Source: Romanomermis culicivorax
Taxonomy: Eukaryota > Nematoda > Enoplea > Mermithida > Mermithidae
Length of the DNA stretch: 64,000 bases
Assembly (NCBI GenBank): GCA_963922205.1
Contig: CAWUHX010000141.1
Span: 372,001 to 436,000, forward strand
Direction: 5' to 3'
Shown here: piece after piece, positions 1-64,000 of the stretch
Layout: each line of letters opens with the position of its first letter
Position numbering within the stretch: position 1 is the stretch's first letter
Translations under genes and position numbers: made by a program
Notes under the pieces: model-generated
What the model saw: the letters and a program-made list of their open reading frames with translations, nothing else
Told to the model about the DNA's origin: nothing
The model's database searches: none

Positions 1-284
1 TATCGGCGAATGAACTGTTTATCGACTCGAGAAGATCATAATCCTTAAGAAACTTGAGTAATACTTCGAAAAAGTTTTACGGTTACATTTTCATAGCAAA
101 AGCTAAAAAATATATGCAATGCAAAAAAGAAATCATCGAATCTGGAACCCTTTTCAAAGCAGACATAATCCCCATAGGCACCGATAATTATGGAACATGC
201 ACACACATCATTCATTTCGTGCATTTAAAAGTGAGAAGTATGCAAAAAAGAAATAAGGAAATTGAAATAAGTGGAAACTCTTAC

Positions 285-391
285 GTCATCATCAGGTGAC
301 AATCCGCATCGTTTTTCCCTAACGTTGGCCGCCTTTTGCAAAACACGAGTTATTAATAATAAATTACGTTGTGCATAATCGTGCGAAGGTT
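285..391 (-). CDS. RASA1: RASA1 exon 22 (RasGAP domain, last exon seen)
   Basis: After a 52-bp intron and CATTTTCTAG acceptor it encodes PSHDYAQRNLLLITRVLQKA, then ANVREKRCGLSPDDD. This fits the GAP helix A-x-R-x-L-x-L-x-x-K-x-x-Q-x-x-A-N. Phase 0 donor GTAAGA. The remaining GAP and C-terminal exons must lie left of here. Confidence 0.88.
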
Positions 392-3300
392 CTAGAAAAT
401 GATCAAAATGCGATGAGAAATAATAACTAGCATGTGATTATACCATTGATAAGTTCGTATTGTTTGGGATTTAATAAGGCCAGGCAAATGAGGCGAAGGA
501 ACAAGAATGAGCTAAAAAGGATTGGCAAAAATGAAAATCAAACACAGTAAAATAAACTATCGAAAAAACTGACCTTACGGCACGTACAGAAACTTGCAGA
601 TCGTCCGGCCATTTTTCCACGACCCGAATTTTCAATCTGTTCAGAATATGCTGAGCACTTCTGCAAAAAAGTCTGTCGAAAATTTTGAAAAATCCCAAAC
701 AAATTTCGATCGACAACTTCTAATAAAAGCCCGAATGCGTCAAATATTCAAATGACTCACTTAGGGAAATAAGTTACGGATTCTTTCAGAGAGTGACATA
801 TGGCCCGAGTAAAATTAATTAATAAGCTGGCGTGATCCCTTTCCGTCAACGCTATCCCAGGATATGCGGAAACAGCGCCGTAATCATTGACGGAAGACGA
901 TGGGTAAGTAGAGCAGGAAGATGAAGCGACGTTCGACACTGAGTTTCCACTTTCAAAGCTACACGAAGAATTTAACTTTAATTCGACTTTATGCGATTTT
1001 CGAAAATCGATCTGAAATTAAATTGACGATTAAACAAAAAAAATCACTTCAAAGATGAACAAAAGATTTTTCATCCATGTCTTGAGAACATACCTGTAAG
1101 AGGTCCGACCAGTTGGGGGGGGGGGTAAATCCGAAATTTTGGGGGAGGGGAGGGGGTCGAAAAAAGTCGATTTTTTTCCCAAAAAGGCCGAAAACATACA
1201 CTTTTTTTGCCAATTTTTTCCAAACTGGGGTGGGGGTTGGGTATATGGTTGGTCAAGTTGGGGGAGGGGGATCCCCTCCAACCCCCCCAATTACAGGTAT
1301 GCCAACAATGTCAATTTTTCTGCTTGAATAAAACACCAAAAATAAAAATTTTGGTTCCCAGTACGAACACTGACTGAACAGAGGAAGTTCAGAATTGCTA
1401 TTCATTCACCGGCAATGGACAAGCTATAGCTACAGTGATACAAATATACTATTCGAAGGTAGTTCACTCGCGTTCAAGGCAAATAAAAGTAGTCAAGCGG
1501 TATATACTCATTGTTTCGGCGCGAAGCGCCCAGAAAATTTTGCGCTTTCAGCCCATAAAATCACTAAAAATCAAGGAAATTAAGCCTCAGACCAGGGAAA
1601 AAATTTGTGCCAAAGGCACAAACGCTCAAAATTTTTTTTGCCATCCCAATTTTTTTTTGTGCCAAAAACCATGTTTTTGCCACTGTGTCTAGTGTCCACC
1701 ACAGCGTTTTTTTTGTGCACGGACATCTGTGCCAATTGGCACAAGAAGCCAAAAAAATTTGTGCCAAGAGCAGAAAAAATTTTTTCTACTGGAAACATAT
1801 ACTGAAAACTGCGGAAAAGTTTCAAGCCAAAAATTTGATAAAAAGTTAACGTTTAACGCATTGATTTTTTTAAAAATTGTGCCCAACCTATTTTTCAGCT
1901 GAACCATGTCGGTGAGATGAGAAAAAACTGTGCAAGAAAATAGTTCACGACGACTCTAAAAGAAATGTAATGCTGACAAAATTTAAGTACTCTAGAATTG
2001 TTTAGGAAGTTCAATTGATTCAATTTTCGACGACGAATATGAATTATCTACATAAGGTAAAGTGGGATGACTTTGATCAGGGGCGACTTTGATCAGAGTA
2101 TGGCATTTGATAACTATTTGAGATCAGCAGGTCATTTTTGCTGTGTAGACAATCCCTGCTGTGAGGTTGTCTACATACATACCTATGTTTTTTGGCCCTT
2201 TTTGGGAAGATTTCGACTTTTTTCGACCCCCCCCCCCAACTGGTCGGACCTCTTACAGGTATGCGATACTCTGAACAAAGTCACCTCTGATCAAAGTCAC
2301 CCCACTTTTTACCTTATATGTGTTTAAAAATAACGTAAAGACGAAAACTGTGTCAATTTTCGGTCGAAATATTGTACCATTACACACAATATAGATTTTT
2401 CTATTTGAATCAATCAAACACAAAAAGTAAGAATTCCAGTTTTGTTTGAATCCGAATATGACTGAATTAACAGAGAATTTCAGAATTTCTTTTCGCTCAT
2501 CAGTCATTGACAGTCTATAAAGTTAGCTGCAGCGATACTAATACACTGTTCAAAAAGAAATCGTTCGCATTCGGGTCAAATACACAAATAGGAAATATTA
2601 TATTCATTGACTCGGCACGAAGCACCGAAATTTTTTTGCATTTTCAGCCCTAAAATGTCTAAAAATCAAGGAAATTTAATGTTTGACCAGTCAAAAATTT
2701 TGTGCCAAAAACCATGTTTTGGCACAAAAAAACACTGGTCCACCACATACCTGTAAGACCTCCGACCAGTTGGGGGGGGGGGGGTGGTAAATCCGAAATT
2801 TGGGGGGAGGGGGTCGAAAAAAGTCGACATTTTTCCCAAAAAAGGCCAAAAAACAAACTTTATTTTAATTTTTTCCAAACTGGGGGGGGGGTGGGTGATG
2901 TTGGGTATATGGTTGGCCAAGTTGGGGGGGGGGGTCCCCAAGGACAGGTATGCTTGAGAAGCACAAAAAATTTATAACTACTACATATTATCATGCTCAG
3001 AACATGTGTGAGATGATCACAAAAAATTTGGAAAATGAAATATCGAAGACTTACTTTAAGTGCACACTTGAACTCAGAAATTTCGGCAACAGGTTGTTTT
3101 AAAGACGCTTTGATAAAATTGCGGGCGTCGCGGTTTAACAGTTCGTAGACTAGAATCGAGGCAAAGCTTGTTTTTCGAAAAAGTACAGCTGGTTCGACTA
3201 TAATGACAATGCTGAACTCTATGCGATACAACATCTATGGAATTTTCAAAATCTGTTTCTTCTAGGAACATCAGATCAGTTGGATGTAGAATACATGAAT

Positions 3301-6300
3301 CGTTTTGCTACAAAAAGACCTACTACTATCTCGTATTTCGCGTTGTAATTCGTTCATAATCAAGTCAGCATAAGAATTTTCCGTTGAGAAAATATGCAAT
3401 AACGCCAAAGCCAACCGGTGTTTATCTTCGTCCGTGGAAATATCGGCCAATAACTGACAGAGATCAAAATTATTGACCCGGAGTATCTGAGAAAATGAAG
3501 GAAAGTTCTCGTATATCTAGACAAATTATACCAGTTAGAGGAGCAGCGGTTTCACATTTTTTTTAAATATCCGTTCAGCTTCTCAATTTTTCATAATATT
3601 GGATCAGGTTCCTAAGAAAGTACGAAGGATACTGAATTGACACAGTAAACTGACGACTAAGCTAGTGCCGAATTTCTCAGTCTGCAGTGATCGAATCACC
3701 GTTAGTTCCAGCCAGTTTGAATTTAGCAACCTGTGTTGATTCAAGTTTTTATATGGCGGCGTATCCATTCCGCCAGAGTTTTTTAAGCCATTATCCCAAT
3801 TCTGACACTTTACTCGCCACGGAATAAATTTCTTCGGTTTCATATTATTATACCTTATTTAATTAAAAATTACCATGCGGAACAAGGAAATTAAAAACGG
3901 AAACAATACAATGTATGAACACAGATGTAACGGGGCCCCGAGGTCTGGGGAAGGGGATCAACGATTTTTTTGCGCCGGAGGTCAGTAATTCACAAAATTT
4001 TGGGGGAGGGGTCCCTCAAAGAAAAAATTCGATTTTATCACGAAAAAAGTCGGAAAAATTGTAATTTTTTCTGTAAAAAGACCGAAAAATGTATTCATCG
4101 AGCAACGCGGTGAGAAAATTTACATTTTTGACCATTTTTTGTTCAAAAATTGACATTCGTCAGTATTTTTTCGACCAAAAGTATGGGGGTCCCTACGGCT
4201 ACCATTTGGCTAGCCATAGGATTGGAAAATCCTGGGGGCGGTCGCCCAATGGCTAGCCATATGGTCGACGATATCTGGGAGGGTTGGTTCCCATAGCACT
4301 CCCCCCAATTACATGTATGTGTACGACACACATGTCCTCAGAAGGTAAATTTAAAATGTATACAATAAACTCCAACTGGTCCACGCTTCCTTATGAAATG
4401 ATTTGCACAGATTTTCTCGAGATGGAAATGAATATAAATTGCGCATCAGCTCAAACGTGATATACGGAAGTCCAGAAGTGTACATTCAATACAACTATTA
4501 ATATGCTATAATACACAGCCGATAGAAATTTTTTGTTTTAGATTTCTGAAACTTTGGAAAATTAATGTTTTCATGTATTATGAAAATCAAAATGAATCAT
4601 TAGTGGAAGCGTTTAGAACCGATATTTTCTTTTAAAAATATCAATTCCTATTTCAAAATTTAGAGTTATTTCGGTAGCGGTTTGTGAACTTCAGCCGGTT
4701 AATAAATACCGTTGCTCCTCTTATATCAGTCAGTCAGTTTTACTTCGAATAAACTACCGTACTCTTCCAAGGGCATAATTTTTTGTCGCTGATAACGTAA
4801 ATATAGGCGACATTGACCACATTCCATATCTTTAGATTTTACTTTGAGCCAGTCATGAATGACGAAGGTATCTTCGTTGCGATGTTGTTCATCGGGCGAA
4901 GATCTTTCGTTCAGAGCAATGTCGATTTTAACGCAACCTTATTTAGTATAAAAATAATTTTAGTCAAGTTGAAATATACTGAAACAAAAGAAAATTAAAC
5001 CATCAGTAAATTTTGATTAGGGAGAAGACATTGAAGCTCACCTAAATCTGAATGCCGCTGCAATCGTTTTGATCGTCCATAAAAATTTAATGTCACGTTA
5101 GAAACTTCATTATGCACATTTCTAAGTAACAATGAAAATAAGCACAAAGAACACATAAATATTTTGGTAAATCACTCTAGATCAATTTCCTCGTTGATTA
5201 GAACACTCCCCGCTGATGAACACCCTATTACAGAGGAATTGCTGCCGTTGGAGGCAGAAGGCGTGTAGTAACCCGTACGATAAATTTTAGCGCCATTGAT
5301 CGATAGAATGGCAAAAATGTCAGCGTAGTTTTTTGAATTTTCGTATCTGAAAATATATAATTCAATTAGAAAATGAGAAATTTGACAATTCATATGTGGT
5401 TGGTGGTTCGGAAAAAAGATCACCTGAAACACCTCTCGAAAATTTGTTTAAAACTAGTTTAAATTACTATTCATAGATGATCACAATGAGCGTTTTCATT
5501 TGCACTCTTAAGATCAGTTGGATTTTGAATATATCTCTTAAGCTGTATTTTGCCTCAAATTAATCGATTTTTTAAGATTCTGTCAGACAATAATCATAGA
5601 AAACAGCGAGAATTAATGATTTTATATCAGACAATTCCAAAAATACATCATATCATACATGTAATTGGGGGGGGGGAAGTCCTATGGGAACCCCCCCCCC
5701 CAGAAATCGTCGACCATATGGCTAGCCATTGGGCGACCGCCCCCCCAGGATTTTCCAATCCTATGGCTAGCCATATGGTAGCCCTAGGGACCCCCATAGT
5801 TTTAGTCGGAAAAATACGAAAAAATGTCATTTTTTCTATGAAAAATGTCAATTTTTGAACAAAAAATGGTCAAAAACGTCAATTTTCTCGGCGCTTCGCG
5901 CCATAAGTATATATTTTATCATTTTTTAGACAAAAATTACTACTTTTTAAAACGTTTTCGGACATTTTTCACAGAAAAAATCGAATTTTTTTTCCTTCAG
6001 GAATCCCTCCCCCCAAAATTTTGGGAATTACTGACCCCCCCCCCGGACCTCGGAGCTCCGTTACATGTATGCATTAAATGCTGACGTGTACAGACACTAG
6101 AATCATTTCGCCAACGAGCGGATAAGACAGGAAAGTCAGACCTGGTTACTGCGAGGTAACACGTTTAGGCGGGCCGACCTTTTAAACCCCTGTACATAAA
6201 CAAGTAATAACACAGGCGTGAAGTCAAAGAATTACAAAATGAAGAATCAGCCGCAGAAAAGTCGTAAATTTAAGTGAAAATGTAGAATTTCGCGCCAATT

Positions 6301-9300
6301 TTGTAATTTTAATTCCGAAACAAATAGTTTGTCATAACTTTCGACAAATTGCTCAAACGATCGAAATATTCCTGTTAATGTGTGCGTTAGGAGGACCAGG
6401 GAGGGAATATTCCAAAAAAATTACGTGACTTCTGTAGCTCTGGAATTATCACATTGAAATGCCTCGAGGCCATACATGCACATAGGGGGGTAAACCCCCA
6501 TACCTGAGATCTGGCCACCCACTGGCCCAAAAAAATCGTTAAACACTTCCCCTGAACCTTCTTCAAGACAGCTTTTTTGATGATTTTTGTGCATATTTTG
6601 TATGAAAAACAAGCTTTCAGAACTTTTTTTTGTTTTCTTGCTCACCCACCCAAAACCTCCCTCACAACAGAAGTTTATAAAATTTACTTCGCTTCGTGAA
6701 CCCTGAGATGAATTTTGTACATTCGACGAATTTTTTTCGACTGATCGCTCATTTTTCTATAACAACTGAACGGAGAAGAATATCTTCGACGATGACCAAC
6801 GCATAACGGGCTTAAAATTGATGACCATTCCTATAATTTATAGACTTATAACACGTCATAAAATCTGTCAACAAAAAAACGTTTCTCGAGAAATAACCTC
6901 GAATTGCTTTTCCGTATCCGTGTAAAAAAACATCTCGACTGGCTTATTAATGCCGTGTAAAACGATTTGGAAACAATAAGATTGGTCGAAAAGTGATCGA
7001 TGCACGTCGTAATACGAACAGTGGCATAAATCCAAAACTGATTTTGGTTTCGTTTGCTGCAAAAACTTTCACTGCGATTAAAATAGCACTAATGTCAATG
7101 ACGAATAAACGAAAGTTGATTTGATTGTGGAAAACAACCAGAGAGAGGCCTTCTCTAATACACGATTATGGGTACATGTGAAACTAATATAAGGCAAAAT
7201 ATTCATTTACATACATACATGTAACAGAGCCCCGAAGTCTGGAGAGTCAAGCGTTTTTGGGGGGGGCGGGGGTCGCCGATTCTCCAAAATTTTACGGCGG
7301 GTACGTCACTAAAGGGAAAAAATAAGATTTTTTCACTTTTTTTCACCAAGAAAGTTCAAAAGACGGTTAAAAAAATAGTAATTTTTGCATTAAAAACTGT
7401 GAAAAAATAGGCATTTTTGACAATTTTCGACTACAATTGGCAAAGGTAAGTAACTCTGGCATACATGTAGTATGGGAGGAGGTGTCATAGGAATTCAACA
7501 AACATCGTCGGCCATATGGCGACGGAATCATATAGCTAACTAGCCATAAGAAACATTAGAGTACCGTAACTTGGAAATATTTATCTTTAGTAAAAAATGA
7601 TTATTTTTGAACAAAAGAACGGTGGAAGATAATGTCATTATTCGGCTTTTCACTTTATTGAGTAGGTAACAACTTCTTTCGGTTTTGGACAACAATTGCC
7701 ATTTTTCGGACTATTTTAGCGGAAAACTGGATTTTTTTCATTTATTCACCTGCCTAAAATTTGAAAAAAACCCCATCCATAAAAAATCCGCCTGATCCCC
7801 GGGCCTTGAAGTTCATTACATGTACGAACTTGAATTGACCTGATGTCTAATTCATAATTTCACCTTTTCGCTTTCGTAGAACAATAACTGTCCTTCTATT
7901 TCCTTCAAAACGAAGAACATGTTGCGCCATTTACCGTCTAACTTTGCTTAAAATAAAAACGTATATTTACATAAATTGTGCATAAACAGGAACGACTTAT
8001 ATATGTTTTATTTACACTTATTATACATATAACCCGTCTTTGATACATTAGCACCCCCGCTTCGACAACTTATTCTATCCAAGCGTAAATGTTTATACAA
8101 TTCAACGTCCAAAGCATTATTGCTGTCGGGCAATTCCATAAACTATAGAAAAAGAGAAAAAATACATAGAAACAAAAATAAAATGAGTGAAAATAACTAC
8201 ATAGAAACAAAAATAAAATGAGCTCACTGAGGTTTTGTACAGAGGCGTTTGGAGGATAACCCCGCTGCATATTTCTGTCTTGCTGTATCGTTCAATGATG
8301 CTATGGAGGCTGCAATATGAATGATATTTGCAGAATAAAACACGAATAATAATTGTAGACGATTTTTATTCAAGAAATATACGTATTATTGTGTATTGTG
8401 AAAATTAAAAAACCAATTAGATCACTTCCGAGAAATATACCGTATTTGTGAAGTTTTCCAGAGTGGAACAAGCTTTTGCATATTTTAACCCTTAAATTCT
8501 TTTAAATTTTACGTTTTATAAAAGCGAGCGCCGACATCGAACCCGTCTATCAACGTTTTGATCGCTACTTTGTTGACACTCTGACCGGAATGGAAAAGCA
8601 AGGTGTAGTTTTGAGGATTACTGTCGCTAGGCTTCACGAGGTAGCTTCCTTTTCCAGCTTAATTTGAACAATTTACCAATAATCAATAACAATTATTGAA
8701 CTATGTTTTGAAATCATACCGCTCAACAACATTGTGGATGCTTCTTTAACTGATATAGAATTGTAAAAGTACGGCAAGTTGTTCGGCGACAACATTTCGG
8801 ACTCATGAAAAAAAGGTTATCATGCGATACGAGAAATACTTTAACATATAAGATATCGCGATGTGGGAAAAACTATAGTGGAAAAACGTAAGAAAATTCT
8901 GTAAATATAGTAATTGGTAGGGAGCGTAACAGGAATCCCCACAGGAATCGTCGGCCATGTAACTGGCCGTATGAGGATTAAACATCAGGTTTTGACAACA
9001 TAAATTTAATATGGAGGACCCACCACCTAAATTTTGGTTACCCCGACCAAACCTCGCCGGTTGAATGTTGAAAAATAACGTAGCAGTCTCCTCCATCTAC
9101 GAGGCCCGGAACGCACTAAACTGAATTTTTTGTAAGGTAGGTCACCTCTATACAAACACACAGGGAGTGCCATCATTGAAGAGAAATTAATTATGGTCCT
9201 ACAACAAAGTGCACTGTACCAAAGATGCAGGGTGCCCTGGAGCGAGCTATTGCATTGCAGGTATACAAAGCCGAGCTTTAAAATCATACATGTAACGGGG

Positions 9301-12300
9301 CCCCGAGGACTGGGGGGGTTAGGCAACTTTTTTTGGGCCGGGGGTCGGTAATTCCCACAATTTTTTTGGGGGGGGGGAGGGGTCTCTCAAGCTTCGTTTT
9401 TTTCACGAAAAAAGTCCGAAAAATTGTAATTTTTTTACAAAAAGATCGAAAAAATGTATTCATGGCGCGAAGCGCCCAGAAAATTAACATTTTTGACCAT
9501 CTTTTGTTCAAAAATTGTCATTTTTCATCAGAAAATTAACATTTTTCAGTATTTTTCCGACAAGTATGGGGGTCCCTACGGCTACCATATGACTAGCCAT
9601 TGGATTTGAAAATCTTGGGGGGGGGGTTCCCATAGCACTTCCAAGTTCCAAACCAATTACATGTATGCTTAAACCAACAGGGTTTGCGCGAATTTCAAAA
9701 AACATGTAAAAGTAAGCAAAGACACCCCCTGGAATCTCTAAAAGTGTTGGGTGTAAAATCGAGATATTCTTTAGGTGTGCATAGAGTCGAATTTCACCGG
9801 AAAATTTTCAGTGATATAAGGTACCACTCGATGCATTGTATAGGGCATTGCGTCAAACCTTTGCCATAGGATTTTGCAAACCATGCTGTTGCTACTCCGG
9901 TTGGCTTGAAAATGAAAATATACTATTTCACTAATATAATGCTGATGTTACTGTAAAAATTTTAAAATGCCAAGTTATTAGCCGCATGACTATGGTTCGA
10001 AAAACCTGAGAGACAAGACTCGAGCGGCCATGAAAATTTCGCCTGTTTGAGGGTCCTGTATTTCAGGGTCGTGGATTCTGCACAATCTTTTTTAGCACAT
10101 GAGTAGCACTCACGGCGAATAATATTTTGTAAATCTTCATTTTTAAATCGAACTAATTACGAGTGCGACACAGAGGAAAGTTTTAACTCAAAGTTTGGGT
10201 TACTATCGTCTCGTGCAGAGTAACCTGTTTCAAATTTCCTCATTTACCGATGAAACTCGGCCCTAAGCGCGCCTAAAAAACATCTAGATTCTGAACCCAA
10301 CAGTTTTTGAGATTTCAGGTGGGTGTTTTTGCATATTTTTCCAAGTTTGCAGAAACCCTGTTGATTTTAAGGGCTGGTTTTGCGTACTTATGTTGCTCCT
10401 TTCAGGATACCCTACATCTTTGTAGAGTGGATTTTGCTGTAAGATCAAAAAAATTTATTTATATCATGGCCGTATATCTATGGACTCACAACACTCATAG
10501 CGTGAAATTTTTGGAGCGGTCATGGAAAAAACTGATTCTTTTTGTTTCTAAAACCTGACAAAATAGCACAAAAATATCAACTGTAAAAATTTGTATTCGC
10601 ATCGGAAAACACCAAAAAATTAATTTTTGACTGTTTGTTCACAATTGACATTCTTATTCCGAATTTAGAAAATACATAATCGGCATATTCAGTACACATA
10701 TTCATTTTTAGCTCGGTTTTGTCTGAAAGGATAGTGTTCCAGTCCTTAAGATGGTCATACGATTGGAAAATATTGTGGAAATTGTCACACATATTTCGCC
10801 GAATAAATTTGGTGAGGACTCCATGGAACTTCCATCAATCACACGATGACATGACATTATATATTACGGTGAAAAATGATGAAACTGTCGATTTTTCAGA
10901 GCCTCGAACCATAAAAACGAATTTTATGAATGAGATTATACGAAAGCTATATTTTTCTTTCAATGAAATCTCTTAACTTTTGGAAACTTATGACTCACCA
11001 CGCGCATAAAAAATCTCGCTGGCCTCCTAAATTTTCGAATTCCAAAACGCGTATAGAGTCAATGTTTCCAATGAAATTTGATAGGAATTGATTAAGTTTC
11101 AAAAAATTGTTTCAAAATTTTACTAGGTTTTCAACCAATCCCTCGTAGACCAATCCATTTTCTTTCGTTCGTTCGGATCGTACCCATAACCAATTCCCTT
11201 CCAGTTCTTCGATTACAGTGAAAATATCGCTCTTCACGAAACTAGAACATTTAAACATATACTGTTCACGATAGAAGTGTATGAAAAATTTGAATGATTG
11301 AACCTTAGTTCTTCGCTATCTTGCATACCACGAAACGAAACTACCGCCACAACTTTTCGTTCGGAACGTTCAACGAATTTCTGTAGGACACATTTTTTGT
11401 TGGAATATCTCATATGTACATAAATGGGTAAACAAAAAATGCACGTTTCAAGATTGTGAAAAAATTACAAATTCCTGAACAGGAAACAGAGCATACATGT
11501 AATTGGGGGCGGGGGGGGGTTGTGTCAAGCAGAGCACCCCATGGGGGGGGGTATGGGGGGGGGGGGTATTACCCCCGTCTTAGATTTGAAAATTCATTTA
11601 CTACCCCCATAAAAACAGCTCACTCTAGCAAAAAATTTTGTTAGACTTCATCTTCTCCTCAGTAGGTTATACCAATTGGAGAAAAATTACAGAATGTGTG
11701 ATTCTGAAGAATTACTCACTGCTCTTTTTGACACATTTACTGAGCAAATGATAATGGAAAAGTATGTAACTTCTGTGCCATATAGTGATTTTTAGGAAAG
11801 GATATCAGCACATTAATATATAGTACTTGTAGGAAATCATTATAAATATAATTGGGAGATGAAATAATGACTCATGTATATGTGATTAATCAAAAAATCG
11901 CCCCTTGGGAGGAAAAACATTATGTTCTTAAAATCCTTCCTCTTCATACTCTCCTTTCCTTTTTCCCACTTCTGCGTTGGGTCTTCTGTGCGCATATGGT
12001 TATATTTCTCCACCCAAGCTGTGGCATACTTTCCTGCTAAGAGTCGAGACATGCGAGGCCCGTTGAAACTCGTGGTTCATAATCTAATGGGATCTACATT
12101 CGGCAGCAACATGTTCAATTGGAAGCACTGTTCGAAGTTTAATCAGTGATGGGATAAGTCCATACAGCTGAAGATGCTAGTTGAAACAATGTTTGCAAAC
12201 GTACGTTGTGCCCTATTCTTGAAATGTGCAGGAATCAGTTGGCACAACAGTGTAAAAAGTGTGACTATTCTGTATAATTACTGTATTGAAGTTGCATGAT

Positions 12301-15300
12301 TGGGAGCTAAAGTAGGGGCATTATTCATTTTTGTAAGTTGTATGTGGTTACAGTACTACAACTCCCCCCTCCTTCGCATGAAGTTGAGAGCAAAAAAAAA
12401 AAAAAGGTCACGGCATATTTCAAGTACTACCCTTAAAATTTACGATTTTACCCCTACCTAAATTTTCGACCTTGGGGACCTCTGGTGTCGAGCCTGTAGC
12501 CAGAAATTTTTTTTGGGAGGGCACACATTTTTTCACTCAATTTACCATAAAATTGGCATTTCTGACTTGACTTGAAAAAAACCAAAGGTCCCTCCCTATC
12601 AACACTTGAACATTTGGGTGGCATGGCCCTCAACCTCTTCCTGCCTACAGGCCTGGGATGTGTGCTATAGGACCCCCTGCAATCATCCGCTATATGGCTA
12701 GCCATTAAACGACCCCAAAGATTTTACAATATATTGGCTAGCCACATGGTAGTCATAAGGACCCCTATACTTTTGGCCGGAAGATTATTTAAAAATGATT
12801 TTGTGATGGAAAATGTCAATTTCTGAACAAAAAATGGTCGAAAACGTCAATTTTCTCGGCGTTTCACGCCGTAAGTACATTTATTACAATTTTTTCGACA
12901 AAAATTAACATGTTTTTAACCGTTTGTGGCCTTTTTTGACGAAAAAATCGAATTTTTCCCCTTCAGGAACGCCTCCGTGAAAATTTTGGGGAATCAGTGA
13001 CCCCAGCCCCAAAAAAGTCGCCTGACGCGCCAAGATCTCGGGGCTTGTTACACAGAGATCTTGGAGCTTGTTACTTCAGAATTACAGAAACAATACAAAT
13101 GTAATTTTGAGAATTCTACAACTGCTTTATCAAAACAAGAAGTATGAGTCCTTGTTTGCAGGCCCGAAGAAGTTCGTGTTCAGGAATACGAGAACAAAAC
13201 GCATCACCATTTATATATTGTTAGGTTAGGGCTTACTATATCAGGTTTAACGGGGTGCGTCAAATAAAGGCCGGAATAAATTACGGCTTCTGTTGAATGA
13301 TAATCTACGAATTGTACCAGCGACTCGTATTTTTTGTCTTCAGCAAAATATTCGCCGCAAATTTTTAAAATTCTGCGTACAGAAATGAGAGACATACCAA
13401 AAAGTGTTTGCAAGGGATGCAGAGGTCAAATTTACCGAAAATGTTTGACGTCATCGAGCGATTTCATAAACGACAAAACATAGGTATTTTTTTGACTTTC
13501 GCTGTCTCGTATCAAAAATGAACCGATCTTATTTGTAGCGCGTAATATTTCTTCGCTGTCATTCTTTGATAAACGACCGTGATACCATTCTTCAGGTCGA
13601 TTGCTAAAAATTCAGATAGGGTAAACCTGAATAACAATGATGACAAATAAAAATCCCAACAAACGAAGGTCTGAAATACAAAACCGTATTCAGGGGTTGA
13701 AGGGGGGCGCACCCTTCGGACTTTGTCATATGTCGATTTCATGTCTATCACTGAGAAAAATCTCAAAATTTTCCGGCGCTCCGCGCCGGTCAACAAGTAT
13801 AACAGTCATTGTTTTCTATCAGGCGTGGCCATTAGTATATGTATCTACTTACATTTACTAATTAACCTTCAACAGTTTCAATGAAACTGAATTCCCTCAT
13901 CTCTTTTTTATCAGTTACAAGTCAATATTTTGTCAATACATGAGATTTTATTTCAATCATTACAATTTGTTTCTCTCGTCTCGCTTGGAGCACAGTTTTT
14001 TCTCTCAAAAGGGGTATTTTGAAATGGGGAAAAAATTTCAGAATGGTTCTCATTGCGGAAAAATTTTTCAAGTTCAAAACCGAAAAGATGCAAATTGGTG
14101 AACTTCAGAAGGTCAAACAAAATATAAAAAAATTTCGGTGCTTTGCACCGGTCACCAGTACGAGGTAATTGTTTTATATCAGGCACGGCCGTTAGCATAT
14201 CAACTTTCACAATTAACCTTCTACAGTTGATATCAGTTGAATTACTTCATCTTTTTTTACTAGAGTCAATATTTTGCTGATAATTGAGATTTGTCATCAT
14301 TTTTTAAAATTTTATTCTATCGTTTCGTTTGGAGTTTACCAAACGTTTTGAAACGAGAACCTTCGCAATCCGCATTGAAAAACGATAAAAACTTAATTCT
14401 AAGACTATAAATTTAGAGCTCCTGTCCAGGAATAATTTTTGCGAGCATTCATTTTCTAGCATTCTGGAAAACAAAAATCTGCTACGCTATGCGCTAAGAA
14501 AGGTATTACAATCCATTAGTTTGATTCAAATTTATTTTCATTGTTATGAAAATTTTTTCCTGCCCTTGTGAAAATGTGAATCTTTTTTTGCTCGCAACGC
14601 CCACTCGAAAGTTTCCTGGCTACGAGCAACCTGCTGAAGAAGCAATTATACCCATTGTTTTTTCCACTAATGGCACCTTTTGTGGAAAAAACTTTGGAGG
14701 CTTTCCACCAGGCTTTTTTGGTTTGAAAACCACGGGTCAAATGGCTCCTAGGCCTAAATTTTCAGGAGCCAAATTGAAATTTTGGCAGCCAAAAATTTTT
14801 AATTGGAGAATATCGAAAAATGGGCTTGTAACACACTGTGAAACTTATATAATTAATTTATACAGATATTCCATCAGTTGACACGTGTTAAAAAAATTAC
14901 TGTTCAAAATTTGATTTCCAACCAGGGTTTTCAGTTACAGCATCTGTCTACACGTACAAAGATCGGCAGACAAATCTTTGTGCAAAGGGATTTTTTAATG
15001 CAAAAACACTATATTTCGTTTATTTTTGCACAAACCTTCTTCAAAGATTGAGTTCATTTCCTTCTGACTCAAAAGTTATGGGGTTTTGAAAATGAAGCTT
15101 TTGTGACTGTTTTGTTGTGTCCTATACCTTTCCGGCGTTACGGAACGAAATTTTTTTTACGTTTCGACACTCTAAAATGGTGGAAAATCAATTTAAGGAT
15201 AACTTATTCAATAAACATAAAAGGCTCGTAAATATGTATATATCATTTTACAAATTAAAAAATATGTTCATACTTTCATAAGGTTGAAAAATTCGAATTG

Positions 15301-17733
15301 AACTTAAAATTTATGAAAATCACTTCTATTAAGATTGTGAATTCAAACTCGGCTCTATATTCAAAATAATATTAACAAAAATGGAAAAATTGAGATTTTG
15401 ATCTCTTAAATGCACCAAAATTCATCTTTTCCTTGTCGAACCACCATATTTTTCCCCTTTTTCGAGAATTTTTTCCCCCAAAAAATTTGATTCGTAGAAA
15501 AACAGTGAATAGACTAATTTGAAAAATTATAGAATGAGATCCAGCGCGAAGAGCTGAAAAATTTTCGGTGTTTTATGGTTTTAGAGCCTGTAAGACACTT
15601 ACTTTAAATCTAAATGTGAAGAAAAATAACTATAATTCACTAAGATATAGATAAATAAGTCAAAATTTTAGGAGCAAAAATGGCTCCTAAACCAAAACCA
15701 ACTACCTGCTTGAAACCACACAATTTTTCATTTTTGTCCCGAATTCGTGAAAAATAGATGATTTTAGACGTTGTCCTAAACCCAGTGGATCTTACAAGAC
15801 TGAAATCAGCATGGTTACATTGCAAAAAACAAAAAATATGCACCTATTTTTTATACGCCAAATCTGGAAACATCGCTTAAGCTTTTCGTTTGATATTAAA
15901 TAGTTTTCAGTTGCTCTTGCAAGTGGAATCATCAAAACTAAACTACGCAAAAATAACTGTTTACCTAACGATACCACGTTTCATGTTCAATCACGCGTTT
16001 CTTCAATTTACGGATTATCGTCGATTTTTTAAAATGCAGAAGAAACAATTTCCATGCACCATACATGTAATTGGGGCGGGGAAGTGCTATGGGAACCCCC
16101 CCCCCCCCAGAAATCGTCGACCATATGGCTAGCCATTGGGCGACCGCCCCTCCCCAGGATTTTCCAATCCAATGGCTAGCCATATGGTAGACGTTGGGAC
16201 CTCCATACTTTTGATCGGAAAAATACTGAAAAATGTCAGTTTTTGAACGAAAAATGGTAAAAAACGTCAATTTTGTCGGCGCTTCGCGCCATGGATACAT
16301 TTTTTCGGTCTTTTTAGGGAAAAATTACTATTTTTTGAACTATTTTCGGACTTTTTTCGTTAAAAAATCGATTTTTTTTCCTGGAGAGACCCCTCCCCCC
16401 AAATTTTGGGAATTACTGACGCCCAACCCCCCCCCCAGACATCGGGGCTCCGTTACATGTATGCCATGCACGGAGTTTAGCACTATTCGTTCCGATTCGG
16501 TAGGTAACCACAACCAGTAGTGACCACCCCATGAGCAAATGAAAGCTTTCCCGAAGTCGGTATGGCGAAAAATAATACTTAAGCTATGTGGATAAGTCTA
16601 TATTTGAAAGCATTATTTTTTTCACAGGCCAGGTTGCAATGTACAACTTGGGGAAAAATTTTGGTTGCGCAGATAAATTTTTGGTTGCTCACTCTAGAAT
16701 CAATAAATTTGCTCAATTTTATTGGGAAAACCACCAAAAGCTAGTATTCTATTCACTTTTAAAACCCAATTTTCTGAGCTTTGAAGAGAATATCAAGAAG
16801 TTGGTATGAGTAACTTGTTCGGCTCGTAGTGCCGAAAATTTTCCAGAGATTTTGATATTCTAAAACGCTAGAGAAAGAATCTTTTCAACTTTTATTTTCA
16901 AGACAGAAGGTTTAATTTTTCAGGGAAATTCGATGAATTTTCAGTGAGACAGACTACAATTCAAAAACTAGAGGAAAGCAACCAAGAATTTCGATCCTTC
17001 AACCAGCAAGAATTTCAGCTTGGACTCAAAATGTTCTAATCACATAAATGTCAAAATGTTTAAAGATCCCAAGGAAATTTTGGGAAAATAACCGAGAAAG
17101 ACTTGCTTTTCGTTAAATTCGCCAAAAAACAACGCAGGATCAAACATTTATCTATAATATGTTGATAATTAATAATTATAAGCTATAAGCATTAGCTAGA
17201 ATGACGTTTTCTAACCGCGCACTGGAATAATATAGAAAAATTATTAAATAATTAAAATCCGGAAAAATCCTGACTATATTCCATTTTATTAGGCATGAAA
17301 ATGCATCCCCGGACAAGAAATCCTATAACCTAATCAAAAGGGCAGTCAGGCTTCAAGTTGCACTGTACAACTTGACAGAAAAAATTTGGTTGCACAGCCC
17401 GAAAGTAGTTGAAGCTATTGGTAAAAATGCAACTTGATTTGAAAATTTTTTTTCCCTTTTTCAGCTTGGTGACATGTTACCCCCCGGTAAGAGCCACTGC
17501 CTAAACCGACCAGGACTACTTCACTGGATGCGTGACGAACGCCATGTAAAGAACAAATGTTGAACTTACATGAATCTCGGAGGCTTGGGATTTCCGCTGA
17601 ACGCCGGTTGACAATTGGGATATTCGGAATATTCCATTGAAATACTGCTACTAATATCAGCCGAACCGATAGGTAATGAAGATGAGGAAGTCGCGGCAAC
17701 ATGATCAGTGTAGATATCATCAAGCTCGAACAT
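285..17733 (-). CDS. RASA1: RASA1 / p120 Ras GTPase-activating protein, 22 coding exons, 3' end off-window
   Basis: Ortholog of p120 RasGAP, the cytosolic protein that docks on phosphotyrosines through SH2 domains and speeds GTP hydrolysis by Ras. Read on the minus strand, the exons give an N-terminal tail, SH2 (WYHGRL, GSFLIRDS), SH3 (GNWLWV), a second SH2 (GSYLVKPSD, RFYKT), PH (GKWRNMFFVL, CFQIVL), C2 and a RasGAP domain with arginine finger (VLFRKTS) and FLFLRLI motif. This order is unique to RASA1. Every junction uses GT-AG and keeps phase, except one conflict in the C2 region (5468/5346) and an ambiguous exon-14 end. About 870 residues are in the window; vertebrate RASA1 is about 1,050, with a longer N-terminus. 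The missing part is the end of GAP and the C-terminal tail, left of base 285. Several introns are only 52-85 bp; others are 1-4 kb and full of repeats. Confidence 0.94.
444..511 (-). CDS. RASA1: RASA1 exon 21 (RasGAP FLR motif)
   Basis: SFLFLRLICLALLNPKQYEL matches the GAP signature F-x-F-L-R-L-I-x-P-A-I-L-N-P. The Pro before A is Leu here. 62-bp intron upstream; one base carries over. Confidence 0.94.
574..660 (-). CDS. RASA1: RASA1 exon 20 (RasGAP domain)
   Basis: Excellent TTTTTTGCAG acceptor. SAQHILNRLKIRVVEKWPDD keeps the spacing I-x-x-x-L-x-x-x-V-x-x-K-W-P of the RASA1 GAP. The donor at GTCAGT (not the GTAAGG five bases earlier) gives the phase needed for exon 21, making V-S-S-F across the junction. 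Confidence 0.92.
761..1011 (-). CDS. RASA1: RASA1 exon 19 (RasGAP domain with long insert)
   Basis: Starts IDFRKSHKVELKL after a strong TTTCAG acceptor. It continues through a serine-rich stretch of about 35 residues (VASSSCSTYPSSS) not seen in the vertebrate GAP domain, and ends LLINFTRAICHSLKESVTYF-P, the GAP helix before the F-P-P turn. Two bases carry over. Confidence 0.88.
1089..1301 (+). mobile_element. Family-B miniature TIR element
   Basis: Bounded by CATACCTGTAAGAGGTCC and CCAATTACAGGTATG, i.e. inverted CATACCTGTAA termini. The inside is poly-G tracts plus GGTCGAAAAAAGTCGA and TTTTTCCCAAAAAGGCC. The same ends and core recur at 2746, 22,2xx, 28,897 and elsewhere. It has no coding capacity. 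Confidence 0.7.
1380..2745 (+). repeat. Dispersed repeat D, copy 1
   Basis: Closely matches 22,850-23,790 in the same orientation, through landmarks such as GCACGGACATCTGTGCCAA, the CTGCGGAAAAGTTTC stretch and the GTTCGCATTCG stretch. It carries repeated GTGCCA/TGGCAC words. The span 2053-2317 is absent from the other copy and is an insertion. Class unknown. Confidence 0.65.
2053..2317. mobile_element. Foldback/TIR element with GACTTTGATCAG arrays
   Basis: About 50-bp inverted termini (AAGGTAAAGTGGG... and ...CCCACTTTTTACCTT), each containing two 16-bp direct units of GACTTTGATCAGRGGY. Precisely absent from the second copy of repeat D, so it is a discrete insertion. Its interior holds an 8-bp-stem hairpin (GTAGACAA/TTGTCTAC) and a family-B fragment (2164-2262). 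Confidence 0.7.
2746..2952 (+). mobile_element. Family-B miniature TIR element
   Basis: Starts CATACCTGTAAGACCTCCG and ends GGACAGGTATG, with the same poly-G and GTCGACATTTTTCCC core as the copy at 1089. The right terminus is slightly altered, and no target duplication is clear. Confidence 0.65.
3055..3197 (-). CDS. RASA1: RASA1 exon 18 (RasGAP arginine-finger exon)
   Basis: Encodes EPAVLFRKTSFASILVYELL, then FIKASLKQPVAEI. The Arg of LFRKTS is the catalytic arginine finger that completes the Ras active site (family: L-F-R-x-x-x-L-A/S). Phase 0 end at GTAAGT. Confidence 0.94.
3324..3486 (-). CDS. RASA1: RASA1 exon 17 (RasGAP domain start)
   Basis: Encodes VNNFDLCQLLADISTDEDKH, then RLALALLHIFSTEN and LQREIRDS. 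These are the opening helices of the RasGAP fold (L-A-x-x-L-L-x-I-F-x-x-E ... L-x-x-x-E-I). Strong TTTTCTCAG acceptor; one base left over. Confidence 0.92.
3655..3801 (-). CDS. RASA1: RASA1 exon 16 (C2-GAP linker)
   Basis: Open phase-0 exon (GTCAG acceptor, GTCAGT donor) encoding NWDNGLKNSGG, then NWLELTVIRSLQTEKFG. The alternating strand LELTVIRS is placed like L-R-V-R-A-R-Y just before GAP in vertebrate RASA1. Supported by position, length and phase rather than strong identity. Confidence 0.65.
3802..4842. other. RASA1 intron 15
   Basis: Contains a complete family-A TIR element (3920-4319). The remaining 4320-4842 is AT-rich and shows no exon or repeat I can recognise. Confidence 0.6.
3920..4319 (-). 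mobile_element. Family-A miniature TIR element
   Basis: Reads CACAGATGTAACGGGGCC ... CCCAATTACATGTATG, flanked by TGTATGAA and TGTACGAC (6 of 8 identical), an aged 8-bp target duplication. The core has the paired GGCTAGCCAT words. Non-coding. Confidence 0.75.
4843..4937 (-). CDS. RASA1: RASA1 exon 15 (C2 C-terminal part)
   Basis: Encodes CVKIDIALNERSSPDEQHRN then EDTFVIHDWLK. A beta strand, a charged loop and D-W-L fit the end of the RASA1 C2 domain, where D-E-W-F-L is conserved. Ends in phase 0 at a GTAAAA donor. Acceptor AAATAAG is weak. Confidence 0.75.
5273..5346 (-). CDS. RASA1: RASA1 exon 14 (C2 domain strands)
   Basis: After an ATATTTTCAG acceptor it reads YENSKNYADIFAILSINGAK, IYRT. 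This matches the C2 pattern N-P-Y-x-x-I-x-L-N-x-x-x-x-x-K/R-T. The open frame continues to 5172, and a second in-phase donor would place the end at 5207. The end chosen here keeps phase with exon 15. Confidence 0.65.
5468..5506 (-). CDS. RASA1: RASA1 exon 13 (first C2 strand), tentative
   Basis: VQMKTLIVIIYE resembles the first C2 strand of RASA1 (V-S-S-L-V-L-x-I-x-E). The acceptor TTAAG keeps phase with exon 12. An alternative in-phase start lies at 5542. At the 3' side, the GTAATT donor leaves TA, which with the first A of exon 14 would make TAA. The boundary is therefore wrong, noncanonical or mutated. Confidence 0.5.
5507..6720. other. RASA1 intron 12
   Basis: Holds a family-A element (5654-6071). 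6072-6720 is otherwise unassigned; 6480-6660 has C/G-run words reminiscent of families A/B but no clear termini. Confidence 0.55.
5654..6071 (+). mobile_element. Family-A miniature TIR element, full-length
   Basis: CATACATGTAATTGGGG to CCGTTACATGTATG, about 418 bp, flanked by CATCATAT and CATTAAAT (6 of 8). Contains ATGGCTAGCCAT twice, TCGGCGCTTCGCGCC hairpin and runs of C/G. Best-preserved reference copy of the family here. Confidence 0.8.
6721..6830 (-). CDS. RASA1: RASA1 exon 12 (PH C-terminal helix)
   Basis: Follows exon 11 after a 67-bp intron. EWSSILSPLC matches the PH C-terminal helix (E-D/E-W-x-x-x-L-x-x-x-C). It continues with a basic, serine-rich linker ending SKKIRR. Two leftover bases (AT) before a GTACAA donor. 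Confidence 0.85.
6898..7056 (-). CDS. RASA1: RASA1 exon 11 (PH domain middle)
   Basis: Encodes QTKPKSVLDLCHCSYYDVHR, then SLFDQSYCFQIV and FFYTDTEKQFE. The T-K-P-K-x-x-x-D-L ... V-H-x-S-L-F ... C-F-Q-I-V series is diagnostic for the RASA1 PH domain. Phase 0 to phase 0. Confidence 0.95.
7057..7863. repeat. RASA1 intron 10 with two decayed family-A pieces
   Basis: A minus-oriented family-A start (CATACATGTAACAGAGCC at 7214) runs to about 7459. There a plus-oriented piece begins (CATACATGTAGTATGGG at 7460) and ends near 7826 (TTACATGTACG). Both are diverged and internally deleted. Confidence 0.6.
7864..7946 (-). CDS. RASA1: RASA1 exon 10 (PH domain strands 2-3)
   Basis: Encodes KLDGKWRNMFFVLKEIEGQ then LLFYESEK. 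This is the classic PH pattern K-W-x-x-x-x-F-x-L ... L-x-Y-F/Y-x-S-E and is very close to vertebrate RASA1. Phase 0 donor GTGAAA. Confidence 0.95.
8016..8142 (-). CDS. RASA1: RASA1 exon 9 (SH2-PH linker, PH start)
   Basis: Begins FMELPDSNNALDVELYKHL after a TTTCTATAG acceptor and ends with SKTGYMYNK, the first PH strand (G-Y-L/M). One leftover base gives Ser with exon 10, so that KLDGKWRNM follows directly. Confidence 0.9.
8228..8309 (-). CDS. RASA1: RASA1 exon 8 (second SH2 domain, end)
   Basis: Encodes LHSIIERYSKTEICSGVIL followed by QTPLYKTS, matching the family pattern D-I-I-x-x-Y ... G-x-x-L-x-x-P-V at the end of the second SH2. Phase 0 at a GTGAGC donor. Confidence 0.93.
8513..8657 (-). 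CDS. RASA1: RASA1 exon 7 (second SH2 domain, core)
   Basis: Encodes GKGSYLVKPSDSNPQNYTLL, then VNKVAIK and FDVGARFYK. This is the beta-B to beta-D core of an SH2 domain. The FLVR arginine is replaced by lysine (Lys257, codon AAG at 8634-8632). Two leftover bases give Thr with exon 8. Confidence 0.95.
8720..8801 (-). CDS. RASA1: RASA1 exon 6 (second SH2 domain, start)
   Basis: Encodes LPYFYNSISVKEASTMLLS, the first helix of the second SH2 (vertebrate family: W-F-H-G-K-I-S-x-x-E-A). The usual Trp is a Tyr here. The acceptor follows a pyrimidine run. One base carries over to give Ala with exon 7. Confidence 0.9.
8802..11123. other. RASA1 intron 5
   Basis: Contains family-A element 9285-9667 and a short family-A-like fragment near 8935-8970 (CGTCGGCCATGTAACTGGCC). 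9668-11,123 is AT-rich with no recognisable gene, RNA or repeat. Confidence 0.55.
9285..9667 (-). mobile_element. Family-A miniature TIR element
   Basis: CATACATGTAACGGGGCCCC to CCAATTACATGTATG, minus orientation, including a GGCGCGAAGCGCC hairpin and a single GGCTAC/GTAGCC-type block. Flanks are only weakly similar. Confidence 0.7.
11124..11241 (-). CDS. RASA1: RASA1 exon 5 (SH3 domain core)
   Basis: Encodes FVKSDIFTVIEELEGNWLWV then GLVYEGLVENL, a textbook SH3 core with the D-x-F-x-V strand, the W-L-W-V strand and the G-L-V terminal strand. A 62-bp intron separates it from exon 4. Ends in phase 0. Confidence 0.94.
11304..11380 (-). CDS. RASA1: RASA1 exon 4 (linker and SH3 start)
   Basis: Encodes ERKVVAVVSFRGMQDSEEL, the first strand and RT loop of the SH3 domain (family: V-x-A-xx-x-Y/F ... 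DE-L-S-F). The acceptor is CTACAG. Two leftover bases form the Ser of L-S-F with exon 5. Confidence 0.9.
11530..12484 (-). mobile_element. Non-autonomous hAT-like transposon, copy 1 (955 bp)
   Basis: Imperfect TIRs CAGAGCACCCCATGG and, inverted at the other end, CAGAGGTCCCCAAGG (12 of 15). Flanked by GTGTCAAG and GTGTCGAG (7 of 8): an 8-bp duplication with T at position 2 and A at 7, as in hAT elements. No transposase frame is seen. Homologous along its length, in inverted orientation, to the copy at 18,547. Confidence 0.85.
12493..12651. mobile_element. Small TIR element abutting the hAT copy
   Basis: Starts CCTGTAGCCAGAAATTT and ends TTCCTGCCTACAGG, a 14-bp imperfect inverted repeat. About 160 bp, non-coding; family unknown. 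Confidence 0.5.
13237..13372 (-). CDS. RASA1: RASA1 exon 3 (first SH2 domain, C-terminal half)
   Basis: Encodes ILKICGEYFAEDKKYESL followed by VDYHSTE and LTHPVKPDI, the C-terminal half of the first SH2 (family pattern: central strand, YY, S-L-x-D-L-I-x-Y-Y, LxxPV). Ends in phase 0 at a GTAAGC donor. Confidence 0.93.
13436..13603 (-). CDS. RASA1: RASA1 exon 2 (first SH2 domain, N-terminal half)
   Basis: Encodes EEWYHGRLSKNDSEEIL and GSFLIRDSES, the start of an SH2 domain. The phosphotyrosine-binding FLVR arginine is present (Arg87, LIRDS). The acceptor follows TTTTTAG and the donor is GTAAAT. Two bases carry over to exon 3 across a 63-bp intron. Confidence 0.93.
13690..14230 (+). repeat. Family-E repeat, two diverged tandem-like units
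   Basis: Two stretches each carry AAATTTTC then a hairpin (CCGGCGCTCCGCGCCGG at 13,773; CGGTGCTTTGCACCG at 14,136), then TATCAGGC(G/A)(T/C)GGCC and an AATTAACCTTC(A/T)ACAGTT tail. Related units lie at 21,370, 23,950 and, inverted, 29,560-30,125. Confidence 0.6.
16060..16463 (+). mobile_element. Family-A miniature TIR element with perfect 8-bp TSD
   Basis: CATACATGTAATTGGGG to CCGTTACATGTATG, flanked on both sides by CCATGCAC (8 of 8). This copy defines the element ends and shows an 8-bp target duplication. 404 bp, non-coding, with GGCGCTTCGCGCC hairpin inside. Confidence 0.85.
16624..17410 (+). repeat. Family-F dispersed repeat
   Basis: Begins CAGGCCAGGTTGCAATGTAC and contains AACTTGGGGAAAAATTTTGG, a shared CGCAGGATCA(A/T)AC block and GCACTGGAATAA. 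It ends with a second TTGCACTGTACAACTTG word. Other copies are at 28,140-29,190 and 32,400-33,265 (minus) and 30,378-31,310 (plus). Class unknown. Confidence 0.6.
17570..17733 (-). CDS. RASA1: RASA1 exon 1 (start codon, N-terminal tail)
   Basis: The ATG at 17733-17731 is preceded two codons upstream by an in-frame TAA, which fixes the start. It encodes 54 residues beginning MFELDDIYTD, serine-rich, ending NPKPPRF, then a strong GTAAGT donor. The two leftover bases join the first base of exon 2 to give an Ile followed by NRPEEWYHGR. This tail is much shorter than the Gly/Pro-rich N-terminus of vertebrate RASA1. Confidence 0.85.
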
Positions 17734-18546
17734 TTTTTACTTTCCAAACGAACGACGATTTTGTTTCTCTTCTTTTTCTTCCGCTTTTTTACTAGGCAGC
17801 CTCGTCATTCATGTCCAACTTACACTAAAAATTTGAAATAAGATTGAAGGATAGGACAAAACCATACCTGTAAGAGGTCCGACCAGTCAGGGGGGAGGGT
17901 AAAAAACTAGTGACTGAAGAGGCGTGTTTGAAGCAGCAGCTTCGACTAATAATGCGATTATATCTAGTTAATATGTGAACTCCAACTTCCCGCATTGCGC
18001 CAAGAAAGAATTCAAAGCAAGTGATTCAACTTTATAATCGATAATTCTTCACATCTAGCTAAGTACGGGAATGTCAGAGCCAATTTTTTTCGCAAGACAG
18101 AATATCCGATCGACGTAGAATGGAACTACTGACTCATAAGCCACTAAAATCATATTACCTGTAATGGGGAGGGAGGTTGGCATATATACAAGATATACAA
18201 GGAAAATAAAAACCTAGTATCAAAGAATCATTTCTCAGATATTTCAAAAAAACTTGAGCAAGCAATAAAACACTTTCATATTGAAAGAGAGACTAAGCTT
18301 GTTAGACATGAAAACCTGAAATTATTTTATAACTACGTTAACCAGGGTCTAAATAATAGGCAAGAAATCTCAGTCCTAAGACAAAATGATAAATTATTAA
18401 CAGAAACTGAAGACATCCTAGAAGCTTTTAATAATTTTTTCTCCTCAGTCTTCACAAAAGATAATAGAATTGAGACTGGTTTAAATTTTAATTCAAATAA
18501 AAATAGGTTAGCAGAAAAAAGAATTTCAGATGATGATATTTTGCAC

Positions 18547-19519
18547 CAGAGGTCCCCAAGGTCGAAAATTTAGGTAGGGGTAAAATCGTAAATTTTAAGG
18601 GTAGTACTTGAAATATGCCGTGACCTTTTTTTTTTGCTCACAATTTTTTGCCAAGGAGGGGGGAGTTGTAGTACTCTAACCACATAGAACTTACATAAAT
18701 GAATAATGCCCCTACTTTATGCTTTTTACAGTCAAAAAACATTTACTGGTTCAACTCCATTTTCCAGCTCCCAATCCTGCAACTTTAATGCACTAATTAT
18801 ACGTACAGAATAGTCACACTTTGAAGACTGTTGTACCAACTGATTCCTGAACATTTCAAGAATCGGGCACAACATATGTTTGGAAACATTGTTTCAACCA
18901 GCATCTTCAGCAGTATGGGCTTATCCCATCGCTGATTAGGCTTGGAGCAGTGCTTCCAATTGAAAGTCCTGATGCTGAATGACCACTCCTGATCCACGTC
19001 AACAGACCTCACATGTCTCAACTCATAGCAGGAAAGTATGCCGCAGCTTGGGTAACCATACGCGCACAGAAGACCCAACGCAGAAGCGGAGAAAAGGAAA
19101 GGAGAGCATGAAGAGGCAGAATTTTAAGAACATAACGTTTTTCTTCCCAAGGGGCGATTTTTTGATTAATCACATATACATAAGTCATTATTTCATCTCC
19201 TAATTATATTTATAATGATTTCCTACAGGTAGTATATATTAATTTACTGATATCCTTTCCTAAAAATCGCTATATGGCACAGAAGTTGCATACTTTCCCA
19301 TTATCATTTGCTCAGTAAATGTGTCAAAAAGAGCAGTGAGTAATTCCTCAGAATCACACATTCTGCAATTTTTCTCGAATTAGTATAACCTACTGGAGAG
19401 AGGATGAAGTCTACCAAATTTTTTTGGTATAGTGAGCCGTTTTTATGGGGGCAGTAAATGAATTTTCAAATCTAAGACGGGGGTAATACCCCCCATACCC
19501 CCCCCCATGGGGTGCTCTG
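18547..19519 (+). mobile_element. Non-autonomous hAT-like transposon, copy 2, nested in LINE
   Basis: TIRs CAGAGGTCCCCAAGG and (inverted) CAGAGCACCCCATGG. Target duplication TTTTGCAC/TTTTGCTC (7 of 8) at 18,539 and 19,520. Removing the element plus one duplicate rejoins the LINE (ISDDDI ... KLEDLK) with only a 1-base slip. 973 bp versus 955 bp in copy 1; no transposase. Confidence 0.88.
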
Positions 19520-19939
19520 TTTTGCTCCAAATTAGAAGATTTAAAAATTCAAATTCGGTGGGACCTGATGGCTTACCAATAATAATATTAAAAAGATTAG
19601 CCAATTATTTAGTCCATCCATTAAAAAAATTTTCAATATTTCTGTACTGACTGGACGCCTTCCGAGCATCTGGAAAATGGCTCATGTGACTCAAGTTTTG
19701 AAGAAAGGGATCACGAGTGAAAGTTCCAACTATCGGCCTGTATCTTTAACTTGCGTTTGTTGAAGGATTCTTGAAAAAATCATAAAAGCTCAAGTGACCA
19801 ATTTTCTTACTGTAAATAATTGTATTTCTGATCGTCAGTTTGGTTTTGTGAAGAAAAGATCCTGCGAAACCCAGCTCTTACTGTTCTCTAAATACTTAAT
19901 TGATAACATTGACAAAAAAGGGCAGTTGATGTAATATAT

Positions 19940-20761
19940 TTGGATTTTTCTAAAGCCTTTGACACAGTACCACATTTAAAGCTCATTGCAAAAGTGGAAA
20001 AATATGGTCTCAAGGGAAATTTATTGTCATGGATTACCGATTTTCTTCGTAATAGACAACAAAGAGTTAAATTAAAAAACACCTTATCTACTCCTCAAAA
20101 TGTAACAAGTGGTGTCCCGCAGGGCAGTGTTTTGGGTCCTTTACTATTCCTTTTATATGTCAATGATATAGATAACCTACCACGATCACCTGAAGTAAGC
20201 CTGTTTTTGTTCGCTGATGATATAAAAATCTTTAGCTGTACTGAAAACAGTGGGGACCTTCAAAAATTTCTAGAATCCATTGTCAGATGGTCTGAAATTT
20301 CTCAACTAACTCTCTCTACTTCCAAAAGTAAGGTAATGCATTTTGGATTTGATAACAAAATGAAGAAATACAAAATTGACGATAGAATAATTGAGGATAC
20401 TGACAATTATGTTAAAGATCTTGGTATTTTTTTAACCAAAAATTTTAAATTTGATGAACATATAGGCCATATTACAAAGAATGCTTACTACAGATTACAT
20501 CTTATATTTCGTCGATTTGTAAGCAAAGATAAATTTTTACTGACTAATGCATACAAAACATACGTCAGACCTATTCTGGAATATGCAACTACCATTTGGT
20601 CACCCCACTCAACTAAGAAGATCAGAGCCATTGAAAAAGTACAGAAATACTTCACAAAAAGGGTTCTCAATTATCCTGAGGTTTCTTATAATGATCGTTT
20701 AACTGTATTAAAGTTAGAGAAACTTGAAAGTAGAAGGCGTTTGAACGACTTGGTTATGTAA
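19940..20761 (+). pseudogene. LINE reverse transcriptase core
   Basis: A 273-codon open frame spanning RT motifs A (DFSKAFDTV), B (GVPQGSVLGP), C (LFADDIKIF) and the thumb. The second catalytic pair is FADD rather than YADD, which is common in non-LTR elements. It is open only within a wider frame-broken element, so I treat it as a relic. Confidence 0.85.
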
Positions 20762-21169
20762 TATAAGATAATAAACCATGAAGTAGACGTAAAATTGAGT
20801 GATTTCTGCACCATTACACATTCTCAGACCCGATCCAACCACAATTGGAAGTTAAAAACAGATACTCTAAGGACTGATATTAAGAAATACTTCTTTACTA
20901 ATAGAGTTATTCCTATTTGGAATAAACTTCCTGAATCAATAATAACATCTAGAAATATAGTAAAATTTTTCGCTCTAAACTGGATAAGTTCAATTTTGGT
21001 CAACTGTAAGAGCTATATGCCTTTTTGACCAAGCACAGCATATTCGTAAATGTACTGCATATTTATTCTGTATTTAATTAACTTATTCGTTCATTTTATT
21101 ATATTCTCCTAATATTGCTTAGTGCCGTTGCAAATAAAATCATCATCATCATCATCATCTGTAATTGGG

Positions 21170-22125
21170 AAGGGGGTTGGGGGGGACCACCTAACTTGGT
21201 CAACTATATACTCAAACCACTGTTTTTTCCCCAAATCGTGCTTTTTCGGGGAAAAAAATCGGAAAGGGGAAAAAAATTTTGGGCTCTTTCCCCATTTGGG
21301 GAAGAAAATTTTGGGGATCAGATACAGAAAAGATGCATTTGGTGCATTTTAAAAGGTCATAATCTCAAAATTTTCCGGCGCTTCGCGCCGATTATAACTT
21401 TAATAATCATTATTATGCATTACTTAGCTCAGGCGCGGCTTTTAGCACGTCTACCTTCATTTATCATATAATCTATAATAGTTTTCATCATCTTGAACGT
21501 ATTATCTCATGTTTTCATTGGTAATCTTCAATATTTTATCATGATATTTAATCAAGATTCGCATTTTTTCCTTTTGAGAAAGATCAGTACGTCACGTCTC
21601 TAAGCTTTTTGATGCAATTATTTCTTTTCTAACGTAAAATCAATTCAAACGCTTCATGGAAATATCTTTCAGAAATTTATACTCTGCTTACTCATATATT
21701 TTCGACCAAGTATGAGAGTCAAAGTTTACAAATAAATTATACTGCTTTTAAAATTTTTCAAGTAAAATTCTAGAAATTACGACTTTTAAACACAAATTTC
21801 AAATCTAATTCTTGAAATAAATGTTCGGAAAATTGATTTTCCAGCGTCGCAGAATATCAATACCCAAAAAATTTTTCCGGCGCTTCGCGCCGCAAAGATT
21901 AACATCCATCTTGGGTTCTCACTTGTCATCATAGAGAACTTAACCATCGATTTCTCTAATTCTCAAAGTCATTATGCTTTTGGATAGTTTGCTTGAAAAT
22001 TTGTTCCAATGCTTGTAGATTAAACTTTGAACTCGAAAATTTCAATTTTTCCCTCAATTTTAATGAATTAACGGGTCTAAAAACACCAGGAGGCTTGAAA
22101 AAGCTCAAAAACACCTAAATAAAGC
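21170..22125 (+). repeat. Family-E repeat units
   Basis: Contains CGGCGCTTCGCGCCG twice (21,376 and about 21,874), each following AAAATTTTCC or ATTTTTCC. It includes CTCAGGCGCGGCTTTTAGCAC, the counterpart of TCAGGCGTGGCCATTAG elsewhere, and a family-B-like TTGGGAAGGGGGTTGGG start. Non-coding. Confidence 0.55.
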
Positions 22126-22248
22126 GTCTGTGAGCATTTTTAAGCGAAAAAACGACTTCGGGAAAATAGGCAAAAAAATTTTGATCCCTTTCCTCATTTG
22201 GGGAAAAGGCCCGGGGGAAAAAAACAGTGACCCAAGTCCCAACCCCCA

Positions 22249-22510
22249 AGACTTGAAAAAATTGGCAAAAAAGTGCCTTTTATGGGAAAAATTTCGACTT
22301 TATTCGACCCCCTCCCCAACAATTTCGTGTTTACCCTCCAACTGGTCGGACCTCTTACAGGTATGGGGGATGGAGGGACCCGGCCCACGACTTGGTCAAC
22401 CCTATACTAAAAAGGTGCCTTCGTTGGGGAAATTTTCGACCCCCTCCCAAAATTTCGGGCTTGCCCTCCTGGGCCCCCCAACTGGTCGGACCTTTTACTC
22501 TTACAGGTAT
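22249..22510 (-). mobile_element. Two partial family-B copies
   Basis: CCAACTGGTCGGACCTCTTACAGGTATG at 22,338-22,365, and a similar end with a duplicated TTACTCTTACAGGTATG near 22,510. Both are minus orientation with only the 3' halves and C-run cores preserved. Confidence 0.6.
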
Positions 22511-22849
22511 GTTCAAAATGTCTGAATAAGCCCAAAAAGCACAAATAAAAGTCATGTTATACAACGACTTTGAAAATTATGCGCAACAAAACACAATGAG
22601 CGAGCAAAGCCGTGGACAACAACATAATGGACGAATGGACGATACCGCCACCCCACCACGCCTGGATTAACGCCATGTGCGTAAAGTAAACACACAGTAT
22701 TCCCATTCATAAAATTTTATCAATGAACTTCGAGTCACGATTCGCATGTTGTATATGACACCTTGGAGGTTTAATAGAAAATTTCAGCTCTAGATCTGAC
22801 TTGGAACTCTGATTCATTATAATCTGATGTTTTTTCCATGGAAGAGTAC

Positions 22850-23790
22850 TTCAACGGGGAATATCTTCGAAATTTTGCAGGTATGAATTTGTTTTGAGTA
22901 TGAGATGTCACAATGTTTACTGTATATCATCAGCATTATTCCGACCCAGCGTCTTTTTTGTGCACGGACGGAGATTTGTGCCAATTGGCACAAGAGGCCA
23001 AAAAAATTTGTGCCAATGGCACAAAAATTTTTTTTTACTAGAGACATACTGAAAACTGCGGAAAAGTTTCAGGCCAAAAGTTTGATAAAAAGTTATTGTT
23101 TAACGCATTAATTTTTTGTAAAAATCGTGCCCAATCCATTTTTCAGCTAACCATGTCAGTGAGAAGAGAAAAAACTGTGCAACAAAATAGTACACGAAAT
23201 CTCAAAAAGAAATAGAATGCTGAGACAATTTAAATAGCTCTAATATTGTTCAGGAAGTTCAAATTGATTCAATTTTCGACTACGAACGAATATATATGTT
23301 ATGTATATTTAACAACCATGTAAAGACCAGAGAAAATAAAGTCGAAAATCGTGTTGATTTTCGATCGAAACATTGTGCCATTATCAACGATATCAATTTT
23401 TCTATTTGAAACAATCAAACACAAAAAGTAATAATTTCAGTTTTAAATCCGAATCTGACTGAATGAAGAGAGAATATTCAGAATTTCTTTTCACTCATCA
23501 GTCTTGACAGCCTATAACGTTTGCTGCAACGATACTAATACACTGTTCAAAGAGAAATCGTTCGCGTTCGGTTCAAATATACGAATAGGAAATATTATAT
23601 TCATTGATTCGGCGCCTCGCGCCGAAAAAAATTTTGCATTTTCAGCCCCTAAAACGTCTAAAAATCAAGGAAATTTAATGTTTGACCAGCCAAAAAATGT
23701 GTGCCAATTGGCACAAACGCTCAAAATTTTTTGTGCCATTCCAAATTTTTTTGTGCCGAAAACCATGTTTTGGCACAAAAAAAACACTGT
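22850..23790 (+). repeat. Dispersed repeat D, copy 2
   Basis: Colinear with 1380-2745 but without the 2053-2317 insertion. It retains TGTGCCAATTGGCACA (22,976 and 23,700) and the TTGGCACAAAAAAACACTG end. A further fragment is at 33,480-33,600 in reverse. Confidence 0.65.
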
Positions 23791-23799
23791 TCCGACCAC

Positions 23800-24440
23800 G
23801 GTTTTTTTTCCTCAAATGGGGTCTTTTGAGGAAAAAAATTTCGAAATGAGGAAAAAAATTTTGGGTATGGTTCTCTTTGTGGAAAAAATATTGGGGAATT
23901 CAAAACCGAAAAGATGCGTTTTAGTGGACTTGAAAGGTTCAAAATCTCAAAATTTTCCGGTGCTTCGCACCAGTCACGGGTACAATCTTGACTTATTTTC
24001 TATCAGGCACAGCCATTAGCATATCTACTTCGACTTACTAATTCATGCTCAACAGTTTCTATCAATCAAGTTGGGTCGTTTCATTTTCTAATCGTTAACA
24101 GTCAATTATGTCACCCAAAATTGAGATTTTTCATCAATTTTCTCAATTTTTTCTCTCGATGTTTGGAATTTTTTAAACGTCTGCAACCTGAACTTTTGCG
24201 TTTATTGAAGATGGAAATTGAAGACATCATTCTAGACTGCGATTTTAGGACTTCTGTTTATGAATATCTGTTGGAGAGATTTATTTTCCAGCGTTTTAGA
24301 ATATAAAAACTGAAAAATTTTTCCGATGGGAAACAAATTATACTTCATCAGTCGGATTTTAATTTATTTCCCAACGTTGTGAAGGTTCAATTTCCAGCGT
24401 TTCAGAAAGTGAAAATCCAAAAATTTCCGGGGCTCAGCGA
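23800..24440 (+). repeat. Family-E long unit (inverted partner at 29,560-30,125)
   Basis: Contains GAGGAAAAAAATTTTGGGT, GGTGCTTCGCACC hairpin (23,959), TATCAGGCACAGCCATTAG, CTCAACAGTTT and GAAGATGGAAATTGAAGACA. The same landmarks occur inverted and in reverse order at 29,560-30,125. Confidence 0.65.
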
Positions 24441-24607
24441 TGGACCAAGAACTAAATAAAATTAGATGATTCTGAGGTATTACTGCGTCTGGTTCGCACC
24501 CACCCTATAGCGTTAGCAACGCAAAAGGTATGAGAGCCATAGAAATGTTAATAGCGGATTAATTCCTGAGAACTGTATCATTATTCGTTAACATGCTTCA
24601 CCCGCTC

Positions 24608-24704
24608 CTGTAGAACACCAATATATTCTTCATGAGTACTTCGTCGACAGCAAAGAGTAGAACACCAATATATTCTTCAAATGTACTTCGTCGACAGCAA
24701 AGAG
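24608..24704 (+). repeat. Tandem duplication, about 46 bp x 2
   Basis: TAGAACACCAATATATTCTT followed by TACTTCGTCGACAGCAAAGAG occurs twice in direct succession with few differences. It lies just upstream of the second LINE. Function unknown. Confidence 0.7.
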
Positions 24705-24945
24705 CGAGTTGATCAAAGCTGTGAACGAAAACCAATGGGACGAAGTTGATTGCAATAGCCGTATACGTGCAAGGCCAGATTTAACTTTCCCAGAAAGTGA
24801 GCATGGTCGGCGTTTACATAAAAAACTTGATGATAAATAAAAATCAGGTGATCATAATTGGTAAATCGACTATACACGTGGTATCCTAATTCAAAAGCCT
24901 CGTATTTATACAGTGTGAGTAGCCCCTGGATCTGACTCAGAATTC

Positions 24946-25452
24946 TTGATAGCTAAAAATGGAAATTGTATTCAATCAAAAAAACTAAAATGTACTTTAT
25001 TCAATGCCCGTAGCATTGTAAATAAGTTTATAGAATTCCATGACTTACTGATGTCCTTAAAATTTGACATTATTTTCATAACTGGAACATGGTTATCTGA
25101 TGAGATCCCAGATGCTCTCATTTGTGTTGACGCCGATTATGAAGTATTATGCTGTGATAGAAAAGGTCAGAATGGAGGTGGCGTTGCTGCTGTATATCGA
25201 AAAAATTTAAAGGTTAAAATGTCTAAATTACCCCCAGAAAAATCTCTACCCGATGTTGTAACTTTTGAAACTATTTTGACTGGTGTCAAACTTAAATGCA
25301 TACTCTGTTATAGACCACCCAGGTATGACATTGAACTTATGGGTAAATTTATATTGCTTTTTGAATTTTGTGTTGCAGATAATTCCAAATGTATAATTCT
25401 TGGAGATTTTAATCTACCATCTTTGAAACAGTATGGATATTCTTCCTTTTGA
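24946..25452 (+). pseudogene. LINE apurinic-type endonuclease domain
   Basis: 168 codons with the APE landmarks NARSIVNK, TWLSDE, GGGVAAVYR, YRPP and GDFNLP; the final catalytic D/H region is cut by a stop. In the parent family this nicks target DNA before reverse transcription. Confidence 0.85.
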
Positions 25453-26245
25453 GCAATTTGTTATGAAACCGGTCTTGTGAATAATTGCACCACATAGAAA
25501 AATTTTTCTACGAGTGACCATTGTACTGTCAATTTTAGTATCAATGTTAGAATCAAGGATAAAATCATTTGATTTCAGGAAAGCTGATTATGAATCTCTT
25601 CAAATCTATTTGGCAAAAGTCGATTGGACAGATTTTTTTGAACAATGCATTACTGACTGGAATTTGTTCCCAAAAAGAAAGAATTCTCAAAAACCTCTAG
25701 ATTCCTTAAGTATCTTTTGAAATTAAAATCAATAAAGAAAAACTTGTGGAAAAATTATGTTAAAAATCGTAGTTATGCTAACAAAAATAGACTGAAACAC
25801 AATTCCAAAGTCTTGAAAACTGCAATGATCAAATATTATGCTAGAAAGGAAGAATGTTTGCTAAAATCGAATTCAATCAAGGATTTTTATAGATTTATCA
25901 ATAATAAAACTCAGTTGAGACACACTATCCCTGTTATTGTTTGTGGTGAGTCTGATATAACTGATGATAAAATGAAAAGTGAAATATTCAACCAATATTT
26001 TGGATCAGTATTTATCTTGGACAATGAAAAAATCCCTGAATATTCTCAAAAGCAGTTTAATAAAGATTTATCAATCAAATTTGATTTCTTAAGAGTCCTA
26101 TTGACTCTAAAATATTTGAAGCCTACACTGTCTCTTGGTCCTGATGGTCTGTGTTTCTTTTTCCTGAAAAAATAATATTTAGTTTTGGCAGAACCTTGAG
26201 AACAATTATTGAAATTTCATTTAGAACTGGACAATTACCAGATAT

Positions 26246-27543
26246 TTGGAAAACATCAAATGTGGTACCTATTTTCAAAAAAAGGACCCAGCAAAGGTAG
26301 AAAATTATAGACCAGTTTCTTTATGTTGCGTCTCATGTAAGGTTATGGAAAGTATTATAAATGTAGACATGATGGCTTATTTTGAGTCAAACAATTTTCT
26401 GAATGATAGACAATTTGGATTTAGAGAGAAAAAATCTTGTATCCTTCAGCTTTTAAGTTGTAAAACATTATGGGCTAAAAATTTGGATAAAAAAGTAGCA
26501 ACAGATTCAATTTATATCGATTTTCAGAAATGGTTACATGGTTTTTTATTTAATAGGACTCAACAGGTAAAAATTGGCAATTGCTTCTCTAATCCAATTA
26601 AGGTTACTAGTGGGGTTCCTCAGGGTAGTGTATTGGGACCAACATTGTTCCTAATTTTCATAAATGATATATTTGATGGTATTAGCAGTGAAATTTATCT
26701 TTTTGCTGATGATGTGAAAATATTCAATGCTACAAAAAATGCTGAAGTACTACAAGGCGATCTTGTCAAAGTTTATGAATGGTCATTGAAATGGCAATTA
26801 TCTATTTCTCTGGAAAAATGTTCTGTTTTGCATCTTGGGAGTAATAACCCCAAAGTTGAGTATTATATAAACGATTTTCTGATCCCTACTGTTTCAGAGA
26901 TGAAGGATCTTGGTGTTATGTTCAATGAAAAATTGTCAGCAACTGCCCATTGTAATTATGTGGTTAAAAAAGCATCTAGGGTGGCAAATTTGATTTTAAA
27001 ATGTTTCCACTCTAACTTCAATGAATTAAAAATCAGAGCTTTTAAATCCTATGTTCTCCCTATCCTGGAATATGGTTCACCACTCTGGAATCCTTGTCTG
27101 GTTGGGGATACTAAATTGGTAGAAAAAGTTCAAAGAAGGTTTACAAAAAGACTTTTTGGATATAAAGATTTAAGCTACAAGGAGCGCCTCAACAAATCTG
27201 GCCTTGATGACATACGTACGTGTATCGACCTATCTTACATGTTCTTAATTTTGAAATTTAAAGTTATTCCACCCGACTATTTTTCACTTTGAGTCCATTC
27301 AATTATCGCGTGTCTAACTTATTTAAATTGTATAAATCGAAATACGCTTTAAAACATGATTTTTGCTCGCGAAATATTGATGTTTGGAATTCCCTACCCA
27401 ATGATATCATTCATTCGAACAATATGCCCTGTTTTCGGTCTAAATTGAGTCATTTTTTTAAAGCTCAATTCGCACGTGCTTTTGTCACGTCCATGAGCTT
27501 TTCTGTATTAGTCGCATTTACTCTTGTATTTATTCGCATTTAA
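26246..27543 (+). pseudogene. LINE reverse transcriptase with internal deletion
   Basis: Contains YRPVSLCCVSCKVMES, YIDFQK, GVPQGSVLGPTLF and LFADDVKIF. Directly after YIDFQK the sequence jumps to WLHGFLFNRTQQVKIG, missing about 25 residues present in the neighbouring LINE. One frame change near 27,290 splits the C-terminus. Confidence 0.85.
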
Positions 27544-27544
27544 T

Positions 27545-27572
27545 AAATTTCTTTCTTTCTTTCTTTCTTTCA
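27545..27572 (+). repeat. (TTTC)n microsatellite, LINE 3' tail
   Basis: Seven TTTC-type repeats immediately after AATAAA at the LINE end; likely the template-defined tail of the element. Confidence 0.85.
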
Positions 27573-27691
27573 TGAGCTCATTTTGGCCAAACTAGAATTT
27601 TCTCAATTTTTTCTCATTTTTGCAGGTTTCTGACTCCAAATACAACAAAATGCTTGGGTATGCTCCTAAAATGCATAAAAAAAGCATCCGT

Positions 27692-27958
27692 AGCCACATT
27701 ATAAGCGTTTTTAAAAATGTGGAAAATTTTTGGAAAATAAGGAAAAAATTTTTGGGTCCGGTTCTCATGTGGAAAAAATCTTCGAGGAAAAAAACGGTGA
27801 TTCCGACCAGGGTTTTGTTTGTGCATGGCACCCTTTTTTTCCCTCGAAAGTTTTTCCCACATGAGAACCGGACCCAAAATTTTTTTTATCATTTTCCAAA
27901 AATTTTCCACATTTTTAAAAACGTTTATAATGTTGATACGGATGTTTCAACATTATAA
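27692..27958. mobile_element. Foldback element with about 120-bp arms
   Basis: Left arm (ATTATAAGCGTTTTTAAAAA ... GGGTCCGGTTCTCATGTGG) and right arm (CCACATGAGAACCGGACCC ... TTTTTAAAAACGTTTATAAT) are inverted copies, separated by a short loop around 27,815-27,830. RNA or single strands would form a near-continuous hairpin. Related one-armed sequences occur in family-E units. Confidence 0.7.
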
Positions 27959-28139
27959 ACGTTTAATAAACATTAAACGAAAAATTGAGAAAATTCTGGT
28001 ATATCGGTGTTCTTCTGAAGAAGCGGGTAAAGCATGTTAACGATAGTGTTCTCACGAACATACCTGTCCTGTAAAAGATCCGACCAGTTGGGGGAGGGTA
28101 AACCCAAAATTTTGGGGTGTGGGACAGGGTTTTTTTTTG

Positions 28140-29190
28140 CACACAACAACCAAATTTCGGGTAGTGCAACCAAATTTTTCTGCCAAGTTGCTCAGTGCAA
28201 CTTGAGGCCTGACTGCTCTTTTGATTAGGTTATAGGGTTTTCTGTCCGGACTTATGCGTTCTAAAATGAAAAAAAGTGAAAATTTTCCGACGCTTCGCCA
28301 CCGGGTTTAAATTCATTTATAATTTTTTATTATTTTGATGCGCGGTAAGAAAAATTCATTCTAGTTAGTGCTTATAGCTTCTAGTTATCAACATATTATG
28401 GATAAATGTTTGATCCTGTATTGGTTTTTGACGAATTTGATGAAAATTAACATTTTTCTCGGTCATTTCCTCAAAATTTTTTTGCGATCTTCATGAAAGC
28501 TTTGACTTTCATGTGATTAAAACATTTTGAGTGTAAGACAATGCTAGAAATTTTTCATCCGAATTCTTAGTCGCTTGCCTAGTTTTTGAATTTTAGTTTG
28601 TCCGACTGCAAATTCATCTAATTCACTGAGAAATCAAACCGTCTGTCTGGGATTAAAAGGTGAAAAGATTCATTTTCCAGCGTTCTGAAATCTTGAAATC
28701 CTGAAAAAATTTTCGGCGCCACGCGCCGAACACATTACTATACTCTAGTTAAATTAATCTTTTCATTTTCTCTCCAAAATTCTAAAAATTGGGTTTTAAA
28801 TGCCTAAAACCGACGCGGATCGAATGAAATACAAGAAAACAAGTTTGCGATGGTTTTTCCCATAAATTTGAGCAAATTTATCGGTTTTAGAGTGAGCATA
28901 CCTGTAATTGGGAGGGGATTGGGGGGGGGACTCCCCCAACTTGGCCAACCATATACTCAACCCCCCCCTAACCCCCTCTTCTGGTTTGGAAAAAATTGAC
29001 AAAAAATGTAATGTTTTTGGCCTTTTTTGGAAAAAATTTCGACATTTTGCGACCCCCTTCCCCAAAATTTCCGATTTACCCCCACCCCCAACTAGTCGGA
29101 CCACTTATAGGTATGAGAGTGAGCAACCAAGAATTTACCTGTGCAACCAAAATTTTTTCTCAAGTTGCACATTTCAACCTGGCCTGTACA
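28140..29190 (-). repeat. Family-F repeat, interrupted by a family-B element
   Basis: Minus-strand family-F sequence (TTCTGCCAAGTTGC ... TTTTAGAGTGAG), broken by the insertion at 28,897-29,115, then resuming AGAGTGAGCAACCAAG ... CAACCTGGCCTGTAC. Includes the CGGCGCCACGCGCCG hairpin near 28,713. Confidence 0.65.
28897..29115 (+). mobile_element. Family-B miniature TIR element with perfect 8-bp TSD
   Basis: CATACCTGTAATTGGGAG to CCACTTATAGGTATG, flanked on both sides by AGAGTGAG (8 of 8). Together with the family-A copy at 16,060 it shows that both families make 8-bp duplications and have near-identical CATAC(A/C)TGTAA ends. Confidence 0.85.
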
Positions 29191-29199
29191 AAAAAAACC

Positions 29200-29442
29200 T
29201 TGGGTGGGGACCGAACATTTCCAAAATTTTAGGGAAGGGGGTCAAAAAAGTCGAAAAAATTTCGAAAATTTTCCCAAAAAAAAGCCACTTTTTTCTTAAT
29301 TTTTCCCCATTTTTTCAAGTTTGGGGGGGTTGGGTAAAGGGTTAACCAAGTTGGGGGTGGGGGTTCCGACATTGGGTTACAGGGTTCGACCAAGTTGGGG
29401 GTGGGGGTCCTCCCCCAACCCCCCCCCCCCCAATTACAGGTT
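29200..29442 (-). mobile_element. Family-B derivative
   Basis: AGGGGGTCAAAAAAGTCG, then TTTGGGGGGGTTGGGTAAAGG, two AAGTTGGGGGTGGGGGT blocks and a terminal CCCCAATTACAGGT. The left terminus is missing. Confidence 0.55.
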
Positions 29443-29559
29443 AAGATCACGATCACGAATTTATCCGCTATTGTGGTTCCGATTAGAATCATCTAACTTT
29501 ATTTATTTCTCGGTCCGGCGCGGAGCGATGAAAATTTTTTCGGATTTTCACCTTCTAAA

Positions 29560-30125
29560 ACGCTAGAAAATAAACTTTCGCAACGTTGAGAAATAAATTA
29601 AAATCAAACTGGTGAGGTGTAATTTGTTCCCCATTCCGGCGCGAGGCGCCGGAAAAATTTTCGGGTTTTTACATTCAAAAACGCTGGGAAATAAATCTCT
29701 CGAACAGATATCCGCGAACAGAAGTTCTAAAATTTCAGTCTAGAATGATGTCTTCAATTTCCATCTTCAATAAACGCAAAAGTTGAGAGAATTGATGAAA
29801 AATCTCTATTTTCGGCGGCATGATTGACTGTTAACAATTGAAAATGAAACGAGCTAACTTGATTGCTACAAACTGTTGAGCATTAGTTAGTAAGTCGAAG
29901 TAGATATGCTAACGGCCGCGCCTAATAGAAAATAGTTATTATCATACCCATGACCGGCGCGAATCGCCGGAAAATTTTGAGACTTTGACTCTTTTAATCC
30001 ACCAAAACGCATCTTTTCGGTTTTGATTTCCCAAAAATTTTTTTCACAATGAGAACCATACCCAAAATTTTTTTCCTCATTTCGAAATTTTTTTCTTCAA
30101 AATTCCCCATTTGAGGGGAAAAGAC
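29560..30125 (-). repeat. Family-E long unit, inverted partner of 23,800-24,440
   Basis: Carries CGGCGCGAGGCGCCGG (29,636) and GGCGCGAATCGCCGG (29,954), TGTCTTCAATTTCCATCTTC, GTTGAGCATTAGTTAG and CCCAAAATTTTTTTCCTCAT, all inverted relative to the 23.8-kb unit. Confidence 0.65.
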
Positions 30126-30377
30126 GGTGGTGCACGGACATTTATGCCAATCCATATCTGTAATTAGGGGAAGGAGTTGTTGTGGGGGACCCGTACAGTA
30201 TACCTGTAATCGGAGAGGGGAAGTTGGGAGGAGGACCCCCACCCCCAATACGGTCGAACCCTGTACACAAATTTCGGGATCCCCACATACCCGTATCCAG
30301 ATTTTAAATCATTTTTTCAGTAAAGACGACATATTTTCAGTTAGTTTATGTGTGCTTGGATTCAGGTTGTTTTTTTG

Positions 30378-31310
30378 CACAGGCCAGGTTGCAATGTACA
30401 ACTTGGGGAATAATTTTTGGTTGCTCGCTCTAAAATCAATAAATTGGCTTATGTTTACCGGAAAAAATATCAGAAGCTAGCTTTCTTGTATTTCATTCGA
30501 TTCACATCGATTTTCAACTTTCAAAACCCATTTTTTGAATTTTGGAGAGAAAATGAAAAAAATTTTCGCTAAATTTTATAATTCGGTTCCCGGCCTTCAG
30601 CCTAATTATTGTACATGAGTTAATTGTTAATTTTGAGCATGGATTTCTGTGACTAGTAAGTATACATTTATTTTTCCTTTAAAATTTTCCTCAAGCTTAG
30701 GCTTAGGGTACAGCAGCTGCGCCCGGAGGCATCTTGAGGTGTCCGAAATTGCCAGTTTGGACCATAATTTTTGGAAGGGAACCGACTTGTAAAAAAATTC
30801 CAAGGTTTGATATGAATTGAGCTGTTCGGCGCGTAGCGCTGGAAACTTTTCTTGGATTTTGATAATCAGGAACGCTGGAAAATGAATTTTTTCACTTTTT
30901 ATTTCCTAGACAAGAGGTTTAATTTTTCGGTAAAGTTCTACTAATTTTCAGTCGGGCAAACTACAGGATGAACCAAGAATTTTAATTCTTCAACCACCAA
31001 GAATTTCGACTTGGACTAAAAATGTTTTCATCACACATGTGTCAAAATTTTTGTAAAGATCGCAAAAGGAATTTTGGGAAAATAACCGAAAAAAATCTTT
31101 CTTTCGTTTTTTCTTTCTTAAATTCGCCGAAAAACAACGCAGGATCATACCTTTATTCATAATAGGCTGATAATTAAAAGCTATAAGTATTAGCTAGAAT
31201 GACATTTTCTAACCACGCACTGGAATAACGCAGAAGAATTATTAAATAACTAAAATCTGGCGCGCAGCGCCAGAAAATTTTGACAATTTTCCATTTTATA
31301 ACGCAAGAAT
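30378..31310 (+). repeat. Family-F dispersed repeat
   Basis: Begins AGGCCAGGTTGCAATGTACA and follows the 16,624 copy through GACAAGAGGTTTAATTTTTC, CACCAAGAATTTCGACTTGG and AACAACGCAGGATCAT to GCACTGGAATAACG, with the hairpin words GGCGCGTAGCGC and GGCGCGCAGCGCC. Confidence 0.65.
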
Positions 31311-32144
31311 TGTGATGTATTAGTACAATGATATTGCTGAAAATTTTAATGTAAAAAAAAAATTTTGAAGGTCCAAAACCTCTAAATTTTTCGGCGCTTC
31401 GCATTTTTTTAACTAACTGTAGAAGCATGAATATATTTAGAAAAACTCAAAAATGCATAAGGCATATGGTGGTTTTTATAAGTGAAAAAACGACATGGCG
31501 AAAATAGCGAAAAAAATTTTAACCTTTTTCGCTAAATGGCGAAGGGGTCGCCGCGAAAAAACAGTGATAGGGTTCGACTAGGACTCCCCCCCCCCCTCAA
31601 TTACAGGTATGTTTATTACTTATGCGTAAAAAACTTGGGGAAAATTCAAAAGCCTTCCAATCGTGGAATGAAATGTGAATTATAATTTGCGAATAGAATG
31701 GAATGGAAAATGAAAAGGAAGTGACCCAAAATTTTTTTCCACAGTCCGATATTTTTTCAAATGTATTTTTCACTCTAGAATACTCACTGTCGCTATTTCT
31801 ATGCGTTTCGATGGAGTACCGTTTTTTCCCCTCAAATATTTTGAGAAAACAAATTTGGAAATGTGGGAACAAATGTTGGGCACGAATATATGGTATCTTC
31901 GATTAGTGTAAAAATTTTTTTCGAACATAATAAGTTGAATGCATCTTGACTTTTGTGATGAGATGTAACTTGATTTGCTAACATTATTTAGCAGTTACAC
32001 TTTTCTGTTCATTTTGTATTGTATCAACTTGACCTTTGGTAGTTAACAAATTATCTTATCTTATGGTTCTCATTGTAAAAAAATCTTTGGAAATTGATCC
32101 GTTTTGATGAACTTAAGAAGGTCCGAATTTCAAAATTTTCCGGC

Positions 32145-33600
32145 ACTTCGTGCCGATCGTGCGCATTACCTGTAATTTGGGGGAGGTTGTGGGAAATCCT
32201 CCTCCAAAGCCGAAAAAAACATGGCAAAAATTTGCATCATGTGGCCTTTTTCGGGAAGATTTTCGAAATAGCCGGCTTTATTCGACTTTTTTTTGGGGAC
32301 CCCGAGATTTTGGGAAAAATCAGTACACTCTCCCCACAAATTTGAGGTTTACCCTCCTTACAACCGACCGGAGATCTAACACCAGGGTTTTTTAGGCCAA
32401 TTAGGAGCCATGGCTCTTAAAAATTCTGATTGGCTCCTCAAAATTTAGCGGTGCAAGCCGAATTGGCTTGTAAAATTTAGAGCCGCCACCCTTTTGATTA
32501 CAGTAGATGAGTTTCCTGTCCGGAGATGCTGTTTTATGCGTTTAAAACATATACCCGAAATTTTCAGGCGCTTGGCGCTTGATTTCAAATCATTTATGGC
32601 TCTTGGTATCGTTTACATGTTGTGCGGTTGGAAAATGTCGGCGTAGCTTATGCTTATAGCTTTTAAACACCAGCATGTTATGGATGTGTTTGACATTGCA
32701 TTGTCTCCTCACGTATTTGACGAAAACCAAGATTTTTCTAGATTATTTTCACAAAATCGTTTTGTGGTCCTATAGAATTTTCGGCTTTTTACATTTGGAA
32801 AATGATTAAAAAAACATCCTCAGCCTGGAAAAATAGCAGAGGTTCTTGCTGTCTGAGGGAGCCATCCAAATTTTTTGTTGCTTGCCTTATTTTGAATTTT
32901 AGTTTGCCCGGCTGAAAACATTACCGAAAAATTAGATTTTCATGCAGTAAATAGATATTAAAAATATTCATTTTCTAATGCTATAGAATATCAAAATTCG
33001 AAAACTTTCTTCCAATGCTAAGCGCCAGAATTAACTACCGATATCCAAGTCCGAACTAATATTACTTATCGCGCTTTTTTATGCTTCAAAACATTTGAAA
33101 ACAATCTCTTTTGATGAATAATTACGATTGGTAGATTACTGGCTCCAGATATAGAAGATCGAAAATTATGGAAAATTGTTTGCCCTCTTTCGCCAACCAA
33201 GAAAATTTGTCCGTGCAACCAACTTTTTTCTCAAGTTGCACACTGCAACCTGACTTGTGCAAAAATAACCCAGATGATTGATTTGAATAATGACTGATCT
33301 AATGTGTGAGCCCTATTATTCTGTGTGTGCATTTAAAATTATTGATCTGTTATGTGGGCTTCTACTGTGATCTTGAAGAATGTTTTTGAATAAATTTGTT
33401 GAAAAAAACATTGTTTCTATCCTCGGATTGGCCTGTAAAATTTTGACTCTAGAAGCCAATCGGCCTGTCGAGAAAAAATGGGGAAAAACGTGTCTTACAT
33501 TGTGTTTTTTCCGTGTCAAAACATGGTTTTTAGCACAAAAACAATTGGAATGGCACAAAAAATTTTGAGCGTTTGTATCAACTGGCACAAATTTTATCAG
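32145..33600 (-). repeat. Mixed family-B, -F and -D fragments
   Basis: Starts at the CGGCACTTCGTGCCG hairpin (32,141), then a family-B start (TTACCTGTAATTTGGGGG), a diverged minus-strand family F (to CAACCTGACTTGTGC near 33,255) and a reversed repeat-D fragment (33,480-33,600). No coding content seen. Confidence 0.5.
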
Positions 33601-33727
33601 TGGTCAAGGCAGACTGTCTCGTAGGGAGGAGTATGAAGGGGATATCCCCCTACGTAAAGTCCTAAAAATTTGTCACTGGTTGCCTAGAGACAAAATGACG
33701 TGTGTAGTGGACATTAGCTACACTAGC

Positions 33728-33780
33728 CAGGCAAATTTTCAAATTTACCCCTACCTTAAAAATCTGACCTTGGAAACCTC
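33728..33780 (-). mobile_element. hAT-like terminal fragment
   Basis: TTTACCCCTACCTTAAAAAT, then GACCTTGGAAACCTCTTTG, matches the CAGAGGTCCCCAAGG end of the two hAT-like copies with a few changes. Only about 50 bp remain. Confidence 0.5.
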
Positions 33781-33954
33781 TTTGTTTGATTACAATAGAG
33801 AAATTGACATTTATCGCCATGTTAATACAAAAGGGAAACGGTAACGAAAACTCGACTAGCGCAGAAAGCGCAGATTCCAAGGTGTTTCTCTAAGGATATT
33901 CCGATGCCCTTTTTTGCCCATGCCGGTGCCTAAGCACTTTTTTCGTAGACTACA

Positions 33955-34460
33955 TTCTTTAATTTAGTTCAATAATAAATTCTGGAGAATGACCACTTCT
34001 GGAGTCTGTGTTTTATGAAATAGTTGTAAGCAGGAAAAATGACATACTTTCTCTGTTGTCCAAACCTTTCTCGCCAGCGTATACGGTAGATTTTGTCTCA
34101 AAAATGTTGGAGGCTATGTCCTGTGCGACATGTGGTTCAGCGGAAAGTTTAAAAATATAAAATAGTACTTGCTGCAAGTAATCATCTCAGGAAAAACAGA
34201 TTATATTACTCCATTCATTTTAAAATGGTCGACGCATTGAACCCATGAAAATGAATAAAATGCGGAAAAAACTAGTAGGCTTATTACTGTAATCGATGAA
34301 AAAAATTGTCGTCGGTGAGCCGCAAACAGGACAGCTGAAAATTTCTTTCAATAACCTGCGTAAGTGGTCAAAATTTCTCGAATACCACTCAGGTATCGAC
34401 GCAGTTCTGTCCAAATCGACTGTGGATAAGCATGATGCTTTTAAATGATTTTGTCCTTTC
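33955..34460 (+). repeat. Dispersed repeat G, copy 1
   Basis: Direct counterpart of 60,875-61,420: AATTTAGTTCAATAATAAATTC, GCAGGAAAAATGACA, GTAGGCTTATTACTGTAATC, GCAAACAGGACAGCTGAAAA and ATCGACGCAGTTC occur in the same order in both. No coding sense. One copy is intergenic, the other is in CRTC intron 11. Confidence 0.7.
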
Positions 34461-36790
34461 CCGTTTTTTCAGTAATAAGCTTCAGGTTAGTGATCGACCG
34501 GAGCTCTGGCAAATCCAGTCTATTTTTCAACCTTCGGTCTCCGGGCCTGAGTGAGAGTAGAAACTGGCCGAAAGCCTGAGAGTTTTAGGTTAAATTTAGT
34601 ATATAGATATAGTACATAGGTACCTTTTTTCCAGTCAAAGAACGTTTATTGCAAGGTGAAATGCAGCAAGAAACTGGTGTTTTTCTCGGGTTTTCCAGCT
34701 AGAATATCATATTATTTTAAGACAGCCATGATTCCAATGAACTATATCATCTATAATAATATATATCATTGGCATGATGGATAAAATTTCTAGCTTGTAA
34801 CAATTAACTCGCATTGGTCAAGTGTATCACACTTGTGAGCAGACTTGCGCGGCAAGAATTTCCAGGTGGGAGTGTCCTTGAACGTTTGGGGTGGGTGAGC
34901 AGAAAGGTAAAAAAATTCCGCTGCAAGCATGTTTTTCATTGTACAAAATACGCATTAAAATCATCAAAAATCTGTCTCCAAAAAAAGTTCAGGGACGGGT
35001 GTCAAAGGTCTCAGATAGGATGGTCTACCTCCCACTGCCCCTTTCCCCTATGTGCATGATGAAGTATTTTTCTCAAACTGGGCTGATAGAGCATTATTGG
35101 TGTACAATCACTAGTACTGTACAATAGAAATCTTGTATCCCAACTCCCAGGAAATTATTCCCGAACAAGCACTTCAGCATTGCCCCGGCAATGAGTACTA
35201 TGACCTACTTGTAAATAGTAAAATAAGATTTAGAAAGAAACACGCTGATGGAGTGCATGATGTTGGGATGATTTTTATTATTAGGAAGGAGATATTCATT
35301 AATTTCTAGAGTTTTGCAAAGTGAGACAATATTTTGATACAAATTTCCACTGGAATAATTAAATAAGCCAATATACAATGTTGTTATGTAATATTTGTCG
35401 GCTCTTTTAGCTCAGCGGATAGCGAAGGAAAATTCGAAAATATTAGAAATGTTGCAAATGGAGGTCGCATACATTTGAAGCTGAAAAAGGTCCTCGGCAA
35501 AATTGTTTGGAGTACGATTTGTATGCAGTTGGGTTCAGTTTCTTTGCCGTGTCTGTCATGTTCTGCAACCAACTTGCCTTCAAACATTAACTTAAGAGAT
35601 GAAGCTGAAAGCAGTCGATGTAAAAATAAATACCATAAAGTTAGCTCTTCTGAGAATAAATTATTGATTTAATTAAGAAAATAAAATTTGATGAAGATAA
35701 AATTGAGGTATAAAATTTATAGCACTATATTTCGTTATACCTCCGACTTCACTCAGCCTCCGGCCGGAGCAGGAGGTAAATGTACCTCCGTCTCCAGCCG
35801 GAGGTAAAACCGGTCGGTCACCACTTCAGGCTGTGTAGGCGACGTATGTTGTCATTAGAGTTTAGCCTGAAAAAATCAATTTCATCAATATGAATATGAT
35901 CTTCATTAATTCTAAACGTTAAAGAAAGAGCTGCAAGTAATCAATGGGTCTCGAATCGTTTCAATTAAGAAACAAAATCAAAAACCTTTTTAAAATCAAT
36001 GTAACGCTATATCCAAGTTTGATGTGTTGTCTAACATTGTAGCCAATTTTTTATTACAGCTCAATAATTGAAGTAAACACGATTTATCTTTCTAACAGCA
36101 AGTTGTTCAGCATGAAACAAATGATTTTTGCTCAAAAATTTTCATTAGTTCTACTTTTATCATTCATTCTATTACTTTACATAGAACACAACATAATGAA
36201 TTTGATTTATAGTTTTCAACTTTGGACTTTTACCACCCGTTTTAAATATTACAACCATATTTGCAGTTCTATAAAGATAATTGCTGTTCTTTCCTCAAAA
36301 ACTGTTCGTTGTGTTTCCGATAAAACTAATTGAAATTTGTTCTAAAAACAAGGCAAAAATAATCTTTTATTCACGTACTCATGATCAAGTACATTGTGTT
36401 TATTTTGCTGAAAATCTGTCCCAATAGATCGAACGATACAAAAATTTTTGTCAAAATTTTGCAACTTCGCGTGAAAATGAGACTTTCGTTTTGAGGTATT
36501 ACAAGTTCATCTTATCTAATTCTGTGCTGTAGACCTATGTATTATAGTTTGTGCAATCAATTCGGAATTTTTTTTATGTGTACAGCTGATGGCATTTTGA
36601 AATATACGAGTGTATACCAAAATTTTTGCATTTACCGCTTTATAATTCTGCTATATATACAATTATTAATGCCTCGAATTACATCGGAATTTACAACAAT
36701 GCTACATTATTTCGTGACATATCGTATATCGACGCGTTATTGATTGAATAATTTGATAAAACTGGAAAAGTCTGTCCCGAAGAAGAAATA

Positions 36791-36913
36791 ATGATGTCGT
36801 CGTCGGCTAATCCTAGAAAATTTAGCGAGAAAATTGCCATACAACAAAGGAAGTTGAACGAAGAACAGTCAGCTTTTCAACAAATTATGCATGAAGTCCA
36901 CACCATAACAAGG
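36791..36913 (+). CDS. CRTC: CRTC exon 1 (CREB-binding domain)
   Basis: MMSSSANPRKFSEKIAIQQR followed by KLNEEQSAFQQIMHEVHTIT, the conserved N-terminal coiled coil of CRTCs. In-frame stop TAA at 36,749. Phase 0 donor GTAATT. The reader may also choose the second Met. Confidence 0.95.
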
Positions 36914-39900
36914 GTAATTTTTTGTCCTTACGATGGCATTTATTTAGGATTACCTATAGCATGTTTCTATCAGGTCCGATTTTGCATAACTTTTACTGTA
37001 CAACACAATTTCATAATTTTTTTGAATTTGTAGAATTCAATCATTAAGAAGTAATACTGCACGGTTTTCTAGACAAAAATGACCATTTTTTAAAAAGTTT
37101 TTCGAACCTTTTTGGCGAAAAATCATTTTTTCCTTTAATGACCCTCCTAAAATTTTTCGCAGTTGTTAACATCAATCACAAAACAGTCACTCTACCCCCA
37201 GCTTTCGAAGCTTAGTCAGATATATATTACTGATCCAGTGTCACTTGCGGAATGGTGATTATAGTTGCAATTAGATGAATTATATATATCTCAGGTTGAA
37301 TTCCTTAATACTAGCTCAATTTCCTATGCTTTAAAGTGAGGTGAATGCAAACTCTCTTGGTAACCATTTTTCTATCAGATTGCGACCTTACACATCTTCC
37401 ATTGTATCCATAGTACACCATCTCCTGAAATGTTTGACTGTCAACAAGCTCTGCATAGTCGGCTCATTTTAGCCAAATACAGTTGTAAAATGTGATTTTT
37501 ACGTATATATCATGGTTACTTGTTATCTCAACTGTATTTTCTATTTTAACGTTTTTTGTTGTATAGTTTAATTTATATTATCTTCCATTTATGGCCATGA
37601 ACCACAAGATTTTTGTTTGTTACGCACATCTCTTGTTTCATATGCTAGCAAGTTGGTTCTTTTTTATTGATCATCCAGCTCATATCCCCTGATGATATTA
37701 TTCTCCATCCATTTTCCACGTTTGCTTGTATAAAGCGGGTTTTTATAAATTGGGTTCTGCCTTGCTTAACTTACCTGTATCCTCGATATCAAGGTGAAAA
37801 GCTTCGATAGTTGATACTGCTCGGCGCCCGCTCTCAAATAATGATGTTATGAGCAATGTGTACATGTGTGAATATATAATTATAATGACCATTACGCACT
37901 TCTTCTCCATGGAATTAAAGCTAGAACTTCCTTACACACTTGTCGCTAAGGCAGTTTATTGCATGCCTTGCTTTCGTTCTTTCTATTTCTTTGCCCACCC
38001 ACCTCAACATCTTCTGAGCCGCGAATGGCCTAGAAAAGTAAAGCGATGGGCTGTGCGAAGAATATTTTATCGAATTTTGGTCGAATCAATATGAGGAAAA
38101 AATTACAGACCGATTATAGAATCTTCCAATGCTGACATGCTTCACATGTGATTTTTGTGGTTCTGTGAAATATTTATCACAGTACACATGACCTCTCAGT
38201 AATGGTAATAGACCAACCATCTCCCGCAGGATCCTCACTACTCGGAAGTGGAAAATGTAGCCACTTATACCACAAATCAGGAACAACATTCGAAATCAAA
38301 GTTTTGATAGCAATATTAGTGATTTTGAAGTTCTGTGTTATGGTAACAAACAGTGTTCTCATTAAATTCATGCTGATCAAAGATGCGTAGAAAAATTCAC
38401 TCCAAGTTCCGGAGGAAAAGTCTGCTTTCTGTAGCAGCTTTTGTCAGGAACAATTGACAAGGGTTGCTATCTGACCACAAATGGTTGACGAAAATAGCCG
38501 GAATCGTAATCCTTGATCTATGGGAAACATTAGTCTCACGGTGGAACGTGTATACATGTAATTGGGAGGAAGTGCTATAGGAACCCCCTCCCCGAAATCC
38601 TCGGCCATATGGCTGGCCATTGGGCGAATCACCAGGATTTTGCAATCCTATAGCTAGCCATATGGTAGTCATAGGGAACCCCATACTTTTGGTCGGTAAA
38701 ATACTGAAAAGTATCAATTTTTGATGAAAAATGTCAGTTCTGGAACAGAAAATGGTCCAAAACGTCAATTTTCACTTCGCTTCGCGTTATAAACACATTT
38801 TTTACCGTTTTTTAAGACAAAAATTTCTATTTTTTGAACCGTTTTTCCGGACTTTTTTGTTGAAAAAATGGTTTTTTTTCTTCAAAGACCTCTCCCCCCA
38901 AAATATTGGACAATCACTGACTCCCGGCCTAGCAAAGTCGCCCAAATCACCCCCAGAGACCTCGGGGCCCCGTTACAAGTATGGAAACGTGTATGCCAAT
39001 GTCAGTATACAACTTGGCGGAGTCACGAACACTTCAATCATCCTCAAGTTATTGAGAATAAGATATCATTGACCTATTTCTTACATCTTTTAGTGATTAG
39101 CTTAAGTATATGCCTTGAACAAGTATTTCTAAGCTGGCAGGTCAAAGCAGAATAATTTGATCCCTTTACTGGCTATCAACGTTATTGTGTATCTAGTCCA
39201 TTTTTGATGTTTGGCTATTCTCTGTGCCTTACCCAATTATTTGATTAAAATCAATGAAAAGTAGAAGCTTAGAAAATGAATATTCAATTAAATGAATGAC
39301 TGAATGTGTCTGTTTATTTTTGAAACTTCGTTTTTATAGTTTCCAACACCAGTTGCAGCCCAAGCACTGGGTGCACCCGGCGTTTCTTGGAACCAGCGAG
39401 TGGCCGGCTCGCTGCCCAACGTTTTCGAGATTGCGTATCGTGCTCAGGCGCAAAGACCGGACTTGCAAGTAAAAATTGTTAAAAATTTCGTATGAATGTT
39501 AACGTGAATAGTAAGGTGTAGTCGCCACATTGCCACCGTCTCAACATTGCCACCAAAAAATCCCAACATTGTCACCGTCTCAACACTGCCACCATCCCAA
39601 CATTGCCATAAAGTGGCATCATGGATAAAAATTTGGCGCTACATAATGAGATATAATCTTGCGAAGCAAACGGGGTGCCTTCAAATTCATGAAACATGTG
39701 AATTAATCATACCGTATTTAATTTTCATCATTTTTTTGGAAATCATTGACTTCTGATGGTTAATTGGGGTTGCTCTTTTCGGTGCACGTTTGCACAACCA
39801 GGGCGTTCTGCATGCAATTTCTTCAGGTAGGCAGTAACGTCTTTCTTGATATCAGCCTTGCGCTATGTACAAGTGGACGAAAATCTTATGCGTGCAAAAA

Positions 39901-42900
39901 ACGCTTTTGTAGGTTTAAAAGATGATGATTTTCGTGCTAGTGTTCGTCGATATTTGGAGCACTTAGTGTACCTGCTTGGTTGAAATTTTTGATTGATTGA
40001 ATAAAATTGAGGAAATAAGTTATTTTTAAAAGAAGTTGGAAAATGGAGACATCAGTTTGCTTCACAAAATCATATGTCAGCATGTTATGCCCTCATATCA
40101 AATAGTGGCAGTGTTGAGATGGCGGCAATGTTGGGATTTTTTGGTGGCTATGTTGAGACGGTGGCAATGTTGGGGCACAATCAATATTAAATACCGATTT
40201 TTGAATCCCAAAAATAGTAAAAACTTGAACATTTCTTGTTCAACCCATTTTCGGAATCGGAACCCGCATAAGCAAACTATGTTTCCTACAATTTTTGAGA
40301 TGATAATGTTGCACAAAAGTTGCATGCAATTGAAAAGTTTGCATCGGTTACATGGAGATATTTTGAAACTAAAATCTATCATCCCTTGCAATCACCGAAT
40401 ACTCTTCTGGGTCTAGATGTTAATTTTAGCGAAAAATTATTTATGGCGATTCTGTAATTATTTGTGAATGTTAAAATAGAAAGATCTCACTCTCCCGGAA
40501 ACCTAGTTTTCCGGCATAAGCCTCTCAGCAAATATTGAGATTTTCTTGGGGATTACACTGGAAATTACCAGCGCTGCCATTCAAGCTGATGTAGATTCTA
40601 TGGATTTGTCGATGTTGTCGTGTCAGCCTCGTTGGACTAAAGATCAAGGGCCATAAGATAGAATATTTCTAAGGGCGACGAGTCGCAAACAAGTTCGAGG
40701 TATCAAATGTTGTGTATCACATGAAAAGTATCATTTCTTGCTGAAATAAAAACTTATGCGACCTTATTTGTGAACTGCAAAAAGTTGAGCTGATTAATGC
40801 TGAAATTTTTCTGGTGAAGGATTCGAAATCAAAACATCAAATATGTAGTAGAGGTGTAGACGGAATGTTGGACTTTGATGTTGTGTGATTTGAGGTTGTT
40901 TGAGGCGGTGCTTTGTCCACAGTTTCTGCTATGGAAAACGTTTTGTGCAAGGTTATGCCGAAGCTCGTGTGAGTATTTTGTCAGCGATTCTGTTTTATGC
41001 AGCGGTAGGCTTGTCGTCACCCCCATGCGTTTTCACCCGAAAATATTAAATGAAATTTTCTAAAATTTTTACTTCAGACGACAGAGTTATATAAGTGAAA
41101 ACCTTTAATGACATTCTGTGAACCTGAACGTTTATCTCACTTTTGTGCTTATATCATTTTTTCATTTATTTGCACCCTGATCGCCACTTCGATAGTTCTG
41201 AACGTTATACTACCGAAAGTAATCAGCGCACACCCAATATAGATTGATAAGTAGGGAGTCGTCGAACCGGTTATACACAGAAAATCATTTCGAAAGAAGT
41301 AATTATTAAAAACTGCTTGATATATCTGTTTATTACTAGATAATCAAATCTGACTAATTGAAGCACGTAGACATTGCATTAAAATATGAATAATTTTTCT
41401 CCATCATCGTGTGACACCGTATTCGTACGTTATCTAATCCGGTTTTTGTAGGCGGGAGCTCATTCAATTCAAACATACCTATAGATTGCCGGGGGGTGTT
41501 CTCATAAAAAAATTTGTTTCTGAATCGTCATGTATTAAAAATTAACTCAAATGTACTGTTTCGTAAGTCTTGCAGTTTCTTGACCATCTTGTTCGCAGCA
41601 TTTTATATCGGAATAAAATTCAGGGCTGAATTGATTAAGTTCCAATCGATTTTTCGTTTTGGGAACCGAATGTTGAATTCGTCTCAAAACTCAAACACAT
41701 AACTGATTCAATTTAGATCAATATTTTCTGATTCAAGGCCTTCGCTAACCCCTTATTATACGCCAATCAATGGCCGGGGACGTCCGCCCACCCTAATACG
41801 GCGGCAGCCGCCCAGTTGATGGTGCAAACGAATCAACCTAACGCACAATGTCCCGTCAGCCAGTCGCCCGTGTATCTCTTGCATCAACAACATTCACGAG
41901 AAATCGGCCAGCCTAGCGGTTATCAACGATCTAGTCATCAGCAACATGCTGTTCATAGGTAAGTTTTGAAATATCATGCATACTATTTCATGTCCAGCTT
42001 TAAGGCACAAGTGCTCGAAGGGCCCTAGTTTTTTTTACGTTGCTGATGCATAGATCATTTATTGTGCGCACAAGCCTAGGCCTATGTTCGAGAATCTCGT
42101 ATTCTAATAGCTACAGTACATCTAGAGCTACATTCACTTCAGTAAACCACTATTTTTTCGTTTCAATTTTCACTTCATTTGGTAATGAGTAATCTATAAT
42201 ATTCTGCCATTATTGTGTGTGGAAGTACCATAGCAAAAAAGTAAACCTTTGCTGGATCGTTTATTTTGATTATTAGTTGCGCGAGTTGCTGTTCTCACTT
42301 AAAGTTACAAATCACAGCTTCTTTCGTTGGCAAGCTGCTTATGAATTATTCGAAATCTGTTTAAAACTTTTTGAAATTGAACTGTCGTTGGTTACCATTA
42401 CACGTTTTTTAAAATTGAAATGGAATGATGTAAACTATGTTTTCACAAAAGTTTAAAATTCTCCTGTAATATTTTGAACCTGACGACTAAAGAAAATCGC
42501 TGGATTTGATAGGTTTTCATTCCATCATCAGGACCATTCCACGGCTTTTAAAATCGAATCAAGTTCTAGCATATGCGAAAATTTAGAACATCATATCTAC
42601 TTTCCGTACTATATTAATGTAACTCTCTGAAGCGGACCATTCTTTAAATCACGCCGTACTTTAATGGGTTTATTAATTACGAACAAGAATTTCTAATGTA
42701 GCTTTATTTAAAATAAAACTGATTAAATGTCATAAAAATGCATTTTCGAGCTTAGTTCGACTCAAACTACCTTCCTGAATTTTTCGATTACTTCATTTCT
42801 AAACGTGACTTCGACTGTTGGGAACGCCGTTTTTTGAATGTAGTAATTGTCATTTTTGAAGAGGTCGCAGTCCCGGCAGCCATCCCCATTATCACCCTTA

Positions 42901-45900
42901 TCGCACGCCATCACCTCACCATTCGCCGGTCGGCAGCGCCGTCGGCTCACCCAATCTGCGGGCCCGCAGCCCCGATCGGCCGCAACTTACGCCGCCTTGC
43001 CAATCGGCTTCATATCTCGTGCCGCCTCAGGATAGCGGTTGGCGGAGGTATTCATTGTCAAACTGACACTTTTCTGCATACATTTAACGAAGTTCGAAAG
43101 TCGGGAAGATTCAGCAGTATTTTTAATGGGTGTGGATCACACGTCGATCACAATTTTTTTGATATTAGAACGCTGAAAATTGAATTTTGTCAACATTTAT
43201 TTCCTGGATAAGCGGTCCAATTTTGCATTCAATTGAATTATTTTCCATACAAGAATAAAATGTAAAAATCATATTGAAAGCAGGTAGCTTGAAAATCCGC
43301 ATGATATGAAAATCGACCTCGTGCACAAAACGCCATAAAAATTTTGTGTACGAGCTCCAAAAACTATGCTAAGTGCACAAAAAAAACCCTAGTTTACTGT
43401 CGCCATGTAGTTAGTCATATGATCGACGATTCCAGAGATACTCCGATGGTGTCCCCTATTACATGGCGTCTTTTGTGACTGATCTTATTCTCTGCACTCG
43501 AGCCGGATACTGTTACAATACGTTTTTTTGTGTAGAACGCACTCCGATCCAGGTATTCACGCCAGCGTGACGGATCCAAATGTAATCGGCCAAAATGTTG
43601 ACGGCCAATTGAGTTACCCTTCATCGGCCATGAATCATATGGATTCCTCCTGTAGGTTTTTCCTTTGAAATGAAGAAATATATTTTAAGGTCGTGTAATC
43701 ATTTCAAGGTAATTCTCCCAATATTGACGTGAATATGTCCAACGCTTACCTTGATCCTAAAGTGAGTTATGAATGCCTCATGTTATATTGTAACTTGCAA
43801 ATGTATGTTAAATTTTATCTATTCATTCTCGACATTTTTTCTTTTACTATTTTGACTTTTAATTGTTATAGCTCAATTTGTATTATCCCGGAGTTTTACG
43901 ATCAAAACCGGACGATCCGGGGATTAATATGCAAACGTTGAAGTAAATCGATTTATTATTTTTGCCATAGGATTCGCAAATTGAACGCTGTGTATATAAC
44001 GTTTTAAAGCATTAATCCGGGCGATTTGTCTGCCGGTAGTTCGCAAGCATCGATCTCAAGCAACACAGGATCTCTGCCCGATTTGACGCAAGTTCCGCCG
44101 TCAACGATGGGTCAGCCGCCAACAAGTAAGCGGCGAATGCTGACGATATTTTTGCTAATATCGGTGAAAATCCATAATAGTAATTTTCTTGTTTTTATTT
44201 ATTTCTTCTTAATCTACGAACACTAAAGGATACCTCGCAAATTCACGTTTATTCCAATTTTCAAACGTGCTGATTGCGTAGCAGGTATCTGAAATGTGAT
44301 TATCCAATTTTTCCCTTTGTAATTATAAAAGCTTAGATTAATTCTATTGACTTTTTCTGATATTTTGTAGCAGAAAACTGTATGAATAAATTACTTCAGA
44401 ACTTGACAAACTCGGCTTTTTTCGCGTCCTTACTTGGCACAATTGTTACATTCATAATACACGTTTTGCAGACCATCAAATCCACGTTTAGCTTTATTCT
44501 TTTTGAAAAGCCAAAAATGATTAGAATTTGTGCGATCTTAGCACTTGAGCGACGTCGAATTTTCATGAACTGTCAACAGGGGCCGTATTCATAAAGGAGG
44601 CTAAAGTGTATAATCTATAGACAGAGCTAAAGTCTGTAGACCAGTCCACATTTAGACGGACTAAAGTCTGTATTCATAAAAGATCTTTTTGGCTGTCTAA
44701 ATGTAGACCGGTCTATAGACTTTAGCCCGTTAGAAAAAGACCAGTAGAAACTGGTATTACTAATAGAATCAAATATTAGCAACCATAACTTTAAATAATT
44801 AAGATAGAACTTTTTGAAAGATGTTTTTGGGATAGTCTCAGCGAGATCTACAGATCGATTGCTAGTTTGTCGCATTCTGGAACAAAAAACTCAAATTCCC
44901 AGAAAAAAAGTTTCCCAATCCGTAAATTTAAATGCAGCATTTTCAAATATGCTATAACAGAAAATACCATTAATTCCTAATTTCTCAGTCAAATATTTTA
45001 TCATCATTATATCTTCCAAAAACCTTTGTATGCGATAGGATAGTCGTTGAAGTCTCCTCACTGATAAATGTTCACCATAATGTTGCTATTTGTAAAAAAT
45101 TCCACTTTCAATCACTGAAGAGAAAAAGTCGGATAAATTTATATGCCTTTCATATGTATTAATGAAGCCTAGAAGTAAAAAATACTCCAAAATATTATGT
45201 CAATCATTGAACAAAGGGCATAAGCGTCGCCATGCCTCAGCTCTAAGTTTGAATAAATTGAGTTAAAAATAATTTCTACCATCATGTGTAAAAAACACAA
45301 AACTAACGGACATAGTCATATATCTCGTTGATCCCTGATCAGCATAATGAGCGTCAGACCAAGATTCACAGCTGATGAGGCAGCAATCATCGTTACAATG
45401 TACTCAAAAAGAAGGGAAACAATAGAGCAATGACTACACCTTGAGTAATGAAATAATTTTAAACTTTTATCATTGAAACAGATAACTAGAACAGCAGAAT
45501 AAGCATGTCTGACGTATTCCTCCCTTGCAAAATCGCAGGAATAGTTTTTTCTATGAGTCTAACTTTCATTAACTCGACGAATCAATTCCGTATTGTTCAA
45601 TACATTTTGACGATCAAAACGAAATCTTTGCATGAGTTTCCTATCATACGAATCTAAGGAATGTCGTATATCTCGGAAAACTCTTTCTCGCCTCAACACC
45701 CTTTGATATTCAACAACCAGATTTTAAAAAAGGCACCCATTTCAATGAAAAATTTTGGGCTAAATACATTTAGATCGCTAGGGTAGCAAATTTTCGTAGC
45801 AGTCCAAGAGTCGGATTGTGTCTCACTTTGGCGCCCGTCTCAGTTTGGCGCCCATCTCACTTTGGCGCCCAACGTTGTAGGCGCCAAAGTGAGACTGTTG

Positions 45901-48900
45901 TCTTATTTGGCGCCCATCTCACTTTGGCGCCCATTGTTTAGTAATGACTTTTCTATGATTTCTTAGCTTTGCGACCATCTCACATTGGCGCCCTATCGTT
46001 CTCTTCTCTGAGAACATTGTAAATTGTAGGATTTCGCACAAAATTCACATGGTAATAAGAATTAACGTAAATGTCGTTGAATCTTGAATTATCAAAAATT
46101 AATTGTCAAAAAAATGTCAAAAAATTAATTACAAAGATCTTGTTAACTTTGCTGATTTACTGAAATGTGAGATTTTATTTTTTTATTTATATAATTTCTT
46201 TATTTATATATTATATTTTTATTTATTCACCATTTATTTAAGTAAGAAGTGAGCATCAAATTATTTTATTGCCACACTAAATATTTTCGGCGGTTTTGAG
46301 CATTTCACGTTTGATACGCTAAGCTTCAACTTCGGATCGGGTAAGAGGCACCTAAAGTGGTTTGTGACTGTGATCCGGATTTGATTGCACCCTGCCTTCA
46401 CGAACTGTAGCACGACCCATGGGATTCCCATGGGCGTTGCATGAAACGCATTCGAAGTACATGACTTCACCACCGATGTCTAATCGTTTCACTTTTTTTC
46501 TTTTTGAACAAATAAAAATGATCCGGATTAACTCTACTTTCACAAACCAACATTGACATTAGACCATGCAAAAACGATTGTGGGTCAATTCTCCGACTAT
46601 TTCGATTCTCCGACTATTTCGATTCTCCGACTGTTCCGATTCTCCGACTGTTTCCATTCTTCGACTGTTTCGATTGTTCGACATAATGCGAAATGCTAAA
46701 AATAGAATTTTCGTTTTGTAGCTTTTCTCCGACTGTTGCCGATTGTCCGACTTCTCCGATTATCCGACAACATTAATGTCGCGTTTCTTCGACTGTGTCG
46801 ATTTTTCGACTATCTCGATTCTCCGACTATATTGTATTACTGCATATTTTGCTATATTTAATTCTTTCTGTTTGTTTATTTCGGGTTTTCTCCAATCACA
46901 AAGTAGCATATTCAAAAACCACTGTTTCGCTACAGCCACCAGAATAAAAATACGTGCCCCACTAAAGCCACCAATTATTCAGCGACTGTCCCACTACATC
47001 TACCACCAAAAAGTTATGTTCCATTAATAGTTAGCAGTAATATTCGTGTTTTTTTATTTTCCCTCATTGACATGAAGGAAAAAGGTTTGTAAACAAAATA
47101 GAGAGAAACAAAAAACAAATAGACAAATTAAACAAATACAACTCGAGAGAAATAGAAAAAAATAAAACCACAAAAAGTAATTGAACAAAAATACTAAACA
47201 ATTGAGTAAACAAACCAACAAACAAAAACAGAACAAAATCAAATCAGGGGGAGAAATAAAGAAAAGATATGAAGAAAACAGAAAAAAGATAATGAAAGAA
47301 AAAATTAATAAAGAAGAGCTAACAAAAGCAACAGATTTAAGGAAGAAGAGGAAGCTAGCTAGAAAAAACAATGGAAAACAGATGAATGGGAAAGACAAAA
47401 AGATAAATAAAGAATGAAGGCAGGCAATTTTTTTCTAATCTTATTTCGTATATCTTTCACTTTCTTTTATCTTGCTTTTTCTTTCTTCTTTTTTTATTGT
47501 TACCGTTTTCGTTTTTTCTTTTAATCTTTCTTTTTGCTTATTTTTCTAAAAATCTTTCTCCTTCGCTTACTGGTTTGTTTACTAGTTCGTTTTCTTTTCT
47601 TGATTACTCTATTATTGTTTTCTTTTGTTTTTCTCTACTTCTTGGTTTTTCGTTGTCTTTGTATATTTGCTCATTGGTTCTCTTTCGCTCTATACATGCT
47701 TGTTTTTCCTCCAAGTTAATAATAAAATATAAAAGCTAAAGCTATCAACTAAAACAAAAAAATATTGATGGCTGAAACGAGACAGCAGCTGTAGCAAGAC
47801 ATCTGCTGAATAATTGGTGACTGTAAAGGGACACCAATTTTCGTTTGGTGGCTGTAGCGAGACAGTGGCTGCAGTAGCACAGTGCTTATCATCAGTTCCA
47901 TTCATATGTTAATTAAGTTGCGTTTTAATATATTATGAGATAGCCTAAAAATATATTATTCCATAGTCGGACAATGGGAACAGTCGAAGAATCGAGGCAT
48001 ACGTAGAAACGAAAAAGTCGGAGAATCGCTACAGTCGGAGAATCGAAATAGAACGGCAAAAACAAGATAAAGCGAGCTTCCCCGAAATCGGCCATTTCCA
48101 TCATTTAGGGAGAGAAAAGTTCAGAGTGGTCTGAGCTATTTATAGCCATCATGGTAATGTAAAACTGCGCGTAAAATTTGCACATGGCTTGTTTAGTAGG
48201 ACATACAATCCGCCAAAATAGGACGGGAACCAAAGTGAGATGGGCGTTAAAGTGAGACGGGCGTTAAAGTGAGACGGGCGCCAAAGTGAGACGGGTGCCA
48301 AAGTGAGACGAGGCGCCAAAGTGAGGCACAGCTTGGGCGCCTTAGTGAGACTGTACCAAGAGTCGACCGATTTAGACCGAATTTTAGACGTTACACTTTT
48401 TATGAATACCGTTTTTCCCGACTTTTGTCTATAGACCGGTCTATAGGCTTTAGCCTTTTTATGAATACGCCCCCAGATATTCCGCCGCCCCAAAATCATT
48501 TTCATTCACTTTTATAACAAATACAGGGAAAGCCAAAAAAGGCAACCGTTGCTGACTTCCATAACTTTTGAACGGATAAAACTTTTTTAATGCGGATTGC
48601 TGCATTAAAATGCCCTGTTTATCTTTGCTATAAAGGTGAAGCTTTATGCTCCTAGCTTTCGTGGTTACTGTACAAACAGGAATTTGGTAAGTGATCATTT
48701 TTCAAAAAGTAAAAATTGTGAAATCAAAGTAAAAGTGTCCTATTGTGAGAAAGGTTTTGAAAAGTTTTTTACACACAATAATACTCAGAAAGTCACCCAG
48801 ATTTGTAAGTTACACGTAATTTAAAGTCATTAACTTCTTGTATCAATATGGGGTGAAATTTCGCCAAACTCAAGAGCTTTTGTTTTGAAATTGGAAGAAA

Positions 48901-51900
48901 AGCAAAATCAGAACAAAATCAATTCTGTCATTGACCAGATCGAAAAACGATTAAAATTATTGGTGAAACGGAAAGTAGGACACACTAAAACGGCTCTCTT
49001 GTAGATTCTAGCTGTTGCTGTTATATGGTTCTCAGGATTGGATCTATTGTACTTTTCTGTTGTAAAACATGTTGATTTTGTCAATTTTTTAATTATTTAT
49101 TTGCAAAAAAATCGACGTTTAATATTTTCGTTTCTAGTCTGTCAATATTCGAAAAACATGGCTGAAACTTTGCAGTTTTTATGCCAGATGTTTGATCTAT
49201 CGACGACAGAAAATCGCATTAAAAAAGCTTCACTCGTTTGAAAGTTATGAAAGTCAGTACCGGTCGCCTTTTTTTGGCTCACCTTGTATACTCAACAAAA
49301 TAAACAGATACGCGGGTAAAATTTTTTTGCCAGATGAAATACTTTCAGAAATACCATTGCGTGCTTTTACTTAATTAGCATTTTTGCGTCGCTCTTGCGT
49401 GTTTTAATGATATCTTGTTCATTGAAACGTATATTTAGCAACATTTTATTCGCAGTGCAAAATCATTTTATATGAGATACTTTGTCTGGGACCCTCATTC
49501 TGTTATTTGGATATTTGTTACGATAACGTGCAAAATATGACTTTCCACAGATTTCAGTAAACAAAGATTTGTCTTAAAATTGAGTTTCTTATTTTATAGT
49601 TTTACCTGAAATAGATCGGATGAAAAGGTCGTCCTTCATTAGTGCTGGGAAACGACAGAAATTCTAAGTGAATGAAAAATTTAATTTTCTGACCGGCTGT
49701 TTTATTTTTGAGTTTTCGCATTAGAAGAAGTTTATGATTTCTCCCCCAACTTTGAAGCTGAAAGCTCTTTTCTGACTAGAAAATTCCAAAAAAAACATCC
49801 CGTCCTTTTGCACAAAAATCCCAAATAAATTGTCTATGGAGGCAAAAACGTTTGTCTCTTAAAAAAAGATCACTAGCCGGTAGGAATGAGACGGATTCAA
49901 TTTTTCGCTTAAATCGGGTCCGGACACGGATCCAATGTTTAATTTTTCAAAATCAAGTTGCATGAATTCATATTTCTTAACAGTTCTAGACTTTTGTGTG
50001 AGTTTCTATCTGCGCCAGGTAGAAATGACCGGAAAAATTCTGCACTGGACAAGTTTAGCTGTTCCAAATAAATTGAAAAAATTTAATACTTTCGCTTCGA
50101 ATTTTCAGCCAGAAAATGATTGTGTCAAATAAATGAAAGAAGATTGTGAGAAAAATGAAAGATTTCATATTCATCACAGTCGGAAAATTTTATTTTACAC
50201 TATATTTTTATACAAGTGTCGAGTTTACTTTCAGATGAGATGAGACGCTGTAGATTCATGAAAACAGTCGGGGATAACTGATAATAAAACTACGCTTCTT
50301 TTTGGTTATATTTCAGCTCAATTTTACTGATATAGGTGCCTTTTGAAATTTTAATATGAGATTTTGACCTTCTAAATCGCATCAAATGCACCTTTTCATC
50401 ACGAATTTTTCTACACGTCAAAAAATGTGCACTGGACAGAAAAAAGCCTGCTTTAGGCGGTTATTTTATTCAGGAAGTAAAATGACATATGAACAGTTAA
50501 TAACGGGTCAAGACCAGACTTACAATGTAAACTCTTTATTGCTGACAAATTAGAAATCGTCCTAATTGAGATACAGTTGAAAAATTACTTTTCATGAGGT
50601 ATAAATTGGCTACTGTTGGTTTGGAAATCTAAAAAAATTGATGCAAACCCAATTGAATATTTGACCGGATCTCAGTCTTCGGCAGCGTCGGATCCGAATC
50701 CCAAAAATTACAATGATCGAATCTTAAGATTTACTGACCAGTTGGCAATTTTCAAACAGGAGCGAAATTCTCATGTGTGTGTTGTGTTGTGTGTGTGTGT
50801 GTCCCCAAACGTGTTCTTCTAACTTCCTCCCGCTTTGATGCCACTGTCAACCATCATAAAAGTTGCCTTTGTGTCATCAATCCTTAAAATTTTAATTCTA
50901 TCATGGACCTCTCGTTCTCGAGCACCCTACTATTCCCCAGATTTTGAAGCCCTTACATGTCAAGTCATTAAGCCCACTCATGATTGCTCAATAGTGGAAT
51001 ATTCAATTTTCAATGTGCTTGGTTCTTTGCATGAAATGATTGTGAATGTCAACTTTTTGTGTGCCTGGTGCTTGAAAAATAGTTTTTTCCAATTTTCATG
51101 TCAAAAAATCTAAATTTTATTTGAACCAAATCACAAATTCTAGTGGATGTTTAACAGAGTAACGAAGCTTTTCTCTGATCGCTCGACCTCCGTTCATGCT
51201 TCGAAATACGTACAAATCAAGCAGGCTGCTCATGCTCTAAATTCGAGGATGTGTCTTGTATCCTAATTTCTATCTTTTTTAGATCTTCCTAATCCACCCC
51301 CGCAACATCATCAACAACAGCCGTTGCATTATTCGCAAAGTTTGGGTTACGGCCAGTCGTCATCAACATCGGCGGCGATGAGCACCGGTTTCCACCCGAC
51401 CGGCGTCAATAGCGATTTAGGGTCGCTCAGCGGCATCGGCGGTCCAACCGTTTCGCACCAACAGAGACATAGCATACAGCTACCGGTACAATACGCTCAG
51501 GGACATTTTGCTGGCGTGGCGACTACCGGCAATCCTAGTTTATACAGCTTTCCGGGCAGTCAGTCGGTGAGGCGGTATCTTCTATTTTTACTATCCAACT
51601 ACTGCCGTATTGACTGGAAATCCAGTTTTTTATTCTTGATTGAGTTTAATGGAATGAAAACGCAAATCCCGAAAATTAACTATCTTATCGTCTCCATACA
51701 TGTAATTGGAGGCAAGTGCAATAAGAACACCCCAAAAGTCGGTGATATCAAAGTGATCTCCATAATTTGCCAATCATATGGCATAAATGATCTATCCATA
51801 ATAATCCCATTCTTTTGATCGAAAAACGATTAAAACTTTCAATTTTCTCGGCGCTTCGTGCCATAGATATGTTTTTATGTGATTTTTTAAACGGAAATCA

Positions 51901-54900
51901 TTATTTTTTGAACCCGTTTTTAGATTTGTTGGGCGTAAAATTTAATTTTTTTCAATGACCCCTTAAAACTCCAGAGTCATTGGGGGTCAATTGAAAAATT
52001 TTTCAAACCCAACACACGAAAAAGTTACTTTATCCCACCAGACCTCGGAGCTCCGTTACATCTATCTCATGATAATGCGTCATTTTCAGTTGATTTTGCT
52101 TTAAATTACTGTCCTCCTCTTCTTCATCATGCCGTTTAAGAAACAAGATCTTGTTTGTCTACATTAATCAAAAGTTTCAGCGCATTCTGGACCTGTTATT
52201 CCTTCTTCTGTCCCATCAAGTTATGTAATTCTTTTCTACCCTAAACTTTTCATCGTATTTGAAATACGTTTGGATTTCATTCGGAGAAGAAAAATAGTTA
52301 GCTCATTTTATTTCAGTGGTATTCTGTCAGGCCATAAAAATTCAGTTGTTCACTGACTACGAAAGATCTATCGGGATATTCAGTTACACACTATCTGCTC
52401 GATGTCATGTTAATATTGTTTCCAGAGCTCTCCCGGCTACCAGGCCGATTCTCCGCATTCCGGCCCAAATAGTCCTGCAACGACAGCCAATTCCGAAAGT
52501 CCGAGTAATGCCTCCCAACAGGGCCAAAGTTCGCCCGGGTCGCCCTATTATTCTTTGCCCGCACAGCTGCAAAATATAAATATCGTGAGTTTACTACCTT
52601 GCATTCTTTTTGACATTTTTCAGTTTTTATGATTTGTTGTCTTGTGTTTTTTACCTTTTTTCTGTTAGGAAGCATCCGATTTCCAACCTCAACAATCGGT
52701 TTACATATCCGGTGATGGAAGTGGTCAACAACAACTTCAATTTCGAGTGCCCGTCAATCCTAATTCAACAAATCAGTACCAACAAATGAATTGTAGCACA
52801 CAGTACCAAATTCGGTATGAAAATCAAACCCCATTTTTAGCGCAAAGCTTTTTTTGCTTTTTATTTGTTCCATGGTTTTAATGGCCCAGGGAGAACTCAG
52901 ATTTGGCGGCCCTCAATTTTTTCAATAATTATTACACACCAGGGATTCATTAATTTGCATACTTTAGAATATATAAAAACGACGCATAATTCCATTACTA
53001 CAAAGATTTATTCAATAAAAATAACACATTTATGACCCGATTGAATGACTGCAACGGGCCATCCAACTCCGTGTATACTGATGCATAATAGACGATTTTA
53101 CACACATTTAACTTGTATCTAATGCAATGTCCCCTGAAAAAATTTAGCTCCTTATACAGAGAGCTGTCATAAGTAAAAAATTAACCCCACCTGAATATTA
53201 CGTACATATGCGGAATAAATTGACGCGTCATTAACGGTAGGCAAAAATTGAAAATTTCTGAATTTTTCGACTTTTGACCTGTACTTTATTCAACTTCTAT
53301 AGGTTTATGTGTGTTAAACATTATCTTCTGTAAATTAACTCAGCATAAGGCATATGCACGGGCTACAACATACTGTAGAAACAATAAATGTGCGGTGCTT
53401 GAAACACGAAATTTTCAACACAAAATTTGCTTATTTTTCCACAAAAATCACAATATCTACCACTAAAGTTCAAAAGCACTAATGCAACTTTTTTGATTGG
53501 GAGGTCAGCCGGTTTAGCTCATCTGAAGGAGGAAGTCTCTATGAAGTGATCGGAAAGCAATTTGACCTCAAAAATTGCTGAAGTCTCGAAAATGTGCGTT
53601 TAAGCCTGCCTCGACTTTCCCAGGTTCAGGTATCCTGTCGGCCTATGCTGTGTAGTCACTGAAACCATGGTATGTGATGACCCCTTGCTAAGGGTATTTC
53701 TCATAACGTTTCATTTTCTTCAAAATTAAAAATTTGGACTGAAGAAAGAAAGTGTGCAGTAATTACTTTTCAAATGGAATTTAATAAAACTTTCATACAT
53801 TTAATGAATAAAAATTTTCTAAGTAATATAAATCGGCGGAGAACAAGTTTTTTTACCATATATTGCAAATTAAAGACTTCCTTTTTAAAATAAAAATCGT
53901 TCTCAAAAGTCTTCATTCATCTACAGCAACGTTTGTTGATATGTTTATCAAATTTTATTAACTGTCCAATTAGTTTGCTGATATCATAATGTGTACTCTG
54001 AATTAGGAATGTCCCAGTGCCACTTTTTGCGGGTGCCAATCTTAAATGCTTTAGGCGAAATATTTTTTAGCAACGAAGTCCAAAATTCAACAAATGTATA
54101 TTTTTCGACAGTACCTGCAATGATCAATGCAGATGGAAAAATCTAGCGGAAAGCAAGTTCAAGCAAAATTATTCAAGTTTTTTAGTAGCGAAAAATATGA
54201 AAATTGTGGTACTTATGCACTTTAGTGACCCTTGAATTTTTTCCAAGTTTTTTAACCTGTAAGGTATATACAGCGTGTATGCGTAGGCAAGGTAAGCTAG
54301 CCGGCTTTTCAACATGTAAGGAAATCGATTTTGGTATGGTGCCATTGCAAATGGTCCAGTGACATCGATCACAATTTTCTCCCAGGAGGCTTTCAGTAGT
54401 GGCAATAGATCACTTGGAATCGTCGATCATGGGTTTGACTTCGCAGAGTCTTGATAACCCTGACAGTGGTGGATTGTCACTTCCATGTTGGTGGCAATAT
54501 AGGGCCACCAATACATTTCACGTAACTTGATTTTGGCTCTGACGATGCCAGGATGTCCTTCGTGCGCTTTGTTCATCAATTGTCTGCATAACTTTGATGG
54601 CACAACAATTTGATTGGCTTTGAGCAGCAATCCTTGATCAACTGCTAAATCATTTTGAACAAGGTAATATGAGGCGATGTTGTTGTCCTGGCGATGGTTG
54701 GCCTTCCAACCACATTTGTTGACCAATTTGATAATGAGGCACAAGACGTCATCCCTGGAGGTAGCTGTACCGAATGTCTTGAGTGAGAAGTTTTCAGCAG
54801 TGATGAAATTGACTTTTGTTGGCATTGGTTGCAGCAACTGTGACAGCATGTCCGGGATGACATTGTNNNNNNNNNNNNNNNNNNNNNNNNNNNNNNNNNN

Positions 54901-57900
54901 NNNNNNNNNNNNNNNNNNNNNNNNNNNNNNNNNNNNNNNNNNNNNNNNNNNNNNNNNNNNNNNNNNTCCAACCCTGACTTGTGTTGAATCTCATAGTCAA
55001 ACTTGGCTAGTTGGGCATGCCATCGATCCAATTTGTGGGCTTTGCATCCACTGCCAGATTGCGTCAATATCAAAAGAAGGGCTTGATGATCCCTGATCAG
55101 CATAAACTTTCGGCCTAGCAAAAGAATAGAAAAATGTTCACAGGCCCAAACACAACCTAGAGCTTCATGTTTGTTTGTGGCGTAAACTTGTTCCTGGTTG
55201 GTAAGTGTTTTACTGGAAAATGCAGTCGGCAATAATCGTCCTCAAGCTATCTGTGACAGGCAGGCACTGAGACCAATGTTGGACACATCAGTGGCTAAAA
55301 TAGTCAGATGATCTGGATCAAGTATTGTGAGTTGTCAATCGTTTGTTAGCAGCAATTTCAACTTGTTGAATGCCGTCGTACATTCATCGCTCCATTCGAA
55401 TTTGGTTTGCTCAGATGTAGGGGTCAAATGCTGGAGCAGCTCGGCATAGTCCCGAAGATGTGGCAAAAATTTGCGGAGGTAGCTGACGGATTCAAGGAAA
55501 CTGCGGATCTTGGTGATTGACTGTGGGATTGGCACATTTCTGATCACATCGAGGCTCTTTGGGTTGGGCTTGATGGCGGCACTCAATATCAAATGTCCTA
55601 AGAATGGAACATCAGTGACAGCCAATTGGCATTTTGCCATATTGAGATCAAAATCTTTGTTGCTGAGGCGTTGCAGCATGGCTCATAGTCGTTCATCATG
55701 TTGCCTGGCTGTGGAACTGAACATCAATGTCATCAAGGTTGCTGATGCACCCTTCGCATCAGGCAAGCATTTGCGAGACAAGGCACTGAAACACAGACGT
55801 GGCATCCCTCAATCACATCAGCAATTGTTTGTATTGGAACAAACCGCATGGCATAATTGTCATCATAAGTGGACGAGACTCGGGCGCCAATGCAATGTAG
55901 AAATACCCCTTGGACAAGTTGAGCTTGGTGAATGTCATGGCTCCTTGCAACTGCACATACAAATTGTTGATTCGTGACAGTGGATGGCATTCTGGAACAA
56001 CAAAGTTATTAAGAGGCGAGAAATCCATTGTAATTCAAATTCTGCCATTGGGCTTTGGAACAGTAACAAAGTTGGGGGTCCATGCGCTGGACATTGTAAC
56101 TTGTTCCCAGATGTCATTTGTGACCATTTGTTTGACCTCTTTCTCAACTGCGGCATGGTGAGCAATCAGCACTTGTCTGACTGGTTGGGCTACAGGAATG
56201 GCATTGTCCGTAAGCGTAATGCAATGCCCAAAGTCTGGAAACTTTCCCACGCCATTGGCCATGAGTTTTGGGAAGTTGCGGGCAACATTGCTGAGATATC
56301 CGTGACTTGCGGCAGGTGTATTTTGCACTGGCTGGACTGCAGCAGCTGGTGGCATCGAATCAATGGGTTGGACAACGTTGATTTGTTGCATTCCTCCATC
56401 CATGATCAATTGTAGCGCCTCGATCATATCGGTACCCCAGGTTGCAACTTTGATTGTATCTAGAACGAGTAAAGTTACCTTTACTCAGTGACCATTGTAT
56501 TCGATTGTCACAGTAAACTGTCCTCTAAGACCCGTGATTTTCATATTATTAAAGCTGAACAATCGAGCATTCGATTTGCTGAGTGGCGCGCCAATCCATT
56601 TCATGTAAAGTGAATGCAGTAACAATGAGGCTTTGGCTCCTGAATCAACAATACTGCTGGTGTAGCAATCTTCCCCATTCAGATGGATCACTTGAAACAT
56701 ACGCTCATAGGAGGCGGTTGCACCATGCGTAACACTTCGTAAATGGATTGTCTTGGGGGCTTTTTCCTCATCACCCGATTGATTTGATTTGACTTGCCTT
56801 GATGTTGCCCGCAATACTTTGCAAAATATCTCTTAGGACCACAATCATAACATTTGCTGTTCTTCGCTTTGCAATGGGGCGATAAATACGTATGACGTGT
56901 TGAACCACAGCCCTAACAATGCTTTGACCTCGTGGGTGATTTGGTGCTTCGATCAGTTCAGCAATTGATCTCAACCATGACTGAGGTATCAGCCACTGTT
57001 GTGACGACTGTGAACACTTTTCAAGCCCCCCCCCCCCCCCCGATGGCAGCGGATGAACTTTCAGCACCTTCTGCAGCCTGCATAATGTTGATGTAAACAT
57101 TCATCGTGGTGGTCTTGACAAAAATAACCATTTTTGAGTGTCTTGACAGTAACAATTTTGAGGGAGCGTGTAGGTGAGGTCAGTTGAAGTTGTCGTATTT
57201 GAAAAGTGTAGGCGAGGTCGGTTGAAGTTGTCATATCTGGCATTGAAGTTGTTGTATTTACAATCAGCTTGTAATGTTCATATCTGGCTGAGGAATTTGG
57301 ACATTGATTCATCCCTGCATTGCTTGCACATTCGAAACCAGTAAAGAGCAACAAGTTGCTGTGTCAGTTGCTCGAACATTGCGACGATGGCTTTGTAAAA
57401 TCCTTGTGTGGCATCATCGGAATCTGATTCATAGCTGGTGAATGTTTGAACCGTCAGATAGCCTCAGTTCCCAGATGTGTGTACATGATCTGGTTTTTTC
57501 TGCATCCTTGAGTTGCTTGTCAATAGTGCGTTGGGCATCAGTCAATTCGTGCATGATTTGGAGTTGCCGTTTCCACTTTGATAGGCATCAAATTCCTATG
57601 GACGGGTGCTCCCACTGTGGCATAACTGGTGGGATTGGGATGGCGGCCATTTTTTGTCAAAATCGCCAAAAGTTCAAAATCTTTCGAAAATTCGTAAATT
57701 CGACCTTTTGCAGACGTCAGACGTCAAAATCATTGCAAAATTTGGGTTCGGCATCGAATTTCAAGTTAGGAAGTTCGGCATATAGGGTAATGTACCATTG
57801 GGGTCAATCGTACCCTCGGAGGTATACTGTAGCCACTGGCATACTGTAGCATTCAGTCGACGAACTTTCTGCGCCAATTTGTTGTGTGGGTCAGTAGGTT

Positions 57901-60900
57901 TATCCTCTACTGGCGGCCCACACATACAATGTAGGCATGGAGGTATCCGTTACCCTGGCCGATTAGCATAATTTAATCATAAAGAATAAGACCGTACATT
58001 ACACTGGCCGATTAGCATAATTTATTCATAAAGAATAAGACAGTAAAGAAAGATGGAAAGGAAGGCGATAGGAGACGAAAAGAGACGAATAAATAGTTGG
58101 CCAAAGGCCCAACTATTTATACACAGAAAAAGACGCTCACATAAAATTTACATTGGTCGGCGGTGAACCAAAAATAGGACACAAAAACGTGGGCATAATT
58201 TGCATACCCAAAAACTATATTTACGTGCACCAGCATGATGTGCACGTGCAAACACATCAATTTCATTTTTTGCTTAATCTCAAAAACTACTCTTTGAAAA
58301 CTTTCTCTCCAGGTACAATACTTTTTTTTGTCTCTTTTTTATTAATTGATTGTAAATTGAAGAATGACCAACATAATACCACATTGTTCACACGAAAGTT
58401 TCACTATAGAAGTTTTTAAACACAATAGAAATTATAGAACACTCAATTGGAAACAGTATTTTGTCTCAAAAGTTTTGGACACCATATCATTGCTTTTAAC
58501 ATGATATTGTTGTAACATGATATAATAATTTTCCGTGAATTATGGAAATTGAACGATTTTTAAGCATACTTTTTCGGAAGGTGAAGGCTTAGGCTATTCA
58601 TCAACCATTGTGTCACAATGCATTGGAAGAAAAAACCACATTGTCATTACATTCAACATTTATCTTATCACAAATAACCAAAAGTGACTTAAGATTTACA
58701 CTTACCCAGTAAATAACCGTATTTATTTGAATAAACGCCGCGGCGTTTATTTTTTCAATGGTACATTTGGTGCGGCGTTTATTCAAGGGCGGCCTTTATT
58801 TAATTTTTGAGTTTAACACCACAAATTTTCATAAAATTTTTACTTTTTCAACAATAAATGCATGTGTATTATTCAAAATACAACCTACTGCAAACTTACT
58901 TATTTTTTCACTTCAAACTAAAGATGGTAAATACTCGAATAAACGCCGCGGCGTTTATTCTTTTTTTGGAAAAAAGTGCGGCGCTTATTTAAGGACGGCG
59001 TTTATCCAAATAAATACTGTAATCACATGCAGGGCTGATTAATGTAAAAATTGTCATAGAAAATAGGATATTATCGATCATAGCTCAGCCAAAAAAACCA
59101 TCGGTCGATATTTTAAAGAGTCAACTATCAGTTGGTGCCAATAAATCAATCGTTCCCTACCTTCACTTGAAAACTACCGAGAAAATTTTATTTTTGAAAT
59201 ATATGTAATAATGATCAAATTAACCTCGTGTAGAGTAAAATATGATGTGTTTTTTCTTCTAACGGTGAAAATGATCAACTGAATTTTTTGATCCGTGACC
59301 CTCAAGGCGCAGAGTTATCCTGGATAACGGGTAAGGCCAAGAGTCCCTTTTCCTTTTTCGGGTCGGGTCAGAAAATATCGGGTAGGATTGGGTAGCATAC
59401 CTTGTCAAAAGGTCGGATACATCCCTAATCGCTAGATTTATTCGTGGGATTTCATTTTTTGTTGTAAAGTTTTTGCAATGTCTATTCGAAGAAAATTATC
59501 AGATGATGAAAAATTTGAACTTATTGAACTTGTTCCTGAAAAAGAATTCCTGTTTAACGTTTGATCCCCTGGTTAAGACGTTAGGAAAAAACGCCATATC
59601 TTCAAAGAAATTCAGGAAGGGCTAAGTACTCAAGGTATAATTCAGAATAGATGAAAAATGAACAACATAATTTTCTAAACATGATAAAAGGCTAAATTAT
59701 TGTTTCGGCACTTCGTGACGAAACAATAATTTAGCTCATGCTTTTTACCTGTATTATGAATTTTTTGTCTTTTTACAATCAGCGTTGCCAAGTTAAGGGT
59801 TCCCCCCCCCCAAATCTAGCGGTTTTTCGAGGGCGTTGAGGTTTTTCTTGTGGTTTTTTGTTTTAGGGATTTTTTATTTTTATTTTTGGTTTTGGAAGTT
59901 TTTCAACAAATTGGCTTCTTTGAAATTTGCTGCGCTTAACGGAGAATTACTGTATAAATTAAGAAAAAAGCGTGATGAAATTGAAAAAAATGAAAATTTA
60001 AATAAATATTGATTGAATTGTGTTTCCAGTTTGTGTAATTTACAATTGAATTAGCATCATAATTGCCGAATTTTGGCTTTTGGTGCAGCTTGTTTTTTCC
60101 CCAATAATTTTTCCTTCAATGGGGAAAGACCCTGAAAATGTTTCGCCAACGTAATAAATAATAAAACTGAATGAATTTAGGGTATAAAAGCACTGAAACA
60201 TTGAAATTTGATAAATCGTGGCCGAAGTACATGAAAACCTGTGCTAATATATTTGGTATTTTATGTCTGTCGCGAAGCGGCCGAAAGTTACTATTTTACC
60301 CCACTAAAGTGCATTCAAGTTTAAAATGGTACATTTAAGGTAAGTTAGGTAAAGACTTTTCCCCATTTGGCTAATAGAGCTAGAAATTTTTCCCTTTTTT
60401 CCCTGGGTAAAAATACTTGAAATGTTTGGGGCAGAGTGCACACTGCACACTCCTTCAGAGATGGAATAAACACGATTCACTTATGTGTATATTCTATATA
60501 TAGTGTATTTTAGTTCCAGCAGTAAACTTTATAAGCACCGTAGGAACTATTTGAAACATGATTAGATACACAAAATTTAATCAAATGCATTTAAAATTTT
60601 ATAAAATAATGCAAAAAAACTTGCGATCATTTCTGCCGATTATCCACTAGAAATTTATTCTATGTTTTAAAACAATGGTTTTTTTAGGGATTTTCAAAAT
60701 TTTGTTGAGGTTTTGTAGGGTTCTTCAGAACGATTGAGGTTTTTGGTGGAAAAATCGGGGGATTTCAAGGCGACTACTTTGCAACATTGTTTACAATCAA
60801 TGTTATCTTTTTATAAGTGAGTTTGATTTACAATCTACTACTTTGTTTTTCGCAGGTAACCGTAACATTCTTAATTTAGTTTTATAATAAATTCTAGAGA

Positions 60901-63106
60901 ATGACTACTTCCGTAGTCTGTTTTTTATAATATGCTGGTATGCAGGAAAAATGACAAAAACTTTTTCTGTCGCTAAAACCTTCTACACTAAGCTTTTACG
61001 GTAGATTTTTTTTAATTTTTAAGGATTTTTTTTAATTTTTGTCCTGTGTGGCATGTAGTTTTTAGCAGAAATTGTAAAAATATAGAATATTACATGCTTT
61101 CTACTGTTATTATTTACAAGCTTCTCAGGAAAAACAAACTATTTAGGCTATTCATTTTGAAATGATCGGTGCAGCGATTTCATGAATGTAAGTTCAGTTC
61201 AATATGCAAAAAACTGGTAGGCTTATTATTGTAATCAATGAAAAAAATTGTCATCAGTGAGCGGCAAACAGGACAGCTGAAAATTTCTTGCAATAACCTG
61301 GTTAAGTGGTGAAAATTTTTCGAATAACACTCAGATATCGACGCAGTTCGGTACAAGTCGACTGTGAATAAGCATGATCTTTTTCAGTGATTTTCTGTTT
61401 TCTTCAGTAATAAGCTTTCAGTAAGTCATTTATATAGAACCTTTTTACTTTTTTGACTACCGATAAAACTAAAGGGTCATTTATACTTGCCTTTTCCGAC
61501 GGAACGAAACCGATCGTCAGCAGGTTGAAACATTCAGCCTGAAAATCCGCTTTCAATCGGAAAGGATAACTGCAATTTTCTATAAAATGACCAATGATAA
61601 CCTCCAATCGGACCTAGCGGAACGAAAACTTTCCTTTTGTTCGGTAACGTTGTGTCGATTGCATTCCGTTCCGCCGAAAAAGGCAAGTATAAATGACCCT
61701 TAAGGCAATATGCAACTATTGCACTGATAATATCGGCCGAGGTGGTCTAAATAAATTCTTGGGTACAGCAGCTTGAAGAACCACTTGGCAACCCATCCAT
61801 AAGCTTAGCCGAGCAAAAAGCAGCAGAAAAAAAACAAAAATTAGGTTTCAAGCTATGAAAAATACAAATAACGACAATCGAATGACCCACGACAGTTCAG
61901 AAGTTTTAATTCAAAAAATTATGCGTTTTTTTTTGCTTTGATTGACAGCATTATATCGGTTGTAGAAGATAAAGGTTTTTTGGAACTTTTAAAGCCCGTT
62001 TCACCAGAATTCAAGTCTATGTGAATAAACCTTAGATATCTCTACTCTGAATTGGCAATAACTGTGATAAAAGGCCGTTTTCAGAGTTTTAAATTCTCGT
62101 TCAGATTCTAAGACTAGTTTTATGGTACTGAAGCTATATATTCCTACGTTCTGTGCTTATTTGCAAGATTATCAATTTTGTAGGACGAATATGGTGACGC
62201 CTCCGCCTTATCAACCGCCAAATAATAAAATCGCCCAGCAACAGCCTTGCGAAATTTACGGCCAAATTCAACCGCCTTTACCTTCGCCAAATAGCGGCAA
62301 AATTCCGAATATAATCTTGACAGGTGGGACTTTTCTTCGAATTTTTTGCGTGGCATATCTCTCTATTTTCATAAATCTATTTTCCGTATCGGAATCGAAA
62401 GCGCCTTCCGAAAATTTGTAATGCAAATATTTGGCTTCAATTTAACAGGGCCGTGTGACACCAACGCCGCTTCGACGTCTGTGACGTTCGTCGACCCCGC
62501 TGTGGCCATGCTGTCGTCCAATCTTCGCGTTAGTAGTGATTTTCAAACATTAAAGTAGTCCGAAATGATTCTTCAGAGTGTCTACCGAACCTGGAAAAGT
62601 CAGGGGGAAAATTGAACTAGAAAACCTAGAAAATTCAGGGAATTTTGATTATAATTGTTATGGTGCAGGTTCTTTTATTGAAAAATTATCCCGAATTGTT
62701 GAATAATGAGCCAAAATTGCGTCTCAGAAGTTGAAAATCTTTAAATTTTTAAGTACCACGACGGTCTAATGATCCTAAGTCATCTACACAGTGTGCATAT
62801 TGTAGGACTTTAGTTTCTATATTCCATTTATGATTTATTTACTATATATTCAATAGTATCCGGAGCTGCAACAAACAACGTTATCACGACATTCTAAAAC
62901 TTTGGACATGCTCAAAAAGAACTTGAAAGGAGTCCATTTTCAACAACAGTCAAAATCATTAAATTTTTAACGTTATTCTACATTCTTAGCGATCATTTTA
63001 GCTCACATTGGATCCGTCCGACCTTGAAAGTTTACAAGTTTTGAGTAACGAACACGATTTGATTGACGCTGATACCGAAGATGCGTTACGGGGAGATAGA
63101 GTTTGA
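36791..63106 (+). CDS. CRTC: CRTC (TORC) CREB-regulated trans-coactivator, complete, 14 coding exons
   Basis: CRTCs are cytoplasmic in the basal state, held by 14-3-3 after SIK/AMPK phosphorylation. When dephosphorylated by calcineurin they enter the nucleus and bind the CREB bZIP domain. Here 14 exons join in phase, all GT-AG, to 639 codons (vertebrate CRTC1 is about 630). Landmarks: NPRKFSEKIAIQQRK (CREB-binding coil, residues 8-22), GSLPNV (about 67), WRRTHSDPGIH (216-226, SIK site Ser220), PGINM, GSLPDLT, a Gln/Ser/Pro-rich centre (336-530), IPNIILTG, and the acidic activation end LTLDPSDLESLQVL ... DTEDALRGDRV. An in-frame TAA 40 bp upstream of the ATG fixes the start. It lies divergent to RASA1. 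Confidence 0.96.
36914..39339. other. CRTC intron 1
   Basis: Contains a family-A element (38,551-38,983). Otherwise AT-rich; 37,070-37,145 echoes the A-family core (CCATTTTTTAAAAAGTTTTTC). No exon recognised. Confidence 0.6.
38551..38983 (+). mobile_element. Family-A miniature TIR element
   Basis: TATACATGTAATTGGGAGG to CCCGTTACAAGTATG, flanked by GGAACGTG and GAAACGTG (7 of 8). Has the ATGGCTGGCCAT/TAGCTAGCCATATGG blocks. The usual hairpin has decayed to CACTTCGCTTCGCGTT. Confidence 0.75.
39340..39468 (+). CDS. CRTC: CRTC exon 2 (GSLPNV motif)
   Basis: FPTPVAAQALGAPGVSWNQR, then VAGSLPNVFEIAYRAQAQ. The G-S-L-P-N-V motif is conserved in all CRTCs just after the CREB-binding coil. Acceptor TTTTTATAG, phase 0 to 0. 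Confidence 0.92.
39469..41737. other. CRTC intron 2
   Basis: Contains the inverted 17-bp-repeat element at 39,523-40,176. The rest (40,180-41,737) shows no gene, RNA or known repeat. Confidence 0.6.
39523..40176. mobile_element. Foldback-type element with CAACATTGCCACCGTCT arrays
   Basis: Left arm 39,523-39,610 carries about five units of CAACATTGCCACCGTCT (17 bp) with a CACCAAAAAATCC spacer. Right arm 40,103-40,176 carries the inverse, with the same spacer at the same place. The centre (about 490 bp) is non-coding. Target duplication not clear. Confidence 0.75.
41738..41958 (+). CDS. CRTC: CRTC exon 3 (Gln/Ala-rich linker)
   Basis: AFANPLLYANQWPGTSAHPN, then TAAAAQLMVQTNQPN ... YLLHQQHSREIGQ ... 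HQQHAVH. It is low complexity but open, phase 0 in, two bases out at GTAAGT. Family identity is low here, as in other CRTC linkers. Confidence 0.85.
41959..42870. other. CRTC intron 3
   Basis: 912 bp, AT-rich. I see no repeat or RNA gene. Confidence 0.6.
42871..43047 (+). CDS. CRTC: CRTC exon 4 (S/P/H-rich, SIK-site N-flank)
   Basis: PGSHPHYHPYRTPSPHHSPV, GSAVGSPNLRARSPDRP, SYLVPPQDSGWRR. The last part matches Y-L-S-P-P-x-D-x-x-W-R-R of vertebrate CRTCs and leads into the phospho-site. The start is the only uncertain edge: 42,862 and 42,880 also keep phase. Confidence 0.88.
43536..43651 (+). CDS. CRTC: CRTC exon 5 (SIK phosphorylation site)
   Basis: After TTTTTTTGTGTAG: THSDPGIHASVTDPNVIGQN. 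With R-R from exon 4 this forms W-R-R-T-H-S-D, the site whose serine (codon 43,543-43,545) controls 14-3-3 retention in CRTCs. The GTAGGT donor, not the later GTTTTT, keeps frame with exon 6. Confidence 0.9.
43709..43761 (+). CDS. CRTC: CRTC exon 6 (short)
   Basis: Follows a 57-bp intron. NSPNIDVNMSNAYLDPK in phase with exon 5, ending phase 0 at a perfect GTGAGT donor. No recognised motif; supported by splice sites and phase. Confidence 0.75.
43872..43942 (+). CDS. CRTC: CRTC exon 7 (PGIN motif)
   Basis: LNLYYPGVLRSKPDDPGINM; R-x-K-x-x-x-P-G-I-N is conserved in CRTCs (R-P-K-S-C-E-V-P-G-I-N). Acceptor TTGTTATAG, donor GTAAAT, two bases out. Confidence 0.88.
44010..44125 (+). CDS. CRTC: CRTC exon 8 (GSLPDLT motif)
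   Basis: INPGDLSAGSSQASISSNTG, then SLPDLTQVPPSTMGQPPT. G-S-L-P-D-L-T is a conserved CRTC signature. Donor GTAAGC, one base out into the 7-kb intron 8. Confidence 0.93.
46920..47886. mobile_element. Innermost element with CTGTCTCGCTACAGCCAC arrays
   Basis: Left arm 46,920-47,010 (CTGTTTCGCTACAGCCACC, ACTAAAGCCACCAATTATTC, CCACTACATCTACCACC). Inverse right arm 47,769-47,886 (TGAATAATTGGTGACTGTA, GGTGGCTGTAGCGAGACAG, GTGGCTGCAGTAGCACAG); unit about 18 bp. Its core is an A-rich block (47,080-47,420) facing a T-rich block (47,430-47,720). Confidence 0.72.
47080..47720. repeat. Purine-rich / pyrimidine-rich low-complexity core
   Basis: 340 bp dominated by A and G (AACAAACAAAAACAG-type), then 290 bp dominated by T and C. 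The two halves are roughly complementary, so the inner core can itself fold back. Any long open frame here is compositional. Confidence 0.75.
48524..49286. mobile_element. Tc1/mariner-like relic, TA target duplication
   Basis: Left CAGGGAAAGCCAAAAAAGGC, then CTGACTTCCATAACTTTTGA. Inverse right end TGAAAGTTATGAAAGTCAGT, then GCCTTTTTTTGGCTCACCTTG. TA on both sides. About 50-bp TIRs and TA duplication fit Tc1/mariner or a derived MITE; no transposase frame remains. Confidence 0.75.
51283..51566 (+). CDS. CRTC: CRTC exon 9 (Gln/Ser-rich region)
   Basis: LPNPPPQHHQQQPLHYSQSL, GYGQSSSTSAAMSTGF, GSLSGIGGP, QQRHSIQLPVQYAQG. Ser/Gln/Gly-rich central CRTC region. Strong CTTTTTTAG acceptor, phase matches exon 8, phase 0 out at GTGAGG. 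Confidence 0.9.
51567..52425. other. CRTC intron 9
   Basis: Mostly a diverged family-A element (51,695-52,066); the rest is AT-rich with no recognisable feature. Confidence 0.6.
51695..52066 (+). mobile_element. Family-A miniature TIR element, diverged
   Basis: CATACATGTAATTGGAGGC to CTCCGTTACATCTAT, with the TCGGCGCTTCGTGCC hairpin at about 51,849. The GGCTAGCCAT blocks have decayed. Confidence 0.65.
52426..52584 (+). CDS. CRTC: CRTC exon 10 (Ser/Pro-rich)
   Basis: SSPGYQADSPHSGPNSPATT, ANSESPSNASQQGQSSPGSP. S-P repeats align with the S-A-G-S-P ... P-G-S-S-P region of CRTC1. TTTCCAG acceptor; phase 0 to 0. Confidence 0.92.
52669..52814 (+). CDS. CRTC: CRTC exon 11 (Gln/Asn-rich)
   Basis: EASDFQPQQSVYISGDGSGQ, then QLQFRVPVNPNSTNQYQQMN. 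TTCTGTTAG acceptor after an 84-bp intron; two bases out at GTATGA. Confidence 0.88.
54169..54850 (-). pseudogene. Ty3-type integrase, N-terminal zinc domain and start of core
   Basis: NKAHEGHPGIVRAKIKLREM then YWWPYIATNMEVTIHHCQGY gives the H-x(3)-H ... C-x2-C zinc fold with the second C altered. After a stop, ASWEKIVIDVTGPF begins the catalytic core with its first Asp. The rest of the core is absent. Confidence 0.82.
54867..54966. other. Assembly gap, 100 N
   Basis: Exactly 100 undetermined bases, a conventional scaffold-gap length rather than a measured size. The gap splits the Ty3-type element between RNase H and integrase. Confidence 0.98.
54967..55235 (-). pseudogene. Ty3-type RNase H
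   Basis: FSSKTLTNQEQVYATNKHEA, then LIRDHQALLLI and LDRWHAQLAKFDYEIQHKSG, the standard RNase H segment of Ty3 elements. Its end runs into the N gap. Confidence 0.85.
55335..56430 (-). pseudogene. Ty3-type reverse transcriptase, three frame-broken pieces
   Basis: Pieces: NDIWEQVTMSSAWTPNFVTV, VPKPNGRI; FTKLNLSKGYFYIALAPE; an L-D-D box in another frame near 55,725; and AKCQLAVTDVPFLGHLI with YLRKFLPHLRDYAELLQHLT. The first catalytic Asp (usual L-D-L) reads Asn. Confidence 0.85.
56485..56814 (-). pseudogene. Ty3-type aspartic protease region
   Basis: YTSSIVDSGAKASLLLHSLY shows the retropepsin active-site D-S-G-A followed by a hydrophobic run. Open for about 109 codons but separated by stops from its neighbours. 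Confidence 0.8.
57880..58152 (-). repeat. Putative 5' LTR of the Ty3-type element
   Basis: Reads TGTAAATTTTATGTGAGC ... CCACACAACA on the minus strand. Carries a TATAAATA box, a GAATAAATT poly(A)-like site and an internal direct repeat of about 45 bp (TTCTTTATGA ... ATTATGCTAATCGGCC). It is followed at once by a TTGGCGCAG primer-binding-like site. Confidence 0.7.
58718..59024. mobile_element. Foldback element with GCGGCGTTTATTCAAGG arrays
   Basis: TIRs TATTTATTTGAATAAACGCC and inverse GGCGTTTATCCAAATAAATA. Next to each end are 17-bp units (GCGGCGTTTATTCAAGG, GCGGCCTTTATTTAATT; GCGGCGCTTATTTAAGG). A 22-bp perfect palindrome centred on CGCCGCGGCG occurs twice (about 58,731 and 58,939). Confidence 0.72.
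60875..61420 (+). repeat. Dispersed repeat G, copy 2
   Basis: Same order of landmarks as 33,955-34,460 (see that entry), with a small local duplication of TTTTTTTTAATTTTT near 61,005-61,035. Confidence 0.7.
61472..61701. mobile_element. MITE with about 38-bp TIRs
   Basis: AAGGGTCATTTATACTTGCC, TTTTCCGACGGAACGAAA at the left; the inverse at the right (TTCCGTTCCGCCGAAAAAGG, CAAGTATAAATGACCCTT). 230 bp, non-coding. Flanking TAA/TTAA could be a TA- or TTAA-type duplication. Confidence 0.78.
62184..62323 (+). CDS. CRTC: CRTC exon 12 (IPNIILT motif)
   Basis: TNMVTPPPYQPPNNKIAQQQ ... LPSPNSGKIPNIILT. I-P-N-I-I-L-T is invariant at the start of the CRTC activation region. TTTTGTAG acceptor; phase fits exon 11. 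Confidence 0.94.
62449..62528 (+). CDS. CRTC: CRTC exon 13
   Basis: PCDTNAASTSVTFVDPAVAM, then LSSNLR. Occupies the place of the G-E-S-P-P ... D-S-D-S-Q-F-P-L region in vertebrate CRTCs, with low identity. Phase 1 in, phase 0 out at GTTAGT. Confidence 0.85.
62529..63001. other. CRTC intron 13
   Basis: 473 bp, AT-rich, ending CATTTTAG. No repeat or RNA gene seen. Confidence 0.6.
63002..63106 (+). CDS. CRTC: CRTC exon 14 (C-terminal activation domain, stop)
   Basis: LTLDPSDLESLQVLSNEHDL then IDADTEDALRGDRV and TGA. This aligns with the CRTC1 end L-T-L-D-G-L-H-M-L ... A-D-P-A-T-E-D-T-F-R-M-D-R-L: acidic-hydrophobic and intact. Confidence 0.97.
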   Translation, partial: LTLDPSDLESLQVLSNEHDLIDADTEDALRGDRV

Positions 63107-64000
63107 TTTTAAATTTGCGTTTTTCACCTAAGAAAATCTTTTCCGTTTTTCAAACTAATTGATCAAGTTTCTTAACTTTCTTTGTTTACCAAACGGAAAA
63201 AAACACGTATGATAGAGTGACAGTCTGATTTTTTAATTTTCGATACTTTTTATATCGTGAAAAATCGTAATGTTTGTTTTTCGGTGAAAATATTGTCTTT
63301 TTAGTCCAGTATTTTACGTGTATTTTGCTTTAAAATCTTTAATTGCAAATCTAGTAATTTGCGTTCCAATACTTAATTTGCATAATTTTGATGTATAGAT
63401 TTTCGCGTCGTTCGAATATAATGGTAAATAATGACCCGGAAAAAGTTGTATCTACTTAAAAGTAATTGTCGAAATGACATGTTATCGAAGGTATGGGAGC
63501 AGGGTTTTTTTCGTTCATGACCCATTTGTAGATGTACAAACGGTGGCCAATATTTCATTTGTACAATTTGTACATATCAAAAATACGTATAAATAAGTAA
63601 CCTGTGTTCCTCTACGTCATGGCATTTTCAAATTTTATTAATAACGCGAAAAATGCTGTTAATTCATTAAAATTGAGAAAAAATTTTGAAATTTTCGAGT
63701 TTCAAGTCTAATTCACAAGCATTGTGGAACTAGTTTTGTAGAATACTATCCAAGAGCATAATGACTTTGAATTGCATCGACAGTTAAGTCCTCTATGATG
63801 ATAAGCGAAAGCGCAAAAAAATATTAATCTATCCAGCGCGAAGCGCCGGAAATATTTTCGGGGTATTGACATTCTGCAACGCTGGAAAATCAATTTTTCG
63901 AACATTTATTTCAAGAATTGTATTCAAATTTTGTGTTCAAAAGTCGTAATTTCTAGAATTGTATATTTGAAAAATTTTTAAACCAGTAATTTATTCGCAA
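63107..64000. other. 3' flank of CRTC
   Basis: AT-rich; no clear AATAAA in the first 500 bases. 63,835-63,905 has a GCGCGAAGCGCC hairpin with the AACGCTGGAAAATCAATTTT tail of family E, in a minus-like orientation. No gene seen. Confidence 0.6.

Follow-up and report, generated by a model that had tools for sequence, protein, structure and literature searches.

Three transposons inserted one into another in a probable CRTC intron of Romanomermis culicivorax, the inner two from a diverse and probably Mutator-like group of foldback elements

In one region of the Romanomermis culicivorax genome several pairs of inverted arms lie inside one another. How many elements make up this nest, what are they, and why do they lie in each other? 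The window, that is the whole 64,000-nucleotide stretch that was analysed, also contains CRTC-like exon pieces near 36.8 kb, near 39.3-39.5 kb and perhaps near 51.3 kb, and the nest is therefore probably within a CRTC intron.

Three insertions in the nest

The features of the nest are listed below, with TSD for target-site duplication and TIR for terminal inverted repeat.

44577..48476, strand '.': L1, outer TIR element, ends CAGGGGCCGTATTCATAAA / CTGGGGGCGTATTCATAAA
45806..45813, +: left copy of the 8-bp TSD of L2, AAGAGTCG
45814..48357, +: L2, middle foldback with 17-bp arrays (TCTCACTTTGGCGCCCR), left end GATTGTG, right end ..TGTACC
45820..45995, +: left array of L2, interrupted, with one inverted unit inside
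46568..46575, +: left copy of the 8-bp TSD of L3/4, GCAAAAAC
46576..48055, +: L3/4, inner foldback, a single element of 1480 bp, left end GATTGTG, right end ..ATAGAACG
46585..46830, +: left array of L3, 17-bp period, interrupted
46919..47002, +: left arm of "layer 4", belonging to L3/4; in the common register its unit reads TCTCGCTACAGCCACTG
47060..47715, strand '.': core of L3/4, A-rich and then T-rich
47787..47900, -: right "layer 4" arm
47965..48050, -: right array of L3
48056..48063, +: right copy of the 8-bp TSD of L3/4
48208..48350, -: right array of L2
48358..48365, +: right copy of the 8-bp TSD of L2

The preliminary description had seen four nested pairs of inverted arms and read them as four elements. 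The arms are indeed at these positions, and they are inverted-complementary on alignment, with 83% identity across 86 nt in L3, 88-90% across 51-52 nt in L2 and 87% across 31 nt in L4. This is far beyond chance, and the unit motifs are matched 13, 9 and 3 times in the window where 0.04, 0.01 and 0.00 matches are expected. The number of elements is another matter. Layer-4 arm sequence lies inside layer-3 sequence in all 22 other L3/4 copies fetched, so the two layers belong to a single element, and the reading as four separate elements was dropped. Collinear coverage takes in the left layer-4 arm in 21 of these 22 copies; in the remaining one (L022) the arm is partly deleted. L3/4 itself is an old composite that has been amplified as one unit. 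It combines two types of array, with GATTCTCCGACTRTTTC as the 17-bp unit of the outer ones and a different unit in the inner arms. For L4 no GATTGTR end and no TSD was seen, and we infer that it arose by an older insertion. The self-complementarity that had been noted in the A-rich/T-rich core goes only weakly beyond composition, since among 300 dinucleotide shuffles 8 score at least as high, and the core was dropped as a strong inverted repeat.

The nest was built by three transposons, each later one landing in the one before: L1, then L2, then L3/4. Both the layers and the marks of their insertion are seen directly. The site of L2 is empty in all seven other L1 copies fetched, which read straight across it, and the inner site is empty in all 14 other L2 copies fetched, none of which matches the L3/4 interior. 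Together with the 8-bp TSDs these empty copies bear out the sequential insertion that had been proposed, and they are the copies of outer layers lacking the inner ones that were said to confirm it. That a direct repeat flanks L2, and that L2 therefore inserted into the outer element, also stands. The repeat itself had been taken as the 10-bp CCAAGAGTCG; it is the 8-bp AAGAGTCG, because the CC is on one side part of the element end ..TGTACC and on the other a coincidental match. In this history L1 would come first, into what is probably a CRTC intron; the non-autonomous foldback L2 would then have entered L1 close to its right end with an 8-bp target duplication, and the second foldback, L3/4, would have entered L2, again duplicating 8 bp.

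Could the whole nest instead be a single composite that moves together? For layers 3 and 4 such a unit is what the 22 copies show. For the outer layers the idea is refuted by the empty L1 and L2 copies. Further, among 40 scored places in the genome only the window has L2 with L3/4 at this site; the co-occurrence of all layers elsewhere, which would have spoken for a composite, is not seen at these places. One other pairing of L2 and L3/4 (L017) sits at a different site in its host. We regard a composite of the whole nest as highly improbable. Palindromes are error-prone in assembly, and an assembly palindrome or collapsed artefact was also considered. Each of the three elements has separate copies in the genome, both L2 and L3/4 are flanked by a TSD of their own, empty copies exist, and the complementarity of the listed arms is 73-93% and not 100%, all of which makes an artefact scarcely credible.

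A group of foldbacks with 17-bp arrays

Without their inserts L1 is about 1.35 kb and L2 is 1056 bp long. The two are of different kinds. L1 has a TIR, with CAGGGGCCGTATTCATAAA starting at 44577 and CTGGGGGCGTATTCATAAA ending at 48476, and its CAGGGG end resembles that of hAT elements, which are marked by an 8-bp TSD and a hAT transposase. No convincing TSD was found for L1: the 8 bp on the two sides of the window copy do not match, and no clear case is seen in the other copies examined. The left part of L1 matches 40 scored places in the genome, the window included. L1, into which L2 inserted here, is outside the foldback group described below.

L2 and L3/4 are members of one diverse foldback group. 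What joins them to each other and to families elsewhere in the genome is GATTGTR at one end, a different motif at the other, a TSD of 8 bp and the tandem repetition of a 17-bp unit, whose sequence varies between families while one register is kept. The two ends of a member do not form a clean terminal inverted repeat. The GATTGTG end of L2 is found at 184 places in the genome with at most two mismatches, and its reversed control at none. A further member in the window is not nested:

39515..40182, -: foldback with unit TCTCAACATTGCCACCG, GATTGTG end at 40182, TSD AATAGTAA/AATATTAA (7 of 8)

The preliminary description had called the four arm sequences unrelated. In fact related 17-bp units make up the arms of L2 and L3 and, with less certainty, those of L4. 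When the units of seven families are placed in the register set by the GATTGTR end, 202 of 357 pairwise positions match against a mean of 102.8, a score reached by none of 20,000 shuffles. Ten units give 423 of 765 against 210.6, reached by none of 20,000 shuffles and none of 20,000 random rotations; these ten include L60b, whose array is only two or three units long and whose arms are unproven. The host end of L54 is GTTGTG and not GATTGTG. Both L60b and L54 are absent from the seven-family test. It should be noted that kinship became clear only after families were added in this register, as an earlier pairwise test, in which the units could rotate freely, gave weak results (P 0.45, 0.15 and 0.017). 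The placing of the L4 unit in the common register is less sure, its score being reached by 61 of 5000 shuffles.

To find TSDs, 38 copies were tried with a script that chose the best pair where there were several candidates. It gave 30 end pairs, of which 14 match at 8/8 and seven at 7/8; the other nine match at only 1-6 of the 8 bases, and eight copies gave no pair. The foldback class assignment rests on the inverted 17-bp arrays and on the 21 of 30 end pairs with a TSD match of at least 7/8. Among individual elements the L9i insert has a TSD of 8/8, only with the end placed one base further out than first set, and the values are lower for the L16i insert (5/8), the L055 insert (6/8) and the L017 host (4/8).

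In total a GATTGTR end together with the 17-bp register is present in at least eight families (L2, L3, L9i, L16i, 39515-40182, L47, L48 and L61), most with 8-bp TSDs and three with MULE transposase sequence inside. L54 is probably a ninth. One candidate with an AATTGTG end (L010:5120) was rejected as a member; its unit fits the other strand and it is therefore counted as an array only.

MULE transposase sequence and known relatives

Three foldbacks of the group (L061, L047 and L048) and the related L059 enclose MULE transposase sequence, which is directly visible inside them. L061 is 3568 bp long, with a GATTGTA end, inverted 17-bp arrays and the TSD GTTTCTTT (8/8). The TSDs of L047, L048 and L059 match at 7/8, 6/8 and 7/8, and the units of L059, judged by eye, are spaced 17 or 21 bp. 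The evidence consists of domain-model matches to short open pieces: PF10551 is above its cut-off in L048 (E=2.2e-7), L061 (E=1.2e-6) and L047 (E=6.6e-5), and below it in L059 (E=5.6e-5, 24 bits, cut-off 27.6). Between L047 and L048 the transposase pieces share 46-47% identity in alignments of 79 and 92 residues. L047 and L061 have an N-terminal CX2C...HX3C in common; RYYR-CCHC is matched only at E=0.13-0.15, and a CHC2 zinc finger (PF01807) at E=0.00096 in L061, below its cut-off.

Since these members enclose MULE transposase sequence and have TSDs of 6-8 of 8, the group is probably Mutator-like. Its 8-bp TSD falls within the 8-11 bp given for the MULE superfamily in PMC6446971. L2 and L3/4 would most likely be moved in trans by MULE-type transposases of larger members of the same anatomy, as judged from shared ends, units and TSD. 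The MULE matches listed by the domain search of the genome include none in the layers of the nest or on its contig (C141), no MULE-bearing member with an L2 or L3 unit was found, and the flanks of the first ten MULE loci (L037-L046) hold no GATTGTG end with a 17-bp array. The transposase domain PF18758 of KDZ elements (Zisupton and kin) is unmatched in the genome, and in the control genomes as well.

Foldbacks with short tandem units of about 15 bp and 8-bp TSDs are known from sea urchin as TU elements. The anatomy of our group is probably nearest to that of Tm1, the Mutator/Foldback family of root-knot nematodes (PMC3169594). Alike are the asymmetric terminal motifs outside the inverted repeat (7 bp in Tm1), the short-unit tandem arrays in the arms, the foldback shape, the MULE transposase in a rare large member beside many non-autonomous ones, the nested insertions, and a TSD length that in Tm1 is mostly 8-10 bp. 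The marks by which Tm1 is recognised, however, are absent here: instead of CGGTTAA and CCTACCC there are GATTGTR and TGTACC or TAGAACG; instead of a unit of about 14 bp, the most frequent length in Tm1, there is one of 17 bp in many diverged families; and instead of a TSD usually of 9 bp there is one of 8 bp. A FLYWCH domain is reported for Tm1, whereas the transposase pieces scanned here gave no FLYWCH match.

MULE transposases are also described in PMC6446971 for Spectre in arthropods and for Phantom in several invertebrate phyla, with TSDs of 8 bp in Spectre and, where given, of 8-10 bp in Phantom, against 8 bp here. The sole complete Spectre has two perfect 74-bp TIRs, unlike this group. 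Phantom is marked by a FLYWCH zinc finger with a MULE domain; the likeness drawn here is one of MULE domain and TSD.

Galileo, a foldback of the P superfamily in Drosophila, has foldback TIRs with tandem repeats that carry multiple binding sites of its THAP transposase (PMC3688188). By analogy it may serve as a model for what the 17-bp arrays do here, and we infer that the array units are putative transposase-binding sites. The transposase of Galileo is P-type; the corresponding PF21787 has no match in this genome and none in the control genomes. The plant multiple-TIR MULEs of PMC3310237 resemble L3+L4 in having an outer and an inner TIR pair, in that some are amplified, and in the lack of an internal TSD. 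Their inner and outer copies are of one TIR type, whereas the two array types of L3+L4 differ. Titles and abstract openings among the literature matches listed, with subscription papers mostly outside that set, name no 17-bp-array foldbacks with these ends.

Taken as a whole, the explanation in which we have considerable confidence is that L1, L2 and L3/4 are stacked in a probable CRTC intron and that the inner two belong to a probably Mutator-like foldback group.

Nesting and target preference

The preliminary description further proposed that insertion occurs near the centre of an earlier foldback, and that the elements, or the hairpin or cruciform that they form, are preferred targets for their own kind. 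The first part does not hold. The five measured relative insertion positions are 0.92 (L2 in L1), 0.72 (L3/4 in L2), 0.04, 0.94 and 0.86; insertion at hairpin centres was dropped on these off-centre positions. Of nine insertions within the group, classed by eye, five are in arrays, whose share of the host sequence is 22-30% (P 0.035-0.099).

The preference for their own kind finds modest support: the inner two are of one kind, and six mutual nestings were counted among the 36 copies fetched, where 1.15-1.65 would be expected, an excess of 4-6x (P 0.006-0.025) over a rough background that rests on only three non-nested arrays in about 178-255 kb sampled. Nesting recurs at seven other loci (L009, L016, L017, L030, L047, L054 and L055) and at L059, of which L047 and L059 were chosen for a MULE match near a group member.

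Chance stacking is an explanation on which we are evenly divided: the group is abundant, with about 4,000-6,000 arrays genome-wide by extrapolation, it would be tolerated in TE-rich introns, and members would land in each other without any preference. The background density of non-nested arrays is not small, unrelated TEs are present in the same hosts (L023, L028, L049, L050 and L053), and coding MULEs of maize and rice seldom insert into other TEs, as stated in PMC3903597. The excess of nesting and the share of insertions that hit arrays are what speak against chance.

The same two observations, with the recurrence at other loci, would fit self-targeting, in which a transposase bound to the arrays steers insertion into or near other arrays, so that members become preferred targets. 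We put this forward as a tentative possibility. The numbers are small and share the limits given above, L2 in the window lies in L1, an element from outside the group, and plant MULEs are said to prefer genic or low-copy DNA (PMC3903597).

Another reading, which we consider rather unlikely, goes further: the arrays of each family would be binding platforms for its own, paired zinc-finger MULE transposase, and the units would drift with that transposase while the 17-bp register stays fixed. Related transposases would still be drawn to the arrays of neighbouring families, so that elements insert into each other's arrays, and nested pairs mobilised jointly would give rise to new composite families such as L3+L4 and L2+L9i. 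If true, this would be a lineage that recruits its own members and expands within the genome through nesting.

In the literature examined, foldback families are described singly. Here a single genome has at least eight array families, whose diverged end sites form a natural series and some of which come with a transposase of their own, and the co-evolution of site and transposase is therefore directly testable. Composites of two array types have been amplified as units twice, as L3+L4 and as L2+L9i, and together with the recurrent nesting they point to a specific way in which foldbacks may acquire layers.

Order of insertion in the nest

Three elements lie inside one another in the window, C141:372001-436000:

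44577-48476: outermost element, L1, with TIRs CAGGGGCCGTATTCATAAA/CTGGGGGCGTATTCATAAA
45814-48357: middle element, L2, a 17-bp-array foldback, flanks AAGAGTCG
46576-48055: innermost foldback, L3/4, flanks GCAAAAAC

Inverted-pair and unit-motif searches of the window place the inverted pairing of the arms far above chance expectation, as the preliminary description of inverted arms nested in an intron had it. Just within the left end of L1 there is a further inverted pair (44626-44726; 40 nt, 85%), which gives L1 its own subterminal hairpin.

The order of events is that L2 entered L1 and L3/4 then entered L2. From 40 places scored in the genome (359 Mb) seven other L1 copies were fetched, and in all seven the L2 site is crossed by an unbroken match. 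Similarly, a match crosses the L3/4 site in all 14 other L2 copies fetched, none of which matches the L3/4 interior. When 45806-48350 is used as query, the only full-length match among 40 scored places is itself, while the rest match either the L2 portion or the L3/4 portion of the query. These uninterrupted sites, together with the single full-length nest, confirm the sequential insertion proposed earlier. The sole other place seen with both L2 and L3/4 is locus L017 (contig C122), where L3/4 sits at a different site and the host, of L2 type, has another core.

The nest had been described as four separate elements, counted from outside in, but layers 3 and 4 are a single element: the layer-4 arm sequence lies inside layer-3 sequence in all 22 other copies fetched (L009-L028, L049, L050), and no TSD of its own was seen for layer 4. 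The alternative that the whole nest is one composite is thus correct for these two layers, but not for the outer ones, given the empty sites and the single full nest. Some L3/4 copies are incomplete: the right half is missing in L027, much of the right layer-4 arm in L015 and L020 and part of it in L026 and L050, while in L022 a deletion extends into the left arm. Further, one arm of L9i, the array family of the L009 insert, is present in an L2 subfamily (L051, L052, L056; E 9e-27 to 3e-31), with no match at that threshold in the window L2, L029, L030, L031 or L054. The two cases indicate that composites have been amplified at least twice.

Shared ends and 17-bp units

Most L2 and L3/4 copies start with GATTGTG and finish with TGTACC or ATAGAACG. 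A script, which chose the best candidate when there was more than one, found end pairs in 30 of 38 copies tried; the TSD matches at 8/8 bases in 14, 7/8 in seven and 1-6 in nine, and by eye L015 and L051 reach 8/8 once one end is shifted one base. Further elements with GATTGTG ends, different array units and 8-bp TSDs of varying clarity occur in the window and inside fetched copies:

39515-40182, window: group member, not nested, unit TCTCAACATTGCCACCG, GATTGTG end, TSD 7/8
L009 insert: GATTGTG end, TSD 8/8 after a one-base shift of the end
L055 insert: GATTGTG end, TSD 6/8
L016 insert: GATTGTG end, TSD 5/8

The family of the window element has another copy inside the L2 element at L055.

The arm sequences had been called unrelated, but the units share one register. 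In the register set by the GATTGTG end, which is the best-scoring one for each unit, the units of seven families have 202 of 357 pairwise letters in common against 102.8 expected (0 of 20,000 shuffles as high). All ten units compared have T at position 1 and C at position 12. The idea of relatedness arose from the first five units; those of L47, L48, L54 and L61 were added later and fit. The layer-4 unit fits less surely, its score being reached by 61 of 5000 shuffles. Judged by sequence, L2, L3/4 and the other GATTGTG-end array elements form one group.

Frequency and position of nesting

Among 36 fetched L2 and L3/4 copies there are six within-group nesting events: L009, L016 and L055 hold a group member, and L017, L030 and L054 lie within one. 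The copies are high-scoring, save L049 and L050, which were picked for gaps and contribute no event. The rearranged L034 was left out of the count, as was an L9i-like array fragment inside another TE at L049. For background, three non-nested arrays (window at 39.5 kb, L010, L019; a weak L006 match excluded) were found in ~178 kb of flanks plus window, and still three in ~255 kb when L1 loci, ten MULE loci and two arbitrary 9.9-kb stretches were added. A reversed control gave one match in 213 kb and, in a second set, three in 90 kb, so this background is itself uncertain. A gamma-Poisson estimate that uses a manually set ~46 kb for the host bodies expects 1.15-1.65 events (P 0.006-0.025); the window nest, L047 and L059 were excluded since they were picked for being nested or near. 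Unrelated inserts also occur in hosts L023, L028, L049, L050 and L053, so insertion into the hosts is not confined to this group.

Insertion near the centre of a foldback, as first suggested, is not what the five measured relative positions show (0.92, 0.72, 0.04, 0.94, 0.86). Five of nine within-group insertions, classed by eye and here including the window nest, L047 and L059, fall in arrays, which account for 22-30% of host sequence (P 0.035-0.099).

Other repeats were also seen. The L023 insert (3393-4114, in an L3/4 copy) combines ACCCGGATCCGG repeats with inverted ends of the GATGAAACGG type and has no 17-bp unit. A recurrent TE at L049, L053 and the L029 flank has ends of the GGCCCTGTCATACTTC type and sequence rich in GGCGCCGCGCGG, the L049 copy with the L9i-like fragment. 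Reverse-transcriptase-like frames, LINE-like by eye in a six-frame listing, lie at ~19913-20758 and 25657-27289 of the window.

Transposase and probable mode of mobilisation

In a profile search of the genome, two of 122 MULE matches are near L3/4 fragments, and both sit inside foldbacks with 17-bp arrays (L047, L048). Three more places, L059, L060 and L061, were chosen from 148 protein matches, L059 for an L2 end within ~2 kb:

L047: MULE-bearing foldback, 4105 bp, TSD 7/8
L048: MULE-bearing foldback, 3660 bp, TSD 6/8
L061: MULE-bearing complete member, 3568 bp, TSD 8/8
L059: related foldback located in an L2 copy's array, TSD 7/8

At L060 a MULE piece stands beside a one-sided array only. 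The protein match has two stops in L047 and none in L061, and the L048 transposase looks frame-shifted by eye. The L061 and L047 pieces have an N-terminal CX2C...HX3C pattern in common; no zinc-finger model scored above cut-off in the transposase pieces scanned.

The nearest described anatomy found is that of Tm1 from root-knot nematodes, outlined in PMC3169594 as asymmetric 7-bp ends outside tandem-unit arms, with a MULE transposase. The sequences, unit length and usual TSD given there all differ from those of this group, which rules out identity with Tm1. The L017 member (minus strand, ~4740-5350) and the L016 insert resemble L3/4 in having a core rich in purines, a feature reminiscent of motif D in Tm1, which is also purine-rich. 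The most fitting classification for the group is as Mutator-like foldbacks of uncertain clade.

In Galileo, tandem TIR repeats are described as carrying THAP-domain binding sites (PMC3688188), and by this analogy the 17-bp units probably serve to bind the transposase, with non-autonomous members of the group probably mobilised in trans. Bound arrays may attract insertions; the tendency described for plant MULEs in PMC3903597 is the opposite.
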